Source: Sorangium aterium
GTDB lineage: Bacteria; Myxococcota_A; Polyangia; Polyangiales; Polyangiaceae
NCBI RefSeq assembly: GCF_028368935.1
Contig: NZ_JAQNDK010000001.1
Location: 3,038,001 to 3,102,000 of the forward strand
Direction of reading: 5' to 3'
Length of the DNA: 64,000 nt
Made by a program: the position numbers and the translations under genes. How positions within the stretch are numbered: the stretch's first letter is position 1; the number at the start of each line of letters is the position of its first letter. Below, piece by piece: positions 1 through 64,000 of this stretch. The notes beneath the pieces are model-generated. The model ran no database searches, had not been told where the DNA came from, and saw only the letters and a list, made by a program, of their open reading frames with translations.

Positions 1-423
1 AAGTACGCTCACATGGATTGCAAGCTGAACAATACCTACGGGACACCGATCGAAGTCTGCGACCTCTTTACGATTTCAAAAAAGTTCATCCACGTCAAGA
101 GAAATCGAGTATCGGCCACACTCAGCCATTTATTCGCTCAAGGGGTCGTATCGGCGGAGGCATTCGCCTCAGACGAGCGTTTCAGACACGAACTGAGGCG
201 CCAGCTCCGGTCCCTCGACGCGACCTTCCTCTCCTTCATTCCGGCAGCAGACGCTCGGCCTATCCCGTCCGAGTATGAGGTCGTGTACGCAATCATTACC
301 AAACCAGACCCGAAGTGGCCTGCTTCTCTGCCGTTCTTTAGCCAGCTCAATCTGGTCAATTCGAGCGACCGCATCAGCAGGATGGGGTTCCGTGTTTCTC
401 TGGTGAGAATTGACGCGACCTAG
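1..423 (+). CDS. DUF6119 (TIGR04141-type) protein, C-terminal part, cut by window edge
   Basis: The reading frame is open at base 1, so the 5' end lies outside the window and 140 residues are visible. An internal ATG at 13 is unlikely to be the start because the family similarity already runs through it. The visible part has the hallmarks I associate with the sporadically distributed TIGR04141/DUF6119 family: an IEVCDL motif, then KKFIHVKRN, then LSHLFAQGVVSAE. The molecular function of this family is not established; its patchy distribution and its place next to gene debris are typical of accessory regions. Its base composition is clearly lower in GC than the rest of the window, which suggests transfer. 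I am sure it is coding and fairly sure of the family. Confidence 0.8.
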   Translation, partial: KYAHMDCKLNNTYGTPIEVCDLFTISKKFIHVKRNRVSATLSHLFAQGVVSAEAFASDERFRHELRRQLRSLDATFLSFIPAADARPIPSEYEVVYAIITKPDPKWPASLPFFSQLNLVNSSDRISRMGFRVSLVRIDAT

Positions 424-915
424 CTCCGCGGCTCAGAAATCTCGCCATAAAATCCGCAGCGCCACAAAGATTCACCTTGACTAACGCGAGAGCATCGCGC
501 TTGCTCTAGATGCGATTCGACGATGCGGCCAAGGCGGAGGGAGGCAGGCCGAGATCGCGACGCCTGTACAGGGACCACGCTGCGAAGGGCAGCGTCCGAT
601 CATCCTCGCGTACCGCCAGCTCGAGCATGCGCGACTTATGACCAGCGCAGTAGTTCCGGCAGGTGTCCACGTCTCCGCAAGCCGCGGCACCGTCGCGACG
701 AGAGCGCTAAGGGCTGCGCGCGCCGACTCGGCGTTTCGATAGGTTGCGGGACGCCCGTGGCGGCGCGACGCGTGTTCATTTGGCGATGTACGAGCGCTCA
801 CATGGGAACAAGGAGACCAAGGATGGAATCGTGGGGCTTCATCACGAACTCCTAGCAATCGCTTAGCGGCATGGCATCTGATGACAACGCCCCGGTGCTC
901 AAGCCTGCGCGGATC
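424..915. other. Gene-free, probably degenerate stretch
   Basis: No convincing intact gene is seen. A forward frame running from about 547 to 756 reads like protein (it includes GQRPIILAYRQLEHARLM) but has no start and ends at an in-frame stop, after which the same frame continues with protein-like text to about 860. The opposite strand carries a 125-codon open frame at 481-858 with no recognisable domain. I read this as the remains of one or more genes rather than a functional locus. Confidence 0.4.
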
Positions 916-1212
916 TCACCGCCCCCTCCGCTCGCGCTCGCGAGCAAGGTCGAGCACTTCGGCCGCAGCCTCGCGCTGGGATTGCGTCAGCCCTCCGAGC
1001 AGCCGCCCGATCGCCTCATGCGCTACGCGCGCCGTCTCTACATCCCCCGCCACAATAGCCGCCGCCAGCCCCTCCCCGAGCTGCACAAGCAGCGTCGTCC
1101 TCACCGACGCCGCCCTCGCCCCCACCCCTTCCCCCCAACGCTCTTCCCCCGCCCCGCCTACCCCGATCGAATCGCCACGCGCCCCCTCCGAATCGCCACA
1201 CCCTCGCTCCAA
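916..1212 (-). CDS. Small hypothetical protein
   Basis: This is a 98-codon frame. The N-terminal 35 residues are Gly/Glu-rich and may not be translated. The C-terminal 60 residues look like a real small helical domain with alternating hydrophobic residues (LLVQLGEGLAAAIVAGDVE, then VAHEAIGRLLG). A start at one of the internal GTG codons just before the VRTTLL segment is equally possible. The forward frames over the same bases are dominated by Pro/Ser/Arg and look like shadows. I do not recognise a family. It lies inside the eroded region, so it could be a survivor of a lost mobile or accessory element. Confidence 0.45.
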   Translation of the reverse strand: MERGCGDSEGARGDSIGVGGAGEERWGEGVGARAASVRTTLLVQLGEGLAAAIVAGDVETARVAHEAIGRLLGGLTQSQREAAAEVLDLARERERRGR

Positions 1213-1297
1213 CCGCGTCGATCCGTCGCCGCCCCCTCCGATTTCCCAAGCGATTTTGCCGGTTCGCCCCGTTCCCCCGCCCCAGAGCGCCTTCTAA

Positions 1298-1534
1298 ATC
1301 CACCGCGTCCGCCATTTCGCCACGGGCCAAGAGGAGGCGCTGCGCCACTTCCTCGCGAACACGACGCACGACGTGATGACCTCGCTGACCGTGCTGCGAC
1401 ACCTCGCGACGCTCCGGCAGCGCGCGGCCGACGGCGGGCCTGTCGAGCAGTCCGGCCCGCGCGACGCTCGAACGCTCGAACGCCCGAGCGCAGGCGTGCA
1501 GGAATGCTGCTGCTGCTCGACCCGCCGACGATGA
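1298..1534 (+). pseudogene. Histidine kinase remnant (dimerisation/phosphoacceptor helix)
   Basis: The frame opens just after a stop at 1295-1297 and lacks any good start. It contains EEALRHFLANTTHDVMTSL followed by TVLRHLATLRQRA, which closely resembles the H-box helix of sensor histidine kinases (compare FLANxSHELRTPL), with His in the THD position as phosphoacceptor. There is no ATP-binding domain downstream; the frame drifts into unrelated sequence and ends at 1534. It is best read as a leftover piece of a hybrid or sensory kinase gene. Confidence 0.55.
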
Positions 1535-1685
1535 GATGCGCCGCGCGCCGTGCGCCGGCGCCGCAGTCACACATAGATCGCGAAATTGCCGCGCGCTCTT
1601 CACACAAGAGAGCGTACTGAAATGTGAGGCGATTCATGGTGCCGAGGCGAGCCATGGCCGGGAGCGGTTGTCGGGGAGCACGATC

Positions 1686-3812
1686 ATGAGCGCGCTCCCG
1701 CGCGGCGCCGTGACGCCGCTGAAAGGCGCCGCGGCCGCCGCCATCGCCTGGCGCACGCAGGGCCGGCACTACATCACCGTCATCGCCAAGGCGAGCTTCG
1801 CCTTTGCGATCGATGCGGTGATGTGGCGGACCGATCCGCAGGAGATCCTCCCCGTCGAGGTCCACCATGGCAAAAACCCGGCGCGGAGCGTCCGCTGGAG
1901 CGGGGACCTCGCGCCCTACCTCGGTCGGGCCGATGTGGTCTTCACCGGAGATGCGCACGCGCCGCGCGGCACCGAGGTCCAGTCCTTGCCGGTGCGGCTC
2001 GCTGTCTACAGCGCGGGCGGCTGGGTGCTCGACAAGCGCCTCCTCGTCCGCGACAAGGGCCCTTTCCGGCAGATACCCCTCGTGTACGAGAGGGCGGTTG
2101 GCGGCGCGAACGGATGGGAGAACCCGTTCGATGGGGAGCCGATGGACGGCCCGGCCAGCATCCTCGACCTCCAGGATCCCGCACGCCCCGCTGGCTTCGC
2201 GCCGCTCGCGCGCGCCTCGCCGGTGCGCCGTCGGCTGCTCGGCAGCACCCCTCGCAAGGCGCTCGAGGGGCCGAACGCCGACATCCCCGCGGGCTTCGAC
2301 TGGTCGTACTTCCAGGCGGCGCCTGCGGACCAGCGGATCGCATTCCTGCAAGGCGATGAGTGGATCGTGCTCGAGCACGTGAATCCGGCGGCTCCACGGC
2401 TCCAGATGCGCTTGCCCGGGGCGCGCGGGGTGGCGCGGCTCCGGGGGCTCGACGCCGCGTCCTCCGCCGCGGCAGACGGCGAGCTGCTCGAGCTCAACGC
2501 CGACACGCTTCGCATCGACGGCGTCGAGCAGCGCTGCACGGTCGTGTGGCGCCGGGTCTTCCCCGTCTCCGGTGAGGACGCCCTCGCGGCCGTGCGGATC
2601 GTGGCCGGCGTCGAGATCGAAGGCGAGGAGATCGCATGGCCCGACATGCCCCTCGAGGAGCAGGAGCGCGTGCAGCCGGCGCATCCGCCTTCCCTCCGCC
2701 TGGACTCCCAGGAGACCGCCCGGATCGAGGTCGCGCCCGACGGCGCGGGCGAGGCGCGGCTCGCCCCGGAGCTCCCGATCAGCCTCTCCGCCGAGGACGT
2801 CGAGCTCGTCGATCCTCCGCCTCCGTTGTCCGCCGCGTCCCTCTTTCGAACGCTCGCGCTCCCCCAGGAGCCGGACGAGCCGTCGATGCGCGCGCCGGCG
2901 CTCCCCTTCGGGCCCGCGGCCCCTGCGCCGGCGTCGCAGGACGAGCTTGAACCGGTCGCAGCTCAACTCCCTGCCCTCTTCACCAGCACGACGCTCCTGT
3001 CGCGCGAGGACGAGGCGCGGATCACTGTTCAGCCCGCGACGCCGTTTCCTGCCGCGCCGCCGCTTCCGCCGCGCCTCGCGCCCGAGCTGCCGATCCCTGG
3101 CGCGCCCTGGTCCGGCGAGCGCGCTGCGCGGGCGCCTTCCGCGCCCGTGGAGCCCGCGACCTCCGCGACCTCCGCGCCGACGGCGACCGCGTGCTTCGAG
3201 GCTCCCCTCGACACCACCACCACCGCCGTCCCGGGGCTCGTCTCGGAAGCGTCCGAGCCGCCGGCCGCGTCTCGCTTCTTTCACGAGCTCCGACGCGACG
3301 GCGACGGCGACGCAGTCCCGGAGCCGCTCCCGCCGCTCGGCGAGGGCGACGAGGTCAGCCTCGAGCGGTGCGCGATCGTCGCGGCCGAGCTCGCAGAGCG
3401 GCCGGTCCCCCGGGCCGACGTGCTCCGCGCGCACGGCCTCTCCGATGAGCGCTGGGGGCAGGCCGAGACGCGATGGCAAGAGGCGATAGCGGAGGAGGCC
3501 CGACGCCGCGAGCGACCGCTCCGCGATCGGTTCGATGCAGCCTATCTCGCCGCCTGGGAGGCCATCCGCGGCGTCTTGCATCCGACCGATTACGCGCGAC
3601 TCGTCGTCGCGACCGAGCGCGACGGCGCGGCCGCGGCCCTCGACTCGCTCGCCATTCGACGCACCGTGTGGGCGCAAATGAAGCGGCTCTGGGCCAGGCG
3701 GCTCGCCGGCGATCCACGCCTGAGAGCGCACGTCGAGGCCGAGATCGCGACGCTGCGCGGAGCTCCGCGGCATTCCGCGGAGAGCAACGCCCCCGCGGCG
3801 CAGGCCGGCTGA
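1686..3812 (+). CDS. DUF2169 family protein (T6SS adaptor-like), long linker and conserved C-terminus
   Basis: This 708-aa protein opens the T6SS delivery cassette. The ATG at 1686 is chosen because GGGGAG sits about 8 nt upstream and the family signature begins right after it; an in-frame ATG at 1536 adds 50 residues that look non-coding. Residues about 10-300 form the DUF2169 domain (blocks such as ITVIAKASFAF, LLVRDKGPF, WENPFDGEP, FNxxPADQ-like AAPADQRI and the closing RRVFPVSGED). Residues about 330-560 are a Pro/Ala/Glu-rich linker, and about 570-708 a helical C-terminal domain of unknown role. DUF2169 proteins are known partly as adaptors that help load effectors on VgrG/PAAR tips; that role is assigned here by family and context, not shown by the sequence. 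Confidence 0.85.
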   Translation: MSALPRGAVTPLKGAAAAAIAWRTQGRHYITVIAKASFAFAIDAVMWRTDPQEILPVEVHHGKNPARSVRWSGDLAPYLGRADVVFTGDAHAPRGTEVQSLPVRLAVYSAGGWVLDKRLLVRDKGPFRQIPLVYERAVGGANGWENPFDGEPMDGPASILDLQDPARPAGFAPLARASPVRRRLLGSTPRKALEGPNADIPAGFDWSYFQAAPADQRIAFLQGDEWIVLEHVNPAAPRLQMRLPGARGVARLRGLDAASSAAADGELLELNADTLRIDGVEQRCTVVWRRVFPVSGEDALAAVRIVAGVEIEGEEIAWPDMPLEEQERVQPAHPPSLRLDSQETARIEVAPDGAGEARLAPELPISLSAEDVELVDPPPPLSAASLFRTLALPQEPDEPSMRAPALPFGPAAPAPASQDELEPVAAQLPALFTSTTLLSREDEARITVQPATPFPAAPPLPPRLAPELPIPGAPWSGERAARAPSAPVEPATSATSAPTATACFEAPLDTTTTAVPGLVSEASEPPAASRFFHELRRDGDGDAVPEPLPPLGEGDEVSLERCAIVAAELAERPVPRADVLRAHGLSDERWGQAETRWQEAIAEEARRRERPLRDRFDAAYLAAWEAIRGVLHPTDYARLVVATERDGAAAALDSLAIRRTVWAQMKRLWARRLAGDPRLRAHVEAEIATLRGAPRHSAESNAPAAQAG

Positions 3813-3840
3813 TGCGATACGATGTCCGCTGTGCGGATCG

Positions 3841-3863
3841 CACGACGGCGACACGCCGTCGTG
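3841..3863. repeat. Perfect 10-bp inverted repeat with 3-nt loop upstream of vgrG
   Basis: The arms CACGACGGCG (3841-3850) and CGCCGTCGTG (3854-3863) are separated by ACA. The repeat lies 29 bp after the DUF2169 stop and 98 bp before the VgrG start, and is not followed by a T run. It could act as an attenuating hairpin in the mRNA or as an operator for the downstream genes. Confidence 0.5.
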
Positions 3864-3961
3864 ACATACAATCATCGCTTTGCTTTCCAGAAATGGCCTC
3901 TATAGTCGACGTTCTTCCGGCGCCAGGAGCCAACGCGCACCGATAACGGGGAGTTACAATC

Positions 3962-6361
3962 ATGCAAGATGCGTTCACCGTCAGCGCCAGCGCGCTCCCC
4001 GCCGCCACGCGGGTCATTGGCTTTCGAGGGGCAGAGGGGCTGTCGAAGCCGTACGTCTTCGAGATCTATCTCGTGATGACGAACTACGTGGGCCAGGATC
4101 TCGACCTCGCCGACGTTGTGGGTACGAAGGCGACACTCCGCCTCTCCCCGTCGGACGGCGGGGCTCCCTTCCTCGTGAACGGCATCTTCGCGACGATGGA
4201 GCTCATCCACGCGTTCGGCGAACGCTCCGTCTTCCGCGCCGTGCTCGTGCCGCAGCTCTGGAAGCTCACCATCTCCCTGCATAGCCGGATCTTCACCGAC
4301 CAGACGGAGCCCGACATCATCAAGACGGTGCTCTCGGGCGCCGGGGTCTCGGACTACGAGCTCAGGCTGATCGGCAGCTACAAGCCGCAGGAGCACGTGT
4401 GCCAGTACCGCGAGAGCGACTTCGACTTCATCTCGCGGTGGATGGAGCGCGAGGGGCTCTATTATTACTTCGAGCAAGGGGACGGCGGGGAGACGCTCAT
4501 CATCACCGACGACAAGGGCGTCCACGCCCCGCTCGGCCAGAAGGCGGTCCGGTATATCCCGCAGTTCAGCGAGCACAGGGTCAAGGGAGAGGTGCTCTGG
4601 ACCTTCACGTGCCGGCACACGTCGATGCCGTCCAGGGTCCGCATGAGCGACTATGATTACAACAATCCCGCGATCGAGATCTCCGGCAGGGCGCCCGTCG
4701 CGGCGAACGGGCTCGGCGAGATCAGCGTCCACGGCGCGCGTTTCTTCACGCCGGCCGAGGGCAGCCGCCTCGCGGCCGTGAAGGCGCAGGAGCTGCTCGC
4801 GGGCCAGGTCGTCTACCACGGCACCGGGGCGGCCTTCACCATGCGCCCCGGGTACACGTTCGAGCTCGAAGAGCATCCGAGGCCGGCGCTCAATGCGGTC
4901 TATCTGGCCACCGAGGTCGAGCACTGGGGCAACCAGACGGGCTGGGCGCCCGAGCTGATGCAGATCATCGGGCTCACCTGGGACGATGTGTACCGGATGG
5001 AGGTCAAGGCCGTCTCCTCGACCGTCCAGTACCGGGCGCCGCAACGGACGCCGTGGCCTCGTATCTACGGGACCGAGCACGCCCTCGTCGACGGCCCGGC
5101 GGACAGCGAGTACGCCCAGATCGACCAGCACGGTCGCTACGCGGTCAAGCTGAGCTTCGATGAGAGCGACCTCCGGGGCGGCAAGGCCTCGACCTGGGTT
5201 CGCATGCTCCAGCCGCACGGCGGCGGCACCGAGGGGTTCCATTTCCCCCTGCGCAAGGGCACCGAGGTGATGTGCACCTTCCTCGGCGGGGATCCGGACC
5301 GCCCCGTCATCGCCGGCGTCGCCCCCAACGCGCTCACGCCGAGCCCCGTCACCTCCGCCAACAGGACGAGGAACGTCATCCAGACCGGGGGCAGGAACCG
5401 CATCGAGCTCGAGGACCAGGCGGGCTCGCAGCGCATCACCGTCAGCACGCCGACCGAGAACACGATGCTGCGCATGGGCGCGCCCAACGATAACCACAAT
5501 TTCATCTCCAGGACGGACGGTACCGCCCTGATCAAGACGGGCAAGTCGCTCGAGATCCAGACGGGCACCTGGAGGAAAGACAACGTCGACGATCAGATGG
5601 AGACCGAGGTCGGCGGTTACCTGAAAGAGACCGTCACCGGCGCCGTCACCCTCGAGTACAAGGACATAAAGACCGAGACCGTCACGAAGGCCGTCACGGA
5701 GATTTACAAGGACACGAAGAGCGAGACGGTCACCAAGCCCGTCACGGAAAAATATCTGGACACCCAGACCACCACGGTCACCAACCTGCGCAAGTCCGAG
5801 CACGGCACCGAGGAGACGACCGTCCACGGGAAGGTCACGGAGAAGTACGAGGGCCATCACGAGACGAAGGTGACGACGGGCGGCCGGTACGAGGAGACCA
5901 CCGGCCTTCAGCACGGGAAGTTCAACGACGGCTGGAAGGTCGAGATCCCGGGCGGCAACGTCGAGCACATCGCGACGGGTGACTACGTCATCCAGGCAGA
6001 GCACTTCAGAGCGAAGGGCAAATCCGACTACCGCGAGATTCAGGGCGTCAGGATTCAAAACACGTTCGGCGGCCTGATCAACCTCACCTACGGCTTCGGC
6101 ACCCTGAACGTCGTCGCCCCGCAAAGGACGGAGCTGGTCGTGGGGTTGAAGGTGGATGTCATCGCCGGGCTCAAGGCGGAGGTCATCCTGGGCTGGAACT
6201 ACAAGAATTCAAAAGGCAAGACGGACGTCACCTTGCTCGACATGAAGAACTCGGCCGTCAAGATCGGCACCTCGGGGATAACGCTCAGCAGGACTGCTGC
6301 GGCCAAGGTGACCTCGACGGGGGCTCACGTCTGGCAATCCTTCATTCACATGTTCCACTAG
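3962..6361 (+). CDS. vgrG: Type VI secretion tip protein VgrG
   Basis: This 799-aa spike protein trimerises at the tip of the T6SS tube and carries effectors out of the cell. A clear ribosome site (GGGGAG, 8 nt upstream) supports the start. Residues 1 to about 350 are the gp27/gp44-like hub, with family blocks such as CQYRESDFDFISRWMEREG and LYYYFEQ. Residues about 360-460 form the gp5 OB-fold (SLSFDESD-like KLSFDESDLRGG, then WVRMLQPHGGG and GDPDRPVIAG). After the conserved NRIELEDQAGSQRI block, residues about 540-700 carry a beta-prism region made of repeated ETVTK/VTEKYKDT-type units. The last 100 residues show no toxin domain that I can recognise, so this looks like a cargo-carrying rather than an evolved VgrG. 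It lies between two DUF2169 genes in one forward cassette. Confidence 0.95.
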   Translation: MQDAFTVSASALPAATRVIGFRGAEGLSKPYVFEIYLVMTNYVGQDLDLADVVGTKATLRLSPSDGGAPFLVNGIFATMELIHAFGERSVFRAVLVPQLWKLTISLHSRIFTDQTEPDIIKTVLSGAGVSDYELRLIGSYKPQEHVCQYRESDFDFISRWMEREGLYYYFEQGDGGETLIITDDKGVHAPLGQKAVRYIPQFSEHRVKGEVLWTFTCRHTSMPSRVRMSDYDYNNPAIEISGRAPVAANGLGEISVHGARFFTPAEGSRLAAVKAQELLAGQVVYHGTGAAFTMRPGYTFELEEHPRPALNAVYLATEVEHWGNQTGWAPELMQIIGLTWDDVYRMEVKAVSSTVQYRAPQRTPWPRIYGTEHALVDGPADSEYAQIDQHGRYAVKLSFDESDLRGGKASTWVRMLQPHGGGTEGFHFPLRKGTEVMCTFLGGDPDRPVIAGVAPNALTPSPVTSANRTRNVIQTGGRNRIELEDQAGSQRITVSTPTENTMLRMGAPNDNHNFISRTDGTALIKTGKSLEIQTGTWRKDNVDDQMETEVGGYLKETVTGAVTLEYKDIKTETVTKAVTEIYKDTKSETVTKPVTEKYLDTQTTTVTNLRKSEHGTEETTVHGKVTEKYEGHHETKVTTGGRYEETTGLQHGKFNDGWKVEIPGGNVEHIATGDYVIQAEHFRAKGKSDYREIQGVRIQNTFGGLINLTYGFGTLNVVAPQRTELVVGLKVDVIAGLKAEVILGWNYKNSKGKTDVTLLDMKNSAVKIGTSGITLSRTAAAKVTSTGAHVWQSFIHMFH

Positions 6362-6405
6362 CCGCGGCGCCCAGCAGAAGACCGCGGGAGCCTGCAGCGA
6401 ACCTC

Positions 6406-9069
6406 ATGAAGACCATCAAGCCGAACCGGCTGGGGCTGCTCACCAAGGTGTTCGAGAACGACGGCGAGCCGTACCTCGTCGTCACGCTCCTCGTCTTCTT
6501 CCCGTTCGAGACGCCGAGGCACCTGCTCCATGAGCAGAGCCTCTGGAGGTTCGCCGGCACGGAGCTCGGGAGCGACGCCATCCTCGACGAGTGCATGCCG
6601 AAGCTCCGGGGAGAGCTGCTCGTGAACGGCCGCTGCTTCACCGCGGGCGCCGTGCCGCGCGCCGCGTGCTCGGTGCGGGTCCAGCTCGGGGCGATCGACA
6701 AGACGCTTTACGTCGTCGGAGACCGCCGCTTCGGTCTCCTGGGGATGACCGATCCGGAGCCGTTCACCGAGATGCCGATCACATGGCAGAACGCCTTCGG
6801 CGGCGAGGGCTACGCGCCGAACCCGATCGGCAAAGGCTTCGCGCCGGTGCGCGGCGAGAACGGCTCGGTGCATCCGTTGCCCAACATCGAGGATCCGCGC
6901 CGCCTCGTCCGGTCGCCCGGCGACCGGCCCCCGCCCGCCGGCTTCGGAGGTTACGATCCGACCTGGCCACAGCGCTTCTCCAAGGTCGGGACGTACGATG
7001 AAGCGTGGCTCAAGGAGCGCTTCCCCGAGCTCGCCAAAGACCTCGACTGGAGCTTCTTCAACACCACGCCGCCGGACCAGCAGATCGAGGGGTATTTCCG
7101 GGGCGACGAGGCGTTCGTCATCGAGAACATGCACCCCGGGAAGCCCCGGATCGAAGGGGCGCTGCCGGGGGTGGCGGCGCGGTGCTTCATCAACCAGAAG
7201 ACCGGCGAGGGGGAATCCTTCCGGGAGATCGCGACCCGCCTCGACACGGTCCGGCTCTTCCCCCACCACGAGCGCGGGATCCTCGTCTATCGCGGGGTGC
7301 TCAAGATCCGTGAAGACGATGCGGCCGACGTGCTCCACATCGTCGCGGGCTGCGAGGCGATGGGCGAGCCCAGGCCGGTCGAGCATTACCGGACCGTCAT
7401 GGCCCAGCGGCTGGACAAGGAGAAAGGGCACCTCTTCCTCCTGCGTGACGCGGATCTGATGCCGCCTCCGCAGCCGGACGCGGGGCCGCTGCCGGACGAC
7501 CCTCAGGCCGAGATGACGAGGCTGCTCCGATCGGAAGGGCTCTTGCAGAAGCGCGCCCGCGCGAAGGCGGAGCGGCAGATCGAGGAGATCAAGGCGAAGA
7601 TCCGGGCGCAGGGCCTCGATCCGGAGCCGCTCGTCGCCCCGCTGCCGCCGGACGACGACGCGATCGAGCCCAGCCTGGACGAGCTGCCGGCATACGTCGA
7701 GCGGGCGATGACCGAGGCCGAGAAGGTCAAGGCGGACGCGGAGGCGCGCCGCGCGGCCGAGGAGCAGAGGGCGCGCGCCGAGTGCGCGAAGCACGGATTC
7801 GATTATGACGCGATCATGGGCGAACGGCAGAAGGAAGCCGGCGGCCCGCCCCGGTTCTCGGCCAAGAAGGAGCTCGAGCGGCTCGAGGACGTCGCCCAGA
7901 TGGCGCGGAACGGCGGAGTCGAATGGCCGGAGCTCGAGGCGCAGCTCGGTGACCCGGAGCTTGCGGCGCGCCTCTTCGAGGTGGAAGAGCAGATGCGCTC
8001 TGCCTACCGGAAGCTCGCTCACCACTACCCGGCCGCCTCCCGGCTGGGAGGCGAGGAGGCCACTCGCGTGCGGGAAGAGGTGATTGCCGGGCACCGGACC
8101 GGGGAGAGCTTCGCGGGGCGCGACCTCACGGGCGCCGATCTCTCGCACCTCGACCTGTCGGGCATCGATCTCGAGGGCGCGCTGCTCGAGGCCGCGGTCC
8201 TCACGGGCACCCGGCTGTGCGGCGCGAACCTCGCCAACGCGGTCCTGGCAAAGGCCAATCTCCTCGGCGCAGATCTCACCGGGGCGAACCTCGCCGGCGC
8301 GAACCTCGGCGGAGCGAACCTTTGCGACGTGAAGATGCGCGGCGGGCTCGACCTCACCGGCGCCGTGCTGGCCAAGGCCAACCTGTCGGGCGCCGACCTG
8401 ACCGGCGCGCGCCTGTCGGACGCCGACCTGTCCCAGGCGACCTTCGACGGGGCCGACCTCAGCCGCGTGACCGCGCGCAACCTCGTCCTCATCAACGCCG
8501 ACCTCTCCGGCGCCCAGCTCTCCGGCGCAGACCTCGAGAAGTGCACCTTCATCGAGGTCAACGTGGAGGGCGTCGACTTTCGCGGCGCGAACCTCCGCGC
8601 GTCGGTGTTCATCACCGGCAAGGGCGACGGCGCCGTCTTCCGCGGCGCCAAGCTCGACAACATCCGCCTCATCGCAGGCTCGTCGTTCACGGGCGCCGAC
8701 TTCCGCGGCGCTTCGCTCGAGCAGGCCAATCTGAGGGGCACCTGCCTCCGAGGGAGCGACTTCACGGAGGCCAACCTGCGGAGCTCCGATCTCAGCGAGT
8801 GCGACCTCACGGGCGCTCGCCTGGATCGCGCCGTCGCGGTGGGCGCCATGCTCACGCGGGCAGACCTCTCGGGCGCCTCGCTGTCCGGAATCGATCTGAT
8901 GGAGGCCGTGCTGCAGAAGGCGAAGGTCGACGACGCGAGCTTCGAGGGCGCCAACCTGTTCCGCGTCGACGCCGCGAAGATGCGCGGAAACGCCGCGACG
9001 AGCCTGAAGGGGGCCAATGTGAAGTACGTGCGCTTCGTCGCGCCGCCGGAGAACCATGGACAGAAATGA
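6406..9069 (+). CDS. DUF2169 and pentapeptide-repeat fusion protein
   Basis: This 887-aa protein has three parts. Residues about 15-330 are a DUF2169 domain (WQNAFGGEGYAPNPIGKG, then FFNTTPPDQQIEGYF and GILVYRG). Residues about 340-560 are charged and helical and probably a coiled coil. Residues about 565-885 are pentapeptide repeats with dozens of A(D/N)LxG units, which fold as a square right-handed beta-helix. This fusion architecture is known from T6SS-associated cassettes where DUF2169 acts as adaptor. The start follows the vgrG stop by 44 nt, and the 3' end overlaps the next gene by 14 nt, implying coupled translation. The repeat part might present or mimic cargo at the spike; that is inference. 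Confidence 0.9.
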   Translation: MKTIKPNRLGLLTKVFENDGEPYLVVTLLVFFPFETPRHLLHEQSLWRFAGTELGSDAILDECMPKLRGELLVNGRCFTAGAVPRAACSVRVQLGAIDKTLYVVGDRRFGLLGMTDPEPFTEMPITWQNAFGGEGYAPNPIGKGFAPVRGENGSVHPLPNIEDPRRLVRSPGDRPPPAGFGGYDPTWPQRFSKVGTYDEAWLKERFPELAKDLDWSFFNTTPPDQQIEGYFRGDEAFVIENMHPGKPRIEGALPGVAARCFINQKTGEGESFREIATRLDTVRLFPHHERGILVYRGVLKIREDDAADVLHIVAGCEAMGEPRPVEHYRTVMAQRLDKEKGHLFLLRDADLMPPPQPDAGPLPDDPQAEMTRLLRSEGLLQKRARAKAERQIEEIKAKIRAQGLDPEPLVAPLPPDDDAIEPSLDELPAYVERAMTEAEKVKADAEARRAAEEQRARAECAKHGFDYDAIMGERQKEAGGPPRFSAKKELERLEDVAQMARNGGVEWPELEAQLGDPELAARLFEVEEQMRSAYRKLAHHYPAASRLGGEEATRVREEVIAGHRTGESFAGRDLTGADLSHLDLSGIDLEGALLEAAVLTGTRLCGANLANAVLAKANLLGADLTGANLAGANLGGANLCDVKMRGGLDLTGAVLAKANLSGADLTGARLSDADLSQATFDGADLSRVTARNLVLINADLSGAQLSGADLEKCTFIEVNVEGVDFRGANLRASVFITGKGDGAVFRGAKLDNIRLIAGSSFTGADFRGASLEQANLRGTCLRGSDFTEANLRSSDLSECDLTGARLDRAVAVGAMLTRADLSGASLSGIDLMEAVLQKAKVDDASFEGANLFRVDAAKMRGNAATSLKGANVKYVRFVAPPENHGQK

Positions 9070-10165
9070 TCTGGTCGAGCTGATCCAGGGCGGCGAGATC
9101 ATCTCCGACGTCGACCTCTCGGGCGTCGACCTCTCAGGCGCCGACCTCTCAGGCGCGATATTCGACAAGGTGAGCTTTGCCGGCGCGAACCTCTCTGGCG
9201 TTCGGCTGAAGGAGTCGACCGCCACCGGCTGCTGCTTCAGCGGCGCGCGCCTGTCCGGCGCCAACCTGCACCTTGCGGCGATTGTGGACTGTGATCTCAC
9301 GGGGGCGAAGCTGGACGGCGCCTCCCTTATCGCAGCGCAGCTCACCGGCGGCGATCTCTCCTGCATCGACCTGAGCGGAGCAGACCTGACCCTCGCGAGC
9401 GTGATCAACACGAGCCTCTCGGGCGCCCGGCTCGCGCGCGCCAACCTGGACCGCGCCGCCATCCTGGACGTGCGGACCGAGCGGCTCGACCTCTCGGGCG
9501 CCGTGCTGAAGCAGACGGCGCTCGTGCGCGCCGATCTCTCGAACGCGACCCTCGGCGGCGCCGTCCTGGAGCTGGTCGTGCTCGTGGAGGGGAAGCTCGC
9601 GGGCCAGGACCTGCGCGGGATGACGTTCACGATGACACAGTTCACGGGCGCCGATCTCAGCGGCTGCGACTTCTCCGGCGCGACGCTGACGCAGTGCGGT
9701 TTCAAGGACGCGAACCTCTCCGGCGCCAAGCTCGACGGCGCGCTCGCGGGCCGGGCGCTCTTCGTGAATGCCAACCTCACCCGCGCGAGCCTCGCCGGGG
9801 CCGTGCTCAAGGAGTCTGTCTTCGTGGGCGCTCGCCTCATCGAGGCCAACCTCGCCGGCGCCAACCTGGAGATGTGCATCCTGACCCGGGCCGCGTGCGC
9901 GGGCGCGCGCTGGAACGGCGCCAACCTGACGTACGCCGACCTCTCCCACGCCGACGTCTCGGCCGGCGACTTCTCGAGGGCGACCCTGTTTCGAGCGCGC
10001 CTCCATCGGATCAAGGACGAAGGGGCCCTGTGGTCCAACCGGGCGGCCGCCCTCGGCGACGACGCGGATCTCGCCGAGGCGGAGCAGTGGCAATCACGGG
10101 TGTTGAGCAGCAGCCGGGGGAGCTCGGAGACTCCGGCCATGGGTGTCGAGACGTCTACGCGTTGA
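9056..10165 (+). CDS. Pentapeptide-repeat protein
   Basis: This 369-aa protein is almost wholly pentapeptide repeat. After a short N-terminal cap (MDRNDLVELIQGGE) the units run from about residue 18 to 320 as DLSGADLSGA-like and ANLSGA-like steps, with several non-canonical units in the middle (residues about 175-190). The last 45 residues leave the repeat and include an acidic, Trp-containing tail. Its ATG lies inside the end of the DUF2169-pentapeptide gene (14-nt overlap in another frame), so the two are probably made together and may stack end to end. There is no signal peptide. The biochemical activity is unknown; gyrase-mimic pentapeptide proteins exist, but the context argues for a T6SS part. 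Confidence 0.88.
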   Translation: MDRNDLVELIQGGEIISDVDLSGVDLSGADLSGAIFDKVSFAGANLSGVRLKESTATGCCFSGARLSGANLHLAAIVDCDLTGAKLDGASLIAAQLTGGDLSCIDLSGADLTLASVINTSLSGARLARANLDRAAILDVRTERLDLSGAVLKQTALVRADLSNATLGGAVLELVVLVEGKLAGQDLRGMTFTMTQFTGADLSGCDFSGATLTQCGFKDANLSGAKLDGALAGRALFVNANLTRASLAGAVLKESVFVGARLIEANLAGANLEMCILTRAACAGARWNGANLTYADLSHADVSAGDFSRATLFRARLHRIKDEGALWSNRAAALGDDADLAEAEQWQSRVLSSSRGSSETPAMGVETSTR

Positions 10166-10175
10166 CGAGGGAATC

Positions 10176-10829
10176 ATGCGCAATCTGGCGAGAAAGCAGG
10201 AGCCGAGGGCTCTGGTCACTCAGGAGTTCGGCACCGTGGTGCGCGCCGACGGCGCGGCGCTCGTCGTCGAGACCGACGCGGGCGAATTCAGGGCGAAGCG
10301 CGCCAAGGGGTGCCTCCTCGAGCCCGAGGCGGGCGACCTCGTGCTCCTTGCCGTGGCGACCGACGGGCGTTGCTACGTGCTCTCCGTGCTGGAGCGGGAG
10401 GACGGCGCGCCCGGGAGCATCGTCGCGGACGGCGACCTGAACATCAAGCTGCCTGCCGGTCGCCTCGGTGTCGCCGCGCAGGACGGCATCGGCCTGGTCT
10501 CGGCCAAGGAGGTGGCGGTGGTCTCGGCGGGCCTCTCGGTGAACGCCGTCGACGGGAATGTCGCGCTGCAAAGCCTCTCGTTCGTTGGGACGCTCCTCCG
10601 CGCGGAGATCACGAAGGCCAAGGTCTTTGCCGGGAGCCTCGACTCCGTGCTGGAGCGGCTCTCGCAGCGGGTGAAGCGCTCCTACCGCACCGTCGAGGAG
10701 AGCGAGCAGCTCCGGGCCGAGCGGGTCGATTACGTCGCGAAGAAGACGATGAGCCTGCGCGGCGAGAACACGCTGGTGACGGCGCAGGAGCTCGTCAAGA
10801 TCGACGGCGAGCAGATCCACCTGGGTTGA
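10176..10829 (+). CDS. DUF3540 family protein
   Basis: This 217-aa protein belongs to DUF3540, a family that regularly accompanies DUF2169, pentapeptide and DUF4150 genes in T6SS-linked cassettes; its exact function is not established. The ATG at 10176 has GACGAGG just upstream and begins 10 nt after the previous stop; an in-frame ATG at 10143 would overlap the upstream gene and lacks a ribosome site. The first 100 residues predict beta strands (GDLVLLAVATDGRCYVLSVL), the middle is a repetitive strand region (NIKLPAGRLGVAAQDG), and residues about 150-195 are helical (RLSQRVKRSYRTVEESEQL). That pattern recalls a small hub or trimeric prism, which is my inference. Confidence 0.85.
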   Translation: MRNLARKQEPRALVTQEFGTVVRADGAALVVETDAGEFRAKRAKGCLLEPEAGDLVLLAVATDGRCYVLSVLEREDGAPGSIVADGDLNIKLPAGRLGVAAQDGIGLVSAKEVAVVSAGLSVNAVDGNVALQSLSFVGTLLRAEITKAKVFAGSLDSVLERLSQRVKRSYRTVEESEQLRAERVDYVAKKTMSLRGENTLVTAQELVKIDGEQIHLG

Positions 10830-10838
10830 GGAGGCATC

Positions 10839-11228
10839 ATGTTCGCGAACACGCAGATGGGCGGGATGAACCTGGGGTTTCCGGACGTGTGCCTCACCCC
10901 GCCGGTGCCTGCCCCGATCCCTTATCCGAACATGTCCTTTGGCCCGGTGAGCGCGCCGGCCGCGTACAACGTGCTGTTCATGTGCGCGCCCGCGCATAAC
11001 CTGCTGACGACGCAGCTCATCTCCGTCGGCGATCAGCCCGGCGTCGCCCTGGGGGTCGCGTCCGGCTCGGTCATGGGGCCTTCCCGCCACATCACCGCCG
11101 CGTTCACCTGCCTCGTCGGCGGCATGCCGGCCACCCGGCTGACCAGCATGAGCCTGCAGAACTCCACGAACTGCCCCGGAATGCGGATCGTGCCGAGTCA
11201 GGTCAAGGTGCTCATCCTGTCCCCCTGA
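10839..11228 (+). CDS. DUF4150 (PAAR-like) spike-tip protein
   Basis: This 129-aa protein has the features of the DUF4150/PAAR-like family: an N-terminal MFANTQMGGMNLGFPDVC block, the PxPIPYPN motif, a central Gly-rich strand region (GVALGVASGSVMG) and a closing GxPATRLTSM block. PAAR-like proteins cap the VgrG trimer with a pointed beta-helix. A strong ribosome site (GAGGAGG) precedes the ATG, and the gene follows DUF3540 by 9 nt. It is the last gene of the cassette. It has no C-terminal extension, so it carries no fused effector. Confidence 0.92.
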   Translation: MFANTQMGGMNLGFPDVCLTPPVPAPIPYPNMSFGPVSAPAAYNVLFMCAPAHNLLTTQLISVGDQPGVALGVASGSVMGPSRHITAAFTCLVGGMPATRLTSMSLQNSTNCPGMRIVPSQVKVLILSP

Positions 11229-11324
11229 GGGATCTGAGCCGCCTGGAGCCGGTCGTGCGATCTACGGCTGGGACACCGCGATGACGACGTGCCTCTCACC
11301 GCGCGCGGACTCGGAGGATCGATC

Positions 11325-12317
11325 TCAATCCGCGCAGCAGAGCACGCCACCGCCCGCCGCTCCAGGCTTGATGACCTGATTGGACTCGTTATAGCCGTCG
11401 CCCCCGCAGTCCCAGGGCCCTTTGAGGGCTTCGCAGAGATCGCCCGAGGTGCGGTCGAGCACGCCGCAGCTGGCTGGCCTCCTGCCGACGGAGCCGCACC
11501 CGAAGAGATCGTTTGCCGTGACTCTTGAGGTGGCACAACCGCGGGTGCAGCTCCCTCCGGTGCACACATCCGGATCCTCGTTGTCCCCCAGCGTGCAATA
11601 CGCACAGCCGGTGCTCCCCTGGCGCGTCGCGAAGAACAGGCCGGGCTCGGCCGCCGCGCCGTCGCAGCCGGTAGGCGAATGGAGAGCGACGTCATCCGCG
11701 CCTTTGCAGATATGAAACCCCTTCGCGCACAGGTCGCTGGCGCTGCAGCCGAGGCCCTCGGGGTTCTGGCCGGTGTTGCCGCCGCCGAACCCACATCGAG
11801 GTAATGGATCGATCAAGATACCCGGTACGGTGAAGCCGCCTGCGCACCCGGCGATCAACGGATAAATGTCCTCCTCGACAAATGCCTCGCGCGTGCCGTC
11901 GCTGCAGCCGTTGGTCGCTGGCACGCAGCCCTCGTCAATCTTGCCGTCACAGTTGTTGTCGAGTTCATCGCCGCACACCTCGGGTACAGACCGTATATCG
12001 GGGATACAAGCGAGCGCGCCGTCCACACAAAACACGCTGCCGTTCGCGCAAGGGCCCGTCTGCCCCGTAAGGCAAGCGGCGCCGGAGGTGGGGATCTCTT
12101 CGTCGATCTGACCGTCGCAGTCGTCGTCGAGGCCGTTGCAGAGTTCCTCGGAGCAGGGCGCGCCGGCGCCGCTGGATGAGGCAGAGGACGACGACGACGC
12201 CGACGACGCGCCCCCCTCGCCCAGAGGTTCGAACTCCAGCAGGCTGGTGCGCGCGCCACAGGCGACAAGCGCAAAGGTAGGGACGAGGGCGAGCGTCTGA
12301 AGGAAGGGCGCGCGCAT
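11325..12317 (-). CDS. Cys-rich lipoprotein with two MopE-type putative metal-binding motifs
   Basis: This is an outer-surface or periplasmic lipoprotein of about 330 aa. The ATG at 12317 gives a clean signal peptide ending in a lipobox (ALVAC); ATG 12338 and GTG 12347 are in-frame alternatives. A Ser-rich stretch follows, then two copies of the MopE/PF11617-type motif (ELCNGLDDDCDGQIDE and EVCGDELDNNCDGKIDEGC), which resemble calcium-binding loops. The C-terminal 180 residues hold many further Cys residues, probably in disulfides. Such proteins are abundant in myxobacteria and usually of unknown role. It converges on the T6SS cassette and faces away from the LolA-like gene, with start sites close together, so a shared divergent promoter region is likely. 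Confidence 0.8.
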   Translation of the reverse strand: MRAPFLQTLALVPTFALVACGARTSLLEFEPLGEGGASSASSSSSASSSGAGAPCSEELCNGLDDDCDGQIDEEIPTSGAACLTGQTGPCANGSVFCVDGALACIPDIRSVPEVCGDELDNNCDGKIDEGCVPATNGCSDGTREAFVEEDIYPLIAGCAGGFTVPGILIDPLPRCGFGGGNTGQNPEGLGCSASDLCAKGFHICKGADDVALHSPTGCDGAAAEPGLFFATRQGSTGCAYCTLGDNEDPDVCTGGSCTRGCATSRVTANDLFGCGSVGRRPASCGVLDRTSGDLCEALKGPWDCGGDGYNESNQVIKPGAAGGGVLCCAD

Positions 12318-12428
12318 GGTGCTGATGCTCCGTTGCATGCTAGACACGACGTGCGCTCCGGTGCAAAGAAATCAACGACGGCGGCTCCGCCCCGACAAGC
12401 GGCGGGCCCCCAGCTCTCCGAGGTTCCG

Positions 12429-13175
12429 ATGAGGTTTGCGCATTTCGTTTCCATCCTTGCCACCACGGTCGCGCTCGGCCTCTCGCACGCCCCCGCGGCG
12501 CTGGCCGACGACGCCGCCGACAAGGCCCTGGCAGCGACCGAAGCGGCCATGAACAAGGCCAAGACGCTCTACTTCGAATACGAGGCCAGGACGACGGAGA
12601 GCGGCAAACCCGACAAGACCGTCGGCCTCAATGTGTGGATGAAGGGCGAGAAGCGCCTCGCCGAGTTCACCGCACCCGCGGACCTCAAAGGCACCAAGGT
12701 CCTCATCCTCTCTCCTTCCGAGATGTACGTCTATCTGCCGTCCTTCGGCAAAGTCCGCCGCATCGCCAGCCACACGAGCGATCAGGGCGCCTTCGGCATG
12801 GCCTTCAGCCAGGAAGACCTGGCCACGCAGAAGTACGGCAGCTACACGCCGGCCGTCAGCTCCTCCAGCGGCAAGGAGGTCAAGCTCACGCTCACCCCCA
12901 GGAGCGGCCAGACGACCTCCTACGCCAAGATCGAGATGACGGTCACGAAGGACAAGAACGTCCCCAGCGAGCTCAAGTATTACAACACCGAGGGCAAGCT
13001 GGTGAAGACCGAGACCCGCAGCGGCTACTCGTGCGACGGCGACGTCTGCACCCCCGGCACCCTCAAGATGGTGGACCACACGAAGAACCTCACCACCACG
13101 CTCACGCGCAAGAAGGTGAAGGTGAACGAGTCCATCAACGACGACACCTTCTCCAAGCGCAACCTGGAGAAGTGA
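12429..13175 (+). CDS. Periplasmic outer-membrane lipoprotein-sorting-like protein (LolA fold)
   Basis: This is a 248-aa exported protein. The ATG at 12429 is preceded by CCGAGG and starts a typical signal peptide cleaved after APAALA; the in-frame ATG at 12333 adds a non-signal extension and is rejected. The mature part has the LolA-like/PF17131 pattern of alternating strands: YFEYEARTTESGKPDKTV, then VWMKGEKRLAEF, KVLILSPSEMYVYLP, FGKVRRIAS and DLATQKYGSY. Proteins of this type bind lipids or lipoproteins in the periplasm and are often encoded with RND-family exporters; no exporter is next to it here. I am confident of the fold class and less so of the physiological role. Confidence 0.8.
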   Translation: MRFAHFVSILATTVALGLSHAPAALADDAADKALAATEAAMNKAKTLYFEYEARTTESGKPDKTVGLNVWMKGEKRLAEFTAPADLKGTKVLILSPSEMYVYLPSFGKVRRIASHTSDQGAFGMAFSQEDLATQKYGSYTPAVSSSSGKEVKLTLTPRSGQTTSYAKIEMTVTKDKNVPSELKYYNTEGKLVKTETRSGYSCDGDVCTPGTLKMVDHTKNLTTTLTRKKVKVNESINDDTFSKRNLEK

Positions 13176-13519
13176 GCGACAGGGCTGTCGAAAGCCACCA
13201 TCTCCCCCGCCCGCCTCTCCGCTTCAAAAGACTCATTCCCGGGCTTTGAAGCCCCTGAAAGTCGGTGCGCAGGAGGGCGCCGAGGCCGCACAGGAGGTCG
13301 GCCGGCTCCCCGACAGGGCCATGAAACGCTCCTATAGAAGCGATCGGCTCGACCCATCGGCTCCCAGCCAGTCCGGCGCAGCGAGAGGGCTCCTGAGAAC
13401 ATTTGGTGCTACCTAGGATCCAACACACCAAGCGGCGTTCGATCGCCTCACTCCTCACCTGGCGCCATCGGAGCGACCGCTTCCGATCGATGGATCGTTG
13501 TCTCGAACGAGGTCAGGAT
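13176..13519. other. Intergenic region
   Basis: No gene is seen. Small hairpins occur just after the LolA-like stop (13177-13190) and at 13241-13254 (a GGGCT/AGCCC stem with a TTGA loop), which could contribute to termination. The right half should contain the promoter of the response regulator, but no clear -35/-10 pair stands out. Confidence 0.4.
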
Positions 13520-13903
13520 ATGGCCGATTTGTTGCTCGTCGACGATAGCCACGACATCAACGAAGCCATGGAAATGCTGTTGACCGCCGAAGGGCACCGG
13601 GTGCGGATTGCCACGGACGGGAGGGCGGGGCTGCGCGCGCTGGAGGAGCGATTTCCGGATCTGATCGTCCTCGACGTGGAGATGCCGGATCTCGACGGTC
13701 CGGGGATGGCGTGTCGGATGCTCATCGAGAACAGCGGTCGAGAGAAGATTCCGATTGTCTTCGTCTCCGGGGCCGAGGGTCTCCACGAGATCGCGAGGCG
13801 CATCGGCACTCCTTACATGCTCGGCAAGCCCTGCGATCCAGACAAGCTCCTCTCGATGCTCGCTCGCGCCCTCGAGGAGCGGATCGCGCCGCGCCCACCG
13901 TAG
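13520..13903 (+). CDS. Single-domain response regulator (receiver)
   Basis: This 127-aa protein is a stand-alone CheY-like receiver. Seen in the sequence: the acidic pair D8/D9 in LLLVDDSHD, the phosphoacceptor D52 in LIVLDVEMPDLDG, the switch residue S83 in VFVSGAEG and the conserved K103 in LGKPCD. The ATG at 13520 has GAGGTCAGGA upstream and starts exactly at the fold; upstream in-frame extension to 13403 is unlikely. It is followed after 18 nt by a histidine kinase gene on the same strand, so the two probably form a signalling pair. Lacking an output domain, it would act by protein-protein contact or by phosphorelay. Confidence 0.9.
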   Translation: MADLLLVDDSHDINEAMEMLLTAEGHRVRIATDGRAGLRALEERFPDLIVLDVEMPDLDGPGMACRMLIENSGREKIPIVFVSGAEGLHEIARRIGTPYMLGKPCDPDKLLSMLARALEERIAPRPP

Positions 13904-13921
13904 TGATATCGCCGGGCGCGT

Positions 13922-15130
13922 ATGGCTGCTTGCGACGCCCGACCGGCGTGGTCAAGCTCAGCGCCGATCATGAGCTCTCTGCCAGAGTGCACCTCGAGCT
14001 CGCCTGCCGTACGCTACGGCACAGCCCTGATTTCCGGCGTGCTCGCGCTTCTCCTTGCCACCCAGGTGCCCCCGGTGTGGGCCTTGAAGCTCCCGCTCGT
14101 CTTGTTCTACGGGGTGCTGATCATCACCAGCGCCTGGGTCGGCGGGCTGTGGCCGGGGCTCCTCTCGACGGTGCTCTGCATCGTGGGGGCCGTCTACTGG
14201 ATCGAGCCCCATGGAACGTTGCGGGTCGGCCATCCCGCTGATGTCGTCGGCCTGGTCCTGTTCCTCTTGATCGGCGCGACGCTCAGCGCGTTCGGCGAGA
14301 GCGTGGCGCGGGCGGTACGCGTCGAGCGCGCCTCGCGCCAGGTGGCCGAGAACGCCGCGGCAGCGGAGCGCTCCGCCGCGCAGGTCAGGGAGCACACGCT
14401 CGCGATGGTCGCCCACGATCTTCGGGATCCGCTGGCCGTCATCGATCTGAACGCCGGGCTGATCACGAGGGCCTCGACCGCTGGAGCGGGCGTCGAGGTC
14501 TCGCGGCGCGCGGCCGTCGTGCACCGGACCGTGCAGCGGATGAACCGCCTCCTCCGCAGCCTGCTCGACACGGCCTTGATCGACTCCGGAGGGCTCGCGC
14601 TCGACCTCGCGCCCGAGTCCCCGGCGGCGCTGCTCGCCGAGGTGGTCGAGACCCACGCCGATGAAGCAGAGGCGAAGCACATCCAGATGCGCTCCGAAGC
14701 TCCGGCGGGGCTCCCCCCGGCGCTCTGTGACCGCGATCGGATCCTCCAGGTGCTCACCAACCTCACCGTCAACGCGTTGAAGTTCACGCCGCCCGGCGGG
14801 ACGATCACCCTGCGCGCCGGCGTGTCAGGCCGCTTCGTACGGTTCAGCGTGACCGACACGGGGCCCGGGATCGACGCCGACAAGCTGCCCCGGATCTTCG
14901 AGCGCTACTTCGGCGAGCGACGCACGCAGAACGGCGGGCTCGGCCTCGGCCTCTTCATCGCGAAGGCGATCGTGGAGGCGCACCACGGCATCATCGAGGT
15001 CGAGAGCAGCGTCGGAGAGGGATCCTCCTTCGCGTTCACGGTGCCCCTCCTCCACCAGGCCTGCGCCACGGACCAAGGCCTCGGCGCAGGCTCGATCACC
15101 ACGAGCGCGAACCACTCTCCCGCGGCGTGA
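13922..15130 (+). CDS. Membrane sensor histidine kinase (DUF4118-HisKA-HATPase)
   Basis: This 402-aa kinase begins with a membrane region of three to four helices (residues about 30-125), resembling the KdpD-like DUF4118 domain (VWALKLPLVLFYGVLIITSAW). The H-box is MVAHDLRDPLAVI at about residues 160-172 with His as phosphoacceptor. The ATPase domain shows the N-box (LTNLTVNALKFTP), G1 (VTDTGPGID), F box (RIFERYF) and G2 (GGLGLGLFIAKAI). The start is uncertain: ATG 13922 gives the longest form and ATG 13970 is in frame; neither has a good ribosome site. It is encoded directly after a single receiver, its likely partner. The signal it senses is unknown. Confidence 0.88.
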   Translation: MAACDARPAWSSSAPIMSSLPECTSSSPAVRYGTALISGVLALLLATQVPPVWALKLPLVLFYGVLIITSAWVGGLWPGLLSTVLCIVGAVYWIEPHGTLRVGHPADVVGLVLFLLIGATLSAFGESVARAVRVERASRQVAENAAAAERSAAQVREHTLAMVAHDLRDPLAVIDLNAGLITRASTAGAGVEVSRRAAVVHRTVQRMNRLLRSLLDTALIDSGGLALDLAPESPAALLAEVVETHADEAEAKHIQMRSEAPAGLPPALCDRDRILQVLTNLTVNALKFTPPGGTITLRAGVSGRFVRFSVTDTGPGIDADKLPRIFERYFGERRTQNGGLGLGLFIAKAIVEAHHGIIEVESSVGEGSSFAFTVPLLHQACATDQGLGAGSITTSANHSPAA

Positions 15131-15158
15131 CGGCGCGAGACACGCGCCCGCCCAGCGT

Positions 15159-15857
15159 TCAGCCCCCGCCGCCGCCGACCTCGCGCCAGCGGATCTCCAC
15201 CCGCTTCGCGCCGAGCTGCGTCGCGAGCGCCGTGATCTGCCGCTCGGCCTGCGCCTTCGCGCGCGCCATCACGTTCCCCTCGAGCGCGGCCTTCTCGATC
15301 GCCGCCGTCGCCTCCTTCCGGGCCCGCGCCTCGAGCTGCTCGTTGCGCCGTGCGAGCAGGCTGGTCGACCGCGTGTAGACGTACGTCTCGTCCTCGTCGA
15401 GCCGGGTCGAGAAGACCTCGGGCGCCGGCAGCGTGAGCCGCGCGACCCCGGTCTCCGGATCCATCGCGACGTCGCCCTCGCCGATCCGCGCGAGATCGAC
15501 GCCGATCGTGACGTGGCCGACCGCGACGAGCAGGAGAGCGTCGGTGGCCTGCACCAGGCCGAAGAGGCGGCTCTGCCGGTCGGCCAGATCCACGACCTTC
15601 TCGACGTGCACCTCCGTGGTCTCGAGCCGCGCCAGGTCGCGGATCGCGATGACGAGCGCAGGGGACGGCCGCGCGACCACGCCGCTCGAGGGCGCGGGAG
15701 CGCCGAGGCGCGGCGCCACCACGAGCGCGCCGAATCCGACCGACGCGAAGAGCGCCACGACGAGCAGCGCGATCCGCGCGGCGCGGCCCGCCGGCGCGCG
15801 GGGGCGCGGGGGGTGAACTGCGACCGAAGCGTAGGGGTCCTGGAGCGGGCCTTCCAT
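15159..15857 (-). CDS. DUF4230 family membrane-anchored protein
   Basis: This 232-aa protein has a Pro-rich cytoplasmic start, one membrane helix at residues about 27-47 (IALLVVALFASVGFGALVV) and an outside domain matching DUF4230: IAIRDLARLETTEVHVEKV, then a strand pair around LLLVAVGHVTIGVDLARIGEGDV, the LPAPEVFSTRLDEDETYVY block, and a long helix near the C-terminus (ARKEATAAIEKAALEGNV). The helix is reminiscent of SPFH-like proteins. The function is unknown. The gene converges with the histidine kinase, with only 28 bp between stops. Confidence 0.85.
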   Translation of the reverse strand: MEGPLQDPYASVAVHPPRPRAPAGRAARIALLVVALFASVGFGALVVAPRLGAPAPSSGVVARPSPALVIAIRDLARLETTEVHVEKVVDLADRQSRLFGLVQATDALLLVAVGHVTIGVDLARIGEGDVAMDPETGVARLTLPAPEVFSTRLDEDETYVYTRSTSLLARRNEQLEARARKEATAAIEKAALEGNVMARAKAQAERQITALATQLGAKRVEIRWREVGGGGG

Positions 15858-16035
15858 CGGGGTCTACCTTGGAGGACCACGGGCGCGCAGCAGGCGCCAG
15901 CGGCGGCTCGGCTGGACACACCGACCCGAGGAGCCGCGCGTCCTCTGGAGAGAGTACCGAGAACTCGAAGGCCGGAGGGCGAGAAGAATCGATCAGCCCG
16001 CCCGCGCGGCAACGGCTATGACGCCGCGGGCAGCC

Positions 16036-17352
16036 TCACGCCGCGCGCGCCGCTGACCGCGGCGGCGCCGCCGCCTGCTCCGACCCCGAGGACGAGAGCG
16101 CCTGCTCGAGCATCCAGTCGTCGATGTCGCCCTCGGCCGCGTGCTCCAGGGCGAGCCTCACGTCTCGGTTGGCGCAGCCCTCGGCCGCGATCCGGAGCCG
16201 CTCCTCGGTCTGGCCGTCGCGCGAGCCCGCGAGCGCGAGCGCGGCCCCGATGCGGAGCTCGGCCGGCGCGCCGCCGTCCTCGAGCACCGTGAACGCCTGC
16301 TCCCGCGTGAGCTTCGCCGTCCGGTAGTCGGCGCCGGCCTCGCCCACGAGGCGGCGCAGCGCCGCCCGCCAGGCGGGCGCAGGCAGGCCGCGGCGCCCGA
16401 GGAGCGCCACCGCGCGCCCCGCCTCGTCGGCGCCGCGCCCGCTCCGCTCCCGCAGCAGCGCGAGCAGGTGCTCGCGGCGCCGCTCCGCGAGCACCATGCT
16501 GAGCCCGGTCTCGCTGGGATCGCGCAGCAGCTGCGGCGGCACGAGGGTGAGCGAGAGCTCCTCGCCCCCCGCGAGCGCGAGCTCCACGCCGAGCGCCGTC
16601 TCCTCGACCCGCTCGATGCTGCCGAAGGAGATGAAGCGCTCGCCGGCGTCGTCCCGCAGCGAGAGCCCGTCGCTGCCCGCCACCAGCACGCGGCGCGCGG
16701 AGCCCTCCCTGAGCAGCGCCGCGAGCACCCACGCCGAGGCGCCCGTGACGACGCCGAGCGAGAGCGCCACGTCGAAGTCGAGCACCGACCAGCAGATCAG
16801 CGACATGAGCGCCGCGACCCCGACGAACAGGCCGCGCCGCGGCAGCGACGGCGCGTCTTCATAGAGCCGCGCGCTCCACGTGCCCCGCGCCCGCCCGGCG
16901 GCGATCACGCCGAGCAGCCGCTCCGCGTCGACCGGATCGTCGACGCGCACCCGGATGACATCGCCGTCGTCGGTCTTCAAGGCGACCTCGCCGCCGGAGC
17001 TCGAGAGCCGCGCGCGCGTGAGCGAGAGGAGCGGGAACGAGCGCCGATCGCCAGGGCGCTCGATCCACAGCGCGTTGCTCACCCGGACGACCGCCGCGCC
17101 GGACGAGCCCACCGCCGCCCAGAGCCACGCGATCGGCGTGTAGAGCAGGCACGCGAGGCAGAGCAGCGCGAGCAACGACCCGAGCAGCGCGAAGGGCACC
17201 ATGACGGCCGCCACGATCGGTCCCGCGAGCGGCTCCACGAGCGACGCGACGGAGAAGACGACGAGGAGCCACGCCAGCGCCGACGAGAGCAGCCGGCCGA
17301 TGGATCGAGCATCGGCGTAGGGCTGGATGAGGACCCCACACCGCTTGAACAC
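16036..17352 (-). CDS. Hypothetical multi-pass membrane protein
   Basis: This is a protein of about 438 aa of unknown function. The chosen start is the GTG at 17352 (VFKRCGVLIQ), since sequence further upstream in frame is Arg/Thr-rich shadow of the neighbouring gene; no strong ribosome site is visible. Hydrophobic pairs at residues about 18-85 and about 165-205 predict four membrane helices. Between and after them are beta-rich segments resembling a PH-like domain (LSLTRARLSSSGGEVALKT, FISFGSIERVEETALG). The C-terminal 130 residues are Ala/Leu/Arg-rich short helices, possibly HEAT-like. The layout is similar to the protein at 19926-20912, on the other side of the transglycosylase gene. Confidence 0.7.
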   Translation of the reverse strand: MFKRCGVLIQPYADARSIGRLLSSALAWLLVVFSVASLVEPLAGPIVAAVMVPFALLGSLLALLCLACLLYTPIAWLWAAVGSSGAAVVRVSNALWIERPGDRRSFPLLSLTRARLSSSGGEVALKTDDGDVIRVRVDDPVDAERLLGVIAAGRARGTWSARLYEDAPSLPRRGLFVGVAALMSLICWSVLDFDVALSLGVVTGASAWVLAALLREGSARRVLVAGSDGLSLRDDAGERFISFGSIERVEETALGVELALAGGEELSLTLVPPQLLRDPSETGLSMVLAERRREHLLALLRERSGRGADEAGRAVALLGRRGLPAPAWRAALRRLVGEAGADYRTAKLTREQAFTVLEDGGAPAELRIGAALALAGSRDGQTEERLRIAAEGCANRDVRLALEHAAEGDIDDWMLEQALSSSGSEQAAAPPRSAARAA

Positions 17353-17473
17353 GCCGTCGCTGCCAGCGGTCCCAGCCACCCCACCACGGTGAAGGCACGC
17401 GCCTGCGAGTTCAAGCGCACAGCGCAATTTCAACGCAGAAGGAATCCCTGCGCTGCCGTCCCGGCGACCGCGC

Positions 17474-19804
17474 TCAGTACGCGTCCGCGGGGGCGCGCGC
17501 GTCCGCGGGGAGCGTGAGCGGGAGCATCTCCACGGCCGCGTCCCCGCCGGCCAGCCACTGATACCGCGCCAGGTTCGAGAGGACGCGACCCACGTAGGTG
17601 CGCGTCTCGTCGTAGGGAATGCGCGCCACCCACACGTCGGTGTCCCGGTCGATGCCCCCATCGAGCCAGTGCGACACGGCCTTCGGACCGGCGTTGTACG
17701 CCGCCGCCGCGAGCGGCAGGCTGCCCTCGAACGTCCGGAGCAGCTTGCCGATGTAGAAGCCGCCGAGGCGCAGGTTGAGCGGCGCGCTCTTGAGCTGCCC
17801 GAGGTCGAAGCCGAGCGAGAGCTCGCCGGCCGCCTTCTCGGCCGTCGACGGCATGAGCTGCATCAGCCCGACCGCGCTCGCGGGGCTCACCACGACGGGA
17901 TCGAACGCGCTCTCCTGGCGCATCAGCGCGTGAACGAGGCCCCTCGGCAGCCCGTGCTGCGCCTCGAGCGCGCGCACCTCGCCGGCGTACGGCTCCGGAT
18001 AGACGCACTCCCACGCCCAGCGTTCGGCCTGAGAGGGCGCGCGCTGGAGCGCCGCGGCGGAGACCGCCTGCGTGCCCACGCGGTAGCGGCGCTTCGCGGG
18101 CGAGAGCATGCCGTACATCCGGCAGAGCGCCTCGCTCTCCTGCCCCGCATAGGCCGCCGTCGCCTCTCGCTCGTTCTCGGCGAGGTAGCTCTCGGCGTCG
18201 CCGTCGAGCCCCATCGACGCGAGGAGCGCCGCGGCCGGCGGGAGCTTCACCTCCACCGCCCGGGCGTCCCCGAGGGACGCCGCGACGAGCAGCGGCGGCA
18301 TGGGCGCGCCCACCGCCGCGAGGCGCGAGCGCGAGAGCAGCGCGCCCCACGAGAGCGGCTGCTCCCGCATCACCTGCGTCCAGAGCCGCACCGCGCCGTC
18401 ACGGTCGCCGCCGCGCAGCGCCGCGAGCCCGGCGAGCTCGCGCAGCCGCGCCGCGTCGGCCGGCCTCGCGTCCCGCGCGAGCTGCTCCAGCGGCCGCCGC
18501 GCGCGCGCGGCGCCGCCCGTCGACAGCGTCGCGAGCGCCCGCTCGTAGGCCGCGTCGTCGCGCCGATCGCTCCGCGGGTAGGCGTCGAGGAACCGGCCGT
18601 ACTGCGCGACGGCCTCCGCGTAGCGCCCGACCTGCATGAGGAGCCGCGCGGCGAGCAGGCTCGAGAGCTCCCCCCAGCGGGTCTTCCGGAACCTGCGCGC
18701 GACGGCGAGGTGCCGCTCGATCGCCTCCGCCTCGCGCCGGAGCCGCGAGAGCGAGCGCGCCGCGAGGTGCAGCTGCTCCGCCTGGCGCGCCGACGGCGAG
18801 GCGGCGACCTTGAGGAACGCCGCGGCCGCGGCCTCGTAGTCGCGCGCCTGGTAGAGCGCCGTGGCCCTGCGGTGGTGGAGCTCCGACGCCGGCACGCCCG
18901 ACATCTTGTCGAGCTCGGCGATCGCCTCCGCCGCGCTGCCCCCGGCGACCATGGCGTCGACCTTCTGGAGCCGCTCCTCCGGCGAGAGCTGCCCCGGCAA
19001 GGCGGCGAGGAGCGCCGCGGCGTCGCGCCCGTCGGGCGACGACGGCGCGCTCTTCACGATCCACCGGAGGTCGGCGTGCGCGAGGGCCGCCGCGGCGGCC
19101 TTCTCCGCCGGGCGCTCGGCGGCGTCGCGCACGCCGAGCAGGACGCGCGCCCGCGCCATCCGCGCCGCGGCCTCGTCGCGCGACCTGCGCGCGCGCTGCG
19201 CCGCGGCCACGGCCCGATCGGCGAGCGCGCGAGCCTGCTTGAGATCGCCGCCCTTCAGGGTGGCGAGCGCGGCGCGCGCGAGGCCGGGCGCGCTGCCCGA
19301 GCGCTCGAAGTACGCCGCCGCCACGTGGAACGGCCCCGCGACGAACGCCGCCTCCGCCCGGTAGCGGGCCACCTCGCGGGCGAGGAGCGGCAGCTCCTGC
19401 TCCAGGCCGTGGAGCAGCTCCACCGCCTTGCCGTGATCCCCGAGCTCGAACGCGACGCGCGCCCGCGCGTACTTCATCGAGGGCAGCGCGCGCTGCTCCA
19501 TGGGCAGGGCGTCGAGCCGCTCCGCCGCCTCGGCCCAGCGCTCGAGCCGCACCGACTCGACCCAGGCGCCGTCCACCATGGGCGGCGCGGGCGACGCGAG
19601 GGCGAGGCCCGCGGGCGGCGCGAGGGCGAGACCCACCGGCGGCGCCGCGGACGGCGCGGCGCGCGCGGTGCTCTGCGACGGGGGCGGCCCTGCCGCCTGG
19701 TGCTCCGCGCACGCGGCGAGCGAGAAGCCGAGGACCCACGCGGCGGCCAGGCGGCGGCGCGCTCCCCCTGAAGACGGCTTCGGTGGCGACGGAGCCCGTT
19801 TCAT
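17474..19804 (-). CDS. Lytic murein transglycosylase lipoprotein (Slt70-like)
   Basis: This 776-aa protein cleaves the MurNAc-GlcNAc bond of peptidoglycan. The ATG at 19804 leads into a signal peptide with a lipobox (GFSLAAC), so it is probably membrane-anchored in the periplasm. Residues about 90-590 are a superhelix of TPR-like helical repeats, as in Slt70. The SLT domain is at about residues 610-740: the catalytic Glu lies in MRQESAFDP, followed by SAVGLMQLMPSTA and AAAAYNAGPKAV, and the DETRTYVGRVL block closes the domain. All expected catalytic features are present. Length is somewhat above E. coli Slt70 because of the Ala/Pro linker after the lipobox. Confidence 0.92.
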   Translation of the reverse strand: MKRAPSPPKPSSGGARRRLAAAWVLGFSLAACAEHQAAGPPPSQSTARAAPSAAPPVGLALAPPAGLALASPAPPMVDGAWVESVRLERWAEAAERLDALPMEQRALPSMKYARARVAFELGDHGKAVELLHGLEQELPLLAREVARYRAEAAFVAGPFHVAAAYFERSGSAPGLARAALATLKGGDLKQARALADRAVAAAQRARRSRDEAAARMARARVLLGVRDAAERPAEKAAAAALAHADLRWIVKSAPSSPDGRDAAALLAALPGQLSPEERLQKVDAMVAGGSAAEAIAELDKMSGVPASELHHRRATALYQARDYEAAAAAFLKVAASPSARQAEQLHLAARSLSRLRREAEAIERHLAVARRFRKTRWGELSSLLAARLLMQVGRYAEAVAQYGRFLDAYPRSDRRDDAAYERALATLSTGGAARARRPLEQLARDARPADAARLRELAGLAALRGGDRDGAVRLWTQVMREQPLSWGALLSRSRLAAVGAPMPPLLVAASLGDARAVEVKLPPAAALLASMGLDGDAESYLAENEREATAAYAGQESEALCRMYGMLSPAKRRYRVGTQAVSAAALQRAPSQAERWAWECVYPEPYAGEVRALEAQHGLPRGLVHALMRQESAFDPVVVSPASAVGLMQLMPSTAEKAAGELSLGFDLGQLKSAPLNLRLGGFYIGKLLRTFEGSLPLAAAAYNAGPKAVSHWLDGGIDRDTDVWVARIPYDETRTYVGRVLSNLARYQWLAGGDAAVEMLPLTLPADARAPADAY

Positions 19805-19925
19805 AGCCGACCCGGCGCGGTGGACGACCCGCCGGCAGCGCGCCGTGAGGACGGAGCCCCGCGGGACGACGGCCTCCGCGCGCAGGCCGCCCGAACCGCA
19901 GCGCACGCGCTGCCGACCCCTCTAG

Positions 19926-20912
19926 CTAGCAAGCTTGGGCCCGGGGTCGCAAACAAAGTGTCGGGGCCGACGCGATCCACCGCTTCCCGATCTCCACATC
20001 CTCCTCGAACAGGAAGGCCGCGACCTCGTCGAGCGAGCCGGCGCGGTTCGGCGGCGCTCCCAGACGGAGCGCGGCGGCCTTGCCGAACGCGGCGACCACC
20101 GGGTGCGGCGAGCTCGCGAGCCGCAGGAGCTCGGGCACGAGCTCCACCGCCCCGAACGCGCCCGCGACGACCGCCGCCAGCGGCCGAGGATCCGCGGGGC
20201 AATCGTGGCTCCACGACAGCGCGGAGCGCAGCGCCGCGACCGTCTCGGGCGCCGCGGCGCGCGCCGCCGCCGCCGTGCGGTAGCCGCCCCCCGGCAGCGC
20301 CAGCTGCGCGTCGCCGCGGCTCGTCGCGCACATGCCGTCCGCCGCCTGCAGCAGCGCCGCGGCGATCGGCTCGGTCACGCCGTCGCCCAGCACCGTCAGC
20401 CCCTCGAGGTCGGCGGCGACGGGCCGCGACGCCTCTTGCGCATACCCCTCGAGGTTGGCGAGGAGCCGCTCCAGGTCCACCGCGCCCGCGGCGCGGCCCG
20501 CCAGCACGTCGCGCTCGGTGTGCACCGTCACGAGGCTCGACACGATGGCCGGCGTCCCGCCGCGCATCGTGTGCGACACGTCCACGCTCACCCGCTGGAC
20601 GGCGGGCCACCGCAGCACCCGCGGCTCCGTGTCCGGGTCGACGACGATCCCCCATGGCACGACGGCCATCGTCACCTCGCGCGCGCCGCGCTGGATCGGG
20701 GGGCGGTGATCGGCGCGGACCAGCGCGAGCAGCCCGAGCGCGCTCCCCATCGCGATGAGCCCCAGCGAGAGCGCGTGGCCCCCGGCGCTCCAGACGGCCG
20801 CGGAGGCGCCCGCGAGCCCCGCGGTCCCGGCCGCGGCGAGCGCGCCGGTCGAGCCGGGCTCCGGGTGGAGCCACACGTAGCGGAAATCCGGCGGAGGCAG
20901 CTTGCGCAGCAC
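19926..20912 (-). CDS. Hypothetical membrane protein
   Basis: This is a protein of about 328 aa of unknown function. The GTG at 20912 (VLRKLPPPDFRYVWLHPEPG) is taken as start because upstream in-frame sequence is low-complexity shadow. Residues about 25-75 contain two membrane helices separated by a short turn, followed by a beta-rich segment (VTMAVVPWGIVVDPDTEPRV) and a helical C-terminal half that looks like two HEAT-type repeats (VELVPELLRLASSPHPVVAA and the preceding ALRSALSW region). The overall plan, two membrane helices plus PH-like strands plus HEAT-like helices, echoes the protein at 16036-17352. The start faces an ATPase gene, so the two genes are divergent. Confidence 0.7.
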   Translation of the reverse strand: MLRKLPPPDFRYVWLHPEPGSTGALAAAGTAGLAGASAAVWSAGGHALSLGLIAMGSALGLLALVRADHRPPIQRGAREVTMAVVPWGIVVDPDTEPRVLRWPAVQRVSVDVSHTMRGGTPAIVSSLVTVHTERDVLAGRAAGAVDLERLLANLEGYAQEASRPVAADLEGLTVLGDGVTEPIAAALLQAADGMCATSRGDAQLALPGGGYRTAAAARAAAPETVAALRSALSWSHDCPADPRPLAAVVAGAFGAVELVPELLRLASSPHPVVAAFGKAAALRLGAPPNRAGSLDEVAAFLFEEDVEIGKRWIASAPTLCLRPRAQAC

Positions 20913-21122
20913 GGTGACGACCCCGGACGACGAATCTAGGCTGCGGCGCCCCCGCGCGCCACCGGGTGCGCGGGGGCGCCCGCGCGCACCCGAGGCATGC
21001 CACGGCGCGTCGGAGGCGCTCGCCGCGCCGTCGCCGGCCGCTCGCGGCCGCGCGCCGACGTCCGCGCGCGCCACGCGACGGCGGCGTTCCACGCGCGCTG
21101 CGCGGTGGTAGCTTCGCGGGCG

Positions 21123-22211
21123 GTGCTGCTCTCCCGCGTCCGCCTCGTCCATGTCGGCCCGTTCGAGGATCTCTCGCTTTCGCTCGAGGACGCCGCCGGC
21201 GCGCCGCGCCGGCTCGTGGTCCTCTTCGGCGGCGACGGCGTGGGCAAGACCTCGATCCTGTCGGCGATCGCGTCGACCCGGCCCGGGTACGCGGTCGCGC
21301 AGCCGAGGCCGCGCGGAGACGACGGCTCGCAGCCGCTCGTGGTCGCCGACTGGATGCTCGGCACGGACGACCCGGCGCGCGCGCACCCGCTGCGGGTCAC
21401 GAGCCCGAACGCGCGCCTCGACGAGCCCGAGGAGGCGGCGATCTTGCGGAGGAGGGAGCAGTCGCTGTTCGAGCGGCGCGCGGCCGAGGGCGGCTTCGTC
21501 CTCGTCGCGCTCTCGGGAGCGCGCTGGTTCTCCCGCAGCGCGATCGTGCTGACGACGCCCGAGCGCACCATCCTCCGCTACGACGTGCGCGCGGCCGCGA
21601 GCTTCGACGACGCGACGCGCACCGACCTCGCCCGCGAGGCGAAGCAGGTGCTCTCGTTCGTCCCGATCGCGGCGGCGATCGCGCGCGACGGCCGGAAGAG
21701 CCGGCCGGAGGCGCTCTCGGACGCCTGGCCGGGCGCCCAGGCAGAGCGGCTCGGCGCGCTCGATCGCGCGCTCAAGGGGGTGCTCGAGGCGCTGCTCGAG
21801 GGCCACGGCGTGACGTACGCCGGCGTCGATCCGCTCCGGCTCGAGCCGATCTTCGAGCGCGCGGACGGCCAGCGCGTCGACTTCGACGATCTCGGGCGGA
21901 GCGCGCGGCACACCGTCGCGTTCGGCGCGCTCGCGCTCCGCGCGCTCGCGTCCGCGCACCCGAGCGGCGATCCGCGCCTCGCCGAGGGCGTCGTGCTGAT
22001 CGACGACATCGAGGCGCAGCAGCCGGTGCACCGCCAGCGATCGCTCGCCGCGCGCCTGCGCGCCGCGCTGCCCAACGTGCAGTGGATCGTCACGACCTCA
22101 TCGCCGGCGATCGCGCTGGGCTGCGAGCTCGCCGACGTGATCGCGCTCCGCCGCGAGCCCTCGTCGGGGCGCGTCGAGCTGCACGAGGGCCCGGACGCCG
22201 TGCTGCACTGA
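21123..22211 (+). CDS. AAA/ABC-type ATPase (AAA_15/21-like)
   Basis: This is a 362-aa P-loop ATPase with an SMC/OLD-like plan. The GTG at 21123 (LLSRVRLVHVGPFEDLSL) is taken as start because the conserved fold begins there; an ATG at 20997 adds an Arg-rich tract. Walker A is GGDGVGKTS at about residues 37-45. The mid-region includes LDEPEEAAILRRREQ and a helical insertion. The C-terminal part has GVVLIDDIEAQQP (Walker B) and the following QWIVTTSSPAI block (the equivalent of the H-loop is not obvious). Proteins of this type occur in repair, in defence systems and as stand-alone genes; there is no adjacent nuclease or other defence partner, so I give no specific role. Confidence 0.8.
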   Translation: MLLSRVRLVHVGPFEDLSLSLEDAAGAPRRLVVLFGGDGVGKTSILSAIASTRPGYAVAQPRPRGDDGSQPLVVADWMLGTDDPARAHPLRVTSPNARLDEPEEAAILRRREQSLFERRAAEGGFVLVALSGARWFSRSAIVLTTPERTILRYDVRAAASFDDATRTDLAREAKQVLSFVPIAAAIARDGRKSRPEALSDAWPGAQAERLGALDRALKGVLEALLEGHGVTYAGVDPLRLEPIFERADGQRVDFDDLGRSARHTVAFGALALRALASAHPSGDPRLAEGVVLIDDIEAQQPVHRQRSLAARLRAALPNVQWIVTTSSPAIALGCELADVIALRREPSSGRVELHEGPDAVLH

Positions 22212-22293
22212 GCCGCGCGGCGCGGCGCGCCTCCGGGCCGCGGGCGGCGCCGCGCCTCGCTGCGCGCGCTCCCAGGCTGCTGCGCCGCGCGCG

Positions 22294-23742
22294 TCAGGCG
22301 AGCGGCACGGCGAGGAGCACGATCTCCTTGCCGCGCACCTCGATCTTGTAGCGCATGGGCTTTCCGTGCTTCCGCCCGAGCTCCTGCTCGCTCGCCTTGA
22401 GGCGGGCGACGAACGCGTCGCGGGTGATGTGGTCCACCGGATCGCCGAGCGACTTCTTCGCGGCGATGTACTCGGCGAAGATGCGCGCGTAGTAGGCGTC
22501 CTCCGGCTCCTCGAGGAGCGCCTTGGCGTCGGCCGGGATCTCCTCCACGGACAGCGCGGCCATCCGCTCGTCGACCTCGAGGGCGTCCCGGAAGGACGCC
22601 GACGTCGGCGCGCGCGACGGGCGCCCCTCGGCGTCGGTCTCGTCCTCCTGCACCCCGAGCAGCTGGTTCAGGAGCGAGTTCAGCCGGAACACGAGCCCGC
22701 CGAGCTCGGCGTGCTCGATCTGGAACCGGAGGTCGGTCCGGCCGTTCATGATCGCGAGCAGGCCGTCCTCGATCTCGGAGACCGGCTGCGAGATGTACGC
22801 GTCCAGGAAATACCCGGCGATCACGACGAGCACGAGCCCGAGCGCGGCGACGCCGAGCAGCGGCCAGAGCAGCGCGCTCGCGAGCCCCGGCGTCCTGAGC
22901 TGCGCGATGCTGAGGAGCACCGCGCGCCGCCCGTCACCGTAGCCGTCGAGCGCGTGCCCGACGGCGCTGTACTCGCCGGCCAGCCCGCCGATGTCGACCG
23001 TCTGCCCGGAGCTCAGCGCCTTCAGGGCGCCGTCCTTCGCCGGCGACGCCGTGAGCGCCGCGACCAGCTGCGGGGAGGCGTCGCGCGATTTCGCCACCAC
23101 GTCGAGGCCGTCGCCCGACTGCGTCGCGACGACGAGGACGCGCCCGCTCGTGCGCTCGCTCGCGTTGGTCAGCCGCTCGTCGTTCAGCGCGGTGCCCACC
23201 GCGACGGCGCCGATGATCTGCCCGGCGTCGCTGCGGATGGGCGCGTAGGACGCGAGCAGCTGCTCGTTGCGCGCCCGGCTCACCCACACGTCCGAGCCGG
23301 TCACTCCCTGCTCGATGGCGAGCTTCAGCGACGGGTAGACGGCGCCGAGGTTGTCTCCGCGCATCAGCGCGGAGGCGTTCCGTCCGAGCACCACGCCCTT
23401 CGTGTCCACCAGGACCACGAGGGAGGGCGGGGTCCTGGCGAGCTCGGGCGAGGCGGCGACCGCCTCCCGGATGGCGTTGGCGGCGCTGGTGGCCGCCTCG
23501 GCGCGGGCCGGGGCGGTGCCGGCGTTGAACGGCTCGCGCAGCTTCGGGTCGCTCGCGTGGGAGTCGAGCCACCGCTCCAGCACGAGGCCGTCCACCTGGA
23601 GCTGCGCCATGGCGGCCGCGAGCGCGCGCGGCGCCTCGCCGGGGCGCCCGATCTCCGCGAGGGAGGCGCGCGTGAGGGCGTAAAAAAGCCCTCCGACCAT
23701 GAGGACAATCACGGCGAAGACTGCGATGATCTTTCCGCGCAT
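22294..23742 (-). CDS. MXAN_5187-type membrane protein with periplasmic sensor-like domain
   Basis: This 482-aa protein has an N-terminal membrane helix (IIAVFAVIVLMVGGLFY), a periplasmic region of about 240 residues with Cache-like blocks (VVLVDTKGVVLGR, ASYAPIRSDAGQIIGAVAVG), a second membrane helix at about 290-320 (LLGVAALGLVLVVIAGYFL) and a HAMP-like helix. The C-terminal 80 residues match what I recall as the MXAN_5187 C-terminal domain (YYARIFAEYIAAKKSLGD, then ITRDAFVARL). It resembles a chemoreceptor without the signalling hairpin. This family is mainly myxobacterial and its function is not known to me. Confidence 0.78.
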   Translation of the reverse strand: MRGKIIAVFAVIVLMVGGLFYALTRASLAEIGRPGEAPRALAAAMAQLQVDGLVLERWLDSHASDPKLREPFNAGTAPARAEAATSAANAIREAVAASPELARTPPSLVVLVDTKGVVLGRNASALMRGDNLGAVYPSLKLAIEQGVTGSDVWVSRARNEQLLASYAPIRSDAGQIIGAVAVGTALNDERLTNASERTSGRVLVVATQSGDGLDVVAKSRDASPQLVAALTASPAKDGALKALSSGQTVDIGGLAGEYSAVGHALDGYGDGRRAVLLSIAQLRTPGLASALLWPLLGVAALGLVLVVIAGYFLDAYISQPVSEIEDGLLAIMNGRTDLRFQIEHAELGGLVFRLNSLLNQLLGVQEDETDAEGRPSRAPTSASFRDALEVDERMAALSVEEIPADAKALLEEPEDAYYARIFAEYIAAKKSLGDPVDHITRDAFVARLKASEQELGRKHGKPMRYKIEVRGKEIVLLAVPLA

Positions 23743-23823
23743 CCTGCGTCTCCACTCCTTCTTTCCGGGGCTCAGGGCAAGCTACCATCCGCTGCGGCGC
23801 TGCTACAACTCTCCACCCAGCTC

Positions 23824-24924
23824 ATGGTGCACTTGAATCAGCCGCACTCCGAAGCCCCGCGCCTCTACGTCGTCGACGACGCGCTGTTCGAGCAACATCG
23901 CTCGCGAGGCGCGCACCCTGAGCGCCCGGAGCGCCTCGAAGCCGCCCGCCGCGCCATCGAGCGCTGCGCCGCGGCCGGCCTCTCGCTGGAGCACGTGGCG
24001 TCGCGCGACGCCACCGAGGAAGAGCTCGCCCGGGTGCACGCCCCGCGGTACCTGGAGTCGCTCGGCCGGCTCAGCGGCCACTTTGCGGCGCTCGACCCCG
24101 ACACGTACGTGGTCCCACGCTCGGTCGAGGCGGCGAAGCGCGGCGCGGGCGCCGCGGTGGCGCTTGTCGACGCGGTGCTCGCCGGCCCCGGCCGGCTCGG
24201 GGTCGCGCTGCTCCGCCCGCCTGGCCACCACGCCACGCGCGACGCCGGCATGGGCTTCTGTCTCCTGAACAACGTCGCCGTGGCGGCGCAGGCGGCGCTG
24301 AGCAGCGGGCTCTCGCGGGTGGCGGTCGTCGACTTCGACGTGCACCACGGCAACGGCACGCAGGACATCTTCTGGGACGATCCGCGGGTGCTGTTCTGCT
24401 CGCTGCACCAGTGGCCGTTCTATCCCGGCACCGGCGCCGCCAACGAGCTCGGCGGAGGCGACGGCACCGGTTACACGGTGAACGTACCGCTGTCCGACGG
24501 CGCGACGGACGCGGTCTACGAGGCGGCGTTCGACGAGCTCCTCCTTCCGGTGCTCGACGAGTATGCGCCCGAGCTGATCCTGGTCTCGGCGGGGTTCGAC
24601 GCGCACGAGCGCGATCCGATGGCGGCGATGAAGCTGTCGCGCGCCGCGTACGCGGCGATGGGCCGCCGGCTCGCGGCGATGGCGACCGCGAAGGCGGGCG
24701 GGCGGCTCGCCATCTTCCTGGAGGGCGGCTACGACCTGACCGCGCTCGAGAGCTCGCTCGCGGCGGCGCTGCTCGCGGCGTCCGGCCGCGAGGCGGCAGA
24801 CGACCCGGCTGGAGCGTCGGTGCCGCCGGCGCATCCCGCGCAGCGCGCGCCGATCTCGACCCGCCACCGCGCGGACCTGGACCGGGCCCGCCGGGCCGCG
24901 CTGCGCCGGTGGACGACGCTCTGA
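23824..24924 (+). CDS. Histone-deacetylase-family amidohydrolase (class II-like)
   Basis: This 366-aa enzyme has the arginase/deacetylase fold of bacterial HDAC-like and acetylpolyamine amidohydrolases, which use zinc to remove acyl groups from amines. Seen in the sequence: HPERPERLEA near the N-terminus, LLRPPGHHATRDAGMGFCLLN with the paired catalytic His, the zinc-binding DFDVHHGNGTQDIF block, and VSAGFDAHERDP with the second zinc Asp, plus a final LEGGYDL. All catalytic residues are present. The ATG at 23824 is supported by the onset of similarity. Substrate cannot be told; acetoin-utilisation AcuC-type or acetylpolyamine hydrolysis are possible. The gene is divergent from the MXAN_5187-type gene, with starts 81 bp apart. 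Confidence 0.92.
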   Translation: MVHLNQPHSEAPRLYVVDDALFEQHRSRGAHPERPERLEAARRAIERCAAAGLSLEHVASRDATEEELARVHAPRYLESLGRLSGHFAALDPDTYVVPRSVEAAKRGAGAAVALVDAVLAGPGRLGVALLRPPGHHATRDAGMGFCLLNNVAVAAQAALSSGLSRVAVVDFDVHHGNGTQDIFWDDPRVLFCSLHQWPFYPGTGAANELGGGDGTGYTVNVPLSDGATDAVYEAAFDELLLPVLDEYAPELILVSAGFDAHERDPMAAMKLSRAAYAAMGRRLAAMATAKAGGRLAIFLEGGYDLTALESSLAAALLAASGREAADDPAGASVPPAHPAQRAPISTRHRADLDRARRAALRRWTTL

Positions 24925-25030
24925 GCGAGGCGACCGGCGCGCGCCGGGGAACCGGGGCCGAGGCGTGAACGGGGCCGGCGCGGCGCCGGCGGGCCGCTGT
25001 CCCGCGGGGGCCCTCTGCTGGACGAGTGGA

Positions 25031-25046
25031 GGAGGCCGGCGCCTCC
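25031..25046 (+). terminator. Hairpin downstream of the deacetylase gene
   Basis: A GGAGGC/GCCTCC stem with a CGGC loop is followed by TTGGGGG rather than a T run. It lies 107 bp after the deacetylase stop and upstream of the tRNA promoter candidate, so it may be a weak terminator. Confidence 0.3.
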
Positions 25047-25142
25047 TTGGGGGTCAGGGCGGGAAGCCGGGGCGAGGGGCTCGAAAGGTGGCCGGTTCCA
25101 GGGGTGGGGGCTCGAAGAGCGACACGCGGTGCGTTTCCGTGA

Positions 25143-25170
25143 TTGCACTCTGCGCGGAGCTGAGTATTCT
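25143..25170 (+). promoter_or_regulatory. Candidate sigma-70-type promoter of tRNA-His
   Basis: TTGCAC (25143-25148) and TATTCT (25165-25170) are separated by 16 bp, and the tRNA begins 36 bp further on. The match to the -35 consensus is weak, so this is only a suggestion. Confidence 0.3.
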
Positions 25171-25206
25171 GCCAGGCCTTCGCAGCCCCACGGGCCGCGA
25201 AGAACG

Positions 25207-25282
25207 GTGGGTATAGCTCAGTTGGTAGAGCACTGGATTGTGGCTCCAGTTGTCGCGGGTTCGATTCCCGTTACTCACCCCA
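25207..25282 (+). tRNA. tRNA-His (anticodon GTG)
   Basis: A complete cloverleaf is visible. The acceptor stem GTGGGTA pairs with TACTCAC, the D arm is AGCTCAGTTGGTAGAGC, the anticodon stem CTGGA/TCCAG carries the loop TTGTGGC with anticodon GTG, and the T arm contains the standard GGTTCGATTCC. The 3' CCA is encoded (25280-25282). A G at 25206 can supply the extra G at -1 that pairs with discriminator C73, as expected for histidine tRNA. Confidence 0.97.
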
Positions 25283-25935
25283 GGTAGAACAGGCCGAGGC
25301 CGCCCAGCAGCGGCAGCCTCGGGGCCTCGGCTGCGCGAGAGCACGAAGACCGAGCGGCAGGCACGCTGATTCGTGCCCGCCGGGCTGCGCACCGGAGCTC
25401 CACGAGTTCGACCGCGGCGCCTCGATCGGGAGCGAGCGGCGACCGGCGCATCGCGAGAGAGCGCGACGTCGATGATCGCTCACCTGACGCGCGCCATGGC
25501 CTCGGGCCCCGAGCGCCGGCTCGACCCTGCCGAGCCGCCGCGCCCGCCCGCGGAAAGCGACGCGCGCTCTCCGCGCCCTTCCTTCCTCCAGCCATCCACG
25601 AACCGAAGGGCGTTCCCCCTGGCCGACGCCGCGCGAGCGCGACCCGATCCCGGTCCGAGGCCCGGCGCCGCGCCGCCCGAGATCATCCATGAGCGCGCCC
25701 GCGTGCCAGACCGCGAGCACGCTCGCACGCCATCACGAGCACGCTCGCTCACCACATCATGGACGAGCTCGCACGGCGTCGTGAATCGCTCATTTCGATA
25801 AGCGCTCTTCACGCCCCGGAGATATCGATTCATGGAGTTCTACCCACCACAGTGAGCCATTGACCATTCTCCCGGAGACAGCAAGTCTCATTTTTGTAAC
25901 CAACTCGCCACAATACCCGCGTAGCGTCGGCGCGC
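25283..25935. other. Intergenic region with no supported gene
   Basis: The longest open frames here are Arg/Pro/Ser-rich shadows without a plausible domain or ribosome site. Near the right end the composition drops in GC (about 25795-25930), which is where the promoter of the following lipoprotein gene should lie. Two near-identical short words (GAGCACGCTCGC) occur at about 25717 and 25738. Confidence 0.5.
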
Positions 25936-27318
25936 ATGAAAACCACCCTCCCTGGGAGCCGCGCGTCGACGGCGCGCCTCATCTCCGCCGTGTTCATCGC
26001 GATCAGCGCACCTCAGCTCGCGGCGTGCGCCGTGGATTCGAGCGATGCTGCGGATCCTACCGAGTTGCCGGCCCCCGGCACCGTCGATGTCGTCCGCCCG
26101 CTCACGCTCTCGGAGCGCGCTCGCGTGCCCGAGAAGGAGCCGGGGTTCGTCGCTGCAGCGCTCGAGGAGCACGAGCTCGTCATCACCCATGACGGCAGCA
26201 TGGCGCCCTTCGCCGCGGGCGACGTGCTCGGCGGCACGCAGGGAGGCGGCTACCTCGCCCGCGTCGTGAGCGTGCGCACGATCGACGCGACGCGTGTGGC
26301 GCTCGCGACGACGCCCGCTCCTCTGACGGAGTTCATCACCGAGGGCCATTTCCACGTCCACTACGACGCGCGCGAGTATGCGCGCGCCATCGACGATCAC
26401 GTCGCTCGCACCCGCGAGCTCGGCGTGGAGGACGACGAGCAGATCGCGAGCGCGGCGGAAGCCCTGAAGATCTCGTCCGGCGCCTCCATGAAGCTCCTCG
26501 AGCTCTCCTCGGCCTCGCTCCCGGCGTCGTGCGGGGTCACCGCGCACGGGACGGCGGCGCTCGACGTCACGGCCGAGCTCTCGCCGGCGCTCGACCTCGA
26601 GGTCCATGTCGGCCCGAGGAGCAAGCTCAACCCGGTGCCGGAGCTGAAGCAGCTCCGCCTCGTCACGTCGGGCCAGCTCGACGTGAGCGCCAGGCTCCAG
26701 GGCGCCGGCACGGTCACGGGGACCTGCTCGGTCGACCTCCTGGAGCTCGCCGGGGGCGCCCTGAGCATACCGCTGCCGACGCTGACCTTCTGGGTGGGCC
26801 CGGTCCCCGTCGTCGTCACGACGGACGTCGTGCCGAGAGCGAAGGCGGATCTCGGGCTGTCCTTCACGGCCGCCGAGGTGGACGCCCAGGCGCAGGCGAC
26901 CGCCGAGATCGAGGCCGGGGTCGACTACCGGAATGGCAACTGGAGCACGATCTGGGAGCCGTCCGGCTCGGCCTCGGGCTCGGCCTCGATCGGAGCGCCC
27001 GGCCTGATCACGGCGTCCGGCAAGGTGAGCGCCGGCGCGGAGCTCCGGGCGCGCCTGTACGGCATCGTCGGCCCGAACGTCGGAGTCCAGGCGTACGCGC
27101 GCGTCACGGCGGAGAGCGCGCCGCCCTACTGCTCGTACGACGCGCGGGTCGACGGCGGCGTGCGGGCCTACGCCGAGGCGGTGGCAGGCGTGTCGGTCGG
27201 CCCGCTGGATCTGACGCTCAAGCGCCTCGAGCTCGTCGATCTCGAGCTCCTGCACTTCGACGGACCGCGCGCCTCGGGCCCGCTCCGCGACGCGCCCGAG
27301 TGCGACGCGGAGCCCTGA
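25936..27318 (+). CDS. Hypothetical secreted lipoprotein
   Basis: This is a 460-aa exported protein of unknown function. The N-terminus is a signal peptide with a lipobox (APQLAAC), so it is likely lipid-anchored. Residues about 50-110 form a short domain (ELVITHDGSMAPFAAGDVLGG) followed by a helix. From residue 200 onward the sequence is strand-rich, Ala/Val/Gly-rich and almost without Cys, with repeating amphipathic strands such as ALDVTAELSPALDLEVHVG and TAEIEAGVDYRNG. This suggests a beta-sandwich or beta-solenoid surface protein. There are no recognised catalytic motifs. The gene is convergent with a small lipoprotein gene. Confidence 0.8.
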   Translation: MKTTLPGSRASTARLISAVFIAISAPQLAACAVDSSDAADPTELPAPGTVDVVRPLTLSERARVPEKEPGFVAAALEEHELVITHDGSMAPFAAGDVLGGTQGGGYLARVVSVRTIDATRVALATTPAPLTEFITEGHFHVHYDAREYARAIDDHVARTRELGVEDDEQIASAAEALKISSGASMKLLELSSASLPASCGVTAHGTAALDVTAELSPALDLEVHVGPRSKLNPVPELKQLRLVTSGQLDVSARLQGAGTVTGTCSVDLLELAGGALSIPLPTLTFWVGPVPVVVTTDVVPRAKADLGLSFTAAEVDAQAQATAEIEAGVDYRNGNWSTIWEPSGSASGSASIGAPGLITASGKVSAGAELRARLYGIVGPNVGVQAYARVTAESAPPYCSYDARVDGGVRAYAEAVAGVSVGPLDLTLKRLELVDLELLHFDGPRASGPLRDAPECDAEP

Positions 27319-27347
27319 TCGCGCCGCCCCTCCCCGCGCCATCCGTC

Positions 27348-27374
27348 CGGGAGGCGAGGCGCCCCCGCCTCCCG
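27348..27374. terminator. Hairpin between convergent genes
   Basis: A perfect 9-bp stem (CGGGAGGCG/CGCCTCCCG) with a 9-nt loop lies between two converging stops at 27318 and 27397. No T run follows on either strand, as is common in very GC-rich genomes. It is well placed to act as a bidirectional terminator. Confidence 0.5.
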
Positions 27375-27396
27375 CGCGCGGGCTAGGACGCCGCGC

Positions 27397-27678
27397 TCAA
27401 GGGTCCGCGCACGCGACGTAATCACAGGACGCCTCGTTCACGCACTCCTCGGTTCGCTCCACGAGGTCATTCCCCTCGAGGCCAAGGCACGCGGTCTCGC
27501 AGCTCGTCTTGCTCGGCGGCGGAGTATCGTTTTCCTCCGCGCAGAGGATGCGGTGCTTGCAGAGCTCGCTGCATGCGTTCAGGATCTCTTCGTCTTTGCA
27601 CCCTGCGGCCCCTGCGGCAAAGAGGCCGAGGACGGCGGCGATGACGGGCAAGATCGATCGGAGTTCTGCGTTCTTCAT
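27397..27678 (-). CDS. Small Cys-rich lipoprotein
   Basis: This 93-aa exported protein has a signal peptide ending in a lipobox (FAAGAAGC) and a mature part of about 70 residues with nine Cys residues besides the lipidated one (for example ACSELCKHRILC and SCETACLGLEG). The Cys spacing suggests a compact disulfide-bonded fold. Many myxobacterial genomes carry such small Cys-rich lipoproteins with no known function. The ATG at 27678 begins the signal peptide directly. Confidence 0.8.
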   Translation of the reverse strand: MKNAELRSILPVIAAVLGLFAAGAAGCKDEEILNACSELCKHRILCAEENDTPPPSKTSCETACLGLEGNDLVERTEECVNEASCDYVACADP

Positions 27679-28041
27679 GGGCAGCTCACCTCGGTTGTGG
27701 AACGGCGACTCTCCCCGGTGGGCGACCCGCTGCCGACCGGCAGCCCGCGTCAGCGCACGAGAAGAAAGCGAGCGCGCGACCCGGCACGGTAGCAGCGCTT
27801 TGCAGGAGGCCAGCGCGCCTCACCATGAGGCCACGCCTCCGCGCCGAGCATAGACGAATCCCTGGCCGCCGCCCACCGCGCGACGGCGCGCGAAACGCCG
27901 AAACGCGAACACCTCGGCCCCGCGCCGACGTCATCTCGGTTCCCGCTGCCGCCCCCGCGCGCCCCGGCGCTGGCCCGATGCGCCGGGCGTGGTACATTGC
28001 GTCATCGCGGCTCCTGACGCGCCCTCCCCGATCGACGACGA
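27679..28041. other. Divergent intergenic region
   Basis: No gene is seen. It separates the small lipoprotein (reverse) from a receiver protein (forward) and must hold both promoters. A GCTGCC/GGCAGC stem with a GACC loop occurs near 27729. No convincing -35/-10 pair was found. Confidence 0.4.
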
Positions 28042-28545
28042 ATGCCCTCCAAGGAATCCGACACCCTGCTCGAAGCCGATCCAGGCGAGCGAGCGGATCG
28101 CGAGACGCCCGACTCCACGCGGCTTCCTCTCGTGCTCTTGGTCGACGGGGACAGGAGCATCTGGCAGCCGCTCGGCGCCCTCCTCTCGAAGCGATATCGC
28201 CTCGTCGTATGCTCCTCGGCCGTGGACGGGGTCGCCGCGTTCACCGAGGACACGTGCGCGGTGATCGTCGATGTGCGGATGTCAGGGCAGGAGGGGTTCT
28301 GGGTCTGCGACCAGATCCGCAAGTTGCAGCCCGAAGTGCCCGTCATCTTCTATTCGGCTCATCAGGACGAGAAGGACTCGTTCGAGGCCATCAACGCGCA
28401 CCGGCCCTTCGCCTATGTCGATAAAGACGGCGCCGAGGAGAAGCTCCTCGACGCCCTCGAGAAGGCGACGCGGATATTTCAAAGCACCCTCCGCAGCAGG
28501 CGGATCATCGAGCGGCTGCAGCGCCGCCGGCTGGAGGCGATCTGA
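28042..28545 (+). CDS. Response-regulator-like receiver protein
   Basis: This 167-aa protein has a 27-residue charged lead, then a receiver domain (residues about 30-150) and a basic C-terminal helix. The phosphoacceptor is D77 in AVIVDVRMSG and the conserved Lys is in YVDKDG near residue 127. The usual adjacent acidic pair is split: the motif reads LVDGD, so D35 is kept but its neighbour is Gly and the next acid is D37. The Mg-binding site may therefore be weaker. It is followed, in overlap or directly, by a VTT/YqaA-like membrane protein gene. The ATG at 28042 is uncertain. Confidence 0.8.
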   Translation: MPSKESDTLLEADPGERADRETPDSTRLPLVLLVDGDRSIWQPLGALLSKRYRLVVCSSAVDGVAAFTEDTCAVIVDVRMSGQEGFWVCDQIRKLQPEVPVIFYSAHQDEKDSFEAINAHRPFAYVDKDGAEEKLLDALEKATRIFQSTLRSRRIIERLQRRRLEAI

Positions 28546-29135
28546 CGCCTCGGCAGGGCGAGCCGCGCCCGCGCGGCGATCGGCGAGATCTGTGGCGCAC
28601 GCTGATCCAGCTGGCGCTGAGCCTGTCCGCGCTCTTCGCGGGGATCGCGCTCGCGGCGCACCTCGCGCGCGAACAGCTCGACGCGCTCGGCCGCGGGTTC
28701 GTGGACCGCTTCGGCCTCGCCGGGATGTTCGTCGGCACCTTCCTCGCCGATGCGTTCTCGTTCCCGATCCCGCCGCAGTTCTACATGCTGACCGCGATCA
28801 CGTCGGGGGGCTCGCAGGTCGCGCCCCTGATCGCCATCTCGGCCGCCTCGCTCGCCGGCGGCTGCACGGGTTACCGCCTCGCCGGCCGCATCGCGCGGCT
28901 CCGCCTCTTCGCGGCGCGCATCGAGCGGACGCGGCCCAGGATAGACCGGCTCTTCGAACGTTACGGGTACTGGGCGATCGCGATCGGGAGCATCTCGCCG
29001 ATCCCCTTCTCGATGCTCTGCTACCTGTCCGGGCTGTACCGGATCCCGCTGCGCTACTTCTTGACCATGGTGCTGTTCCGGGTGCCTCGGCTCCTCCTCT
29101 TCTACGCGCTCATCCGGGCGGGATGGAGCCAGTGA
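28542..29135 (+). CDS. VTT/YqaA-like inner membrane protein
   Basis: This is a membrane protein of the DedA/SNARE-associated (VTT) superfamily, YqaA type. The frame is coding well upstream of the GTG at 28701: it includes a membrane helix (IQLALSLSALFAGIALAAHL) that belongs to the family plan. No ATG or GTG is available in that stretch, so I set the start at the CTG overlapping the previous stop by 4 nt (CTGA), with CTG 28590 as an alternative. The family block FADxxPFPIPP appears as FLADAFSFPIPPQ, followed by the characteristic basic turn and GSISPIPFSMLCYLSG. Proteins of this group act in envelope lipid handling, including lipid-carrier recycling; the exact role here is unknown. Confidence 0.7.
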   Translation: MTPRQGEPRPRGDRRDLWRTLIQLALSLSALFAGIALAAHLAREQLDALGRGFVDRFGLAGMFVGTFLADAFSFPIPPQFYMLTAITSGGSQVAPLIAISAASLAGGCTGYRLAGRIARLRLFAARIERTRPRIDRLFERYGYWAIAIGSISPIPFSMLCYLSGLYRIPLRYFLTMVLFRVPRLLLFYALIRAGWSQ

Positions 29136-29152
29136 AGCCGGCGGCGTGGGCG

Positions 29153-29815
29153 CTACCTGGGGCTGTCCGTCTCCTCGGACGACGGGTTCACCCTGACGCG
29201 CTCCAGGATCTGGTCGACCATGCCGAGATCGATCCCGGAGCGCTCCACGACGTTCCTTGAGAACAGCCGAGTCGCCTCCTTCGCGAGCTCCTCGTCCGGG
29301 AGGAACGGCCGCGCGGGCGACCGCGGCGCCGGCAGGCCGATCTCCTTCTCGAGCTCGGAGATCGCCCGGATCATCTCCTGGTAGCAGGCGGAGGCGATCT
29401 GCACGGCGAACGGGAACACCTGGACGTTGCCCCGGCCGGCGCGCACGGCGTGCAGCGTCGCGGCGGCCTGCTCGGCGAACTGGCGACTCCCGTACGCGTT
29501 GGCCATCTGCGCGTACATCGCGATGGACTCCTGGTCCGCCGCGAGGTCCTCCTCCTTCGTGCGCGGCGCTCCGGACGAAGGCACCGACGACCACCGGACG
29601 ATCATCCGCGCGTAGTCGTCGAGCGCGCGCCGCTGGAGCGCCAGTCGCTCCAAGAGCGCTTCTCGCCGCTGTCTCTGGAGCTCCGCTCTCTCCTCGTGCT
29701 CGGCCCGCCGCTCCGCGCTGAGATCTGCCGATCTCCGCGCCAGGTAAGCGCCGATGAAGAGGGCGACGCCGTTGCTGACGGCGATGAAGAGCATCTCCAA
29801 GATCTTGGGATCCAT
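29153..29815 (-). CDS. Hypothetical protein with one membrane helix
   Basis: This is a 220-aa protein from the ATG at 29815 (MDPKILEMLFIAVSNGVALF); an ATG at 29869 would add 18 residues. One membrane helix at residues about 6-26 is followed by a long charged, probably coiled-coil helix (RAEHEERAELQRQRREALL) and a helical cytoplasmic domain. There are no recognised motifs. It may be a small membrane-tethered scaffold. The stop is only 17 bp from that of the convergent VTT-like gene. Confidence 0.65.
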   Translation of the reverse strand: MDPKILEMLFIAVSNGVALFIGAYLARRSADLSAERRAEHEERAELQRQRREALLERLALQRRALDDYARMIVRWSSVPSSGAPRTKEEDLAADQESIAMYAQMANAYGSRQFAEQAAATLHAVRAGRGNVQVFPFAVQIASACYQEMIRAISELEKEIGLPAPRSPARPFLPDEELAKEATRLFSRNVVERSGIDLGMVDQILERVRVNPSSEETDSPR

Positions 29816-29981
29816 GCCGGTGCCCACGACTTCTATCACGTTCGCGCTGAACGCAGTGATATGCCGCATGATGCGGAGAAAAGTTGGCCGCCGCCCTCCT
29901 CCCGTGCAGGTGCGCCGTCATCCCACAGGCGGCCGGGGCCCCGGCTCGGAGCCGCGCGGGCAGGCGTGATACGATGGTCGC

Positions 29982-30893
29982 ATGACCGGTTCACTCGACG
30001 CCGGGGCCGGCCCGCACGTGGCTGTGCTCGCGGGCCCGCTGCGCGAGGCGCTGGAGAGGAGCCTCGCCGACCGGCTCGCGCGCTGCCACGGGGCGGAGCT
30101 CAACCTGGACAACGCGTTCTGGGGCGCCCCCGAGCCACGCGACCTCGGCGAGGCGCTCACCCGGTTCGGGCCGACATGCGTCAACGTCGTTGTGCGCATC
30201 TTCGAGCGACTCCGCGACATCGACCCAACGCTCGACCTGTGGAGGCAGATCAGGTATCTGCGCAACGTCTGGTGCGGGGGGAGCGCCGGTTTCAAAGTGG
30301 TCTACGTGGAGCCGGCGGCCATGCGCGAGCGCCTCGACCACCGCTTCGCGGGAGCGGGCGGCCGCCGCGTGGCGCGCGACACGATCCTCGGGGGGATCGA
30401 GCACCAGCGGGGCGCGCTGCTCGGCTCGCTCGCGGCGAGCGTCGCGGAGCTCTTCCGGGGCGGCGAGCCGCGCGACGCGGACAGCTGGCGCGAGGTGCAC
30501 CGGCCGGATCAGGAGGCGGTCCACCTCTGCGTCGGCAAACACGAACCGCGGCCGCCGGAGCTCGACGACATCCACCTCGACTGGAGGTCGCCGGTGGTGG
30601 GCGTCGACGAGGAGAGCCGCCGCTGCCGGTACGGGCTCCGCATCGGCGTGGTCCACTGGGTGCAGGCGCGGTTCGGTCTCGGCAAGCCGGTGTTTCCGTT
30701 CCAGAGCATCGATGACAGGGTCGCCGCCCTGGCCGGGCGCCGCGAGGCGCCGGCGCGCTGGGCCGAGTTCGCGGCGCGCTGGCGCGACGCGCGGTGGCCG
30801 CTCGCCCTCCGCGGCGGCGACGGCGCAAAGGAGGCGCAGGCGTGGCTTCGCGAGTGCGACGAGCTGGTCGCTGCCCAGCAAGCGGGCGCGTGA
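29982..30893 (+). CDS. Hypothetical protein
   Basis: This is a soluble protein of about 303 aa with no signal peptide and no recognised domain. It is a plausible gene: codon use fits and there are ordered blocks (PTCVNVVVRIFERLRD, WRQIRYLRNVWCGGS, and a WVQARFGLGKPVFPF stretch near residue 235). It is rich in Trp and Arg. It is followed after 19 nt by the kinase-like gene on the same strand, suggesting an operon. Confidence 0.65.
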   Translation: MTGSLDAGAGPHVAVLAGPLREALERSLADRLARCHGAELNLDNAFWGAPEPRDLGEALTRFGPTCVNVVVRIFERLRDIDPTLDLWRQIRYLRNVWCGGSAGFKVVYVEPAAMRERLDHRFAGAGGRRVARDTILGGIEHQRGALLGSLAASVAELFRGGEPRDADSWREVHRPDQEAVHLCVGKHEPRPPELDDIHLDWRSPVVGVDEESRRCRYGLRIGVVHWVQARFGLGKPVFPFQSIDDRVAALAGRREAPARWAEFAARWRDARWPLALRGGDGAKEAQAWLRECDELVAAQQAGA

Positions 30894-30912
30894 GGGGCCA
30901 CAGGCGGCCGGC

Positions 30913-31788
30913 ATGCCCTACCCCGCTCCCGACGGCACCCAGCTGATCGAGCACCTCGGCGCCGGCGCCACGTTCGACGTCGCGCTTGTCCGGCTCGGAG
31001 GCTCGCCGCCCGGCCCCACGCTCGTGTGCAAGCGCCTCGTCCCCCGCGTCCTCCACGAGCGCGCGGGGCGGGCCGCCATGGTCCGCGAGGCGAAGGCCCT
31101 CTCCCTCGTCCGCCACCCTGCCCTGCCCGCGCTCGCGCGCGTCGGCGCCGATCGCCATGGCCCGTTCCTCCTCGAGAGCCGGCGCGAGGGCACCTCCCTC
31201 CGCGACGTGCTCGACGGATGGCGCGGCCGCGGCCGGCCGCCGCCCGCGTCGCTCATCACCCACGTCGCCAGGGCCGCGATCGAGACGCTCGCCGAGCTCC
31301 AGGAGCTCGAGGATGCCGGAGGCCCGATCCGCTTCGTTCACGGCGATCTCGGCCCCGATCACGTGCTGCTGGGCCCGCTCGGCGACGTCGGCCTCGTCGA
31401 CCTCGGGGCCGCGCGGTTCCGCGACATGGATCCGGACCTCGAGACCGCCGACCGGGGCACGGTTCCCTTCGTTGCCCCCGAGATCGCCCGCGGCGAATCC
31501 CCGCCGACCCAGCGCGGCGACGTCTACTCCATGGCGGCGACCCTCGTCGCCTTCGCCACCGGCGCGCCCCTCACGCGCGCGCGCGAGCAGGCCGCGGCGC
31601 TCGTCGAGATCAGCGAATCCGGCCTCTGCCTCGATGCGCTCTCCGCCACGGACGCGCTCTCGCCGGGCCAGCGCCGGGCGCTCGCTCGCGCGCTCGATCG
31701 CGATCCGGAGCGCCGCGTCGGGACGGCGCGGGCGCTGCTCGACGCCTTCGACGCGGCCGCTCCGGATGGCCCCGAGGCGGCGCGCTGA
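30913..31788 (+). CDS. Ser/Thr protein kinase-like protein
   Basis: This 291-aa protein has the kinase fold but no regulatory or membrane extension. Seen: the VAIK Lys as LVCKRL, a catalytic loop FVHGDLGPDHVLL (His and Asp kept, Arg replaced by Gly as in many bacterial kinases, and the usual Asn replaced by His), a DFG equivalent VDLGAA, and an APE equivalent VAPEIARGE. The missing catalytic-loop Asn, which normally binds Mg, makes weak or absent activity possible. The ATG at 30913 begins at the fold. It follows an unknown 303-aa gene after 19 nt; its substrate is unknown. Confidence 0.82.
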   Translation: MPYPAPDGTQLIEHLGAGATFDVALVRLGGSPPGPTLVCKRLVPRVLHERAGRAAMVREAKALSLVRHPALPALARVGADRHGPFLLESRREGTSLRDVLDGWRGRGRPPPASLITHVARAAIETLAELQELEDAGGPIRFVHGDLGPDHVLLGPLGDVGLVDLGAARFRDMDPDLETADRGTVPFVAPEIARGESPPTQRGDVYSMAATLVAFATGAPLTRAREQAAALVEISESGLCLDALSATDALSPGQRRALARALDRDPERRVGTARALLDAFDAAAPDGPEAAR

Positions 31789-31850
31789 CGCGGCCCTCCT
31801 GCGCGCCAAAACCGTGGACGCACGCGGCGCATGAGATAAGTCTCGCCCGC

Positions 31851-33035
31851 ATGAAGCCCCACCTAGGTCACGACAAGCTCGGCCTCGACACGCTCGCGAT
31901 CCACGCCGGACAGCCGCCGGATCCGACGAGCGGCGCGGTCATGACGCCGATCGTCCTCTCGAGCACCTTCGCCCAGGAGCGGCCGGGCCACCACAAGGGG
32001 TTCGAGTACTCCCGCAGCGGCAACCCCACCCGCAAGGCGCTCGAGGCGTGCGTCGCCGCACTCGAGGGGGGGCGCCATGGCTTCGCGTTCGGCAGCGGCT
32101 CCGCGGCGACCGCGACCCTGCTCCACACGCTCCGCCCAGGAGATCACGTGCTCTCGGGCGATGACGTCTACGGCGGCACCTTCCGGCTCTTCGACAAGGT
32201 CATGCGGCCGATGGGCCTCGCCTCGACCTCGGTCGACATGAGCGACCTCGACGTCGTCCGCAAGGCCCTCACCCCGGCCACGCGGATGATCTGGATCGAG
32301 ACCCCGACGAACCCCATGCTCAAGATCTTCGACATCGCAGGGCTCGCCGAGATCGCGCGCGCGCACGGGGCGCTGCTCGTCGTCGACAACACCTTCGCAA
32401 CGCCGGTGCTCCAGCGGCCGCTCGACCTCGGCGCTCACGTCGTGGCGCACTCGAGCACCAAGTACCTGAACGGGCACTCGGACGTCGTCAGCGGCGCGCT
32501 GGTCACGTCCGAGGACGCGCTCGCGGAGCGGGTCGGGTTCCTGCAGAACGCGATCGGCGCCGTCCCGAGCCCGTTCGACTGCTACCTCGTGCTCCGCGGG
32601 ATCAAGACGCTCGGCGTGCGCGTGCGCCAGCAGTGCGCGTCGGCCGCGCTCATCGCCGAGCGGCTCGCCGAGCACCCCGCCGTCCAGGCGGTGCACTATC
32701 CCGGCCTCGCCACGCACGCCGGCCACGCGCTCGCCGCGCGGCAGATGCGCGCGCCCGGGGCGATGATCTCGTTCCTCGTGCGCGGCGGCCTCCCCGTCGC
32801 CTCGCGGTTCCTCGAGCGGCTCGCGATCTTCGCCTGCGCCGAGAGCCTCGGCGGCGTCGAGTCGCTCGCCGAGCACCCCGCCCTCATGACCCACGCCTCC
32901 GTGCCCGCGGCGGCGCGGGAGGCGCTCGGCATCGCCGACGGCCTCCTCCGGCTCTCGGTGGGCCTGGAGGCCAGCGAGGACCTCTGGAACGACGTCGCCC
33001 AGGCGCTGGACGACGCGCGCGCGACGGGCACGTAA
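31851..33035 (+). CDS. Cys/Met metabolism PLP enzyme (cystathionine gamma-synthase/lyase type)
   Basis: This 394-aa enzyme belongs to the trans-sulfuration family, using pyridoxal phosphate to make or break cystathionine. Typical blocks are TLAIHAGQPPDPTSGAV, the YSRSGNPTR motif, SGSAATATLLHTLRPGDHV, WIETPTNPMLKI with DNTF, and the Schiff-base Lys K204 in HSSTKYLNGHSD, plus the C-terminal ESLGGVESLAEHP block. All catalytic residues are kept. Sequence alone does not decide between gamma-synthase (MetB) and gamma-lyase (CTH/MccB). The ATG at 31851 begins right at the conserved N-terminus; 62 bp separate it from the kinase-like gene. Confidence 0.9.
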   Translation: MKPHLGHDKLGLDTLAIHAGQPPDPTSGAVMTPIVLSSTFAQERPGHHKGFEYSRSGNPTRKALEACVAALEGGRHGFAFGSGSAATATLLHTLRPGDHVLSGDDVYGGTFRLFDKVMRPMGLASTSVDMSDLDVVRKALTPATRMIWIETPTNPMLKIFDIAGLAEIARAHGALLVVDNTFATPVLQRPLDLGAHVVAHSSTKYLNGHSDVVSGALVTSEDALAERVGFLQNAIGAVPSPFDCYLVLRGIKTLGVRVRQQCASAALIAERLAEHPAVQAVHYPGLATHAGHALAARQMRAPGAMISFLVRGGLPVASRFLERLAIFACAESLGGVESLAEHPALMTHASVPAAAREALGIADGLLRLSVGLEASEDLWNDVAQALDDARATGT

Positions 33036-33036
33036 G

Positions 33037-33054
33037 CGCGCGTGAACACGCGCG
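33037..33054 (+). terminator. Hairpin just after the PLP-enzyme stop
   Basis: A 7-bp CGCGCGT/ACGCGCG stem with a GAAC loop starts one base after the TAA. There is no T run. Its position fits a terminator of a GC-rich genome. Confidence 0.4.
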
Positions 33055-33140
33055 GCGCGGCCGCCGTTTGATCGCGGGCCCCCGAGTACGATAGAAGCGA
33101 GGAGCGGCCTCGGGGCCGCCACCTACCACCGGAGCTTTCC

Positions 33141-33701
33141 ATGCGTCTCGCTCGCCTCGGCTTCGTGCCCGTGCTCGGCCTCCTCCCCCTCCTCGGCCTC
33201 GGCTGCAGCGGCGCGGAGCCGTCGACCCCGCGCGGCGCCTACACCATGAACTTCGCCGACCCTGGCGCCGACTGCTCCGCACCGGGGCACCGGGCGATCC
33301 TCGGCGAGGTGTCCTCTGACCAGAAGGTCCGGCTGGTCACCGACGGAGAGGACGACGCCTCGGTCGACTGTTCCGTGTCCGGCTCGGGCACCTTCTCCGT
33401 CTCGGCGGTGGCCAAGAACCCCGCCGAAGCGGCGGAGATCCACGTCAAGATCGACGCCATCTCCCCCGCGGCGACCCAGGACGCGCCGGCCACCGGCAGC
33501 ATCAGCTTCTCCTCGGCGAAGACGGGGGGCCAGACCTTCTACTCCGATACCGCGGCCCCGTGTAAGTTCTGGTTCGCGGGCAAGCAGGGGGTCGACGCGG
33601 GCAAGATCTGGGTCGGCTTCGAGTGCCCGGCGATGCTGAACGAAGGCGAGATATGCCAGCTCAGGCTGGGCGTCCTGGCCTTCGACAGCTGCGGAGGCTG
33701 A
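33141..33701 (+). CDS. Hypothetical lipoprotein
   Basis: This 186-aa protein begins with a signal peptide and lipobox (LLGLGC). The mature part is strand-rich with Cys residues spaced for disulfides (for example DCSAPGHRAILGEV, ASVDCSVSGSG, APCKFWFAG and GEICQLRLGVL), suggesting a beta-sandwich. The function is unknown. A weak purine-rich stretch precedes the ATG at 33141. Confidence 0.75.
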   Translation: MRLARLGFVPVLGLLPLLGLGCSGAEPSTPRGAYTMNFADPGADCSAPGHRAILGEVSSDQKVRLVTDGEDDASVDCSVSGSGTFSVSAVAKNPAEAAEIHVKIDAISPAATQDAPATGSISFSSAKTGGQTFYSDTAAPCKFWFAGKQGVDAGKIWVGFECPAMLNEGEICQLRLGVLAFDSCGG

Positions 33702-33730
33702 ACGGCGCTGGCGGCTAGCTGTTGACAGGC

Positions 33731-33750
33731 GGCGCGCGGGGGGGCGCGCC
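33731..33750. terminator. Hairpin between convergent genes
   Basis: A GGCGCGC/GCGCGCC 7-bp stem with a six-G loop lies between converging stops at 33701 and 33758. It is likely a bidirectional terminator without U-tracts. Confidence 0.45.
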
Positions 33751-33757
33751 CCGCGCG

Positions 33758-34642
33758 TCAGCTCTTCTCGGAGCGCGAGGCCGACACCGCGGGGACCGTC
33801 GACCGATCGCCCATGCTGACCTGCTGCGAGTCGGCGGGCGGGCCGATCGTCGCGCTGTTCGGGAGCTCGGCGTCGTCCTGCTCGTCGATCCGGATCACGA
33901 GCGCCGTGATGTTGTCCTCTCCGCCGTTCTCGTTCGCCTTGGCGATGAGGCGGCGGCACATCTCCGGGACCTCCTCGGTCGAGCTCACGATGTGGAGGAT
34001 CTGGTCGTCCGAGAGCATCCCGCTCAGGCCGTCGGAGCAGAGCAGGTAGACATCGCCGGGCTGCGGCTCATCGCTGAGCAGATCCACGGAGACGCTGTCG
34101 TGCATCCCGAGCGCGCGGGTGATGACGTTGCGCGGAAGCTCGGCCCGCTGCTCCTCGGTGAGCTCGGGCATCGCCATGATGTAGTCGTTGAACAGCGAGT
34201 GATCGCGCGTCAGCTGGCTGATCGAGCCCTTGCGGACACGGTACGCGCGGCTGTCGCCGACGTGGCCGACGTAGATCCGGTTCTTCTTCTTCGAGAAGAG
34301 CGCCCCCACGACCGTCGTGCCCATCCCGGCGCAGTCGCGCGACCGGATGCTGCGCTCGAAGATCTGGCGGTTCGCGACCCGGATGCCCGCCTGGAGCCGG
34401 TTCTCCTCCTCCGACAGGCTGGTGTCGAAGTGGAATGGCCAGGTGGCGTCCTCCCGCGACGTGGACCGGAAGAAGTCCGCGATCGACTCGGTCGCCAGCT
34501 TGCTGGCTACGTCCCCCGCGCGGTGGCCCCCCATGCCGTCCGCGACGATGAACAGATCGTACTCCGACAGGACGGCGTAGCTGTCCTCGTTGTGGTCGCG
34601 TTGGAGACCAACGTCCGTCATTCCTGAAGCGATCGCTCGCAT
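33758..34642 (-). CDS. PP2C-family Ser/Thr protein phosphatase
   Basis: This 294-aa protein has all PPM/PP2C metal-binding blocks: VGLQRDHNEDS near the N-terminus, IVADGMGGHRAGD, MGTTVVGAL, YVGHVGDSRAYRV, LLCSDGLSGML and NGGEDNITALV, so it should be an active phosphatase. It would reverse Ser/Thr kinase phosphorylation, a system heavily used by myxobacteria. The ATG at 34642 is preferred over 34696, because the promoter candidate at 34692-34720 would overlap the longer form. There is no kinase in the same operon; the nearest kinase-like gene is 2 kb upstream. Confidence 0.92.
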   Translation of the reverse strand: MRAIASGMTDVGLQRDHNEDSYAVLSEYDLFIVADGMGGHRAGDVASKLATESIADFFRSTSREDATWPFHFDTSLSEEENRLQAGIRVANRQIFERSIRSRDCAGMGTTVVGALFSKKKNRIYVGHVGDSRAYRVRKGSISQLTRDHSLFNDYIMAMPELTEEQRAELPRNVITRALGMHDSVSVDLLSDEPQPGDVYLLCSDGLSGMLSDDQILHIVSSTEEVPEMCRRLIAKANENGGEDNITALVIRIDEQDDAELPNSATIGPPADSQQVSMGDRSTVPAVSASRSEKS

Positions 34643-34691
34643 AACCTCGGGAATCCTTGAGACGGCTCCGGGCCTTCGGCTTCGAACACCA

Positions 34692-34720
34692 ACCATTTCA
34701 CGCTAGCGAAAACCTGTCAA
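34692..34720 (-). promoter_or_regulatory. Sigma-70-type promoter candidate for the PP2C gene
   Basis: On the reverse strand a perfect TTGACA (34720-34715) is followed after 17 bp by AATGGT (34697-34692). The phosphatase ATG lies about 50 nt downstream. The -10 match is weak but the perfect -35 and spacing are notable in such GC-rich DNA. Confidence 0.4.
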
Positions 34721-35144
34721 GCAGGGCCTCTCGCACCCGAATGGGCGTCTTCAGAGCCTTCTCGCGCCTTCTTGTCACGCCCTCGCACGCCCACTCGCCG
34801 ACCTTCCCGATCCTACCGACTCCGACCGGGGGGACCGCAAGCCTCTTTTTCACTTCTTTGCTTCACGGGACGGCCCATTGTGAGCTGGGCTGGTCCCGGG
34901 CGCGCCTCGCCCCGCGGCGCTCGGACGCGAGCGCCGGCGCGGGCACGGTCGCGGGTCACGCGAGCGCAGGACAGCGAGGCTGCGAGGCATCATCAGGCCG
35001 GGCCGGGCTCGGCGCGCGCGGCGTCACGACACGAAGGGCGCTGCCGGCGGGCGACGCCGCCCACCGCGCATCGCGCGCTCCTCGAAGCGCCTGGCCCCAT
35101 CGCGCGCTGCGGGAGGGGCGGCCGCACGGGGCTCCGGCCTACCA

Positions 35145-35163
35145 GGCGTCGGTCGCCGACGCC
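35145..35163 (-). terminator. Hairpin downstream of frr
   Basis: A perfect 8-bp stem GGCGTCGG/CCGACGCC with a 3-nt loop lies 20 nt beyond the frr stop on the reverse strand. No T run follows. Confidence 0.45.
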
Positions 35164-35182
35164 CGCCCGGCCGAGAGCCCGC

Positions 35183-35740
35183 TCACACGTCCAGGATGTC
35201 CTTTTCCTTGCCGGCGATCACCGTGTCGACCAGCTTCGTCCCCTCGGCCACCACGTCGTCGACCTTCTTCTTGGCCCGGTCGGCCTCGTCGCCGCTGACG
35301 TCGCCGTCCTTCTCGAGCGAGTCGATCATCTCGTTCGCGTCCCGGCGGTGCTTCCGGATGGCAACTTTACAGTCCTCTCCGTTCTTCTTCGTCAGCTTCA
35401 CCATCTCCCTGCGCCGCTCCTCCGTCAGCGGCGGGATCGGGAGTCGGATGAGATCCGCGTCCACCTGGGGATTCAGGCCGAGATCGCTCTCCCGGATCGC
35501 CTTCTCGATCGCCTTCACCTGGTTCTTCTCCCAGGGCTTGACGCTGATGAGCCGCGGCTCCGGCACGGACACCGTGGCCATCTGCACGATCGGCGTCGGC
35601 ACGCCGTAGTAGTCGACGCGGATGCCGTCGAGCATGGCCGCGTTCGCGCGCCCGGTGCGCACCTTCGCCAGGTCTCGCCGGAGAGCTTCGATGGCCTTTT
35701 CGATCCCGTCGCGCAGCTCCTTGATGACGTCCTCGAGCAT
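35183..35740 (-). CDS. frr: Ribosome recycling factor
   Basis: This 185-aa protein releases ribosomes from mRNA after termination, together with EF-G. The length is exactly that of the family and the hallmark block ALRRDLAKVRTGRANAAML is present, along with LNPQVDADLIRLPIPPLTEERR and the C-terminal helix ending KEKDILDV. A strong ribosome site (GGAGGAA) precedes the ATG at 35740. Unlike most bacteria, no pyrH or tsf is next to it; the upstream neighbour is a divergent regulator. Confidence 0.97.
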   Translation of the reverse strand: MLEDVIKELRDGIEKAIEALRRDLAKVRTGRANAAMLDGIRVDYYGVPTPIVQMATVSVPEPRLISVKPWEKNQVKAIEKAIRESDLGLNPQVDADLIRLPIPPLTEERRREMVKLTKKNGEDCKVAIRKHRRDANEMIDSLEKDGDVSGDEADRAKKKVDDVVAEGTKLVDTVIAGKEKDILDV

Positions 35741-35885
35741 GATCCGGCTTCCTCCGTGTGGGGCTCGCCCAGCCCGCCCTCTTCGCGGGCGGGGGCGGAG
35801 CTTACCGCGTATTTCCGGGCCGGCGGAGAAATCGATCCGCCCGACCTCGCCGGCGTCGCGGTCGGAAGAGCGCTCGCCTCTGCCT

Positions 35886-35929
35886 GCCCGGGCGCACGCG
35901 GACGCGCGCGCGTCCGCGTGCGCCCGGGC
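35886..35929. repeat. Perfect 44-bp palindrome
   Basis: Bases 35886-35929 form an uninterrupted perfect palindrome: the two 22-bp halves meet at 35907/35908 with no spacer. It lies between the divergent frr and sigma-54-type regulator genes, 146 bp from the frr start and 90 bp from the regulator start. Such symmetry could form a very stable hairpin or cruciform, or serve as a protein-binding site. Confidence 0.75.
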
Positions 35930-36018
35930 GCCGCCGCGCCGCCCACCCCCGTCGAGCACGCACCTCCGCTGTCGCGATCGTGCCGAGCTGTAGTAACTCT
36001 GGGAGGCAGGGCGACCCG

Positions 36019-37500
<1,482 letters not shown>

Positions 37501-37503
<3 letters not shown>

Positions 37504-37540
37504 AGACGGTTGAAGACGCCTGAAGACGGTCGATGACGGT
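37501..37540. repeat. Tandem 10-bp repeat, four copies
   Basis: Four imperfect copies of TGAAGACGGT run from 37501 to 37540, the first one containing the stop codon of the regulator gene. The period of about one helical turn would put each copy on the same face of the DNA. It lies between that gene and a peroxiredoxin gene. Confidence 0.5.
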
Positions 37541-37658
37541 CGACGCTCCCTGACGACACCCGACGGACGCTGACGGCCCCGCCGGGACGCCGCGGAGCGT
37601 GGCCGCGGCGCCTTGCCACAGTCGACTCCGGGGGCGACTTGCGGCAGATTGCGTCGGC

Positions 37659-38132
37659 ATGCTGAAGGTCGGCGAGCGCGCGCCGGAGATCGACACGCTG
37701 GCCATCGACGGCCAGCGCTTCGTGCTGTCGGCGCAGGGTGGGCTCTGCACGGTCGTGTACTTCTTCCCGAAGGCCTTCACGCCCGACTGCACCGTCGAGG
37801 CCCAGCTCTTCCGCGACAACCACGCCGAGATCGCGCTCGCGGGCGCCAGCATCGTCGGCGTCAGCACCGACGACCACACGACGCAGTGCCGGTTCGCCGA
37901 GGCGCAGCAGGTCCCTTACCCGATGATCGCCGACCGCGATCGCAGCGTGTGCCGCGCCTACGGCGTCCTCTGGCCGCTCATCGGCCTCGCCCGGCGGATC
38001 ACCTACGTCATCACGCCCGCCCTGGAGATCGCTGCGGTCTTCCACCACGAGTTCCAGGCCAGGAAGCACCGCGACGACGTGCTCTCGTTCATCGACAAGC
38101 GCTTCCGGGCGGCGCGCCCCCGCGCGGAATGA
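37659..38132 (+). CDS. Peroxiredoxin (AhpC/TSA, Bcp-like)
   Basis: This 157-aa thiol peroxidase reduces peroxides. The peroxidatic Cys is C44 in the motif FPKAFTPDC. A possible resolving Cys is in HTTQCRFAEAQ (the second Cys is spaced as in PrxQ/Bcp-type enzymes more than in AhpC), and GVSTDDHTTQ follows the usual pattern. There is no signal peptide, so it is cytoplasmic. The ATG at 37659 starts with MLKVGERAPEID, the standard N-terminus. The stop is directly adjacent to the glycosylase ATG, so the two are likely one transcript linking peroxide defence and base repair. Confidence 0.9.
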   Translation: MLKVGERAPEIDTLAIDGQRFVLSAQGGLCTVVYFFPKAFTPDCTVEAQLFRDNHAEIALAGASIVGVSTDDHTTQCRFAEAQQVPYPMIADRDRSVCRAYGVLWPLIGLARRITYVITPALEIAAVFHHEFQARKHRDDVLSFIDKRFRAARPRAE

Positions 38133-38791
38133 ATGAGCGCGGAGCCCGCCGTGCGCCCCACCCCCGAGCCCAGCGAAGGCGCCGCGCTCCTCGACGGAGC
38201 GACGCCGCTGCCGCGTGACTTCTACGCTCGCCCCGCGCTCGTCGTCGCGCGGGCGTGCATCGGCAAGGTGCTCGTCCACACGACGCCCGAGGGCACCGCC
38301 GCAGGACGCATCGTCGAGACCGAGGCTTACCGCGGCCCGGAAGACCTCGCCGCGCACAGCGCGGGCGGGCGACGGACCGTGCGGACGGAGGTCATGTTTG
38401 GCCCGGCGGGCTATGCGTACCTGTTCCAGCTCTACGGCATGCACTGGGCGTTCAACATCGTCGTGGCCTCGGAGGGAGAGCCGCACGCTGTCCTCATCCG
38501 CGCCATCGAGCCGATGATCGGCCTCCCGCTCATGAGCCGCCGGCGGGGCGTCGCGCCTGGGCGGATCGAGCTCACCAACGGGCCGGGGAAGCTGTGCAAG
38601 GCGCTGGGGCTCGACCGCTCCGCGTACGGGATGGATGTCTGCGGAGCGCAGCTCTCGCTGCTCCCCGGGCTGCTGGACCCATCGGCAGGTCGCCTCGCAT
38701 CAACGTCGACTATGCAGGTGCGTGGGCGAAGAAGCCGTGGCGATTCTACGAACGCGGCAATCGCTATGTCTCCGTTCCGCCTCGCCATTGA
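38133..38791 (+). pseudogene. 3-methyladenine DNA glycosylase (AAG/Mpg family), frameshifted near the 3' end
   Basis: The first frame encodes an almost complete alkyladenine-type DNA glycosylase that removes alkylated purines. Seen: PRDFYARPALVVARACIGK, then GRIVETEAYRGPEDLAAHS with the catalytic Glu, YLFQLYGMHWAFNIV, HAVLIRAIEP and LTNGPGKLCKALGLD. After GLLD (about 38678) this frame turns to nonsense and stops at 38801. The expected C-terminus (PIGRSPRINVDYAG, then KPWRFYERGNRYVS) appears in the frame two bases ahead and stops at 38791. So a net two-base loss or one-base gain lies near 38676-38680, either a real mutation or an assembly error. The coordinates given span the full original gene. 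If real, the last 37 residues are scrambled and activity is probably lost. Confidence 0.85.
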
Positions 38792-38858
38792 GAGGGCGTG
38801 AGGGCGCGAGCGCTCGAAGCGCTCGCGCCCGGGCCCAGGATCGCGCGACAATGGGCGC

Positions 38859-40049
38859 ATGGGATTCTGGCCTTTCGGGGGGCGTGAACCTGCCAACGTC
38901 GAGAGCGCGTCGCAGGTCGTCACGGCGGACACGCATCGGGAGACCGTGCGGGGAAAGTTAACGCTCTATTTCAAGGAGCCGCAGACGCGGAGCGCCGCGG
39001 ACAGGGCCGCGGAGCGGTGCGCGCAGCTCGCCGGAGACCTGCTGCGCGAGGCCGCAGAGCACCAGCCGCTCCTCGGCAAGGAGGCCGATCTCGCCGCGGC
39101 CATCGCGGACCGCGCGCCGCGCGGCATCCCGGGGCTCCGCGCGATCGAGCTCGCGGCGCTTCACGTTGTGACCGAGCGCACCACGCAGTCGCGGCGCGGC
39201 GAGCCGACGTCGGTCCAGGATCCCACGCGGACCGTGGGCGCGCGCACGCAGTCGAACAAGCCCTCGCCGGTCGGCGTGAGCCGGCCCACCGGCGTGTCGC
39301 CGGCCAGCAGCCGCGCCCTGTCGCAGGCTCCCGGCGCGCCGCCGGCCGTCGGTCGCAACACGCCGTCGAGCATCCCGCCGCCCATCAGCGTGCGCTCGCC
39401 GCCGAGCTCCGGCGCGCCACGCTCCCGCGCTGGCGGCGCGGGCGCCGCGCGGGGGTCGAGCCCGGGGCTTATCGGCTCGCCCCCCACCGTGATCGCGGCC
39501 GCGCTCGCGCCGCTGCTGCGCGACGCGTCCACGCGGCTGCTCCTCGGATGCCTGCGGGCGCACGACCTGATCATCGTGCGCCGCGTCGCGATCGATCCGG
39601 GCGCGGCCGATCAGCTGGCCGCGCTGTTGCCCGTCTCGGAGGCGCCGCCGGGTGAGTTCGAGGCGAGCCGGGCCGCCGAGCTCTCCCGCTGGCACACGGT
39701 GCTCGGCTCGCCCGTGATCAGCCAGCTGCGCACGGAGTCGTGCGCGATCAGCGCGCAGAAGGCCCGGGCCGCGCTGGGCGCCGCGAACATCGCGGCGGGC
39801 GTCGCGGGGGAGCTGATCGACGCGCTCTGCCGCACCGCCTTCCCGGGCCTCGCGCTGTCGAGCGCCCACATCGATCGCTACGCGGAGCAGGATCTGAACG
39901 AGCTGGCGGCCGAGAGCATGGCGCGCATCCTCCGGCACCCGAACTCGAAGCCGCTCCGCCTCGCGCTCGGCCCGCTGCTCGACGCGGTGCACGGCGATGT
40001 GGACGGCATCTCCCGCCTCGCGAAGGCCTCGCTCGGCAGCGCGCACTGA
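38859..40049 (+). CDS. Hypothetical protein
   Basis: This 396-aa soluble protein has two ordered ends and a disordered middle. Residues about 15-105 form a helical domain (KLTLYFKEPQTRSAADRAAERC), residues about 110-205 are a Ser/Pro/Gly-rich linker, and residues about 210-396 are a second helical domain (LAPLLRDASTRLLLGCLRAHDLIIVRRV, then ESMARILRHPNSKPLRLA). No family is recognised. It lies between the glycosylase and the DUF885 lipoprotein genes on the same strand. Confidence 0.7.
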   Translation: MGFWPFGGREPANVESASQVVTADTHRETVRGKLTLYFKEPQTRSAADRAAERCAQLAGDLLREAAEHQPLLGKEADLAAAIADRAPRGIPGLRAIELAALHVVTERTTQSRRGEPTSVQDPTRTVGARTQSNKPSPVGVSRPTGVSPASSRALSQAPGAPPAVGRNTPSSIPPPISVRSPPSSGAPRSRAGGAGAARGSSPGLIGSPPTVIAAALAPLLRDASTRLLLGCLRAHDLIIVRRVAIDPGAADQLAALLPVSEAPPGEFEASRAAELSRWHTVLGSPVISQLRTESCAISAQKARAALGAANIAAGVAGELIDALCRTAFPGLALSSAHIDRYAEQDLNELAAESMARILRHPNSKPLRLALGPLLDAVHGDVDGISRLAKASLGSAH

Positions 40050-40107
40050 GGCCGATGCCGCCGCTCGGCACGTTCCCTTCTCGGCGAGCTGGCGCTAGGA
40101 GGCGTGG

Positions 40108-41952
40108 GTGCGACACCATGGTCTCTTCGATGAGCTCTCGTTCTCCCGCAGATCGCTCCGCGCCCACCTGCCCCTGCTCGTCGCGCTGCTCTGCGCGTGC
40201 GGGTCGACCGAGCGCGCCGTCCCGCCGCCCGTCACGAAGGCGGCCGTCGTGAGCCCGGCCGACGCTCGATCCGGCGAAGCGGGCGCCGAGCAGGCGCTCG
40301 CGGCCTTGTCGGCGCGCGTGCTCGAGGAGTACCTGCGCGACGAGCCGGTCCGCGCCACCGAGGCGGGGGACCACCGGTACGACGCCGCGTGGCCGGACGC
40401 CACCGAGCAGGGCGAGGCCTCGCGCAGGCGCACGATCGAGGCGGCGCTTGCCGAGCTCGGAGCGCTGCCCACGGCGAGCCTGGGCGTCGAGAGCCGCGTC
40501 GACGCGGCCATGATGGAGAACCAGCTGCGCTCCTGGCTGTTCGCGATCGACGAGCTCCGCGAGGCGACGTGGAACCCGATGGTGTACACGGGCCTCATCG
40601 GCGACGGGCTCGATCCCCTGATCACGAGGAGCTTCGCGCCGCTCGAGGAGCGCCTGCGGAGCCTCCGGGGTCGCCTCTCGGGCGTCCCCGCGCTCGTGCG
40701 GGCTGCGGAGCAGCGCCTCACGGCGGCGCCGCCGCGCATCCACACCGAGACGGCGATCGCGCAGAACAAGGGGCTCATCGCGCTCTGCAAGTCCGAGCTC
40801 CCGGCGCTGTTCGCGTCGGTCCCGGCGCAGCAGGCCGAGCTCGACGCGGCCGCGAGGGCGGCGGCGGCGGCGCTCGAGGGCTTCCAGGCGTTCCTCGAGA
40901 AGGACCTGCTCCCGAGGAGCAACGGCGACTTCCGGCTGGGGCGCGCGCGCTTCGAGAAGAAGCTCCGGTTCACGCTGGACGACGCCGCCATCGACATCGA
41001 CGGCGTTGTCGCGAGCGCCCGCGCGCTGCTCGCAGCGACGCACGCCGAGATGCTCGAGACCTCGAGGGAGCTCTGGCCGGCGCTCTTCGGGAAGCAGCCC
41101 TTCCCGAGGGTCGAGGCGCAGGACGAGAAGATGGCCGCGATCCGGAAGGTGCTCGACGCGCTCGCGGCCGATCACCCCACGAACGCGACCATCGTGAAGG
41201 CGTCCGAGGAGCTCCTCGCGAAGGCGACCGACTTCGTCCGCGCGCACGACCTCGTGCGCATCCCGGAGGAGCCCTGCCGGGTGATCGAGATGCCCGAGTA
41301 CCGCCGCGGCGTCGCGATCGCCTACTGCGACGCGTCCGGCCCGCTCGAGGCGAAGCAGGAGACGTTCTTCGCGATCGCGCCGACGCCGAAGGACTGGCCG
41401 AAGGCGCGCGTGGACTCGTTCTACCGCGAGTACAACTCGAGCATGCTCGCCGACCTCACCGTCCACGAGGCGATGCCGGGCCACTTCCTGCAGCTGATGC
41501 ACAACAACAGGTTCCCCTCGAAGTTCCGCGCGGTCTTCTCGAGCGGCCCGTTCGTCGAGGGGTGGGCGGTCTACACCGAGTGGCTGATGGCCCACCACGG
41601 CTTCGGCGGCCCGAGGGTGCGGATGCAGCGCCAGAAGATGGTGCTTCGCATGTCGGTGAACGCCCTCCTCGACCACGGGGTGCACGCGGGCACCATGGGC
41701 GAGGAAGAGGCGCTCGCGCTCATGACGAAGGACGCCTTCCAGGAGGAAGGCGAGGCCGTCGGCAAGTGGCGGCGCGCCCGGCTCACGAGCGCGCAGCTCA
41801 CCACGTACTTCCACGGCTTCACCGAGATGATGCGCCTGCGCGCCGAGCACGAGCGCAAGCCAGGCTTCACCGAGCGCGCCTACCACGACCGCCTGCTCAG
41901 CCACGGCTCGCCGTCCGTGCGGCACCTCCCGGCGTTGCTCGCGCAGGAGTAG
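40108..41952 (+). CDS. DUF885 family lipoprotein (putative M3-like metallopeptidase)
   Basis: This 614-aa protein starts at a GTG with AGGAGG 5 nt upstream. A signal peptide with lipobox (LLVALLCAC) suggests it is anchored in the envelope. The mature part is almost entirely helical. The family's zinc-binding signature is seen as VHEAMPGHFLQLMHNNR at about residues 451-467 (HExxPGH), and a second conserved block RFPSKFRAVFSSGPFVEGWAVYTE follows. DUF885 proteins are widespread and thought to be peptidases of the M3-like/zincin group, but substrates are unknown. The gene is convergent with prfC and separated from it by a long hairpin. Confidence 0.88.
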   Translation: MRHHGLFDELSFSRRSLRAHLPLLVALLCACGSTERAVPPPVTKAAVVSPADARSGEAGAEQALAALSARVLEEYLRDEPVRATEAGDHRYDAAWPDATEQGEASRRRTIEAALAELGALPTASLGVESRVDAAMMENQLRSWLFAIDELREATWNPMVYTGLIGDGLDPLITRSFAPLEERLRSLRGRLSGVPALVRAAEQRLTAAPPRIHTETAIAQNKGLIALCKSELPALFASVPAQQAELDAAARAAAAALEGFQAFLEKDLLPRSNGDFRLGRARFEKKLRFTLDDAAIDIDGVVASARALLAATHAEMLETSRELWPALFGKQPFPRVEAQDEKMAAIRKVLDALAADHPTNATIVKASEELLAKATDFVRAHDLVRIPEEPCRVIEMPEYRRGVAIAYCDASGPLEAKQETFFAIAPTPKDWPKARVDSFYREYNSSMLADLTVHEAMPGHFLQLMHNNRFPSKFRAVFSSGPFVEGWAVYTEWLMAHHGFGGPRVRMQRQKMVLRMSVNALLDHGVHAGTMGEEEALALMTKDAFQEEGEAVGKWRRARLTSAQLTTYFHGFTEMMRLRAEHERKPGFTERAYHDRLLSHGSPSVRHLPALLAQE

Positions 41953-41959
41953 CGGTGAG

Positions 41960-41991
41960 GCCGCGCGCGGCCGATAAGGGCCGCGCGCGGC
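41960..41991. terminator. Long GC-rich hairpin between convergent genes
   Basis: A 13-bp perfect stem with a GATAAG loop (41960-41991) lies between the DUF885 stop (41952) and the prfC stop (41998). It is the strongest hairpin in the window and is placed to terminate both transcripts. Confidence 0.6.
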
Positions 41992-41997
41992 GGAAGG

Positions 41998-43590
41998 TCA
42001 CACTGGAGTGATCGAGCCGCCGAGCTCGACGAAGCGCGCCTTGGGGAACGCCTTCTGGCAGGCCTCGAGCTGCCAGTCGCCCTTGAAGAGCACGACGTGG
42101 TTCCCGTGCACGTCGAGGGCGCCGTAGCCGTAGAGGTTCGACTCGAGCTCCGCGAGGGGCACCGGCTCGCCCTCGACCCAGCGGGCCAGGCTGAACGAGA
42201 GCCGCTCGATCCGGGCGTCGACGCCGTACTCGGCCGCGAGGCGGTGCTTCACGACGTCGAACTGGAGCTCGCCCACGACCCCCAGGATCGCCTCGCCCTC
42301 CCGCCCCTCAGGCGGCCGGAAGAGCTGGACCGAGCCCTCCTGCGCGAGCTGCTCGAGCCCCTTCTTGAGCTGCTTGCGCTTCATGGGATCGATCATGACG
42401 ACGCGGGCGAACTGCTCCGGCGGGAACTGCGGCAGCGGGGCGTACTTCACGGGCGAGCCGCTGCAGAGCGAGTCGCCGATGAGGAAGAGCCCCGGGTCGA
42501 AGACGCCGATGATGTCGCCCGCGAAGCCGTCCTCCACGAGCGTGCGCTCCTGGGCCATGAACTGCACCGGGTTGGTGAGCCGGATGTCGCGGTCGAGGCG
42601 CACGTGGTGCACCTTCATCCCGCGCTCGTAACGGCCGGAGCAGACGCGGAGGAACGCGATCCTGTCGCGGTGAGCCCGGTCCATGTTCGCCTGGATCTTG
42701 AAGACGAACGCGGTGAAGCGGTCGTCGTCCGGGGCGATGGGGCCCTTGTCGCTGCCGCGCGGCGCGGGCGGGGGCATGAGCTCGATGAAGGCGTCCAGGA
42801 ACTGCGGCAGGCCGAAGTTGGTGATGGCGCTGCCGAAGAACATGGGCGTGACCTCGCCGCGGGCGAGCTTGTCGCGATCGAGCGCGTCGCCGGCGGCGTC
42901 GATGAGCTCGATGTCCTCGCGCAGCTGGCGGGCGCCCTCCTCGTCGAGCGCCTCGACGAGCTCGGGCGCGTCGAGCGAGACGACCTCCATCGGGGCGATC
43001 TCGGCGCCGTGCGCGACGAGCTCGAAGAGGAAGACCTGCTTGCGCTCACGATGGTAGACGCCGCGGAACTTGCCGCCCGCCGAGATGGGCCAGGTGACGG
43101 GGTAGACGCCGATGCCGAGGACCTCCTCGACCTCGCCGATCAGCTCGAACGGGTCGCGACCGGGGCGGTCGAGCTTGTTGACGAAGGTGAAGATCGGCAT
43201 CTGCCGGAGCTTGCAGACACGGAAGAGCTTCTTCGTTTGCGTCTCGACGCCCTTCGCGCAGTCGAGGATCATGATGGCAGCGTCGGTCGCCATCAACGCG
43301 CGGTAGGTGTCCTCGCTGAAGTCGGCGTGGCCGGGGGTGTCGACCAGGCTCAGGAGGCGGCCCTTGTACGGGAACTGGAGAACGCTGGTCGAGATGGAGA
43401 TGCCGCGCTCGCGCTCCATCTCCATCCAGTCGCTCACGGCGTGGGCGCGCGCCTTCTTGGCCTTCACGGCGCCGGCGAGCTGGATGGCGCCTCCGTACAG
43501 CAGGAGCTTCTCGGTTAGGGTGGTCTTGCCAGCGTCGGGGTGGGAGATGATCGCGAACGTCTTTCGACGGGCGATCTCGCGGGTGAGCAT
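41998..43590 (-). CDS. prfC: Peptide chain release factor 3 (GTPase)
   Basis: This 530-aa GTPase removes RF1/RF2 from the ribosome after peptide release. It has the G motifs: SHPDAGKTTLTEKLLLYGG (P-loop), the ERERGISISTSV switch-1 region with the RF3-typical spacing, DTPGHADFSEDTYRAL, and NKLDRPGRDPFEL (G4). The closing block VVGELQFDVVKHRLAAEYG is also family-typical. The length is standard. The ATG at 43590 starts the conserved MLTREIARRKTFAI; a GTG upstream in frame is possible but not needed. It lies between two convergent neighbours and probably forms a one-gene transcript. Confidence 0.95.
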   Translation of the reverse strand: MLTREIARRKTFAIISHPDAGKTTLTEKLLLYGGAIQLAGAVKAKKARAHAVSDWMEMERERGISISTSVLQFPYKGRLLSLVDTPGHADFSEDTYRALMATDAAIMILDCAKGVETQTKKLFRVCKLRQMPIFTFVNKLDRPGRDPFELIGEVEEVLGIGVYPVTWPISAGGKFRGVYHRERKQVFLFELVAHGAEIAPMEVVSLDAPELVEALDEEGARQLREDIELIDAAGDALDRDKLARGEVTPMFFGSAITNFGLPQFLDAFIELMPPPAPRGSDKGPIAPDDDRFTAFVFKIQANMDRAHRDRIAFLRVCSGRYERGMKVHHVRLDRDIRLTNPVQFMAQERTLVEDGFAGDIIGVFDPGLFLIGDSLCSGSPVKYAPLPQFPPEQFARVVMIDPMKRKQLKKGLEQLAQEGSVQLFRPPEGREGEAILGVVGELQFDVVKHRLAAEYGVDARIERLSFSLARWVEGEPVPLAELESNLYGYGALDVHGNHVVLFKGDWQLEACQKAFPKARFVELGGSITPV

Positions 43591-43954
43591 CGGGTCGGGC
43601 ACAGCGGCGCGGCAGGATAGAGTCCGTGGGGGCTGCGTCAACCCAAGGGGCGACGGAGCCAGGGCGGGCGGTGGTGGTGCGCGAGCGGGCGGCGGGGGTC
43701 CCCCCACGAACTCGGGCCTTTTGGGGGGCTATGGGCGCGCTGGACGGGAGACTCGGTCAGAGAGGGGGCGCTGCGGGGCGGGCCGGCCCTCGGGGTTCGT
43801 GGGGCCCACCCCCGCCGCCCGCTCGCGCACCACCCCCGCCCGCCCTGGCTCTTTGTAAGGGGGCCTTTGGAAGGGGCGGGGCGGCCGATGGGGGTCGTGG
43901 TCCCGGCGGGGGTCGCGCGCGGGATGACGTGGCTCGGGTCTTTGTAAGGGAGCG
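43591..43954. other. Intergenic region with a large inverted repeat
   Basis: There is no gene here. It holds the 55-bp inverted repeat pair 43657-43711 and 43795-43850, and a short direct repeat (TCTTTGTAAGGG) just outside the right arm (about 43850) and again near 43940, next to the following gene. Base composition is dominated by G and C runs. Confidence 0.6.
43657..43850. repeat. 55-bp near-perfect inverted repeat
   Basis: The left arm 43657-43711 and the right arm 43795-43850 are reverse complements with a handful of mismatches, separated by about 83 bp of GC-rich DNA. The arms are too far apart for an ordinary terminator. The pattern fits a small repeat element (MITE- or REP-like) or a recombination product. 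A TCTTTGTAAGGG word recurs to the right of it. Confidence 0.7.
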
Positions 43955-44686
43955 TTATTTCGGGGCGCGAAGGGAGAGGGAGACGGTCACGCCTACGGGG
44001 TCGGCGCTGGGGGTGCCGATGGGCTTGTTCTTCAGGAGCTGACGGATGCAGCGCTGCGCGTCGGGGGTGATGCCCCGAGAGTCGAGGATCTCGACCCCCT
44101 CGGCGCGGCCGCGCACCCGGACGAGGAACTGGACCTTGATGCTGCCCGACGCGCCAGAGAGGCCGCCATTGTCGGCAACACACTTCGCCAGGTCGGGGGC
44201 GACCTTTTCTAGACGCTTGGCCACGTTCGGGACGTCGCCGTTCATGAACTCGGGCTCCTTGACCTCCACGAGAGGGGGCGGGGCCGACACGATCGATGCG
44301 TCGGGTACGCCGCCGTCGATGGGGCCGGCATCGCCGGGAACACCGCCGTCGGGAGGGAGGGCGCCGCCGTCAGGCGGCGGGGCGCCGCCGTCGGGAGGGG
44401 GCGGCTCGGGCTGCGGCGACGGGGGGAGCCAGCCGGCATCCGCCTCGCCCGGCTCTAGGCACCGCACGAAGCCACGGTGAGGATCCTCCAGCGCGCCGTG
44501 CGGACACCGCGGAGCGCCGCCGGCGTCAGGCGTCGCCGCCGTGATCCACCCCTGATCCGGCGGCTCCTGCCGCGGCGGCGCGCCGCCCTCGGCGACCGCG
44601 CCGACGCAGGCGCCGACAGCGCCCATCGACAGCGCCACAGAGATCGCCCACTGACCAAGACGCCCACCTGCTGCTCTCCACCGCAT
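43955..44686 (-). CDS. Exported AgmX/TonB-like C-terminal domain protein
   Basis: This 243-aa protein has a signal-like hydrophobic start (MRWRAAGGRLGQWAISVALSMG), a long Pro/Gly/Asp-rich middle with PPPDGG-type repeats (PPPDGGALPPDGGVPGDA), and a compact C-terminal domain of about 100 residues (DVPNVAKRLEKVAPDLAKCV, then QFLVRVRGRAEGVEIL and QRCIRQLLKN). This plan matches the AgmX/PglI and TonB-like C-terminal domain group of myxobacteria. Function unknown; the C-terminal domain could bind an envelope partner. The start is preceded by CTCTCC rather than a clear ribosome site. Confidence 0.7.
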   Translation of the reverse strand: MRWRAAGGRLGQWAISVALSMGAVGACVGAVAEGGAPPRQEPPDQGWITAATPDAGGAPRCPHGALEDPHRGFVRCLEPGEADAGWLPPSPQPEPPPPDGGAPPPDGGALPPDGGVPGDAGPIDGGVPDASIVSAPPPLVEVKEPEFMNGDVPNVAKRLEKVAPDLAKCVADNGGLSGASGSIKVQFLVRVRGRAEGVEILDSRGITPDAQRCIRQLLKNKPIGTPSADPVGVTVSLSLRAPK

Positions 44687-44808
44687 CGGCCGGTGTGATA
44701 CTGCGGAACGGGCGCGCGTACAGGAGAAACCGCGGCGAGCTCGTCGAGGCTGCCGCAAGGCGCTCGCCCCCGGCGACGACCGGGGCCCCGAAGGCCGCGA
44801 AAGCAGGC

Positions 44809-46653
44809 TCAGAGGGCGATGTGGGCGAGCGATCCCGCCGAGGCGTCCCAGAGCGCCTGTGCCCGGGACAGGGCGTTGGCATGCGCCTCGGTCCCCGCGG
44901 CAGGCCCTGTCACGGAGATCACGCCGCCCGCGCCGAGCTCGATCCGCTCGATCCCTGCGTCCGGGAGCTCGTCGCGGAGCTCCCTGGTCATCCGCTCGCC
45001 GATGCGCTGGAGCAGGCGCGCGAGCCGCTCGGGCGTGATGTCCCGGAACACGAGCACCTGCGGGAGCGTGAGCTCCGAGACGAGCCGAGCGCGGTCGGAG
45101 AGGCCCTGCTCGCCGAGCCGCCTCTCGACGAGCGCCGCGAAGACGCTCCCGTACGCCCGGTCGACCTGCTCCCGCCGGAACCGCTCGTCGATGGCCGGTC
45201 CGAGCCGCGTCTCCAGCTGCGCAACGCCGTTCAGCCCGTTGGCGAAGCGCCCCTCGTTCTGCGCGAAGTACTCCCCCCGCGCGCGCAGGTCGCTCGCCAG
45301 CGACGCGAGGTGCTCGCCCATCGTCGATAGGGCGCGCAGCACGAGATCGGTGAACTTGAGCTCCTCCCGGATCCAACCCACGTCGGTCACCCGGTCGGCC
45401 ATGAACGGCCAGACGACGAGGTTGTAGTAGTTGTTGAAGTCGAGGAGGTACTTCAACCGATAGAGCTCGAAGGAGCCGAACACCGGATACATGCGCTCAT
45501 AGAGACGGAGCGTGCTGTCGTACTTGAACCGGTAGTACGCGTCGTAGGCCGCGACCCTCTCCTCGAACCCGGCGCGGTCGCCGCGGACGTCGGAGAGGAT
45601 CATCTGCGTGATGAACTCGTTCGCGGTCGCGATGAAATCGGATCCGGGGCTGTAGAAGGGATCGGTGAACGCGCCGGCCTCGCCGGTGACGGCGTAACGG
45701 TCGGTCGAGAAGTACTGCTCGGCGTGGTACGGCAGGTGGGCATAGCTCTGGAAGTCCTCGAGCTCCGCCCCCTCGAGCAGGTCGCGCGCGGCGCGGTGGG
45801 CGCCCAGGAAGCGCTCGAACTCCGCGCGCGTGCGCGGCCCGGGCAGCGCCCCGGCCGGCGCGTTCCCGGCCGGCGTGTTCCCGGCGCCGATCCGGTCCTT
45901 GTCGAACACGACGCCCACGCTCATCAGATCGCCGGCGAGCGGGATGAACCAGATCCAGTACCCGTCGTACATGAAGTGGTTCGTCGACAGGTGGCGCGAC
46001 GTGTACCGCGCGCGCGACCGCCACGCCGCGTCGGTGACCGCATCGAGCCCCGCGACGCCGCGGTAGCGGCCCCACGCGGCCGCCGTGTTGAGCCGCGCCT
46101 CCTTGTGCACCTTCACGCCGAGCTTGCGGAAGAGGACGTGCCGCCGACCGGAGGCGTCGCACACCCAGCGGCAGGCGACCTCGCGCCGCTCACCGCCCTG
46201 CTCGTAGACGACCGTGTGCCGCCCGCGCCCGTCGATCGCGACGTCGACCACCTTGGCGCCGAGCTCGACCTCGGCGCCCGCGGCGCGGTTCATGGTCACG
46301 AGATCGCGCTCCAGCCGCGCGCGCTCGAGCTGGAAGCTCGGGTGGAACGGCATGTGGTCGGAGCCGATCTCGCTCATCCGGGGCAGCGGGAGGTCCTTGC
46401 CCGGAGAGTCGAAGAAGAAGCGGAGCCCGTTCTTGGGGAGCTGGTGCTGGTAGAGGTACGTGCCGAGGTTCAGCCGGCGAACCATGTAGTTCGCCGCGAC
46501 CTCCACCGTGCTCTCGCCGACCTTGTAATCCTCCATCGCCTCGGCGGCCTCGAGCACGAGGACCCCGAGGTCGGGGCACGCGAGGCGGAGCTGCCGCGCG
46601 AGGAAGCCGCCGGCGATGCCGCTGCCGATGATCACGATATCGAACGTGCGCAT
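44809..46653 (-). CDS. Flavin-dependent halogenase-like FAD enzyme (tryptophan-halogenase family)
   Basis: This 614-aa flavoprotein has the FAD-binding Rossmann motif IIGSGIAGG at residues 8-16 and the halogenase-family KVGEST block near residue 44. The signature WxWxIP is present as WIWFIP around residue 230, inside GYWIWFIPLAGDLMSVGVV; this motif is characteristic of flavin-dependent halogenases and blocks monooxygenation. A mid-region YAVTGEAGAFTDPFYSPGSD block also fits the family. No partner flavin reductase is visible nearby. It follows the acyltransferase gene after 11 nt in the same direction, so they are probably co-transcribed. Substrate unknown. Confidence 0.85.
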   Translation of the reverse strand: MRTFDIVIIGSGIAGGFLARQLRLACPDLGVLVLEAAEAMEDYKVGESTVEVAANYMVRRLNLGTYLYQHQLPKNGLRFFFDSPGKDLPLPRMSEIGSDHMPFHPSFQLERARLERDLVTMNRAAGAEVELGAKVVDVAIDGRGRHTVVYEQGGERREVACRWVCDASGRRHVLFRKLGVKVHKEARLNTAAAWGRYRGVAGLDAVTDAAWRSRARYTSRHLSTNHFMYDGYWIWFIPLAGDLMSVGVVFDKDRIGAGNTPAGNAPAGALPGPRTRAEFERFLGAHRAARDLLEGAELEDFQSYAHLPYHAEQYFSTDRYAVTGEAGAFTDPFYSPGSDFIATANEFITQMILSDVRGDRAGFEERVAAYDAYYRFKYDSTLRLYERMYPVFGSFELYRLKYLLDFNNYYNLVVWPFMADRVTDVGWIREELKFTDLVLRALSTMGEHLASLASDLRARGEYFAQNEGRFANGLNGVAQLETRLGPAIDERFRREQVDRAYGSVFAALVERRLGEQGLSDRARLVSELTLPQVLVFRDITPERLARLLQRIGERMTRELRDELPDAGIERIELGAGGVISVTGPAAGTEAHANALSRAQALWDASAGSLAHIAL

Positions 46654-46664
46654 GACGAGAGCCC

Positions 46665-48002
46665 TTATACCGCGGCCCCGACCGGCGGCGCGGGCTCTCC
46701 GAGCAGCTCGGCGCGGAGCGCGCCGGGCATCGCTTCCACCTCGTCCGGGCGGAGCAGCCCGTCGCCGTGGATGATCGACGCCGAGAGGCGACCGCCGAAG
46801 CGGCTGAAGATCACCTGGAAGCCGGGCGGCGCGACGACCGCGGGCAGCGGGTACGCCGAGCGCACAGGGAGCCCCGCGAACCGCTCCACCGTCACAGCGC
46901 CGGGGTTCGAGACGATCAGCGAGGCGAGCTCTCCCTGGAAGGGCTGATCCCCCAGCCAGCGGTAGATCGGGCCGGGGAGCCAGCGGGCCAGATCGAGCGC
47001 GGCGATCATGGCGAGATCGAGCCTGTCGCGCACCACGGCGCGCTGCTGCTCGGCCAGGCGGGCCACCGCGCGCGCGTCGTCGTGGAGCTCGTCACGGCCG
47101 AGCGAGAGCAGAGCCATCGTGAGGTGATTGCCGAAGAGCCGCCGCGCGCCCCCCTTGGGGTCGAGCGAGAGGGGCAGCGGGATCACGTGGTGCGGCGGGG
47201 CGAAGCCGCGGGCCGCGAGCGCCCGGTCGGCGAGCCGCGTCGCCGCGATCAGCATGAGGCTCGTCTCGGCGAGCCGCGCTCGCTGGCGCGCCCGGAGATC
47301 GAAGGCGCGCGTCTCCTCCGCCGAGAGCGTGAGCCGGAGGACGCGAGAGGCCGAGGGCCGCACCCCAGGACAGGCGCGCGCGAGCGACAGGATGGGCGCG
47401 CGGCCGAGCGACAGCACGTGGGCCTTGTACGCGCGCGCCAGCGCGACCCGCTCGTCGCGGTCCATGGCGGCCAGCAGGCGCTCCGGCGCGTCGTGCCGCT
47501 CCTGCCGCGGCGGCGGGTCGTCGGGCGCGTCGCCGCTCCCGGAGCCCAGCCAGGCGACGAGCCGATCCGCGCCCCTGCCATCCGTCAGCGCATGGTGGTG
47601 GCGAAGGACGACCGTGTCGCCGTCGCCCACCTCGCGCACGACGTCGAGCGCCCACGGCCGCTCGGCAGAGGTCCGGTCCGCGAGCAGCGCCTCGATGCGC
47701 GCCGCGCGCTCGCGCTCGCCCTCCACCTCGTGGAGGCGCAGCCCTGGGGCGCGCCGGTGGTGATCGACGACCCAGCGGGGCCGCCCCGCCCGCCCGAGCA
47801 CGCTGTTGTCCAGCCGGAACCGGAGCTCGGGGAGCGCCCGGGTCGCGCGCTCGAGCCGCACCGCGAGCCGCGCCAGGTCGAGGCGACCGTCGAGCTCGAG
47901 GACGAACAGGCAGTGGTTGCCCGCCTGGCCGCGCGATCGCATGGCGCGATCGTTCATGAGGTGGAAGAAGTCGATCCCCCCGAGCAGAACGGGCGATGTC
48001 AT
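46665..48002 (-). CDS. WS/DGAT-condensation-superfamily acyltransferase
   Basis: This 445-aa protein has the HHxxxDG catalytic motif as RHHHALTDGRG at about residues 134-144, as in wax-ester/diacylglycerol acyltransferases and nonribosomal condensation domains. The C-terminal ND/SN-like segment SLIVSNPGAVTVERFAGLPV fits the WS/DGAT side of the family. It probably transfers an acyl group to an alcohol or amine. It is the first gene of a two-gene operon with the halogenase (11-nt gap). The ATG at 48002 begins at the fold. It faces a divergent LysR gene with a palindromic operator between them. Confidence 0.85.
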   Translation of the reverse strand: MTSPVLLGGIDFFHLMNDRAMRSRGQAGNHCLFVLELDGRLDLARLAVRLERATRALPELRFRLDNSVLGRAGRPRWVVDHHRRAPGLRLHEVEGERERAARIEALLADRTSAERPWALDVVREVGDGDTVVLRHHHALTDGRGADRLVAWLGSGSGDAPDDPPPRQERHDAPERLLAAMDRDERVALARAYKAHVLSLGRAPILSLARACPGVRPSASRVLRLTLSAEETRAFDLRARQRARLAETSLMLIAATRLADRALAARGFAPPHHVIPLPLSLDPKGGARRLFGNHLTMALLSLGRDELHDDARAVARLAEQQRAVVRDRLDLAMIAALDLARWLPGPIYRWLGDQPFQGELASLIVSNPGAVTVERFAGLPVRSAYPLPAVVAPPGFQVIFSRFGGRLSASIIHGDGLLRPDEVEAMPGALRAELLGEPAPPVGAAV

Positions 48003-48136
48003 GGTCTCCGCGAGGCACCGCCGGTCAGGGACGAGCCGCGGGCGACCCTAGCAGCCACGCGGGCCGCACGACAGCGCCCACAGGCGCAGGATCACGCATC
48101 GTCGCCACGTCCGCCGCGCGCCCGCGCAAGATAACG

Positions 48137-48161
48137 AAAGTATCCACGCTGTGGATACTTT
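48137..48161. promoter_or_regulatory. Palindromic operator between the acyltransferase and lysR genes
   Basis: A perfect 11-bp inverted repeat, AAAGTATCCAC (48137-48147) and GTGGATACTTT (48151-48161), is separated by GCT. It contains an exact T-N11-A LysR-type box (TCCACGCTGTGGA). It lies 20 bp before the LysR start and about 135 bp from the acyltransferase start, the usual place for a LysR-type regulator to control both itself and its target genes. Confidence 0.75.
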
Positions 48162-48181
48162 GTTCGTCTTATATTCCTGGA

Positions 48182-49120
48182 GTGAATCTTTCGGCGATCG
48201 ACGTCAACCTGGTGATCGCGCTCGACGCCTTGCTGCAGGAGCGCAGCGTGACGCTCGCGGCCCGCCGGGTGGGCCTCAGCCAGCCCGCCATGAGCCACGC
48301 GCTGACGCGGCTGCGTGAGCTCTTCTCCGACCCGCTGCTCGTCCGGGTCGGCCGGCAGATGGCGCTCACCTCGCGCGCCGAGGCGATCACGCCGCAGGTC
48401 ACCGCGATCGTCCACGATCTCGCGGGCCTCTTCGGCGAGACGGCGCAGGCCTTCGACCCGGCGACGAGCGATCGCACCTTCCGGATCGCCGCCACGGAGT
48501 ACGTGGAGCTCGTCCTCATGCCGCGGCTCAACGCGGCGCTCGCGCAGGGCGGACCGAGGCTCGCGCTCCACCTGCTCCCGCTCGACGGCCGCGCCGTCGA
48601 CGCGCTCCGGAGCGGCGAGATCGATCTCGCGATCGGCGTCTTCCCGCAGGAGAGCCTCCCCTCCGACCTGCGCCGCGCGCCCCTCTTCGACGATCGCTTC
48701 GCGGGGCTCGCGCGCATGAGCCACCCCACGGCGCGCGGGCACGTCGATCTCCAGACCTACGCGGCCCTCCCGCACGTCGTCGTCCCCAGGGGCGGCGCCC
48801 ACGACGGGGTCGCGGACGATCTCATCGCGGCGCGCGGGATCGCGCGCCACGAGGCCATGACGGTGCCGCACGTGTTCCTCGTGCCGCACGCCCTCACCGC
48901 GTCGGATCTCGTGGCCACCGTGGCCACGCGCCTCGGTAGGGCGTTCTCCAGCCTGGTGCCGCTCCGCTCCTTCGACCTGCCGTTCGAGCTGCCGCCCATC
49001 GAGATCGCGATGGCGTGGAACAGCCGGACCGAGGGCGATCCCGCGCGGGCGTGGCTGCGCGGCGTCGTGACGGACACCGCCCCGACCCCGCGCGAGGCGG
49101 CCCGGCGCAAGCGCGTCTGA
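48182..49120 (+). CDS. LysR family transcriptional regulator
   Basis: This 312-aa protein has the N-terminal winged helix of the LysR family (LDALLQERSVTLAARRVGLS, then QPAMSHALTRLRELF) and a co-inducer-binding substrate domain starting at about residue 90 (RTFRIAATEYVELVLMPRL, then IDLAIGVFP and DDRFAGLARMSHP). The start is a GTG at 48182; GGA overlaps it closely and no stronger site is seen. It is divergent from the acyltransferase-halogenase operon and its own start lies 20 bp from a perfect palindrome, so autoregulation plus control of that operon is likely. The inducer is unknown. Confidence 0.9.
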   Translation: MNLSAIDVNLVIALDALLQERSVTLAARRVGLSQPAMSHALTRLRELFSDPLLVRVGRQMALTSRAEAITPQVTAIVHDLAGLFGETAQAFDPATSDRTFRIAATEYVELVLMPRLNAALAQGGPRLALHLLPLDGRAVDALRSGEIDLAIGVFPQESLPSDLRRAPLFDDRFAGLARMSHPTARGHVDLQTYAALPHVVVPRGGAHDGVADDLIAARGIARHEAMTVPHVFLVPHALTASDLVATVATRLGRAFSSLVPLRSFDLPFELPPIEIAMAWNSRTEGDPARAWLRGVVTDTAPTPREAARRKRV

Positions 49121-49130
49121 GGGGGTCGAG

Positions 49131-49153
49131 GGCGCGGCGAGGCGCGCCGCGCC
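49131..49153. terminator. Hairpin between lysR and pilQ stops
   Basis: A perfect 9-bp stem GGCGCGGCG/CGCCGCGCC with a 5-nt loop lies between converging stops at 49120 and 49159. It is well placed as a bidirectional terminator. Confidence 0.5.
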
Positions 49154-49158
49154 AGGGG

Positions 49159-51483
49159 CTAGCGGCCGAGCGCCTCGGCGCGGTTCACGATGCGCGGCGT
49201 GAGGAAGATGACGAGCTCGTTCCGCGTGTCGCTCGCGCGGCGCCGCTGGAAGAGGAGGCCGAGGACCGGGATGTCCCCGAAGAACGGCACCTGATCGAGG
49301 TTCCGGCCGGTGTTGCGGGTGAAGATCCCGCCGATCACCGCCGTGTGCCCGTCCATGATCAGGAGGTCGGTCTCCGCCTCGCGCTTCAGGATGGTGGGGT
49401 CGCCGCGGGCCGACGTCTGGTTGAAGTCGGGCTCGTCGCGGTTGATCTTCACGTGCATCGCGACGCTGCCGTCCGACGTGACGTGCGGCTTGACGAGCAG
49501 CTGGAGCTTGGCCTCCTGGAAGGTCGTCTGCACGCCCTGGGCGCTGATCTGCGAGAACGGGATCAGCGTCCCCTGGCTGATCCGCGCCTCCCGGTTGTCG
49601 AGCGTGAGGATGCGCGGGCTAGAGACGACCCGCAGCATGCCGCTCGCCTCGGCCGCCGAGAGGCGGACGCCGAGGTTGACGGTGTTGTTGATCGAGCCGA
49701 GCGTGAAGCCGAGCGCGCCGCCAGATCCGGCGCCGACGACGGCCGGCAGGTTCACCGCGAAGTTCGGGTTCGAGACCTGGCTCGCGAACGGCGAGAGGCC
49801 GCCGGTCGGGCTGTTCGAGTCGGTCGCGCCGCCGGCGATGCCGATCGCCGAGGGGAAGACGAGCCCCGTCGGGTTGCCGGTCGCCGCGCTGAACGTCCCG
49901 TCGCCGCCCCACTGGATGCCGATGTCGCGCACGTAGCGGCTCGTCGCCTCCACCACGCGCGCCTCGATCAGCACCTGCGGCGTCTGCGTGTCGAGCGAGC
50001 GGACCAGCTCCTCGATCTGGTTCAGGTTCCCCGCGACGTCGCGCGCGATGAGCACGTTGGTCCGCTCGTCGACCGCCAGCGAGCCGCGCGGCGAGAGCAT
50101 GTCCTTCGAGCGGTCCTGGAGGTCCTTGGCGTCCGCGTAGTTGATCGGGATGAGCCGCGTCTCGAGCGGGGCGAGCTGGAGCTCGCTCTTGCGCCGCGCG
50201 ATCGCGAGCTCCCGCTCCTTGTTGAGATCGGCGATCGGGGCGACGCGGATCATGTTGCCCTGCCGGACGACGCCGAGGCCCTTGGCCTGGAGCACCGTCT
50301 CGAGCGCCTGGTCCCACGGGACGTTGCGCATCCGGATGGTGACCGTGCCGGTCACGTTGTCGGCGGTCACGATGTTGACCCGCCCCACGTCGGAGATCAG
50401 CCGGAGGACGTTGTGGATGTCCGCGTCCTTCAGGTCGAGGTCGATGCGCCGCCCCGTGAACCGCCGCTGCTGCCCGGCGATCGCGGGCATGAAGGCGCCG
50501 GCCTGGTCGGGCTCGACGAGCGACTCCTGGCTGCTCGCCGCGCCCTCGAACGAGGTCTCCACCTTCGGCGCCGCGTCGTCGAGGAGCGCCTCGCGCGCCA
50601 CCGTGCGGGTCCGCCTCGCCGCGCCGCCGTCGGCGCCGATCCCCGAGAGCGCCGTGGGCAGCGCGCCCTTCGCGACGCTCAGCACGAGCGCGTTGCCCTC
50701 GCGCGCGACAACGCCCGAGGCGCCCTCGGCCTGCTCGACCTCGACGACGACCCTGGAGCCGTCGCTGTTGCGCCGGAACGTCGAGATGGCCCGCACCGGG
50801 CCGCCGAAGGCGCCGACGTCGAGCTTGCGCTGGAGGGCGTCGGGGAGCCGGACGCCGCTGAGCTCGATGACGCGGCGCCCCCCCTTGCCCGTCGACTCGC
50901 GGTAGCTCGGGATCGACGAGAGCTCGATGACGACCCGATCGAGCGTCGCCTGGTGCTCGAAGCGCACGTCGGTGATCGCCGCCGGCTCGCGCGCCGGCGC
51001 CGCCGCCGCGGGGCCGGCCGGGGCCCGCGCCGCCATCGGCGCCGTCGCGTCGGCGGCGGCGAGCTCGATCACGAGCGCGCCCTGCTCGGCGCGGATCCGG
51101 TAGGCAGCCGGACGCGCGAGCTGCACGAGCACCCGCGTCGTCCGCTGGGTCGCCTTGCCGAACCCCTGCGTCATCACCCCGGCCACGATCGCGTTGCCGC
51201 TCGTGATCGCGCCGGACGCCCCGCCATCCTCCGCGCCCTCGAGGTCGACGAGGAGCCGCTTGCCGCCGTCCGCGACCCGCGCCGAGAAGCGCGGCTCGCC
51301 GCTCGTCGCGACCACGATCTCGGCCTTGCCCTCGTCCGGCGCCGTGAGCCTCACGTCGCTGACCTTGATCGGGGCGGCGGCGTCTGCGTCTCCCGCAGGA
51401 GCGCCGAGGATCAACATCACCCCGAGTGCCGCAGCACGGCGAAGCGCGCCCCGCCTCGGGCGATAGTCTCGATTGCTCTTCAT
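49159..51483 (-). CDS. pilQ: Type IV pilus secretin PilQ
   Basis: This 774-aa outer-membrane channel passes the type IV pilus. Seen in order: a signal peptide, two AMIN-like domains (about residues 40-130 and 155-250), an STN/secretin-N region (IDLDLKDADIHNVLRLISDVG, then TIRMRNVPWDQALETVLQ), and a secretin domain with VVSSPRILTLDNREARISQGT, the GGIFTRNTGRNLDQVPFFG block and the closing ELVIFLTPRIV. It is the last gene of pilMNOPQ. A ribosome site (GGGAG) precedes the ATG at 51483; 88 bp separate it from pilP, so it may also have its own promoter. Confidence 0.97.
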   Translation of the reverse strand: MKSNRDYRPRRGALRRAAALGVMLILGAPAGDADAAAPIKVSDVRLTAPDEGKAEIVVATSGEPRFSARVADGGKRLLVDLEGAEDGGASGAITSGNAIVAGVMTQGFGKATQRTTRVLVQLARPAAYRIRAEQGALVIELAAADATAPMAARAPAGPAAAAPAREPAAITDVRFEHQATLDRVVIELSSIPSYRESTGKGGRRVIELSGVRLPDALQRKLDVGAFGGPVRAISTFRRNSDGSRVVVEVEQAEGASGVVAREGNALVLSVAKGALPTALSGIGADGGAARRTRTVAREALLDDAAPKVETSFEGAASSQESLVEPDQAGAFMPAIAGQQRRFTGRRIDLDLKDADIHNVLRLISDVGRVNIVTADNVTGTVTIRMRNVPWDQALETVLQAKGLGVVRQGNMIRVAPIADLNKERELAIARRKSELQLAPLETRLIPINYADAKDLQDRSKDMLSPRGSLAVDERTNVLIARDVAGNLNQIEELVRSLDTQTPQVLIEARVVEATSRYVRDIGIQWGGDGTFSAATGNPTGLVFPSAIGIAGGATDSNSPTGGLSPFASQVSNPNFAVNLPAVVGAGSGGALGFTLGSINNTVNLGVRLSAAEASGMLRVVSSPRILTLDNREARISQGTLIPFSQISAQGVQTTFQEAKLQLLVKPHVTSDGSVAMHVKINRDEPDFNQTSARGDPTILKREAETDLLIMDGHTAVIGGIFTRNTGRNLDQVPFFGDIPVLGLLFQRRRASDTRNELVIFLTPRIVNRAEALGR

Positions 51484-51571
51484 TGCACTCCCGCTTCGCG
51501 GTGACGCGAGATCTGCGTCACGCTGCCGGGAGGCTACTTCGGGTGCCCGGCGCGGGCCCAATTCGTGGCGG

Positions 51572-52225
51572 TCACGGGGCGCCGAAGCCCGACTCGTTCG
51601 CCTCGCCGAGCGGCCTCAGCGCGATCACGCGCGTGGTCGGCGGGATCTCCGGGTGCGACGGGTCCTCGCGGATGAAGACGACGTCCGAGTCGCGGATCCG
51701 ATCGATGCGCCAGTTCACGGCCACGTCGACGCCCGTGGGGCCGCCGGCGTGCACGATCTCGGCCTTGCCGACGAAATCGCCCACCTTCACCACCCACCCG
51801 AGCCCCGTGGGATCGGTGAGCAGCGCGCGGGCGGGCGCGCGCGAGACGACGCCGACCAGCCTGAGCTCGTCGAGCGCGAAGCGATCCACGAGGACCTGGC
51901 GCTGGATCGTCACCCGACCCCGGGCCTGCGTCGCGAAGAGCGACTCGAAGCTCCGGAACGGGTCGCGGCTCCGGTCGCTCTCGGAGAAGTCGGCCTCCTG
52001 GAACTCCCGGAGCGGCAGCGGCGGCAGCTCCGGCGCGCCGGCGTCCGCGGCCGCGGACGCGGCGCCGGCCGCGGGCGCGCGCGGGGGCGAGGCCGAGGCC
52101 GGCGCCCCGGCCGGGCGCGCCTGGGTGGACGAGGTCATCGGCTCTTCCTCCCCGCACCCCGCGAGCGCGAGGGCCGCGGCGGTGGTCGCCCCGAGGGCGA
52201 GCAGCAGCATCCGGCCAGGCGTCAC
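51572..52225 (-). CDS. pilP: Type IV pilus assembly lipoprotein PilP
   Basis: This 217-aa protein has a lipobox (ALALAGC), an Ala/Pro-rich spacer and the C-terminal PilP beta-sandwich (LRLVGVVSRAPARALLTDPTG, then VVKVGDFVGKAE and a closing RVIALRPLGE). It links the PilMNO inner-membrane complex to the PilQ secretin. The GTG start at 52225 overlaps the pilO stop by 4 nt (GTGA), typical of translational coupling. No other start has a better site. Confidence 0.93.
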   Translation of the reverse strand: MTPGRMLLLALGATTAAALALAGCGEEEPMTSSTQARPAGAPASASPPRAPAAGAASAAADAGAPELPPLPLREFQEADFSESDRSRDPFRSFESLFATQARGRVTIQRQVLVDRFALDELRLVGVVSRAPARALLTDPTGLGWVVKVGDFVGKAEIVHAGGPTGVDVAVNWRIDRIRDSDVVFIREDPSHPEIPPTTRVIALRPLGEANESGFGAP

Positions 52226-52857
52226 CGGACACCTCCGCTGCGCCGCTTCACGCCGCTCGTCGCGGTCTCCCCGGCGCGCACGGCGCGGAACGCGGTCGCG
52301 AGGCACTCCACCTTGATCTCCACGTCGGTCCCCACGACCTTCGGCTCCTTGATCTGGACCTCCTCGAGGTTGATGATGCGATCCAGCTGCCCCACGCCGT
52401 GGAAGAACTTCGCCACCTGGTGGAACTTGCCGGAGAGCGTCAGCTGCATCGGCACCTTGGAGAAGAACTCCTGCGGGATCTCCTCGGTGGGGCTCCATGA
52501 CGTCAAGTTGACGCCGGAGACGGTCGCGACGCCCTGGATGGCGGAGAGGAAGGCCGGCGTCTCGGACTCGTCCGGGAGGATCTTCTTCTGCTCGCGGCTC
52601 ATCTGCTCGCGGCGGGTCTTCTCGTCGAGGTCCTTCTGGTAAGCGGCCTTCGACGCCTGCGCCTTGGTGAGCTCCGCCTGGAGCACGCCCTGCTTCTGCA
52701 CGGCGCCCTCGATCTGCGAGTCGACGTCGGCGTAGAAGCCGACGAAGTACAGGATGCCGACGAGCGCCGCGAAGAGCGCGCCGACGCCGAGCTTGGCGAG
52801 CGGCGGCAGCCGGTCGAGCGCCGAGCCGGCCTGCGCGGGCATGGGCTTCGTGGCCAT
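52222..52857 (-). CDS. pilO: Type IV pilus inner membrane protein PilO
   Basis: This 211-aa protein has one membrane helix at residues about 23-43 (LGVGALFAALVGILYFVGFY), a coiled-coil (QGVLQAELTKAQASKAAYQ) and the PilO ferredoxin-like domain (VPMQLTLSGKFHQVAKFFH and the strand GTDVEIKVECLATAFR). It pairs with PilN. The ATG at 52857 overlaps the pilN stop by one base (TGATG). Confidence 0.95.
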   Translation of the reverse strand: MATKPMPAQAGSALDRLPPLAKLGVGALFAALVGILYFVGFYADVDSQIEGAVQKQGVLQAELTKAQASKAAYQKDLDEKTRREQMSREQKKILPDESETPAFLSAIQGVATVSGVNLTSWSPTEEIPQEFFSKVPMQLTLSGKFHQVAKFFHGVGQLDRIINLEEVQIKEPKVVGTDVEIKVECLATAFRAVRAGETATSGVKRRSGGVR

Positions 52858-53501
52858 CAGTACCTCACCTTCAGCTGCAGCGCGAACGAGACGAGCTCGA
52901 GCCGCGACTCCTTCTCGTTCTCCTTCTTCCCCGGGAGCAGCTGCACGTCGTAGAAGTACGAGGACAGCTTCAGCCGCTGGGCGAGCTCGTAGACGTCGGT
53001 GCCGTCGCGCGCGAGCCCCTCGATGCGCACGATCCGCTCGGACTCCACGTAGCTCGTGAGCCACAGCCGGCGGCTGTCCCAGGAGGGGTTGTAGACGGCG
53101 AGCGGGTTCTCCTTGCGGAGCTGCGCGAGCTTGTCCGGGTCGGCGGTCGGCCCCTTGCCGTTCGTGAGCAGCTGCGCGAGCTCGAGGAGCACCGCGGTCG
53201 GCCCGCTGCGCGCGGCCTGGAGCTTCGCGATCGCGTCCTCGCGCGCGCGCAGCACCTCGAGCGCCTTCTTGATCTCCTCGTGGTTCGCGACGAGCGTGCG
53301 GATGTCCTGGATCTGGCTCTGGAGCAGCGAGTTCTTCCGGTTCTGCTCGTCGAGCTCCTCGACCTTCGTCTGGTGGAAGAGGAAGAGCGCGACGATCTCG
53401 AGGATCACGACGCCGAGCGTGACGAGCAGCCACCGCTGGCTCGCCTGGGGCGCGGCCCCGCGCGTGCCGCGCCGCTGCGGGAGAAGGTTGACGCGAATCA
53501 C
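52857..53501 (-). CDS. pilN: Type IV pilus inner membrane protein PilN
   Basis: This 214-aa protein starts IRVNLLPQRR, the conserved PilN N-terminus that binds PilM, followed by one membrane helix (LLVTLGVVILEIVALFLF), a coiled-coil and the alpha/beta domain. The GTG at 53501 overlaps the pilM stop by 4 nt (GTGA). The length is as expected. Confidence 0.95.
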   Translation of the reverse strand: MIRVNLLPQRRGTRGAAPQASQRWLLVTLGVVILEIVALFLFHQTKVEELDEQNRKNSLLQSQIQDIRTLVANHEEIKKALEVLRAREDAIAKLQAARSGPTAVLLELAQLLTNGKGPTADPDKLAQLRKENPLAVYNPSWDSRRLWLTSYVESERIVRIEGLARDGTDVYELAQRLKLSSYFYDVQLLPGKKENEKESRLELVSFALQLKVRY

Positions 53502-54559
53502 GAGCGCTTCTCCCGGTCCTTGCGCATCGCGAGCCCGAGCGAGACGCAGAACTGCGCCGCCCGGAGCCGGAGCAGCTCCTGGTTGACTTCCTTCGCTTCC
53601 ACGGTGATGCGCTCCATCGGCTGGATCAGCTCGACGGCCACCCGGGCGCGCCGCCCGATCGCGGCGGGCAGCGCCGGCAGGTTCGACGAGCCGCCAGTCA
53701 GGTAGATGCGGTGCATGTCGCCCTCACCGCTCGTGGCCAGGAAGAAGTCGAGCGAGCGCTGGATCTCCCCGGCGATGGAGTCGCACACCTGCTCGATGGT
53801 CTCGATGACCTGCGCGGGCACGCCGCCCGGCCCCGAGGTCACGCTGGCGCACTTGAACTCCTCGGCCTGCTCGAAGCTGATGCCGAGCTTCCGCTGGATC
53901 TGCTCGGTGATGTAGTTGCCGCCGTTGCCGATGTCGCGGGTGAACGCGCTCGCGCCGCGCGACACGATGTTGATCGACGCGAGGCTCGCGCCGACGTTGA
54001 TGATGGCGAACGTCTGGTCCGGCGGGATGCCGCGGTTCACCTCGAACAGGTTCTGGACGGTGAACGCGTCGATGTCGACCACCATGGGCTTGAGCTTCGC
54101 CGTCCTGGCGATCTGGGTGTAGTCGTTGATCTCGTCGCGCTTCGCGGCGACGAGCAGGAGGTCCATCTGCCCGGCCTCGGGGCGCCGGCGCAGCACCTCG
54201 TAGTCGACGTGGACGTCCTTGATGTCGAAGGGGATGTGCTGCTCGGCCTCCCACTGGATCTGCTCGTCCAGCTCGGCGGCGGTCATGAGCGGCACCGTGA
54301 TCTTGCGGATGATGACCGCCTGACCGCTGATGCTGAGCGCGATCTCGCGCTGGCGGATCTTGGCCTCGGAGAAGGCCCGGCCGAGCGCCTCCACGATGGC
54401 CTGCGCGTTCATGACGTGGCCGTCGACGATGGCCTGCGGCGCGAGCGGCGCGTACCCGAGCCGCACGAGGCCATAGCCTCTGCGGCCTTCCTTGATCTGA
54501 GCGATCTTGATCGCGCTCGATCCGATATCGACCCCGATCAAGTTCTTGCCTTCCGACAT
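53498..54559 (-). CDS. pilM: Type IV pilus assembly protein PilM (actin-like ATPase)
   Basis: This 353-aa actin-fold protein has the phosphate-1 motif LIGVDIGSSAIKIAQIK at residues 7-23, the IQWEAEQHIPFDI block, the phosphate-2-type segment FAIINVGASLASINIV and the IYLTGGSSNLPAL adenosine motif. PilM binds the N-terminus of PilN on the cytoplasmic side. The ATG at 54559 begins the fold. It is the first gene of pilMNOPQ, and with the others probably supports gliding/twitching motility in this organism. Confidence 0.95.
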   Translation of the reverse strand: MSEGKNLIGVDIGSSAIKIAQIKEGRRGYGLVRLGYAPLAPQAIVDGHVMNAQAIVEALGRAFSEAKIRQREIALSISGQAVIIRKITVPLMTAAELDEQIQWEAEQHIPFDIKDVHVDYEVLRRRPEAGQMDLLLVAAKRDEINDYTQIARTAKLKPMVVDIDAFTVQNLFEVNRGIPPDQTFAIINVGASLASINIVSRGASAFTRDIGNGGNYITEQIQRKLGISFEQAEEFKCASVTSGPGGVPAQVIETIEQVCDSIAGEIQRSLDFFLATSGEGDMHRIYLTGGSSNLPALPAAIGRRARVAVELIQPMERITVEAKEVNQELLRLRAAQFCVSLGLAMRKDREKRS

Positions 54560-54906
54560 CCCGTCCGTCCTGCTCCGCGCCCGCCGTGGTGAAGCAAGGG
54601 AAGCCCGGGCTGCGTTGCCCGGCTCCCGGGCGCCCGATCCCCTGTGATCGCCTCTGGTCGCTTCTGGCGAAGCTTCGCACCACCGGGGATCGCTGGGCAA
54701 AAAACCGCTTTACGCTCGCCTCCTGCCCGCCTATCGAAGTTCGACACGCGGTGCTGCGCCGCCGGTCGGGCCGGCGAGCGCGCGCCAGCCCAGGGTAGCA
54801 CCGTCCGGGGCTCGGTCGTCGGGCACGGATGACGTCAGGTCAGAGTCCCCTCATGCATCCGGAGTTCTCCCGTTTCTGCGGCATCGGCCCCCGCGCCGGG
54901 GCCGCG
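54560..54906. other. Divergent intergenic region between pilM and the peptidase gene
   Basis: No gene is supported. It must hold the promoter of pilMNOPQ (leftward) and that of the LysM-peptidase gene (rightward). A CCGGGC/GCCCGG repeat occurs near 54605-54622. Short frames at 54586-54832 are not convincing. Confidence 0.4.
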
Positions 54907-56043
54907 ATGGAGCCCACCTCTCGGTCGTCGCGCCCATCGCGGCTGCGATGTGCGCTCGCCGCCCTCGCGGCGGCGTTTCTCCTGAGCGCCGCGCCCGGCA
55001 CGGCGGTCGCCGAGGACGGCCAGCACACGGTCTACGCCGGCCAGACGCTCGGCAAGATCGCGAAGCGGTACCGCATCACGGTCGACGCGCTCCGCGAGGC
55101 GAACGGGCTCAAGCCTGGCCAGCGCATCCACCCGGGCCTCGTCCTCGTGATCCCGGAGCGGGGTGAGCCCGGCGCGCGCGCGCGGTCCACGCGCGCCGCG
55201 CCCGGCCGGGCCGCCGCGCTGCGCGACGAGCGGGAGCGGAGCCGCGGCGCCAGCGCGAAGGAGCGCGACGCCGAGGCCGGTCCCCGGGGGAAGGGGTCGG
55301 CGAAGAGGGACGCGGCGAAGGCCGATCCCCGGTCGATGCCGCCGAACAAGCGCTATGCGCAGCGACCCAAGCGCCCTGGGTGGGTCCGCCTGGCGCGAGG
55401 CGCCGAGCGGCTGGACCTCCAGCTGCTCACGCCGAAGGGGCGGCTCGTGCCCAAGGCCCTCCCCAAGCTCAGCCGGCTGATGCGCGCGTCCCCCACCGCC
55501 TCGATACCCATCGATCCCCGGCTCGCCACGCTGATAGCGATGGTGAGCGACCACTTCGGCGGCAGGACCCTCCGCGTCGTCAGCGGTTATCGCCCCTACT
55601 CCCCCACCCAGTACACCCCGCACTCCAACCACAACCACGGTCGCGCCGTCGATTTCATGGTCGAGGGCGTGCCCAACACCGTGGTCCGCGATTTCTGCCG
55701 AGGTTTCCGCAACGCAGGTGTCGGATATTATCCCAACTCTACGTTCGTTCACCTGGACGTCAGATCAGATAAAGTCTACTGGGTGGATTACTCGGGGCCT
55801 GGAGAGGCGCCGCGCTACGAGGGAGCGAAGGGTTCCGTCGCGGCCGATGAAGCGGCGCGCGATGTCCCTGTGTCCGCGGAAGAAGAGGTGTATGGGTCAG
55901 GCGAGCCCCGTGCCCCTCAGCCGCAACCCATGAATACTACAGGGACAAACTCGGACACGGCGCACAGCGGCGGCGGGACGGAGAAGGGCCTGGGGTCAGG
56001 TTCACCCACCCTTGCTCCTGAAACTTCGCCTGCGAAAAGGTGA
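54907..56043 (+). CDS. LysM and DUF882/M15-like cell-wall peptidase
   Basis: This protein is 378 aa from the ATG at 54907, with a signal peptide cleaved after TAVA; longer forms start at 54853 or 54829. A LysM peptidoglycan-binding repeat spans about residues 38-82 (HTVYAGQTLGKIAKRYRIT). After a charged linker (85-170), the C-terminal domain matches DUF882/YcbK-like peptidases: SGYRPYSPTQY, then HSNHNHGRAVDF, the metal-binding HxxGxxxD, and STFVHLDV with its second His. It should cut peptide cross-bridges or remodel the wall. The acidic, Gly-rich C-terminal 100 residues look disordered. It is next to the divergent pil operon. Confidence 0.85.
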   Translation: MEPTSRSSRPSRLRCALAALAAAFLLSAAPGTAVAEDGQHTVYAGQTLGKIAKRYRITVDALREANGLKPGQRIHPGLVLVIPERGEPGARARSTRAAPGRAAALRDERERSRGASAKERDAEAGPRGKGSAKRDAAKADPRSMPPNKRYAQRPKRPGWVRLARGAERLDLQLLTPKGRLVPKALPKLSRLMRASPTASIPIDPRLATLIAMVSDHFGGRTLRVVSGYRPYSPTQYTPHSNHNHGRAVDFMVEGVPNTVVRDFCRGFRNAGVGYYPNSTFVHLDVRSDKVYWVDYSGPGEAPRYEGAKGSVAADEAARDVPVSAEEEVYGSGEPRAPQPQPMNTTGTNSDTAHSGGGTEKGLGSGSPTLAPETSPAKR

Positions 56044-56195
56044 GCTGTCGCGGCCGCTGGCTATAATCCACACACTGAACATCCGCACCAGACACAATTG
56101 CACGGCTCTGCCTTGCACGCTGCGAGAGTTGTGGCACCAATCCACCTCACGTGCAGCAATCGACCCGACTGCAGCGGGAGGGGCACGCTCCTCCC

Positions 56196-57149
56196 ATGTC
56201 GCTCCCCGCATGCTGTGACGGGGGCGAGTTCGTCCAGCCGGTCGCCCTGGGCGCGACGTGTCCGGTCGTTCCGTGTGAGCACGCGCTGATCGAGGCGCCT
56301 TCTGCCCTCGGCCTCGATGGAGCGCCGAGCATCGCGGTGCAGGGGGCGGGCGCGTCGCTCGCCCACGAGCTTTGGGAGTCCGCGGAGGTCGCGTCAAGGT
56401 GCGCGCACGACATTTGGGAATCCGTGGAGGCCACGTCTGCCTGCGCCTACGAGGGTCCGTGGCGGTCGCTGGCGCCGGAGGGCGAGCCGGACAGCGGCTC
56501 GCATAGCCCGCCGCGCTGTACCGACGCGGCCTGCCCGGGCGGGCCGCGCGACCACGAGCCGACGTGCACGCCGCTCCGCCCGGAGGTGCTGCAGGGGTAC
56601 TTCCCGCTCGTCCGCAAGCTGGTGCGGCAGGTGTCGCGCCACCTGCCGCCCAACGTGCAGCGCGACGACCTGCTCAGCGCGGGGATGCTCGGGCTCGTCG
56701 ACTCGATCCGCAAGAACGGCGGGAGCGACGGCGAGACGTTCGCCGGCTACGCGAAGCTCCGGATCCGCGGCGCGATCGTCGATGAGCTCCGCGCGCAGGA
56801 CTGGCTCTCGCGGCGAGCGCGCGAGGCGGTCGAGGCGGAAGCCGCCGGCAAGGTCGGCGGCGCGACCGTCTTCGTGAGCCTGAGCGAGGTGACCCCGACC
56901 GAGGAGTCGGTGCACATGTCCGGCGAAGACGATCCGATCGAGGCGATCTCGGCGCAGGCGACCCGGCGGGCGCTGTCCTTCGCGATCGCGCAGCTCCCGG
57001 AGCGGGAGCGGCGCGTGATCGGCATGTACTACTTCGAAGGGGCGAAGCTGAAGGACATCGGCGCAGAGCTCGGGATCGGCGAGCCCCGCGTCTCGCAGCT
57101 GCACACGCGCGCGCTCGGCATGCTGCGAGGCATGCTGTCCCACGCCTGA
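56196..57149 (+). CDS. RNA polymerase sigma factor, FliA/WhiG-like (sigma-70 family)
   Basis: The frame from the ATG at 56196 is 317 aa; a GTG at 56151 is a longer option. The sigma domains occupy the second half: sigma-2 (PLVRKLVRQVSRHLPPNVQ, then LLSAGMLGLVDSIRKNGG and FAGYAKLRIRGAIVDELRAQD with the -10 region block) and sigma-4 (LPERERRVIGMYYFEGAKLK, then IGIGEPRVSQLHTRAL). Between them the sigma-3 part is as in FliA/WhiG/SigB proteins. The first 130 residues are unusual for the family: Cys-rich and with a 14-residue tandem repeat. No anti-sigma gene is adjacent. The target genes are not known; FliA-type factors often control motility or development. Confidence 0.87.
   Translation: MSLPACCDGGEFVQPVALGATCPVVPCEHALIEAPSALGLDGAPSIAVQGAGASLAHELWESAEVASRCAHDIWESVEATSACAYEGPWRSLAPEGEPDSGSHSPPRCTDAACPGGPRDHEPTCTPLRPEVLQGYFPLVRKLVRQVSRHLPPNVQRDDLLSAGMLGLVDSIRKNGGSDGETFAGYAKLRIRGAIVDELRAQDWLSRRAREAVEAEAAGKVGGATVFVSLSEVTPTEESVHMSGEDDPIEAISAQATRRALSFAIAQLPERERRVIGMYYFEGAKLKDIGAELGIGEPRVSQLHTRALGMLRGMLSHA
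56361..56444 (+). repeat. 42-bp tandem duplication inside the sigma-factor gene
   Basis: Two imperfect copies of a 42-bp unit start near 56364 and 56406. They encode AHELWESAEVASRC and AHDIWESVEATSAC, differing at several positions but keeping the LWES/IWES core. They lie in the extra N-terminal part of the sigma factor. Confidence 0.6.
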
Positions 57150-57162
57150 CCGCCGCCCGCGC

Positions 57163-59874
57163 TCAGGGGGCGAGCCGGCGCGCCCGGCCGGGCATCGCGA
57201 CGCCGACCGCGAAGAGCGCGGTCTCCTCGTAGGTCTGCTGCAGGGCGGGGTCGCCGGAGGCCCGGTGCACGAACGCGTTGCGGTGCGCGCCGCGATCGAG
57301 CGCGACCGCGCGGGCGCAGCCGAGGTCGAGCAACGCCTCGGTCGTCGCCTCGTCGCTGTCGAAGGTGGTCGTGGCCACGAGCAGCGTGCCGTCGTCGAGC
57401 ACGCAGGCAGCGCTGCGGCGGCGCATGGTCCCGATCTCGCGCGCCTCCGGCCGCAGCCTGCCGTCGTCGGCGGTGAGCGGCAGCTCGGTCGCGTCCGCGC
57501 CCGGCGCGAGCGGGGCGCCGCCCGCCGGGCGGATCTCGATGCGGCCCTGGCGGACCAGCAGCAAGCCTCCCTCGCCGCGGAAGCGAAGGCCGACGGTGCC
57601 GCCCACGGCGAGCCCGCGCGGGCCCCGCCGCCGACCGGTGCCGACGCCGATCGCCGCGAGGACCTGCCGCCGCTCGTCGGCCGGCACCTCGGCGTCGAGC
57701 TTCGGCGCGCTCCGCGGCGAGATCTCGCGCGAGCCGGCGCGGAGACGGAACAGGAACCGGTCCGGAGCGAAGGCGTGGACGCGGACCTGCGCGCCGAGGT
57801 GCACGGTGTCGGCGGCGTACACCGCCGGGCTCCACGCCGGGGGCGGCTGCGCGCCGCCGTCCTCGGTCCAGCCCGCGCTCTCGCCCGGCAGCGACAGGTC
57901 CGGCGCGGGGGCACCGTGCGTCCAGCGCGACTCGAAGAAGAGAAAGGGGCGCGGCGACGCGGCCGAGGCGTGCTCCGGCGGCGCGATCGACATCGCGGGC
58001 GAGAGGCGCTCGGCGGTCAAGATGCCGTCCTGCTGGGGGCTCAGGAAGGCGACGCCGAGGGGGTCCGGCGCCCTGCCCAGCGAGACGCCGGAGAGGCACC
58101 CGGCGCGCTCGAGCGCCGCCCGGAGCGCGGCCGCGTCGAGGGCGCTGCCCCACGCGTGGACCACGAAGCCGCGGTCGGTCATGCACAGCGCCGCGCGCTC
58201 GACGATCAGGTCGTCGCCGTCGTCGGGTGAGAGCGCCGCGCTGGCGGGGGCGCGCTCCGCGGGAGGGCCGGCGAGGATGGCGAGCGGGGCCGCGGCGCTC
58301 CCTGCCTCGAAGAGCGAAGGGCCCTGCCAGAGCGCCCAGGGGAAGCGCGTGGATCCCTCCGCGCGGGGCGCGCCGGGGCTCGAGGCCGCCGGGCGCTGCC
58401 AGAGCGCCCAGGGGACGCGCTCGACATCCCCGCCCGACGGCCATGCGCCGAAGTACGGCCGGCCCGAGAGGTCGACCCCGAGCGTCGCCGCGCCGTCGCG
58501 CGGGGGCACGATCGCGCGGCCGCCGACGACCATGCCGAGCGCCTCCGCCCCCGCGCGGGGCGCGCCCGGCCCGCGCGGGGAGGCGCCGAGGCCGATGGCG
58601 CCGCGGAGCGTCGACGCGTGGGGGAGCTGCCCCGTGCCGCGCGGGCCGACGGTCGGCCTGGGCGCCTCGTATCCCGCCTGCAAGGTGAACCGGATGTGCC
58701 GCGTGTCGATCGCGAGCAGGTGGACGCGCAGCTCCGGCCGCCGCGGATCGGGCCGGAGGGTCGTCGCGGCGAACGGGCTGGAGGGGCGCTGCGGATCGTC
58801 CTCGACGCCGGGGAGCGCGCGCGGGAGCGAGGGCGCCACCAGCACCCAGGCGCCCTCCCCCGGGAGCGGGGGATCGACCGCCGGCGCGACCGGCGGCGGC
58901 GGCCAGAGCGAGGGCCACCCCTCCGGCGCGGGCTCGGGCGACGCGGGGCCTCGGGTCACGTACGCGGCGGCCTGCGCGGCGCGGACCCTCGCCGTCGCGC
59001 GGTCCGCGGCGAGCGCGAGCCGCTCGACCGCGGCCGCCGCCGTCGGACCGAGCAGGCGCTCGGCGGACGGCCCGGCGAGCTCCCCGAGCGAGGGGATGCG
59101 GCGCGGGAGGTGGTGCGCGCGGGCGACGAACGGATCACGTCCGCCCGTGTCGACCTCCCCGGTGCTGGCGTTGAGCGCCGCCGGGACCGCCTCCGGCCCG
59201 AGCGCCATCACCAGGCCCTCGTCGACGAGGTCGAGCCGCGCCGACGCGGGCGGGTTGTCGAACGAGATCTCGGTGCGCGACGCGCCGTCGACGCTCCCGG
59301 TCTCGAGCCAGCCGTCGATCGCCGCGCGGAGCCGCTCGCCGAGGGGCCGCGCACCCGCGCGCCCATCGCCGCCAAAATCGAGCTGCGTGATCCCCTGCAC
59401 GACGCCGAAGGCGGAGGTGGTCACCGCGACGCGGCTGCCGCGGGCGACGAGGCCGCGATCATCGCCGAGGAACGTCTCGGTCAGGTTGCGCACGCCGTCC
59501 AGGCTCACCGGCCGGCCGGAGCGGGTGAGCCGCACGCGCGCGCGGTACAGGTCGGCGGCGCCGCGCCCGTCAGGCGCGCGCTCCGCGTCGGGCCCGCGCT
59601 CCGCGTCGCCCGGGCGCGGGACGCCTAGAAACAGCACCCGCCGGCCCAGGAGCGCGTCGGACAAGAACCCGCCGCGCTCCTCCCAGACGAAGTCGTCCGG
59701 GCCGACGGCGCCGCCGATCGCCTCCCCGAGCATCCCGGCGATGGCGTCCGCGGTCCGCGCCGGCGGGGGCGGCGCCGAGAGCCGCGCGACGGCCCCGAGA
59801 AGAGCGATGCCGAGCGCGATCGGGAGCCGGCCGCGCAGGTGATCGATCCAGGGCGAGAGCGGTCGGTCCGTCAT
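57163..59874 (-). CDS. Large membrane-anchored protein with phosphodiester-glycosidase-like domain
   Basis: This is a 903-aa protein. It starts with a membrane helix ([16 protein letters not shown]) and then a large Ala/Pro/Gly-rich exported part. In the middle (about residues 440-500) the blocks [21 protein letters not shown] and [11 protein letters not shown] resemble the PF09992 phosphodiester glycosidase (NAGPA) family, which has GMMVDGRVLLPP-type text; the C-terminal region [24 protein letters not shown] also fits. The match is partial, so I give this as a lead. The ATG overlaps the stop of the Kal-Kce gene by 4 nt (ATGA), so they are translationally coupled. Confidence 0.7.
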
Positions 59875-61253
59875 CCCTGCGCGCGCGCGCTCCCTCCGGA
59901 AGCCGCGCCGGCCTGGGCCGCCGCGGCGCGCGGGCGGATCCCGAGCAGCTGGCGCGCGCGGTCCGGCTCGACCACCTCGCGGCCGACGCTCCGCGCGAAG
60001 GCGGCGGCGCGCGCGACGAGCGGCGCGCTCCCCTCGGCGAGCACGCCCTTGTCCAGGTAGATGTTGTCCTCCAGCCCAACCCGCGCGTGCCCGCCGAGCT
60101 GCATGGCGAGCTCGGTCATCGGGCGCTGGTGGCGGCCGACGGCGGCGACGCCCCAGGTGGCGCCTTGCGGGATCTGGGTGATCATGAACCGGAGCACGTC
60201 CTCGCGCGCCGCGATGCCGCCGGGCACCCCCAGCACGAACTGGAAGTGGAGCGGCTCCGCGAGGAGCCCCTCGGCGACAAGGCTGAGCGCCTCATGGATA
60301 TGGCCGACCTCATAGCACTCGAGCTCGGCGACGCTCCCCCCCGCGCGGATGCGGGCCGCCATGTCCCGGATGAGGGGCCGGGTATTGTCGAAGATCCCGT
60401 CGCCGAAGTTGAGCGTGCCGCAGTTCAGGGTGGCCATCTCGGGGCTGCAGAGCAGCGGCTGGGCGCGCTCGTCGACGCCCATCCCGACGGCGCCTCCGGT
60501 CGACGTCTGGACGATGACGTCCGTCTTCTCGTGGATCGCGGCGATCGCCTCGGCGAACAGCGCGCGCGACTGGCTCGGCGACCCGTCCGGGTTCCTGACG
60601 TGCAGGTGGACCACCGACGCGCCCGCGTCGCGGCAGCGGGCGGCCTCGTCGGCGAGCTCGCGCGCCGTGATGGGGAGGTGCGGCGTCTGCGCCCGGGTCG
60701 TCTCCGCGCCGACGATCGCGGCCGTCAGGATGAGGGCGCTCTGCGGCGGCGTGACAAGGATCCGGGGGGGCGGCGTGATGATCGGCCGCGGCTCCGGGAG
60801 CTGCGCGTGGTCCGGGGGCGGCGCCGAGAGCGCCGGCAGGACGAGGCGCGGCCGACGCTGGAGCTCCTTCGGGACGACACAGGTGCCGAGCGCCCGGCAC
60901 ACGATGATCGGCTCGGCCAGCGCGTCGGCCGCCGAGGGCGCCACCCCCGCTTCGCGGACGCTGGCGACGACCTTGCGCGCCTCGAACGCCATCGCGCGCG
61001 ACGTGGCGCCGACCTTGGTGACCACCCCGGTCGCCTCGATGAAATCGCCTGCTCGGACCGGGGCGAGGAACTCGACCGCCTCGTACGCGCGGAAGAGCCC
61101 CTCGTCGCCGTCGAGGCGGATCAGGAGCTCGGTGGCGACGTCTCCGAAGAGCGCGAGAATACGCGCTCCATCGCACAGCTCGCCCGCGTAATGTGCGTCG
61201 TGCGCGCCCATCCTGACGCGCAGCGTGACCGTGAGACCAACCCCTGTGCTCAT
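59871..61253 (-). CDS. Fused 3-aminobutyryl-CoA ammonia-lyase (Kal) and 3-keto-5-aminohexanoate cleavage enzyme (Kce/BKACE)
   Basis: This 460-aa protein joins two enzymes. The N-terminal hot-dog domain (residues 1-150) has the Kal-type blocks [39 protein letters not shown] and [17 protein letters not shown]. The C-terminal TIM-barrel (about 172-450) is a BKACE enzyme: [20 protein letters not shown], the Zn motif [11 protein letters not shown], then [10 protein letters not shown], the NCGTLNFGD block and [11 protein letters not shown]. The two activities are successive steps in lysine fermentation and are usually separate genes. The ATG at 61253 begins the hot-dog fold. The promoter would lie in the 58-bp gap to the divergent uppS. 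Confidence 0.9.
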
Positions 61254-61311
61254 GGGCGTGAAGACTCAACAGTCGACAGTCGGTAGTCAACAAGGGAAAC
61301 TGCCCCCGCCG

Positions 61312-62169
61312 ATGAACCTTGTAGAAGCCAGAAATCTCCCGCGCCACGTCGGAATCATCATGGATGGCAACGGTCGCTGGGCGGAGCTGCGCGGCGAGCC
61401 GCGCGAGGCCGGGCACAAGGCCGGCAGCGCGGCCGTGCGGCGGATCGTGCGCGTCTGCCGGAGGCTCGGCGTCGAGGCGCTGACCCTGTACGCGTTCAGC
61501 GAGCAGAACTGGGCGCGGCCCCAGAACGAGGTCGACGCGCTGATGGGGCTGCTGCGCGAGTACCTGATGAGCGAGCGCTGCGAGATCCTCGAGAACGACA
61601 TCCGCCTTGTCGCGATCGGCGACATCAGCCGGCTCCCCGAGGGCGTGCGCGACGTGCTCGACCCGCTCCGGAAGGCGTCCGCGACGAACCGGCAGATGAC
61701 GCTCGCGCTGGCGCTGTCCTACGGGGCGCGCGAGGAGATCGCCGCCGCGGCGCGCGAGCTCGCGATGGAGGCGGTCGCCGGCAGGCTCGATCCGGAGTCG
61801 ATCGACGGGGAGCTGCTGGCCGCGCGGCTGCCGAGCCTGAGCGTGGGCGAGCCGGATCTCATCATCCGCACCGGCGGCGAGCAGCGGCTCTCCAACTTCC
61901 TGCTCTACGGGGCCGCATACGCCGAGCTGTCGTTCACCGAGCGGCTGTGGCCCGACTTCACCGAGGACGACCTGTTCGCCGCCATCGCGGTTTACCAGCG
62001 GCGCGACGGCGCCGCCCCGCCCGCGCACGACGGGGAGGGCGGCTCCGGGGGCGAGCCGTCGTCCACGTCGCGCGCGGATGCGCTCGACGCGGAGCGGCCG
62101 TGGCGCGCGCGCGAGATCGCCGCGCCCGCCTCGCATGCTTCCCACGACGGCTCACGGACGGGGGTCTGA
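61312..62169 (+). CDS. uppS: Isoprenyl transferase (undecaprenyl pyrophosphate synthase)
   Basis: This is a 285-aa protein. It makes the undecaprenyl carrier for peptidoglycan and other glycans from IPP and FPP. Seen: the N-terminal HVGIIMDGNGRWAE with the catalytic Asp, LTLYAFSEQNWARP, and the C-terminal DLIIRTGGEQRLSNFLLYGAAYAEL. The ATG at 61312 starts a normal N-terminus; longer frames run into the intergenic region. The last 50 residues are a non-conserved Gly/Ser/Ala tail. It is followed by cdsA with a stop/start overlap region, as in many bacteria. Confidence 0.96.
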   Translation: MNLVEARNLPRHVGIIMDGNGRWAELRGEPREAGHKAGSAAVRRIVRVCRRLGVEALTLYAFSEQNWARPQNEVDALMGLLREYLMSERCEILENDIRLVAIGDISRLPEGVRDVLDPLRKASATNRQMTLALALSYGAREEIAAAARELAMEAVAGRLDPESIDGELLAARLPSLSVGEPDLIIRTGGEQRLSNFLLYGAAYAELSFTERLWPDFTEDDLFAAIAVYQRRDGAAPPAHDGEGGSGGEPSSTSRADALDAERPWRAREIAAPASHASHDGSRTGV

Positions 62170-62171
62170 GA

Positions 62172-62993
62172 TTGGCTGCTTCCAACCTCGCGATGCGGGT
62201 CACCACCGCGATCGTGGCCGCTCCCCTGCTCCTCTCGCTGCTCTACCTCGGCCCGAGCTGGGGCTGGGCGGCGCTCGTCGCGGCCGCCTCCGCCATCGGC
62301 GCGCTCGAGCTCTTCGCGATGACGCACGCGGACGACCGCGTCGCGCGGGCCACCGGCGTCGCGCTCACCCTCGCCGTCCTCGGCGTGATCTGGCGGTTCA
62401 GCGGCTCGCCGGGCGCGCTGCTCGCGCTGATCTTCCTGCTCCCGTTCGTCGCGATGCTCGTCACGCTGGTGCGCCTCGGCGAGATGCGCACCGCGGCGCT
62501 GCGCGTGCTGGCGATGACCTTCGGCCCGCTCTACGTCGGCGGCGGGCTCGGCGCGCTGGCGCTCCTCCGCCGCGACGCGGGCGCCGACGGCCCCTCGTTC
62601 GTTGTGCTGGCCCTGCTGCTCTCCTGGTTCTCCGACACAGGCGCCTATTTCGCCGGCCGCTTCCTCGGTCGGCGCAAGCTCTACGAGGCCGTGAGCCCGA
62701 AGAAGACCGTCGAGGGCGCGCTCGGCGGCCTGCTCTTCGCCGTGATCGGCGCGCTCCTTGCCCACTTCTGGTTCCTCCGATCGCTGCCGCTCGTGGACGC
62801 GGTCGCGCTCGCGATCGTCGCGGGCGGCCTCGGTCAGGCCGGAGACCTGGGGGAGTCCCTGTTCAAGCGCTCCTTCGGGATCAAGGACTCTGGCGGGATC
62901 GTCCCCGGCCACGGCGGCATCCTCGACCGCGTCGATGCCCTGCTCGTCACCGGGACCATCACATATCTGTATGTCCTGTGGTCGAGGTCCTGA
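62172..62993 (+). CDS. cdsA: Phosphatidate cytidylyltransferase
   Basis: This is a 273-aa integral membrane enzyme that makes CDP-diacylglycerol from phosphatidic acid and CTP, the branch point to phospholipids. The family signature is complete as SLFKRSFGIKDSGGIVPGH followed by GGILDRVD at the C-terminus. About eight hydrophobic helices fill the rest. The start is set at TTG 62172, 2 nt after the uppS stop, with GGGGG upstream; ATG 62193 is in frame and would shorten it by 7 residues. Confidence 0.94.
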   Translation: MAASNLAMRVTTAIVAAPLLLSLLYLGPSWGWAALVAAASAIGALELFAMTHADDRVARATGVALTLAVLGVIWRFSGSPGALLALIFLLPFVAMLVTLVRLGEMRTAALRVLAMTFGPLYVGGGLGALALLRRDAGADGPSFVVLALLLSWFSDTGAYFAGRFLGRRKLYEAVSPKKTVEGALGGLLFAVIGALLAHFWFLRSLPLVDAVALAIVAGGLGQAGDLGESLFKRSFGIKDSGGIVPGHGGILDRVDALLVTGTITYLYVLWSRS

Positions 62994-63039
62994 ACGGCGT
63001 CGCGCGCCGTGCGCGGTGCGCGGTGCGCGGTTCAACGAC

Positions 63040-63059
63040 CGCGCATCCATCGATGCGCG
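63040..63059 (+). terminator. Hairpin downstream of cdsA
   Basis: A perfect 8-bp CGCGCATC/GATGCGCG stem with a CATC loop lies 47 bp after the cdsA stop. It is preceded by three tandem GCGCGGT copies (63011-63031). It may terminate uppS-cdsA; there is no T run. Confidence 0.4.
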
Positions 63060-63244
63060 ACACCCACATCGCACGCACGCGCCGCCTCGCCGCCCGACGC
63101 AGCTTCCCCGCCGTCAACGCGGCGCCTCCTCGCACACTGGCGGCCTGACGCATCGCCCCGCCCGTCCGGAACCACGATGACGCATCGCATGGTTGCGCCC
63201 GACGTTGAACGGAAGGGCTCGGCGCACTAGAAAGTTACATAGCC

Positions 63245-64000
63245 ATGGAAGAACAACTCAGTACCAAGAACACGACTCCGCCTGTGAGCGTCCCTGCTGT
63301 TCCGAGCCACAGGCACAAATACGAGTTCTTCAAAGTCGTCCAGGGTTATCTCGACGAGGCTGCCCGGCTGATCGAGCTGCCGGGTTACATCACCACGATC
63401 CTGAGCCAGCCGAAGAACGAGATCATCGTCAATTTCCCTGTACGGATGGATGACGGCAGCATCCGGCTCTTCAAGGGTTACAGGATCCAGCACAACAACC
63501 TCCTCGGGCCGTTCAAGGGGGGCATTCGATATCACGAGACGGTGTCGCTCGACGACCTCAAGGCGCTGGCCGCGATGATGACGTGGAAGTGCGCGCTCAT
63601 GAACCTGCCGCTCGGCGGTGGAAAGGGGGGAATCAAGTTCAACCCGAACGAGGTGTCGCGCGCCGAGCTCCAGCGGATCACCCGCCGCTTCTTCCATGCG
63701 CTCGGCGGAAACATCGGCCCGGAGACGGACATCCCGGCTCCCGACATGGGCACCGACGCAAAGACCATGGCCTGGGCCATGGACACGTACATGAACACCG
63801 TCGGACAGCTCTTCAAGCAGGCGGTGAAGGGCGTCGTGACGGGCAAGCCGGTGGCGTCGGGCGGCACGTACGGTCGCGAGAAGGCGACGGGCCAGGGCGT
63901 CGTCCACTGCATCACCGAGTGGGCCGAGGACAACGACGTGAACCTCGGCGGCTCGACGCTGCTCGTGCAGGGCTTCGGCAACGTCGGCTCGAACACGGCC
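63245..64000 (+). CDS. Glutamate dehydrogenase family protein, N-terminal part, cut by window edge
   Basis: The reading frame from ATG 63245 stays open for 252 codons to the last base, so the 3' half lies outside. It is a Glu/Leu/Phe/Val dehydrogenase, which interconverts glutamate and 2-oxoglutarate with NAD(P). Family blocks: GPFKGGIRYHETVSLDD, MTWKCALMNLPLGGGKGGI with the substrate-binding and catalytic Lys, DIPAPDMGT, and the start of the Rossmann motif VQGFGNVGSN at the window end. The first 20 residues (MEEQLSTKNTTPPVS) are non-conserved. This gene is clearly lower in GC than its neighbours, as is common for highly expressed central-metabolism genes. Confidence 0.96.
   Translation, partial: MEEQLSTKNTTPPVSVPAVPSHRHKYEFFKVVQGYLDEAARLIELPGYITTILSQPKNEIIVNFPVRMDDGSIRLFKGYRIQHNNLLGPFKGGIRYHETVSLDDLKALAAMMTWKCALMNLPLGGGKGGIKFNPNEVSRAELQRITRRFFHALGGNIGPETDIPAPDMGTDAKTMAWAMDTYMNTVGQLFKQAVKGVVTGKPVASGGTYGREKATGQGVVHCITEWAEDNDVNLGGSTLLVQGFGNVGSNTA

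Follow-up and report, generated by a model that had tools for sequence, protein, structure and literature searches.

The halogenase-like flavoprotein and the acyltransferase encoded side by side in Sorangium, a soil myxobacterium, may form a two-gene tailoring module of this lineage. The module would pair a halogenase with an ester- or amide-forming acyltransferase, and the aromatic or lipid skeleton would be made elsewhere. We prefer this reading and hold it tentatively. The partnership of the two enzymes is plausible and not obligatory. The window, meaning the whole stretch of 64,000 nucleotides that was analyzed, belongs to a genome of 13.5 Mb that is assembled into 7 contigs. The features at and around the locus are as follows.

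43955 to 44686, minus strand: small exported protein, TonB/AgmX-like in appearance (from sequence; no NCBIfam match).
44809 to 46653, minus strand: FAD-dependent halogenase-like enzyme, 614 amino acids (ORF, Pfam, NCBIfam, PDB, motifs, and structural model).
46665 to 48002, minus strand: stand-alone acyltransferase of the condensation/WS-DGAT/PapA superfamily, 445 amino acids (ORF, profile, and HHALTDG motif).
48137 to 48161, no strand: candidate LysR site, a perfect 11-bp dyad AAAGTATCCAC-GCT-GTGGATACTTT that holds T-N11-A (from sequence).
48182 to 49120, plus strand: LysR-family regulator, 312 amino acids, GTG start (PF00126, PF03466, and conservation among strains).
49159 to 51561, minus strand: pilQ-like secretin, the final gene of a pilMNOPQ run (from sequence and synteny, with no family search).

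The acyltransferase gene is upstream of the halogenase gene, and the gap between them (positions 46654 to 46664) is exactly 11 nt, as the initial annotation had stated. The LysR gene is divergent from the acyltransferase gene, also as stated there, and convergent with pilQ. The TonB/AgmX-like gene is downstream of the halogenase gene and is kept in Sorangium and at locus L038. Among named genomes, strains of Sorangium cellulosum are the nearest, and their flavoprotein is 88 to 92% identical. In other Sorangium strains the halogenase-acyltransferase-LysR trio is located between pilQ and prfC. Its frames are intact in the three strains tested, so the ORFs are no chance reading. No flavin reductase gene was seen beside the pair. 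No ketosynthase is linked to the locus, and the closest ketosynthase gene of this genome lies about 263 kb away, measured from the start of the window, which bears out the earlier statement that no synthase is linked here.

The flavoprotein is likely a flavin-dependent halogenase and an ordinary member of a known family, judging by its sequence. It matches the Pfam Trp_halogenase model above the cut-off (E = 6.7e-11). Its top NCBIfam match is CmlS, the chloramphenicol halogenase, at a score far under the equivalog cut-off, as would be expected of a different enzyme. Its nearest solved structures by sequence are CmlS, FasV (8zop), CndH, and Bmp2, and nearly all PDB matches are halogenases. It contains the GxGxxG FAD-binding motif as GSGIAG (residues 10 to 15, glycine positions invariant), KVGES at residues 44 to 48, and FxxPxxSxG as FTDPFYSPG (residues 329 to 337). 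The WIWFIP noted in the initial annotation is at residues 233 to 238 and fits WxWxIP, with W233, W235, I237, and P238 invariant; the halogenase-like call holds. Lys74 is invariant and aligns with the lysine at chain position 91 of CmlS (K71), which we take to be the catalytic lysine. Close relatives retain these motifs and Lys74, and so does nearly all of the wider family. WxWxIP and a catalytic lysine are marks of halogenation, and WxWxIP has been proposed as a feature that blocks hydroxylation (PMC10696468).

The AlphaFold model of the flavoprotein has a pLDDT of 74.5. It is mostly confident for residues 1 to 470, with low patches at residues 204 to 218 and 257 to 269. Its best structural matches are Bmp2, FasV, PltA, PltM, and CtcP (Z 29 to 32). 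Halogenases that act on phenols or pyrroles rank first, and the tryptophan halogenase PrnA matches less well. The protein shares with single-subunit FAD-dependent halogenases of the CmlS/PltA/PltM/Bmp2/CndH type the fold, the FAD site, WxWxIP, FxxPxxSxG, and the lysine at the K71 position, at about 20% identity. Unlike them, it has a C-terminal part, starting near residue 475, that is barely covered by any match, and its gene has no linked synthase or carrier protein. Weak model matches also raised protein maturation of the LodB/GoxB type. This was dropped because the locus showed no gene for a partner oxidase.

The acyltransferase, too, is an ordinary member of a known family; it can safely be assigned by sequence to the condensation superfamily and is no proven WS/DGAT. 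It carries the motif HHALTDG, which includes His137 and Asp141. Both residues are invariant in 14 homologues, down to 26% identity; the motif's first His and its Gly are variable. A profile of the 14 homologues matches NRPS condensation domains in the PDB (E = 3e-7). A PDB search with the single sequence gave chance matches only, and a structure prediction from five close sequences had a pLDDT of 35. The score was 22.8 bits against Pfam WS_DGAT (PF03007; cut-off, 23.6) and 49.6 against TIGR02946 (cut-off, 309.95). The earlier label of WS/DGAT/condensation-like is therefore right at the superfamily level only. The enzyme has the HxxxD catalytic motif and the profile matches in common with acyltransferases of the WS/DGAT, PapA, and NRPS condensation types. 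It differs from them in falling below the Pfam and NCBIfam WS/DGAT cut-offs and in its link to pilQ.

In the preferred reading, the flavoprotein is most likely a two-component FAD-dependent halogenase that would receive FADH2 from an unlinked reductase. Its flavin hydroperoxide would oxidize chloride or bromide to HOX. The HOX would reach Lys74 through a tunnel, for halogenation of an electron-rich aromatic ring. The acyltransferase most likely uses His137 to transfer an acyl group from a thioester donor onto a hydroxyl or amine. The two genes are probably cotranscribed from a promoter before the acyltransferase gene, and their enzymes may share a single aromatic or lipid product. The gene order, the conservation, the catalytic residues, and the fold of the flavoprotein were observed; halogenation, a common substrate, cotranscription, and regulation are inferences from them. 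The pair probably combines an acyltransferase that had long stood behind pilQ with a halogenase of dispersed occurrence, and the clade of this halogenase has relatives that are often part of aryl-polyene-type clusters. No product or activity was found reported for any close relative of either enzyme.

Both genes are under purifying selection in Sorangium. Pairwise dN/dS (NG86) between Sorangium strains was 0.17 to 0.21 for the flavoprotein, 0.22 to 0.29 for the acyltransferase, 0.30 to 0.36 for pilQ, and 0.64 to 0.93 for LysR; the method is simple and the genes are GC rich, so only the contrast among these values is usable.

The LysR start was placed at the GTG at 48182 because similarity among strains begins there; an alternative ORF start at 47996 overlaps the acyltransferase gene. 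The protein matches PF00126 and PF03466. The perfect dyad lies about 20 bp before the start in the window, and four other Sorangium relatives have a degenerate form only. Through this intergenic region, LysR probably regulates the pair as well as its own gene. The LysR switch proposed in the initial annotation is plausible from this anatomy of a divergent gene and a dyad. Its claim to be a conserved inducer switch is weakened by a near-neutral effector domain. Among the window gene (48182 to 49120) and those at L031, L033, and L034, dN/dS was 0.87 to 1.17 in the effector part and 0.03 to 0.39 in the conserved DNA-binding part. Another point against the switch is that no LysR gene was seen between pilQ and the pair at L038, from a lineage that has the pair. 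In genome G292 a LysR gene (53% identical) is also beside pilQ. It is 3.5 kb from the pair, and the genes between include a protein kinase-like one.

Across 108 Polyangiaceae genomes, the halogenase is found in 14, the acyltransferase in 14, and both in 9. The two genes are adjacent in three genera, namely, Sorangium (11 nt apart), that of G292 (43 nt), and that of G196/L038 (about 20 to 60 nt). At L038 (positions 4716 to 6525) the halogenase orthologue spans two overlapping frames, either by assembly error or as a broken gene. Five genomes (G295, G312, G351, G352, and G353) have a halogenase (54 to 63% identity) and no acyltransferase match anywhere, and in all of these except G312 it was seen in unrelated surroundings. 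Five others (G297, G300, G301, G322, and G362) have the acyltransferase and no halogenase match. The acyltransferase is directly behind pilQ in five other genera (genomes G120, G196, G297, G300, G301, and G362), mostly with no halogenase, so its tie to pilQ is wider than its tie to the halogenase. The LysR gene separates pilQ from the acyltransferase gene in Sorangium. The loci at which a condensation-superfamily acyltransferase directly follows pilMNOPQ are L038, L116, L173, L174, L175, and L176, in several Polyangiaceae genera. The pair is a lineage-specific pairing and no fixed pathway unit.

We also searched a sample of 282 genomes of the phylum for relatives of the flavoprotein (E up to 1e-30) and of the acyltransferase (E up to 1e-10). 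The flavoprotein has a relative in 55 genomes and the acyltransferase in 22. A halogenase relative is present in 21 of those 22 genomes against 4.3 expected, a count that ignores shared ancestry. In many Myxococcota, distant flavoprotein relatives (about 35 to 47% identity) adjoin genes for ketosynthase, ACP, ammonia lyase, AMP ligase, dehydratase, and lipid acyltransferase. Ketosynthases, ACP, dehydratase, and lipid acyltransferases were called by Pfam, and the AMP ligase and a reductase were read from sequence. This gene set appears to be of the aryl-polyene type. Distant acyltransferase homologues occur in these clusters too, where a second halogenase type, marked by WSWRIP, is often their neighbor. 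At L105, L106, L108, L109, L113, L114, and L115, the distant acyltransferases have a second flavoprotein close by, of the WSWRIP/WGWRIP type, and an AMP ligase and further FAD oxidoreductases are in the vicinity. Elsewhere in the Myxococcota, a small cluster recurs (L039, L041, L046, L053, L055, and L059) in which two halogenase paralogues are head to head. Beside them are genes for ACP, an ApeP-like dehydratase, a FabF-type ketosynthase, and a PlsC-type acyltransferase.

The initial annotation had proposed a dedicated small pathway and had named homologues that are not co-located as the case against it. The neighborhoods give that case in part. The orthologues occur apart in ten Polyangiaceae genomes, which weakens the proposal, and adjacency in three genera and the phylum-wide co-occurrence favor it. 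The same ten genomes, the lack of a linked ketosynthase, and the failure to see a flavin reductase gene beside the pair count against the module that we prefer. It is quite possible that the two genes are neighbors by history. The acyltransferase would then belong to the pilMNOPQ locus with a substrate of its own, and an independent halogenase would have landed behind it later. Acyltransferases behind pilQ with no halogenase and lone halogenases in unrelated surroundings both argue for this; the tight spacing and the co-occurrence across the phylum argue against it. It is more doubtful that the flavoprotein acts as a monooxygenase, hydroxylating or oxidizing its substrate, with halogenating activity lost or never present. 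Hydroxylases of the PHBH type share its fold at a slightly lower Z (about 27 versus 29 to 32), so fold alone cannot decide between halogenation and hydroxylation, and the FAD_binding_3, GGR, and MenJ models match as well. Against this, Lys74, WxWxIP, and FxxPxxSxG are all retained, and halogenases rank first among the sequence matches.

The clusters of other Myxococcota suggest a further origin, in which the locus would be a remnant of an aryl-polyene pathway with its remaining genes elsewhere in the Sorangium genome. Such a split pathway is unlikely, and we give it little weight. Xanthomonadin-like aryl-polyene clusters with halogenase genes are known from Azoarcus (arcA; PMC3949708) and Xanthomonas (PMC3691225), and the clusters around the distant halogenase and acyltransferase homologues resemble them by cluster type. 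Unlike them, the Sorangium locus has no polyene genes. Ketoacyl-synt_2 (PF13723), the ketosynthase type that is diagnostic of such clusters, was absent from Sorangium (G000, G282, G283, and G284) and from G196 and G120, with a positive control in Bacteroides. The window's genome has a single ammonia lyase, which scores above the HutH cut-off. A search for ApeP-like proteins gave no match, though its control was also silent. Without a linked ketosynthase or PF13723, and with only a HutH ammonia lyase, the skeleton has to be supplied from elsewhere. A quick tree places the Sorangium flavoprotein in a clade of eleven entries nested among the others (SH-aLRT 95), and none of the eleven sits in an aryl-polyene-type cluster.

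The tailoring module that we prefer contains known enzyme kinds in an arrangement for which we found no description in the open-access literature. The initial annotation had recognized no described system with this pair, and we likewise found none in that literature. We found no open-access paper that couples "flavin-dependent halogenase" to "wax ester synthase," and by title and abstract the open-access papers found on Sorangium halogenases and chlorinated products do not concern the locus. The synteny of pilQ and the acyltransferase across Polyangiaceae is a separate matter, still unexplained, and the best lead. As a long shot, the pilQ-linked acyltransferase might modify a cell-surface or pilus-associated molecule. 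Sorangium would have added the halogenase and a fast-evolving LysR to make a halogenated, acylated surface product on a signal. Should both enzymes serve one product, Sorangium would possess a compact step of halogenation and acylation that lies outside any synthase cluster. Such a step is of the kind that synthase-centered cluster-finding programs would tend to miss.
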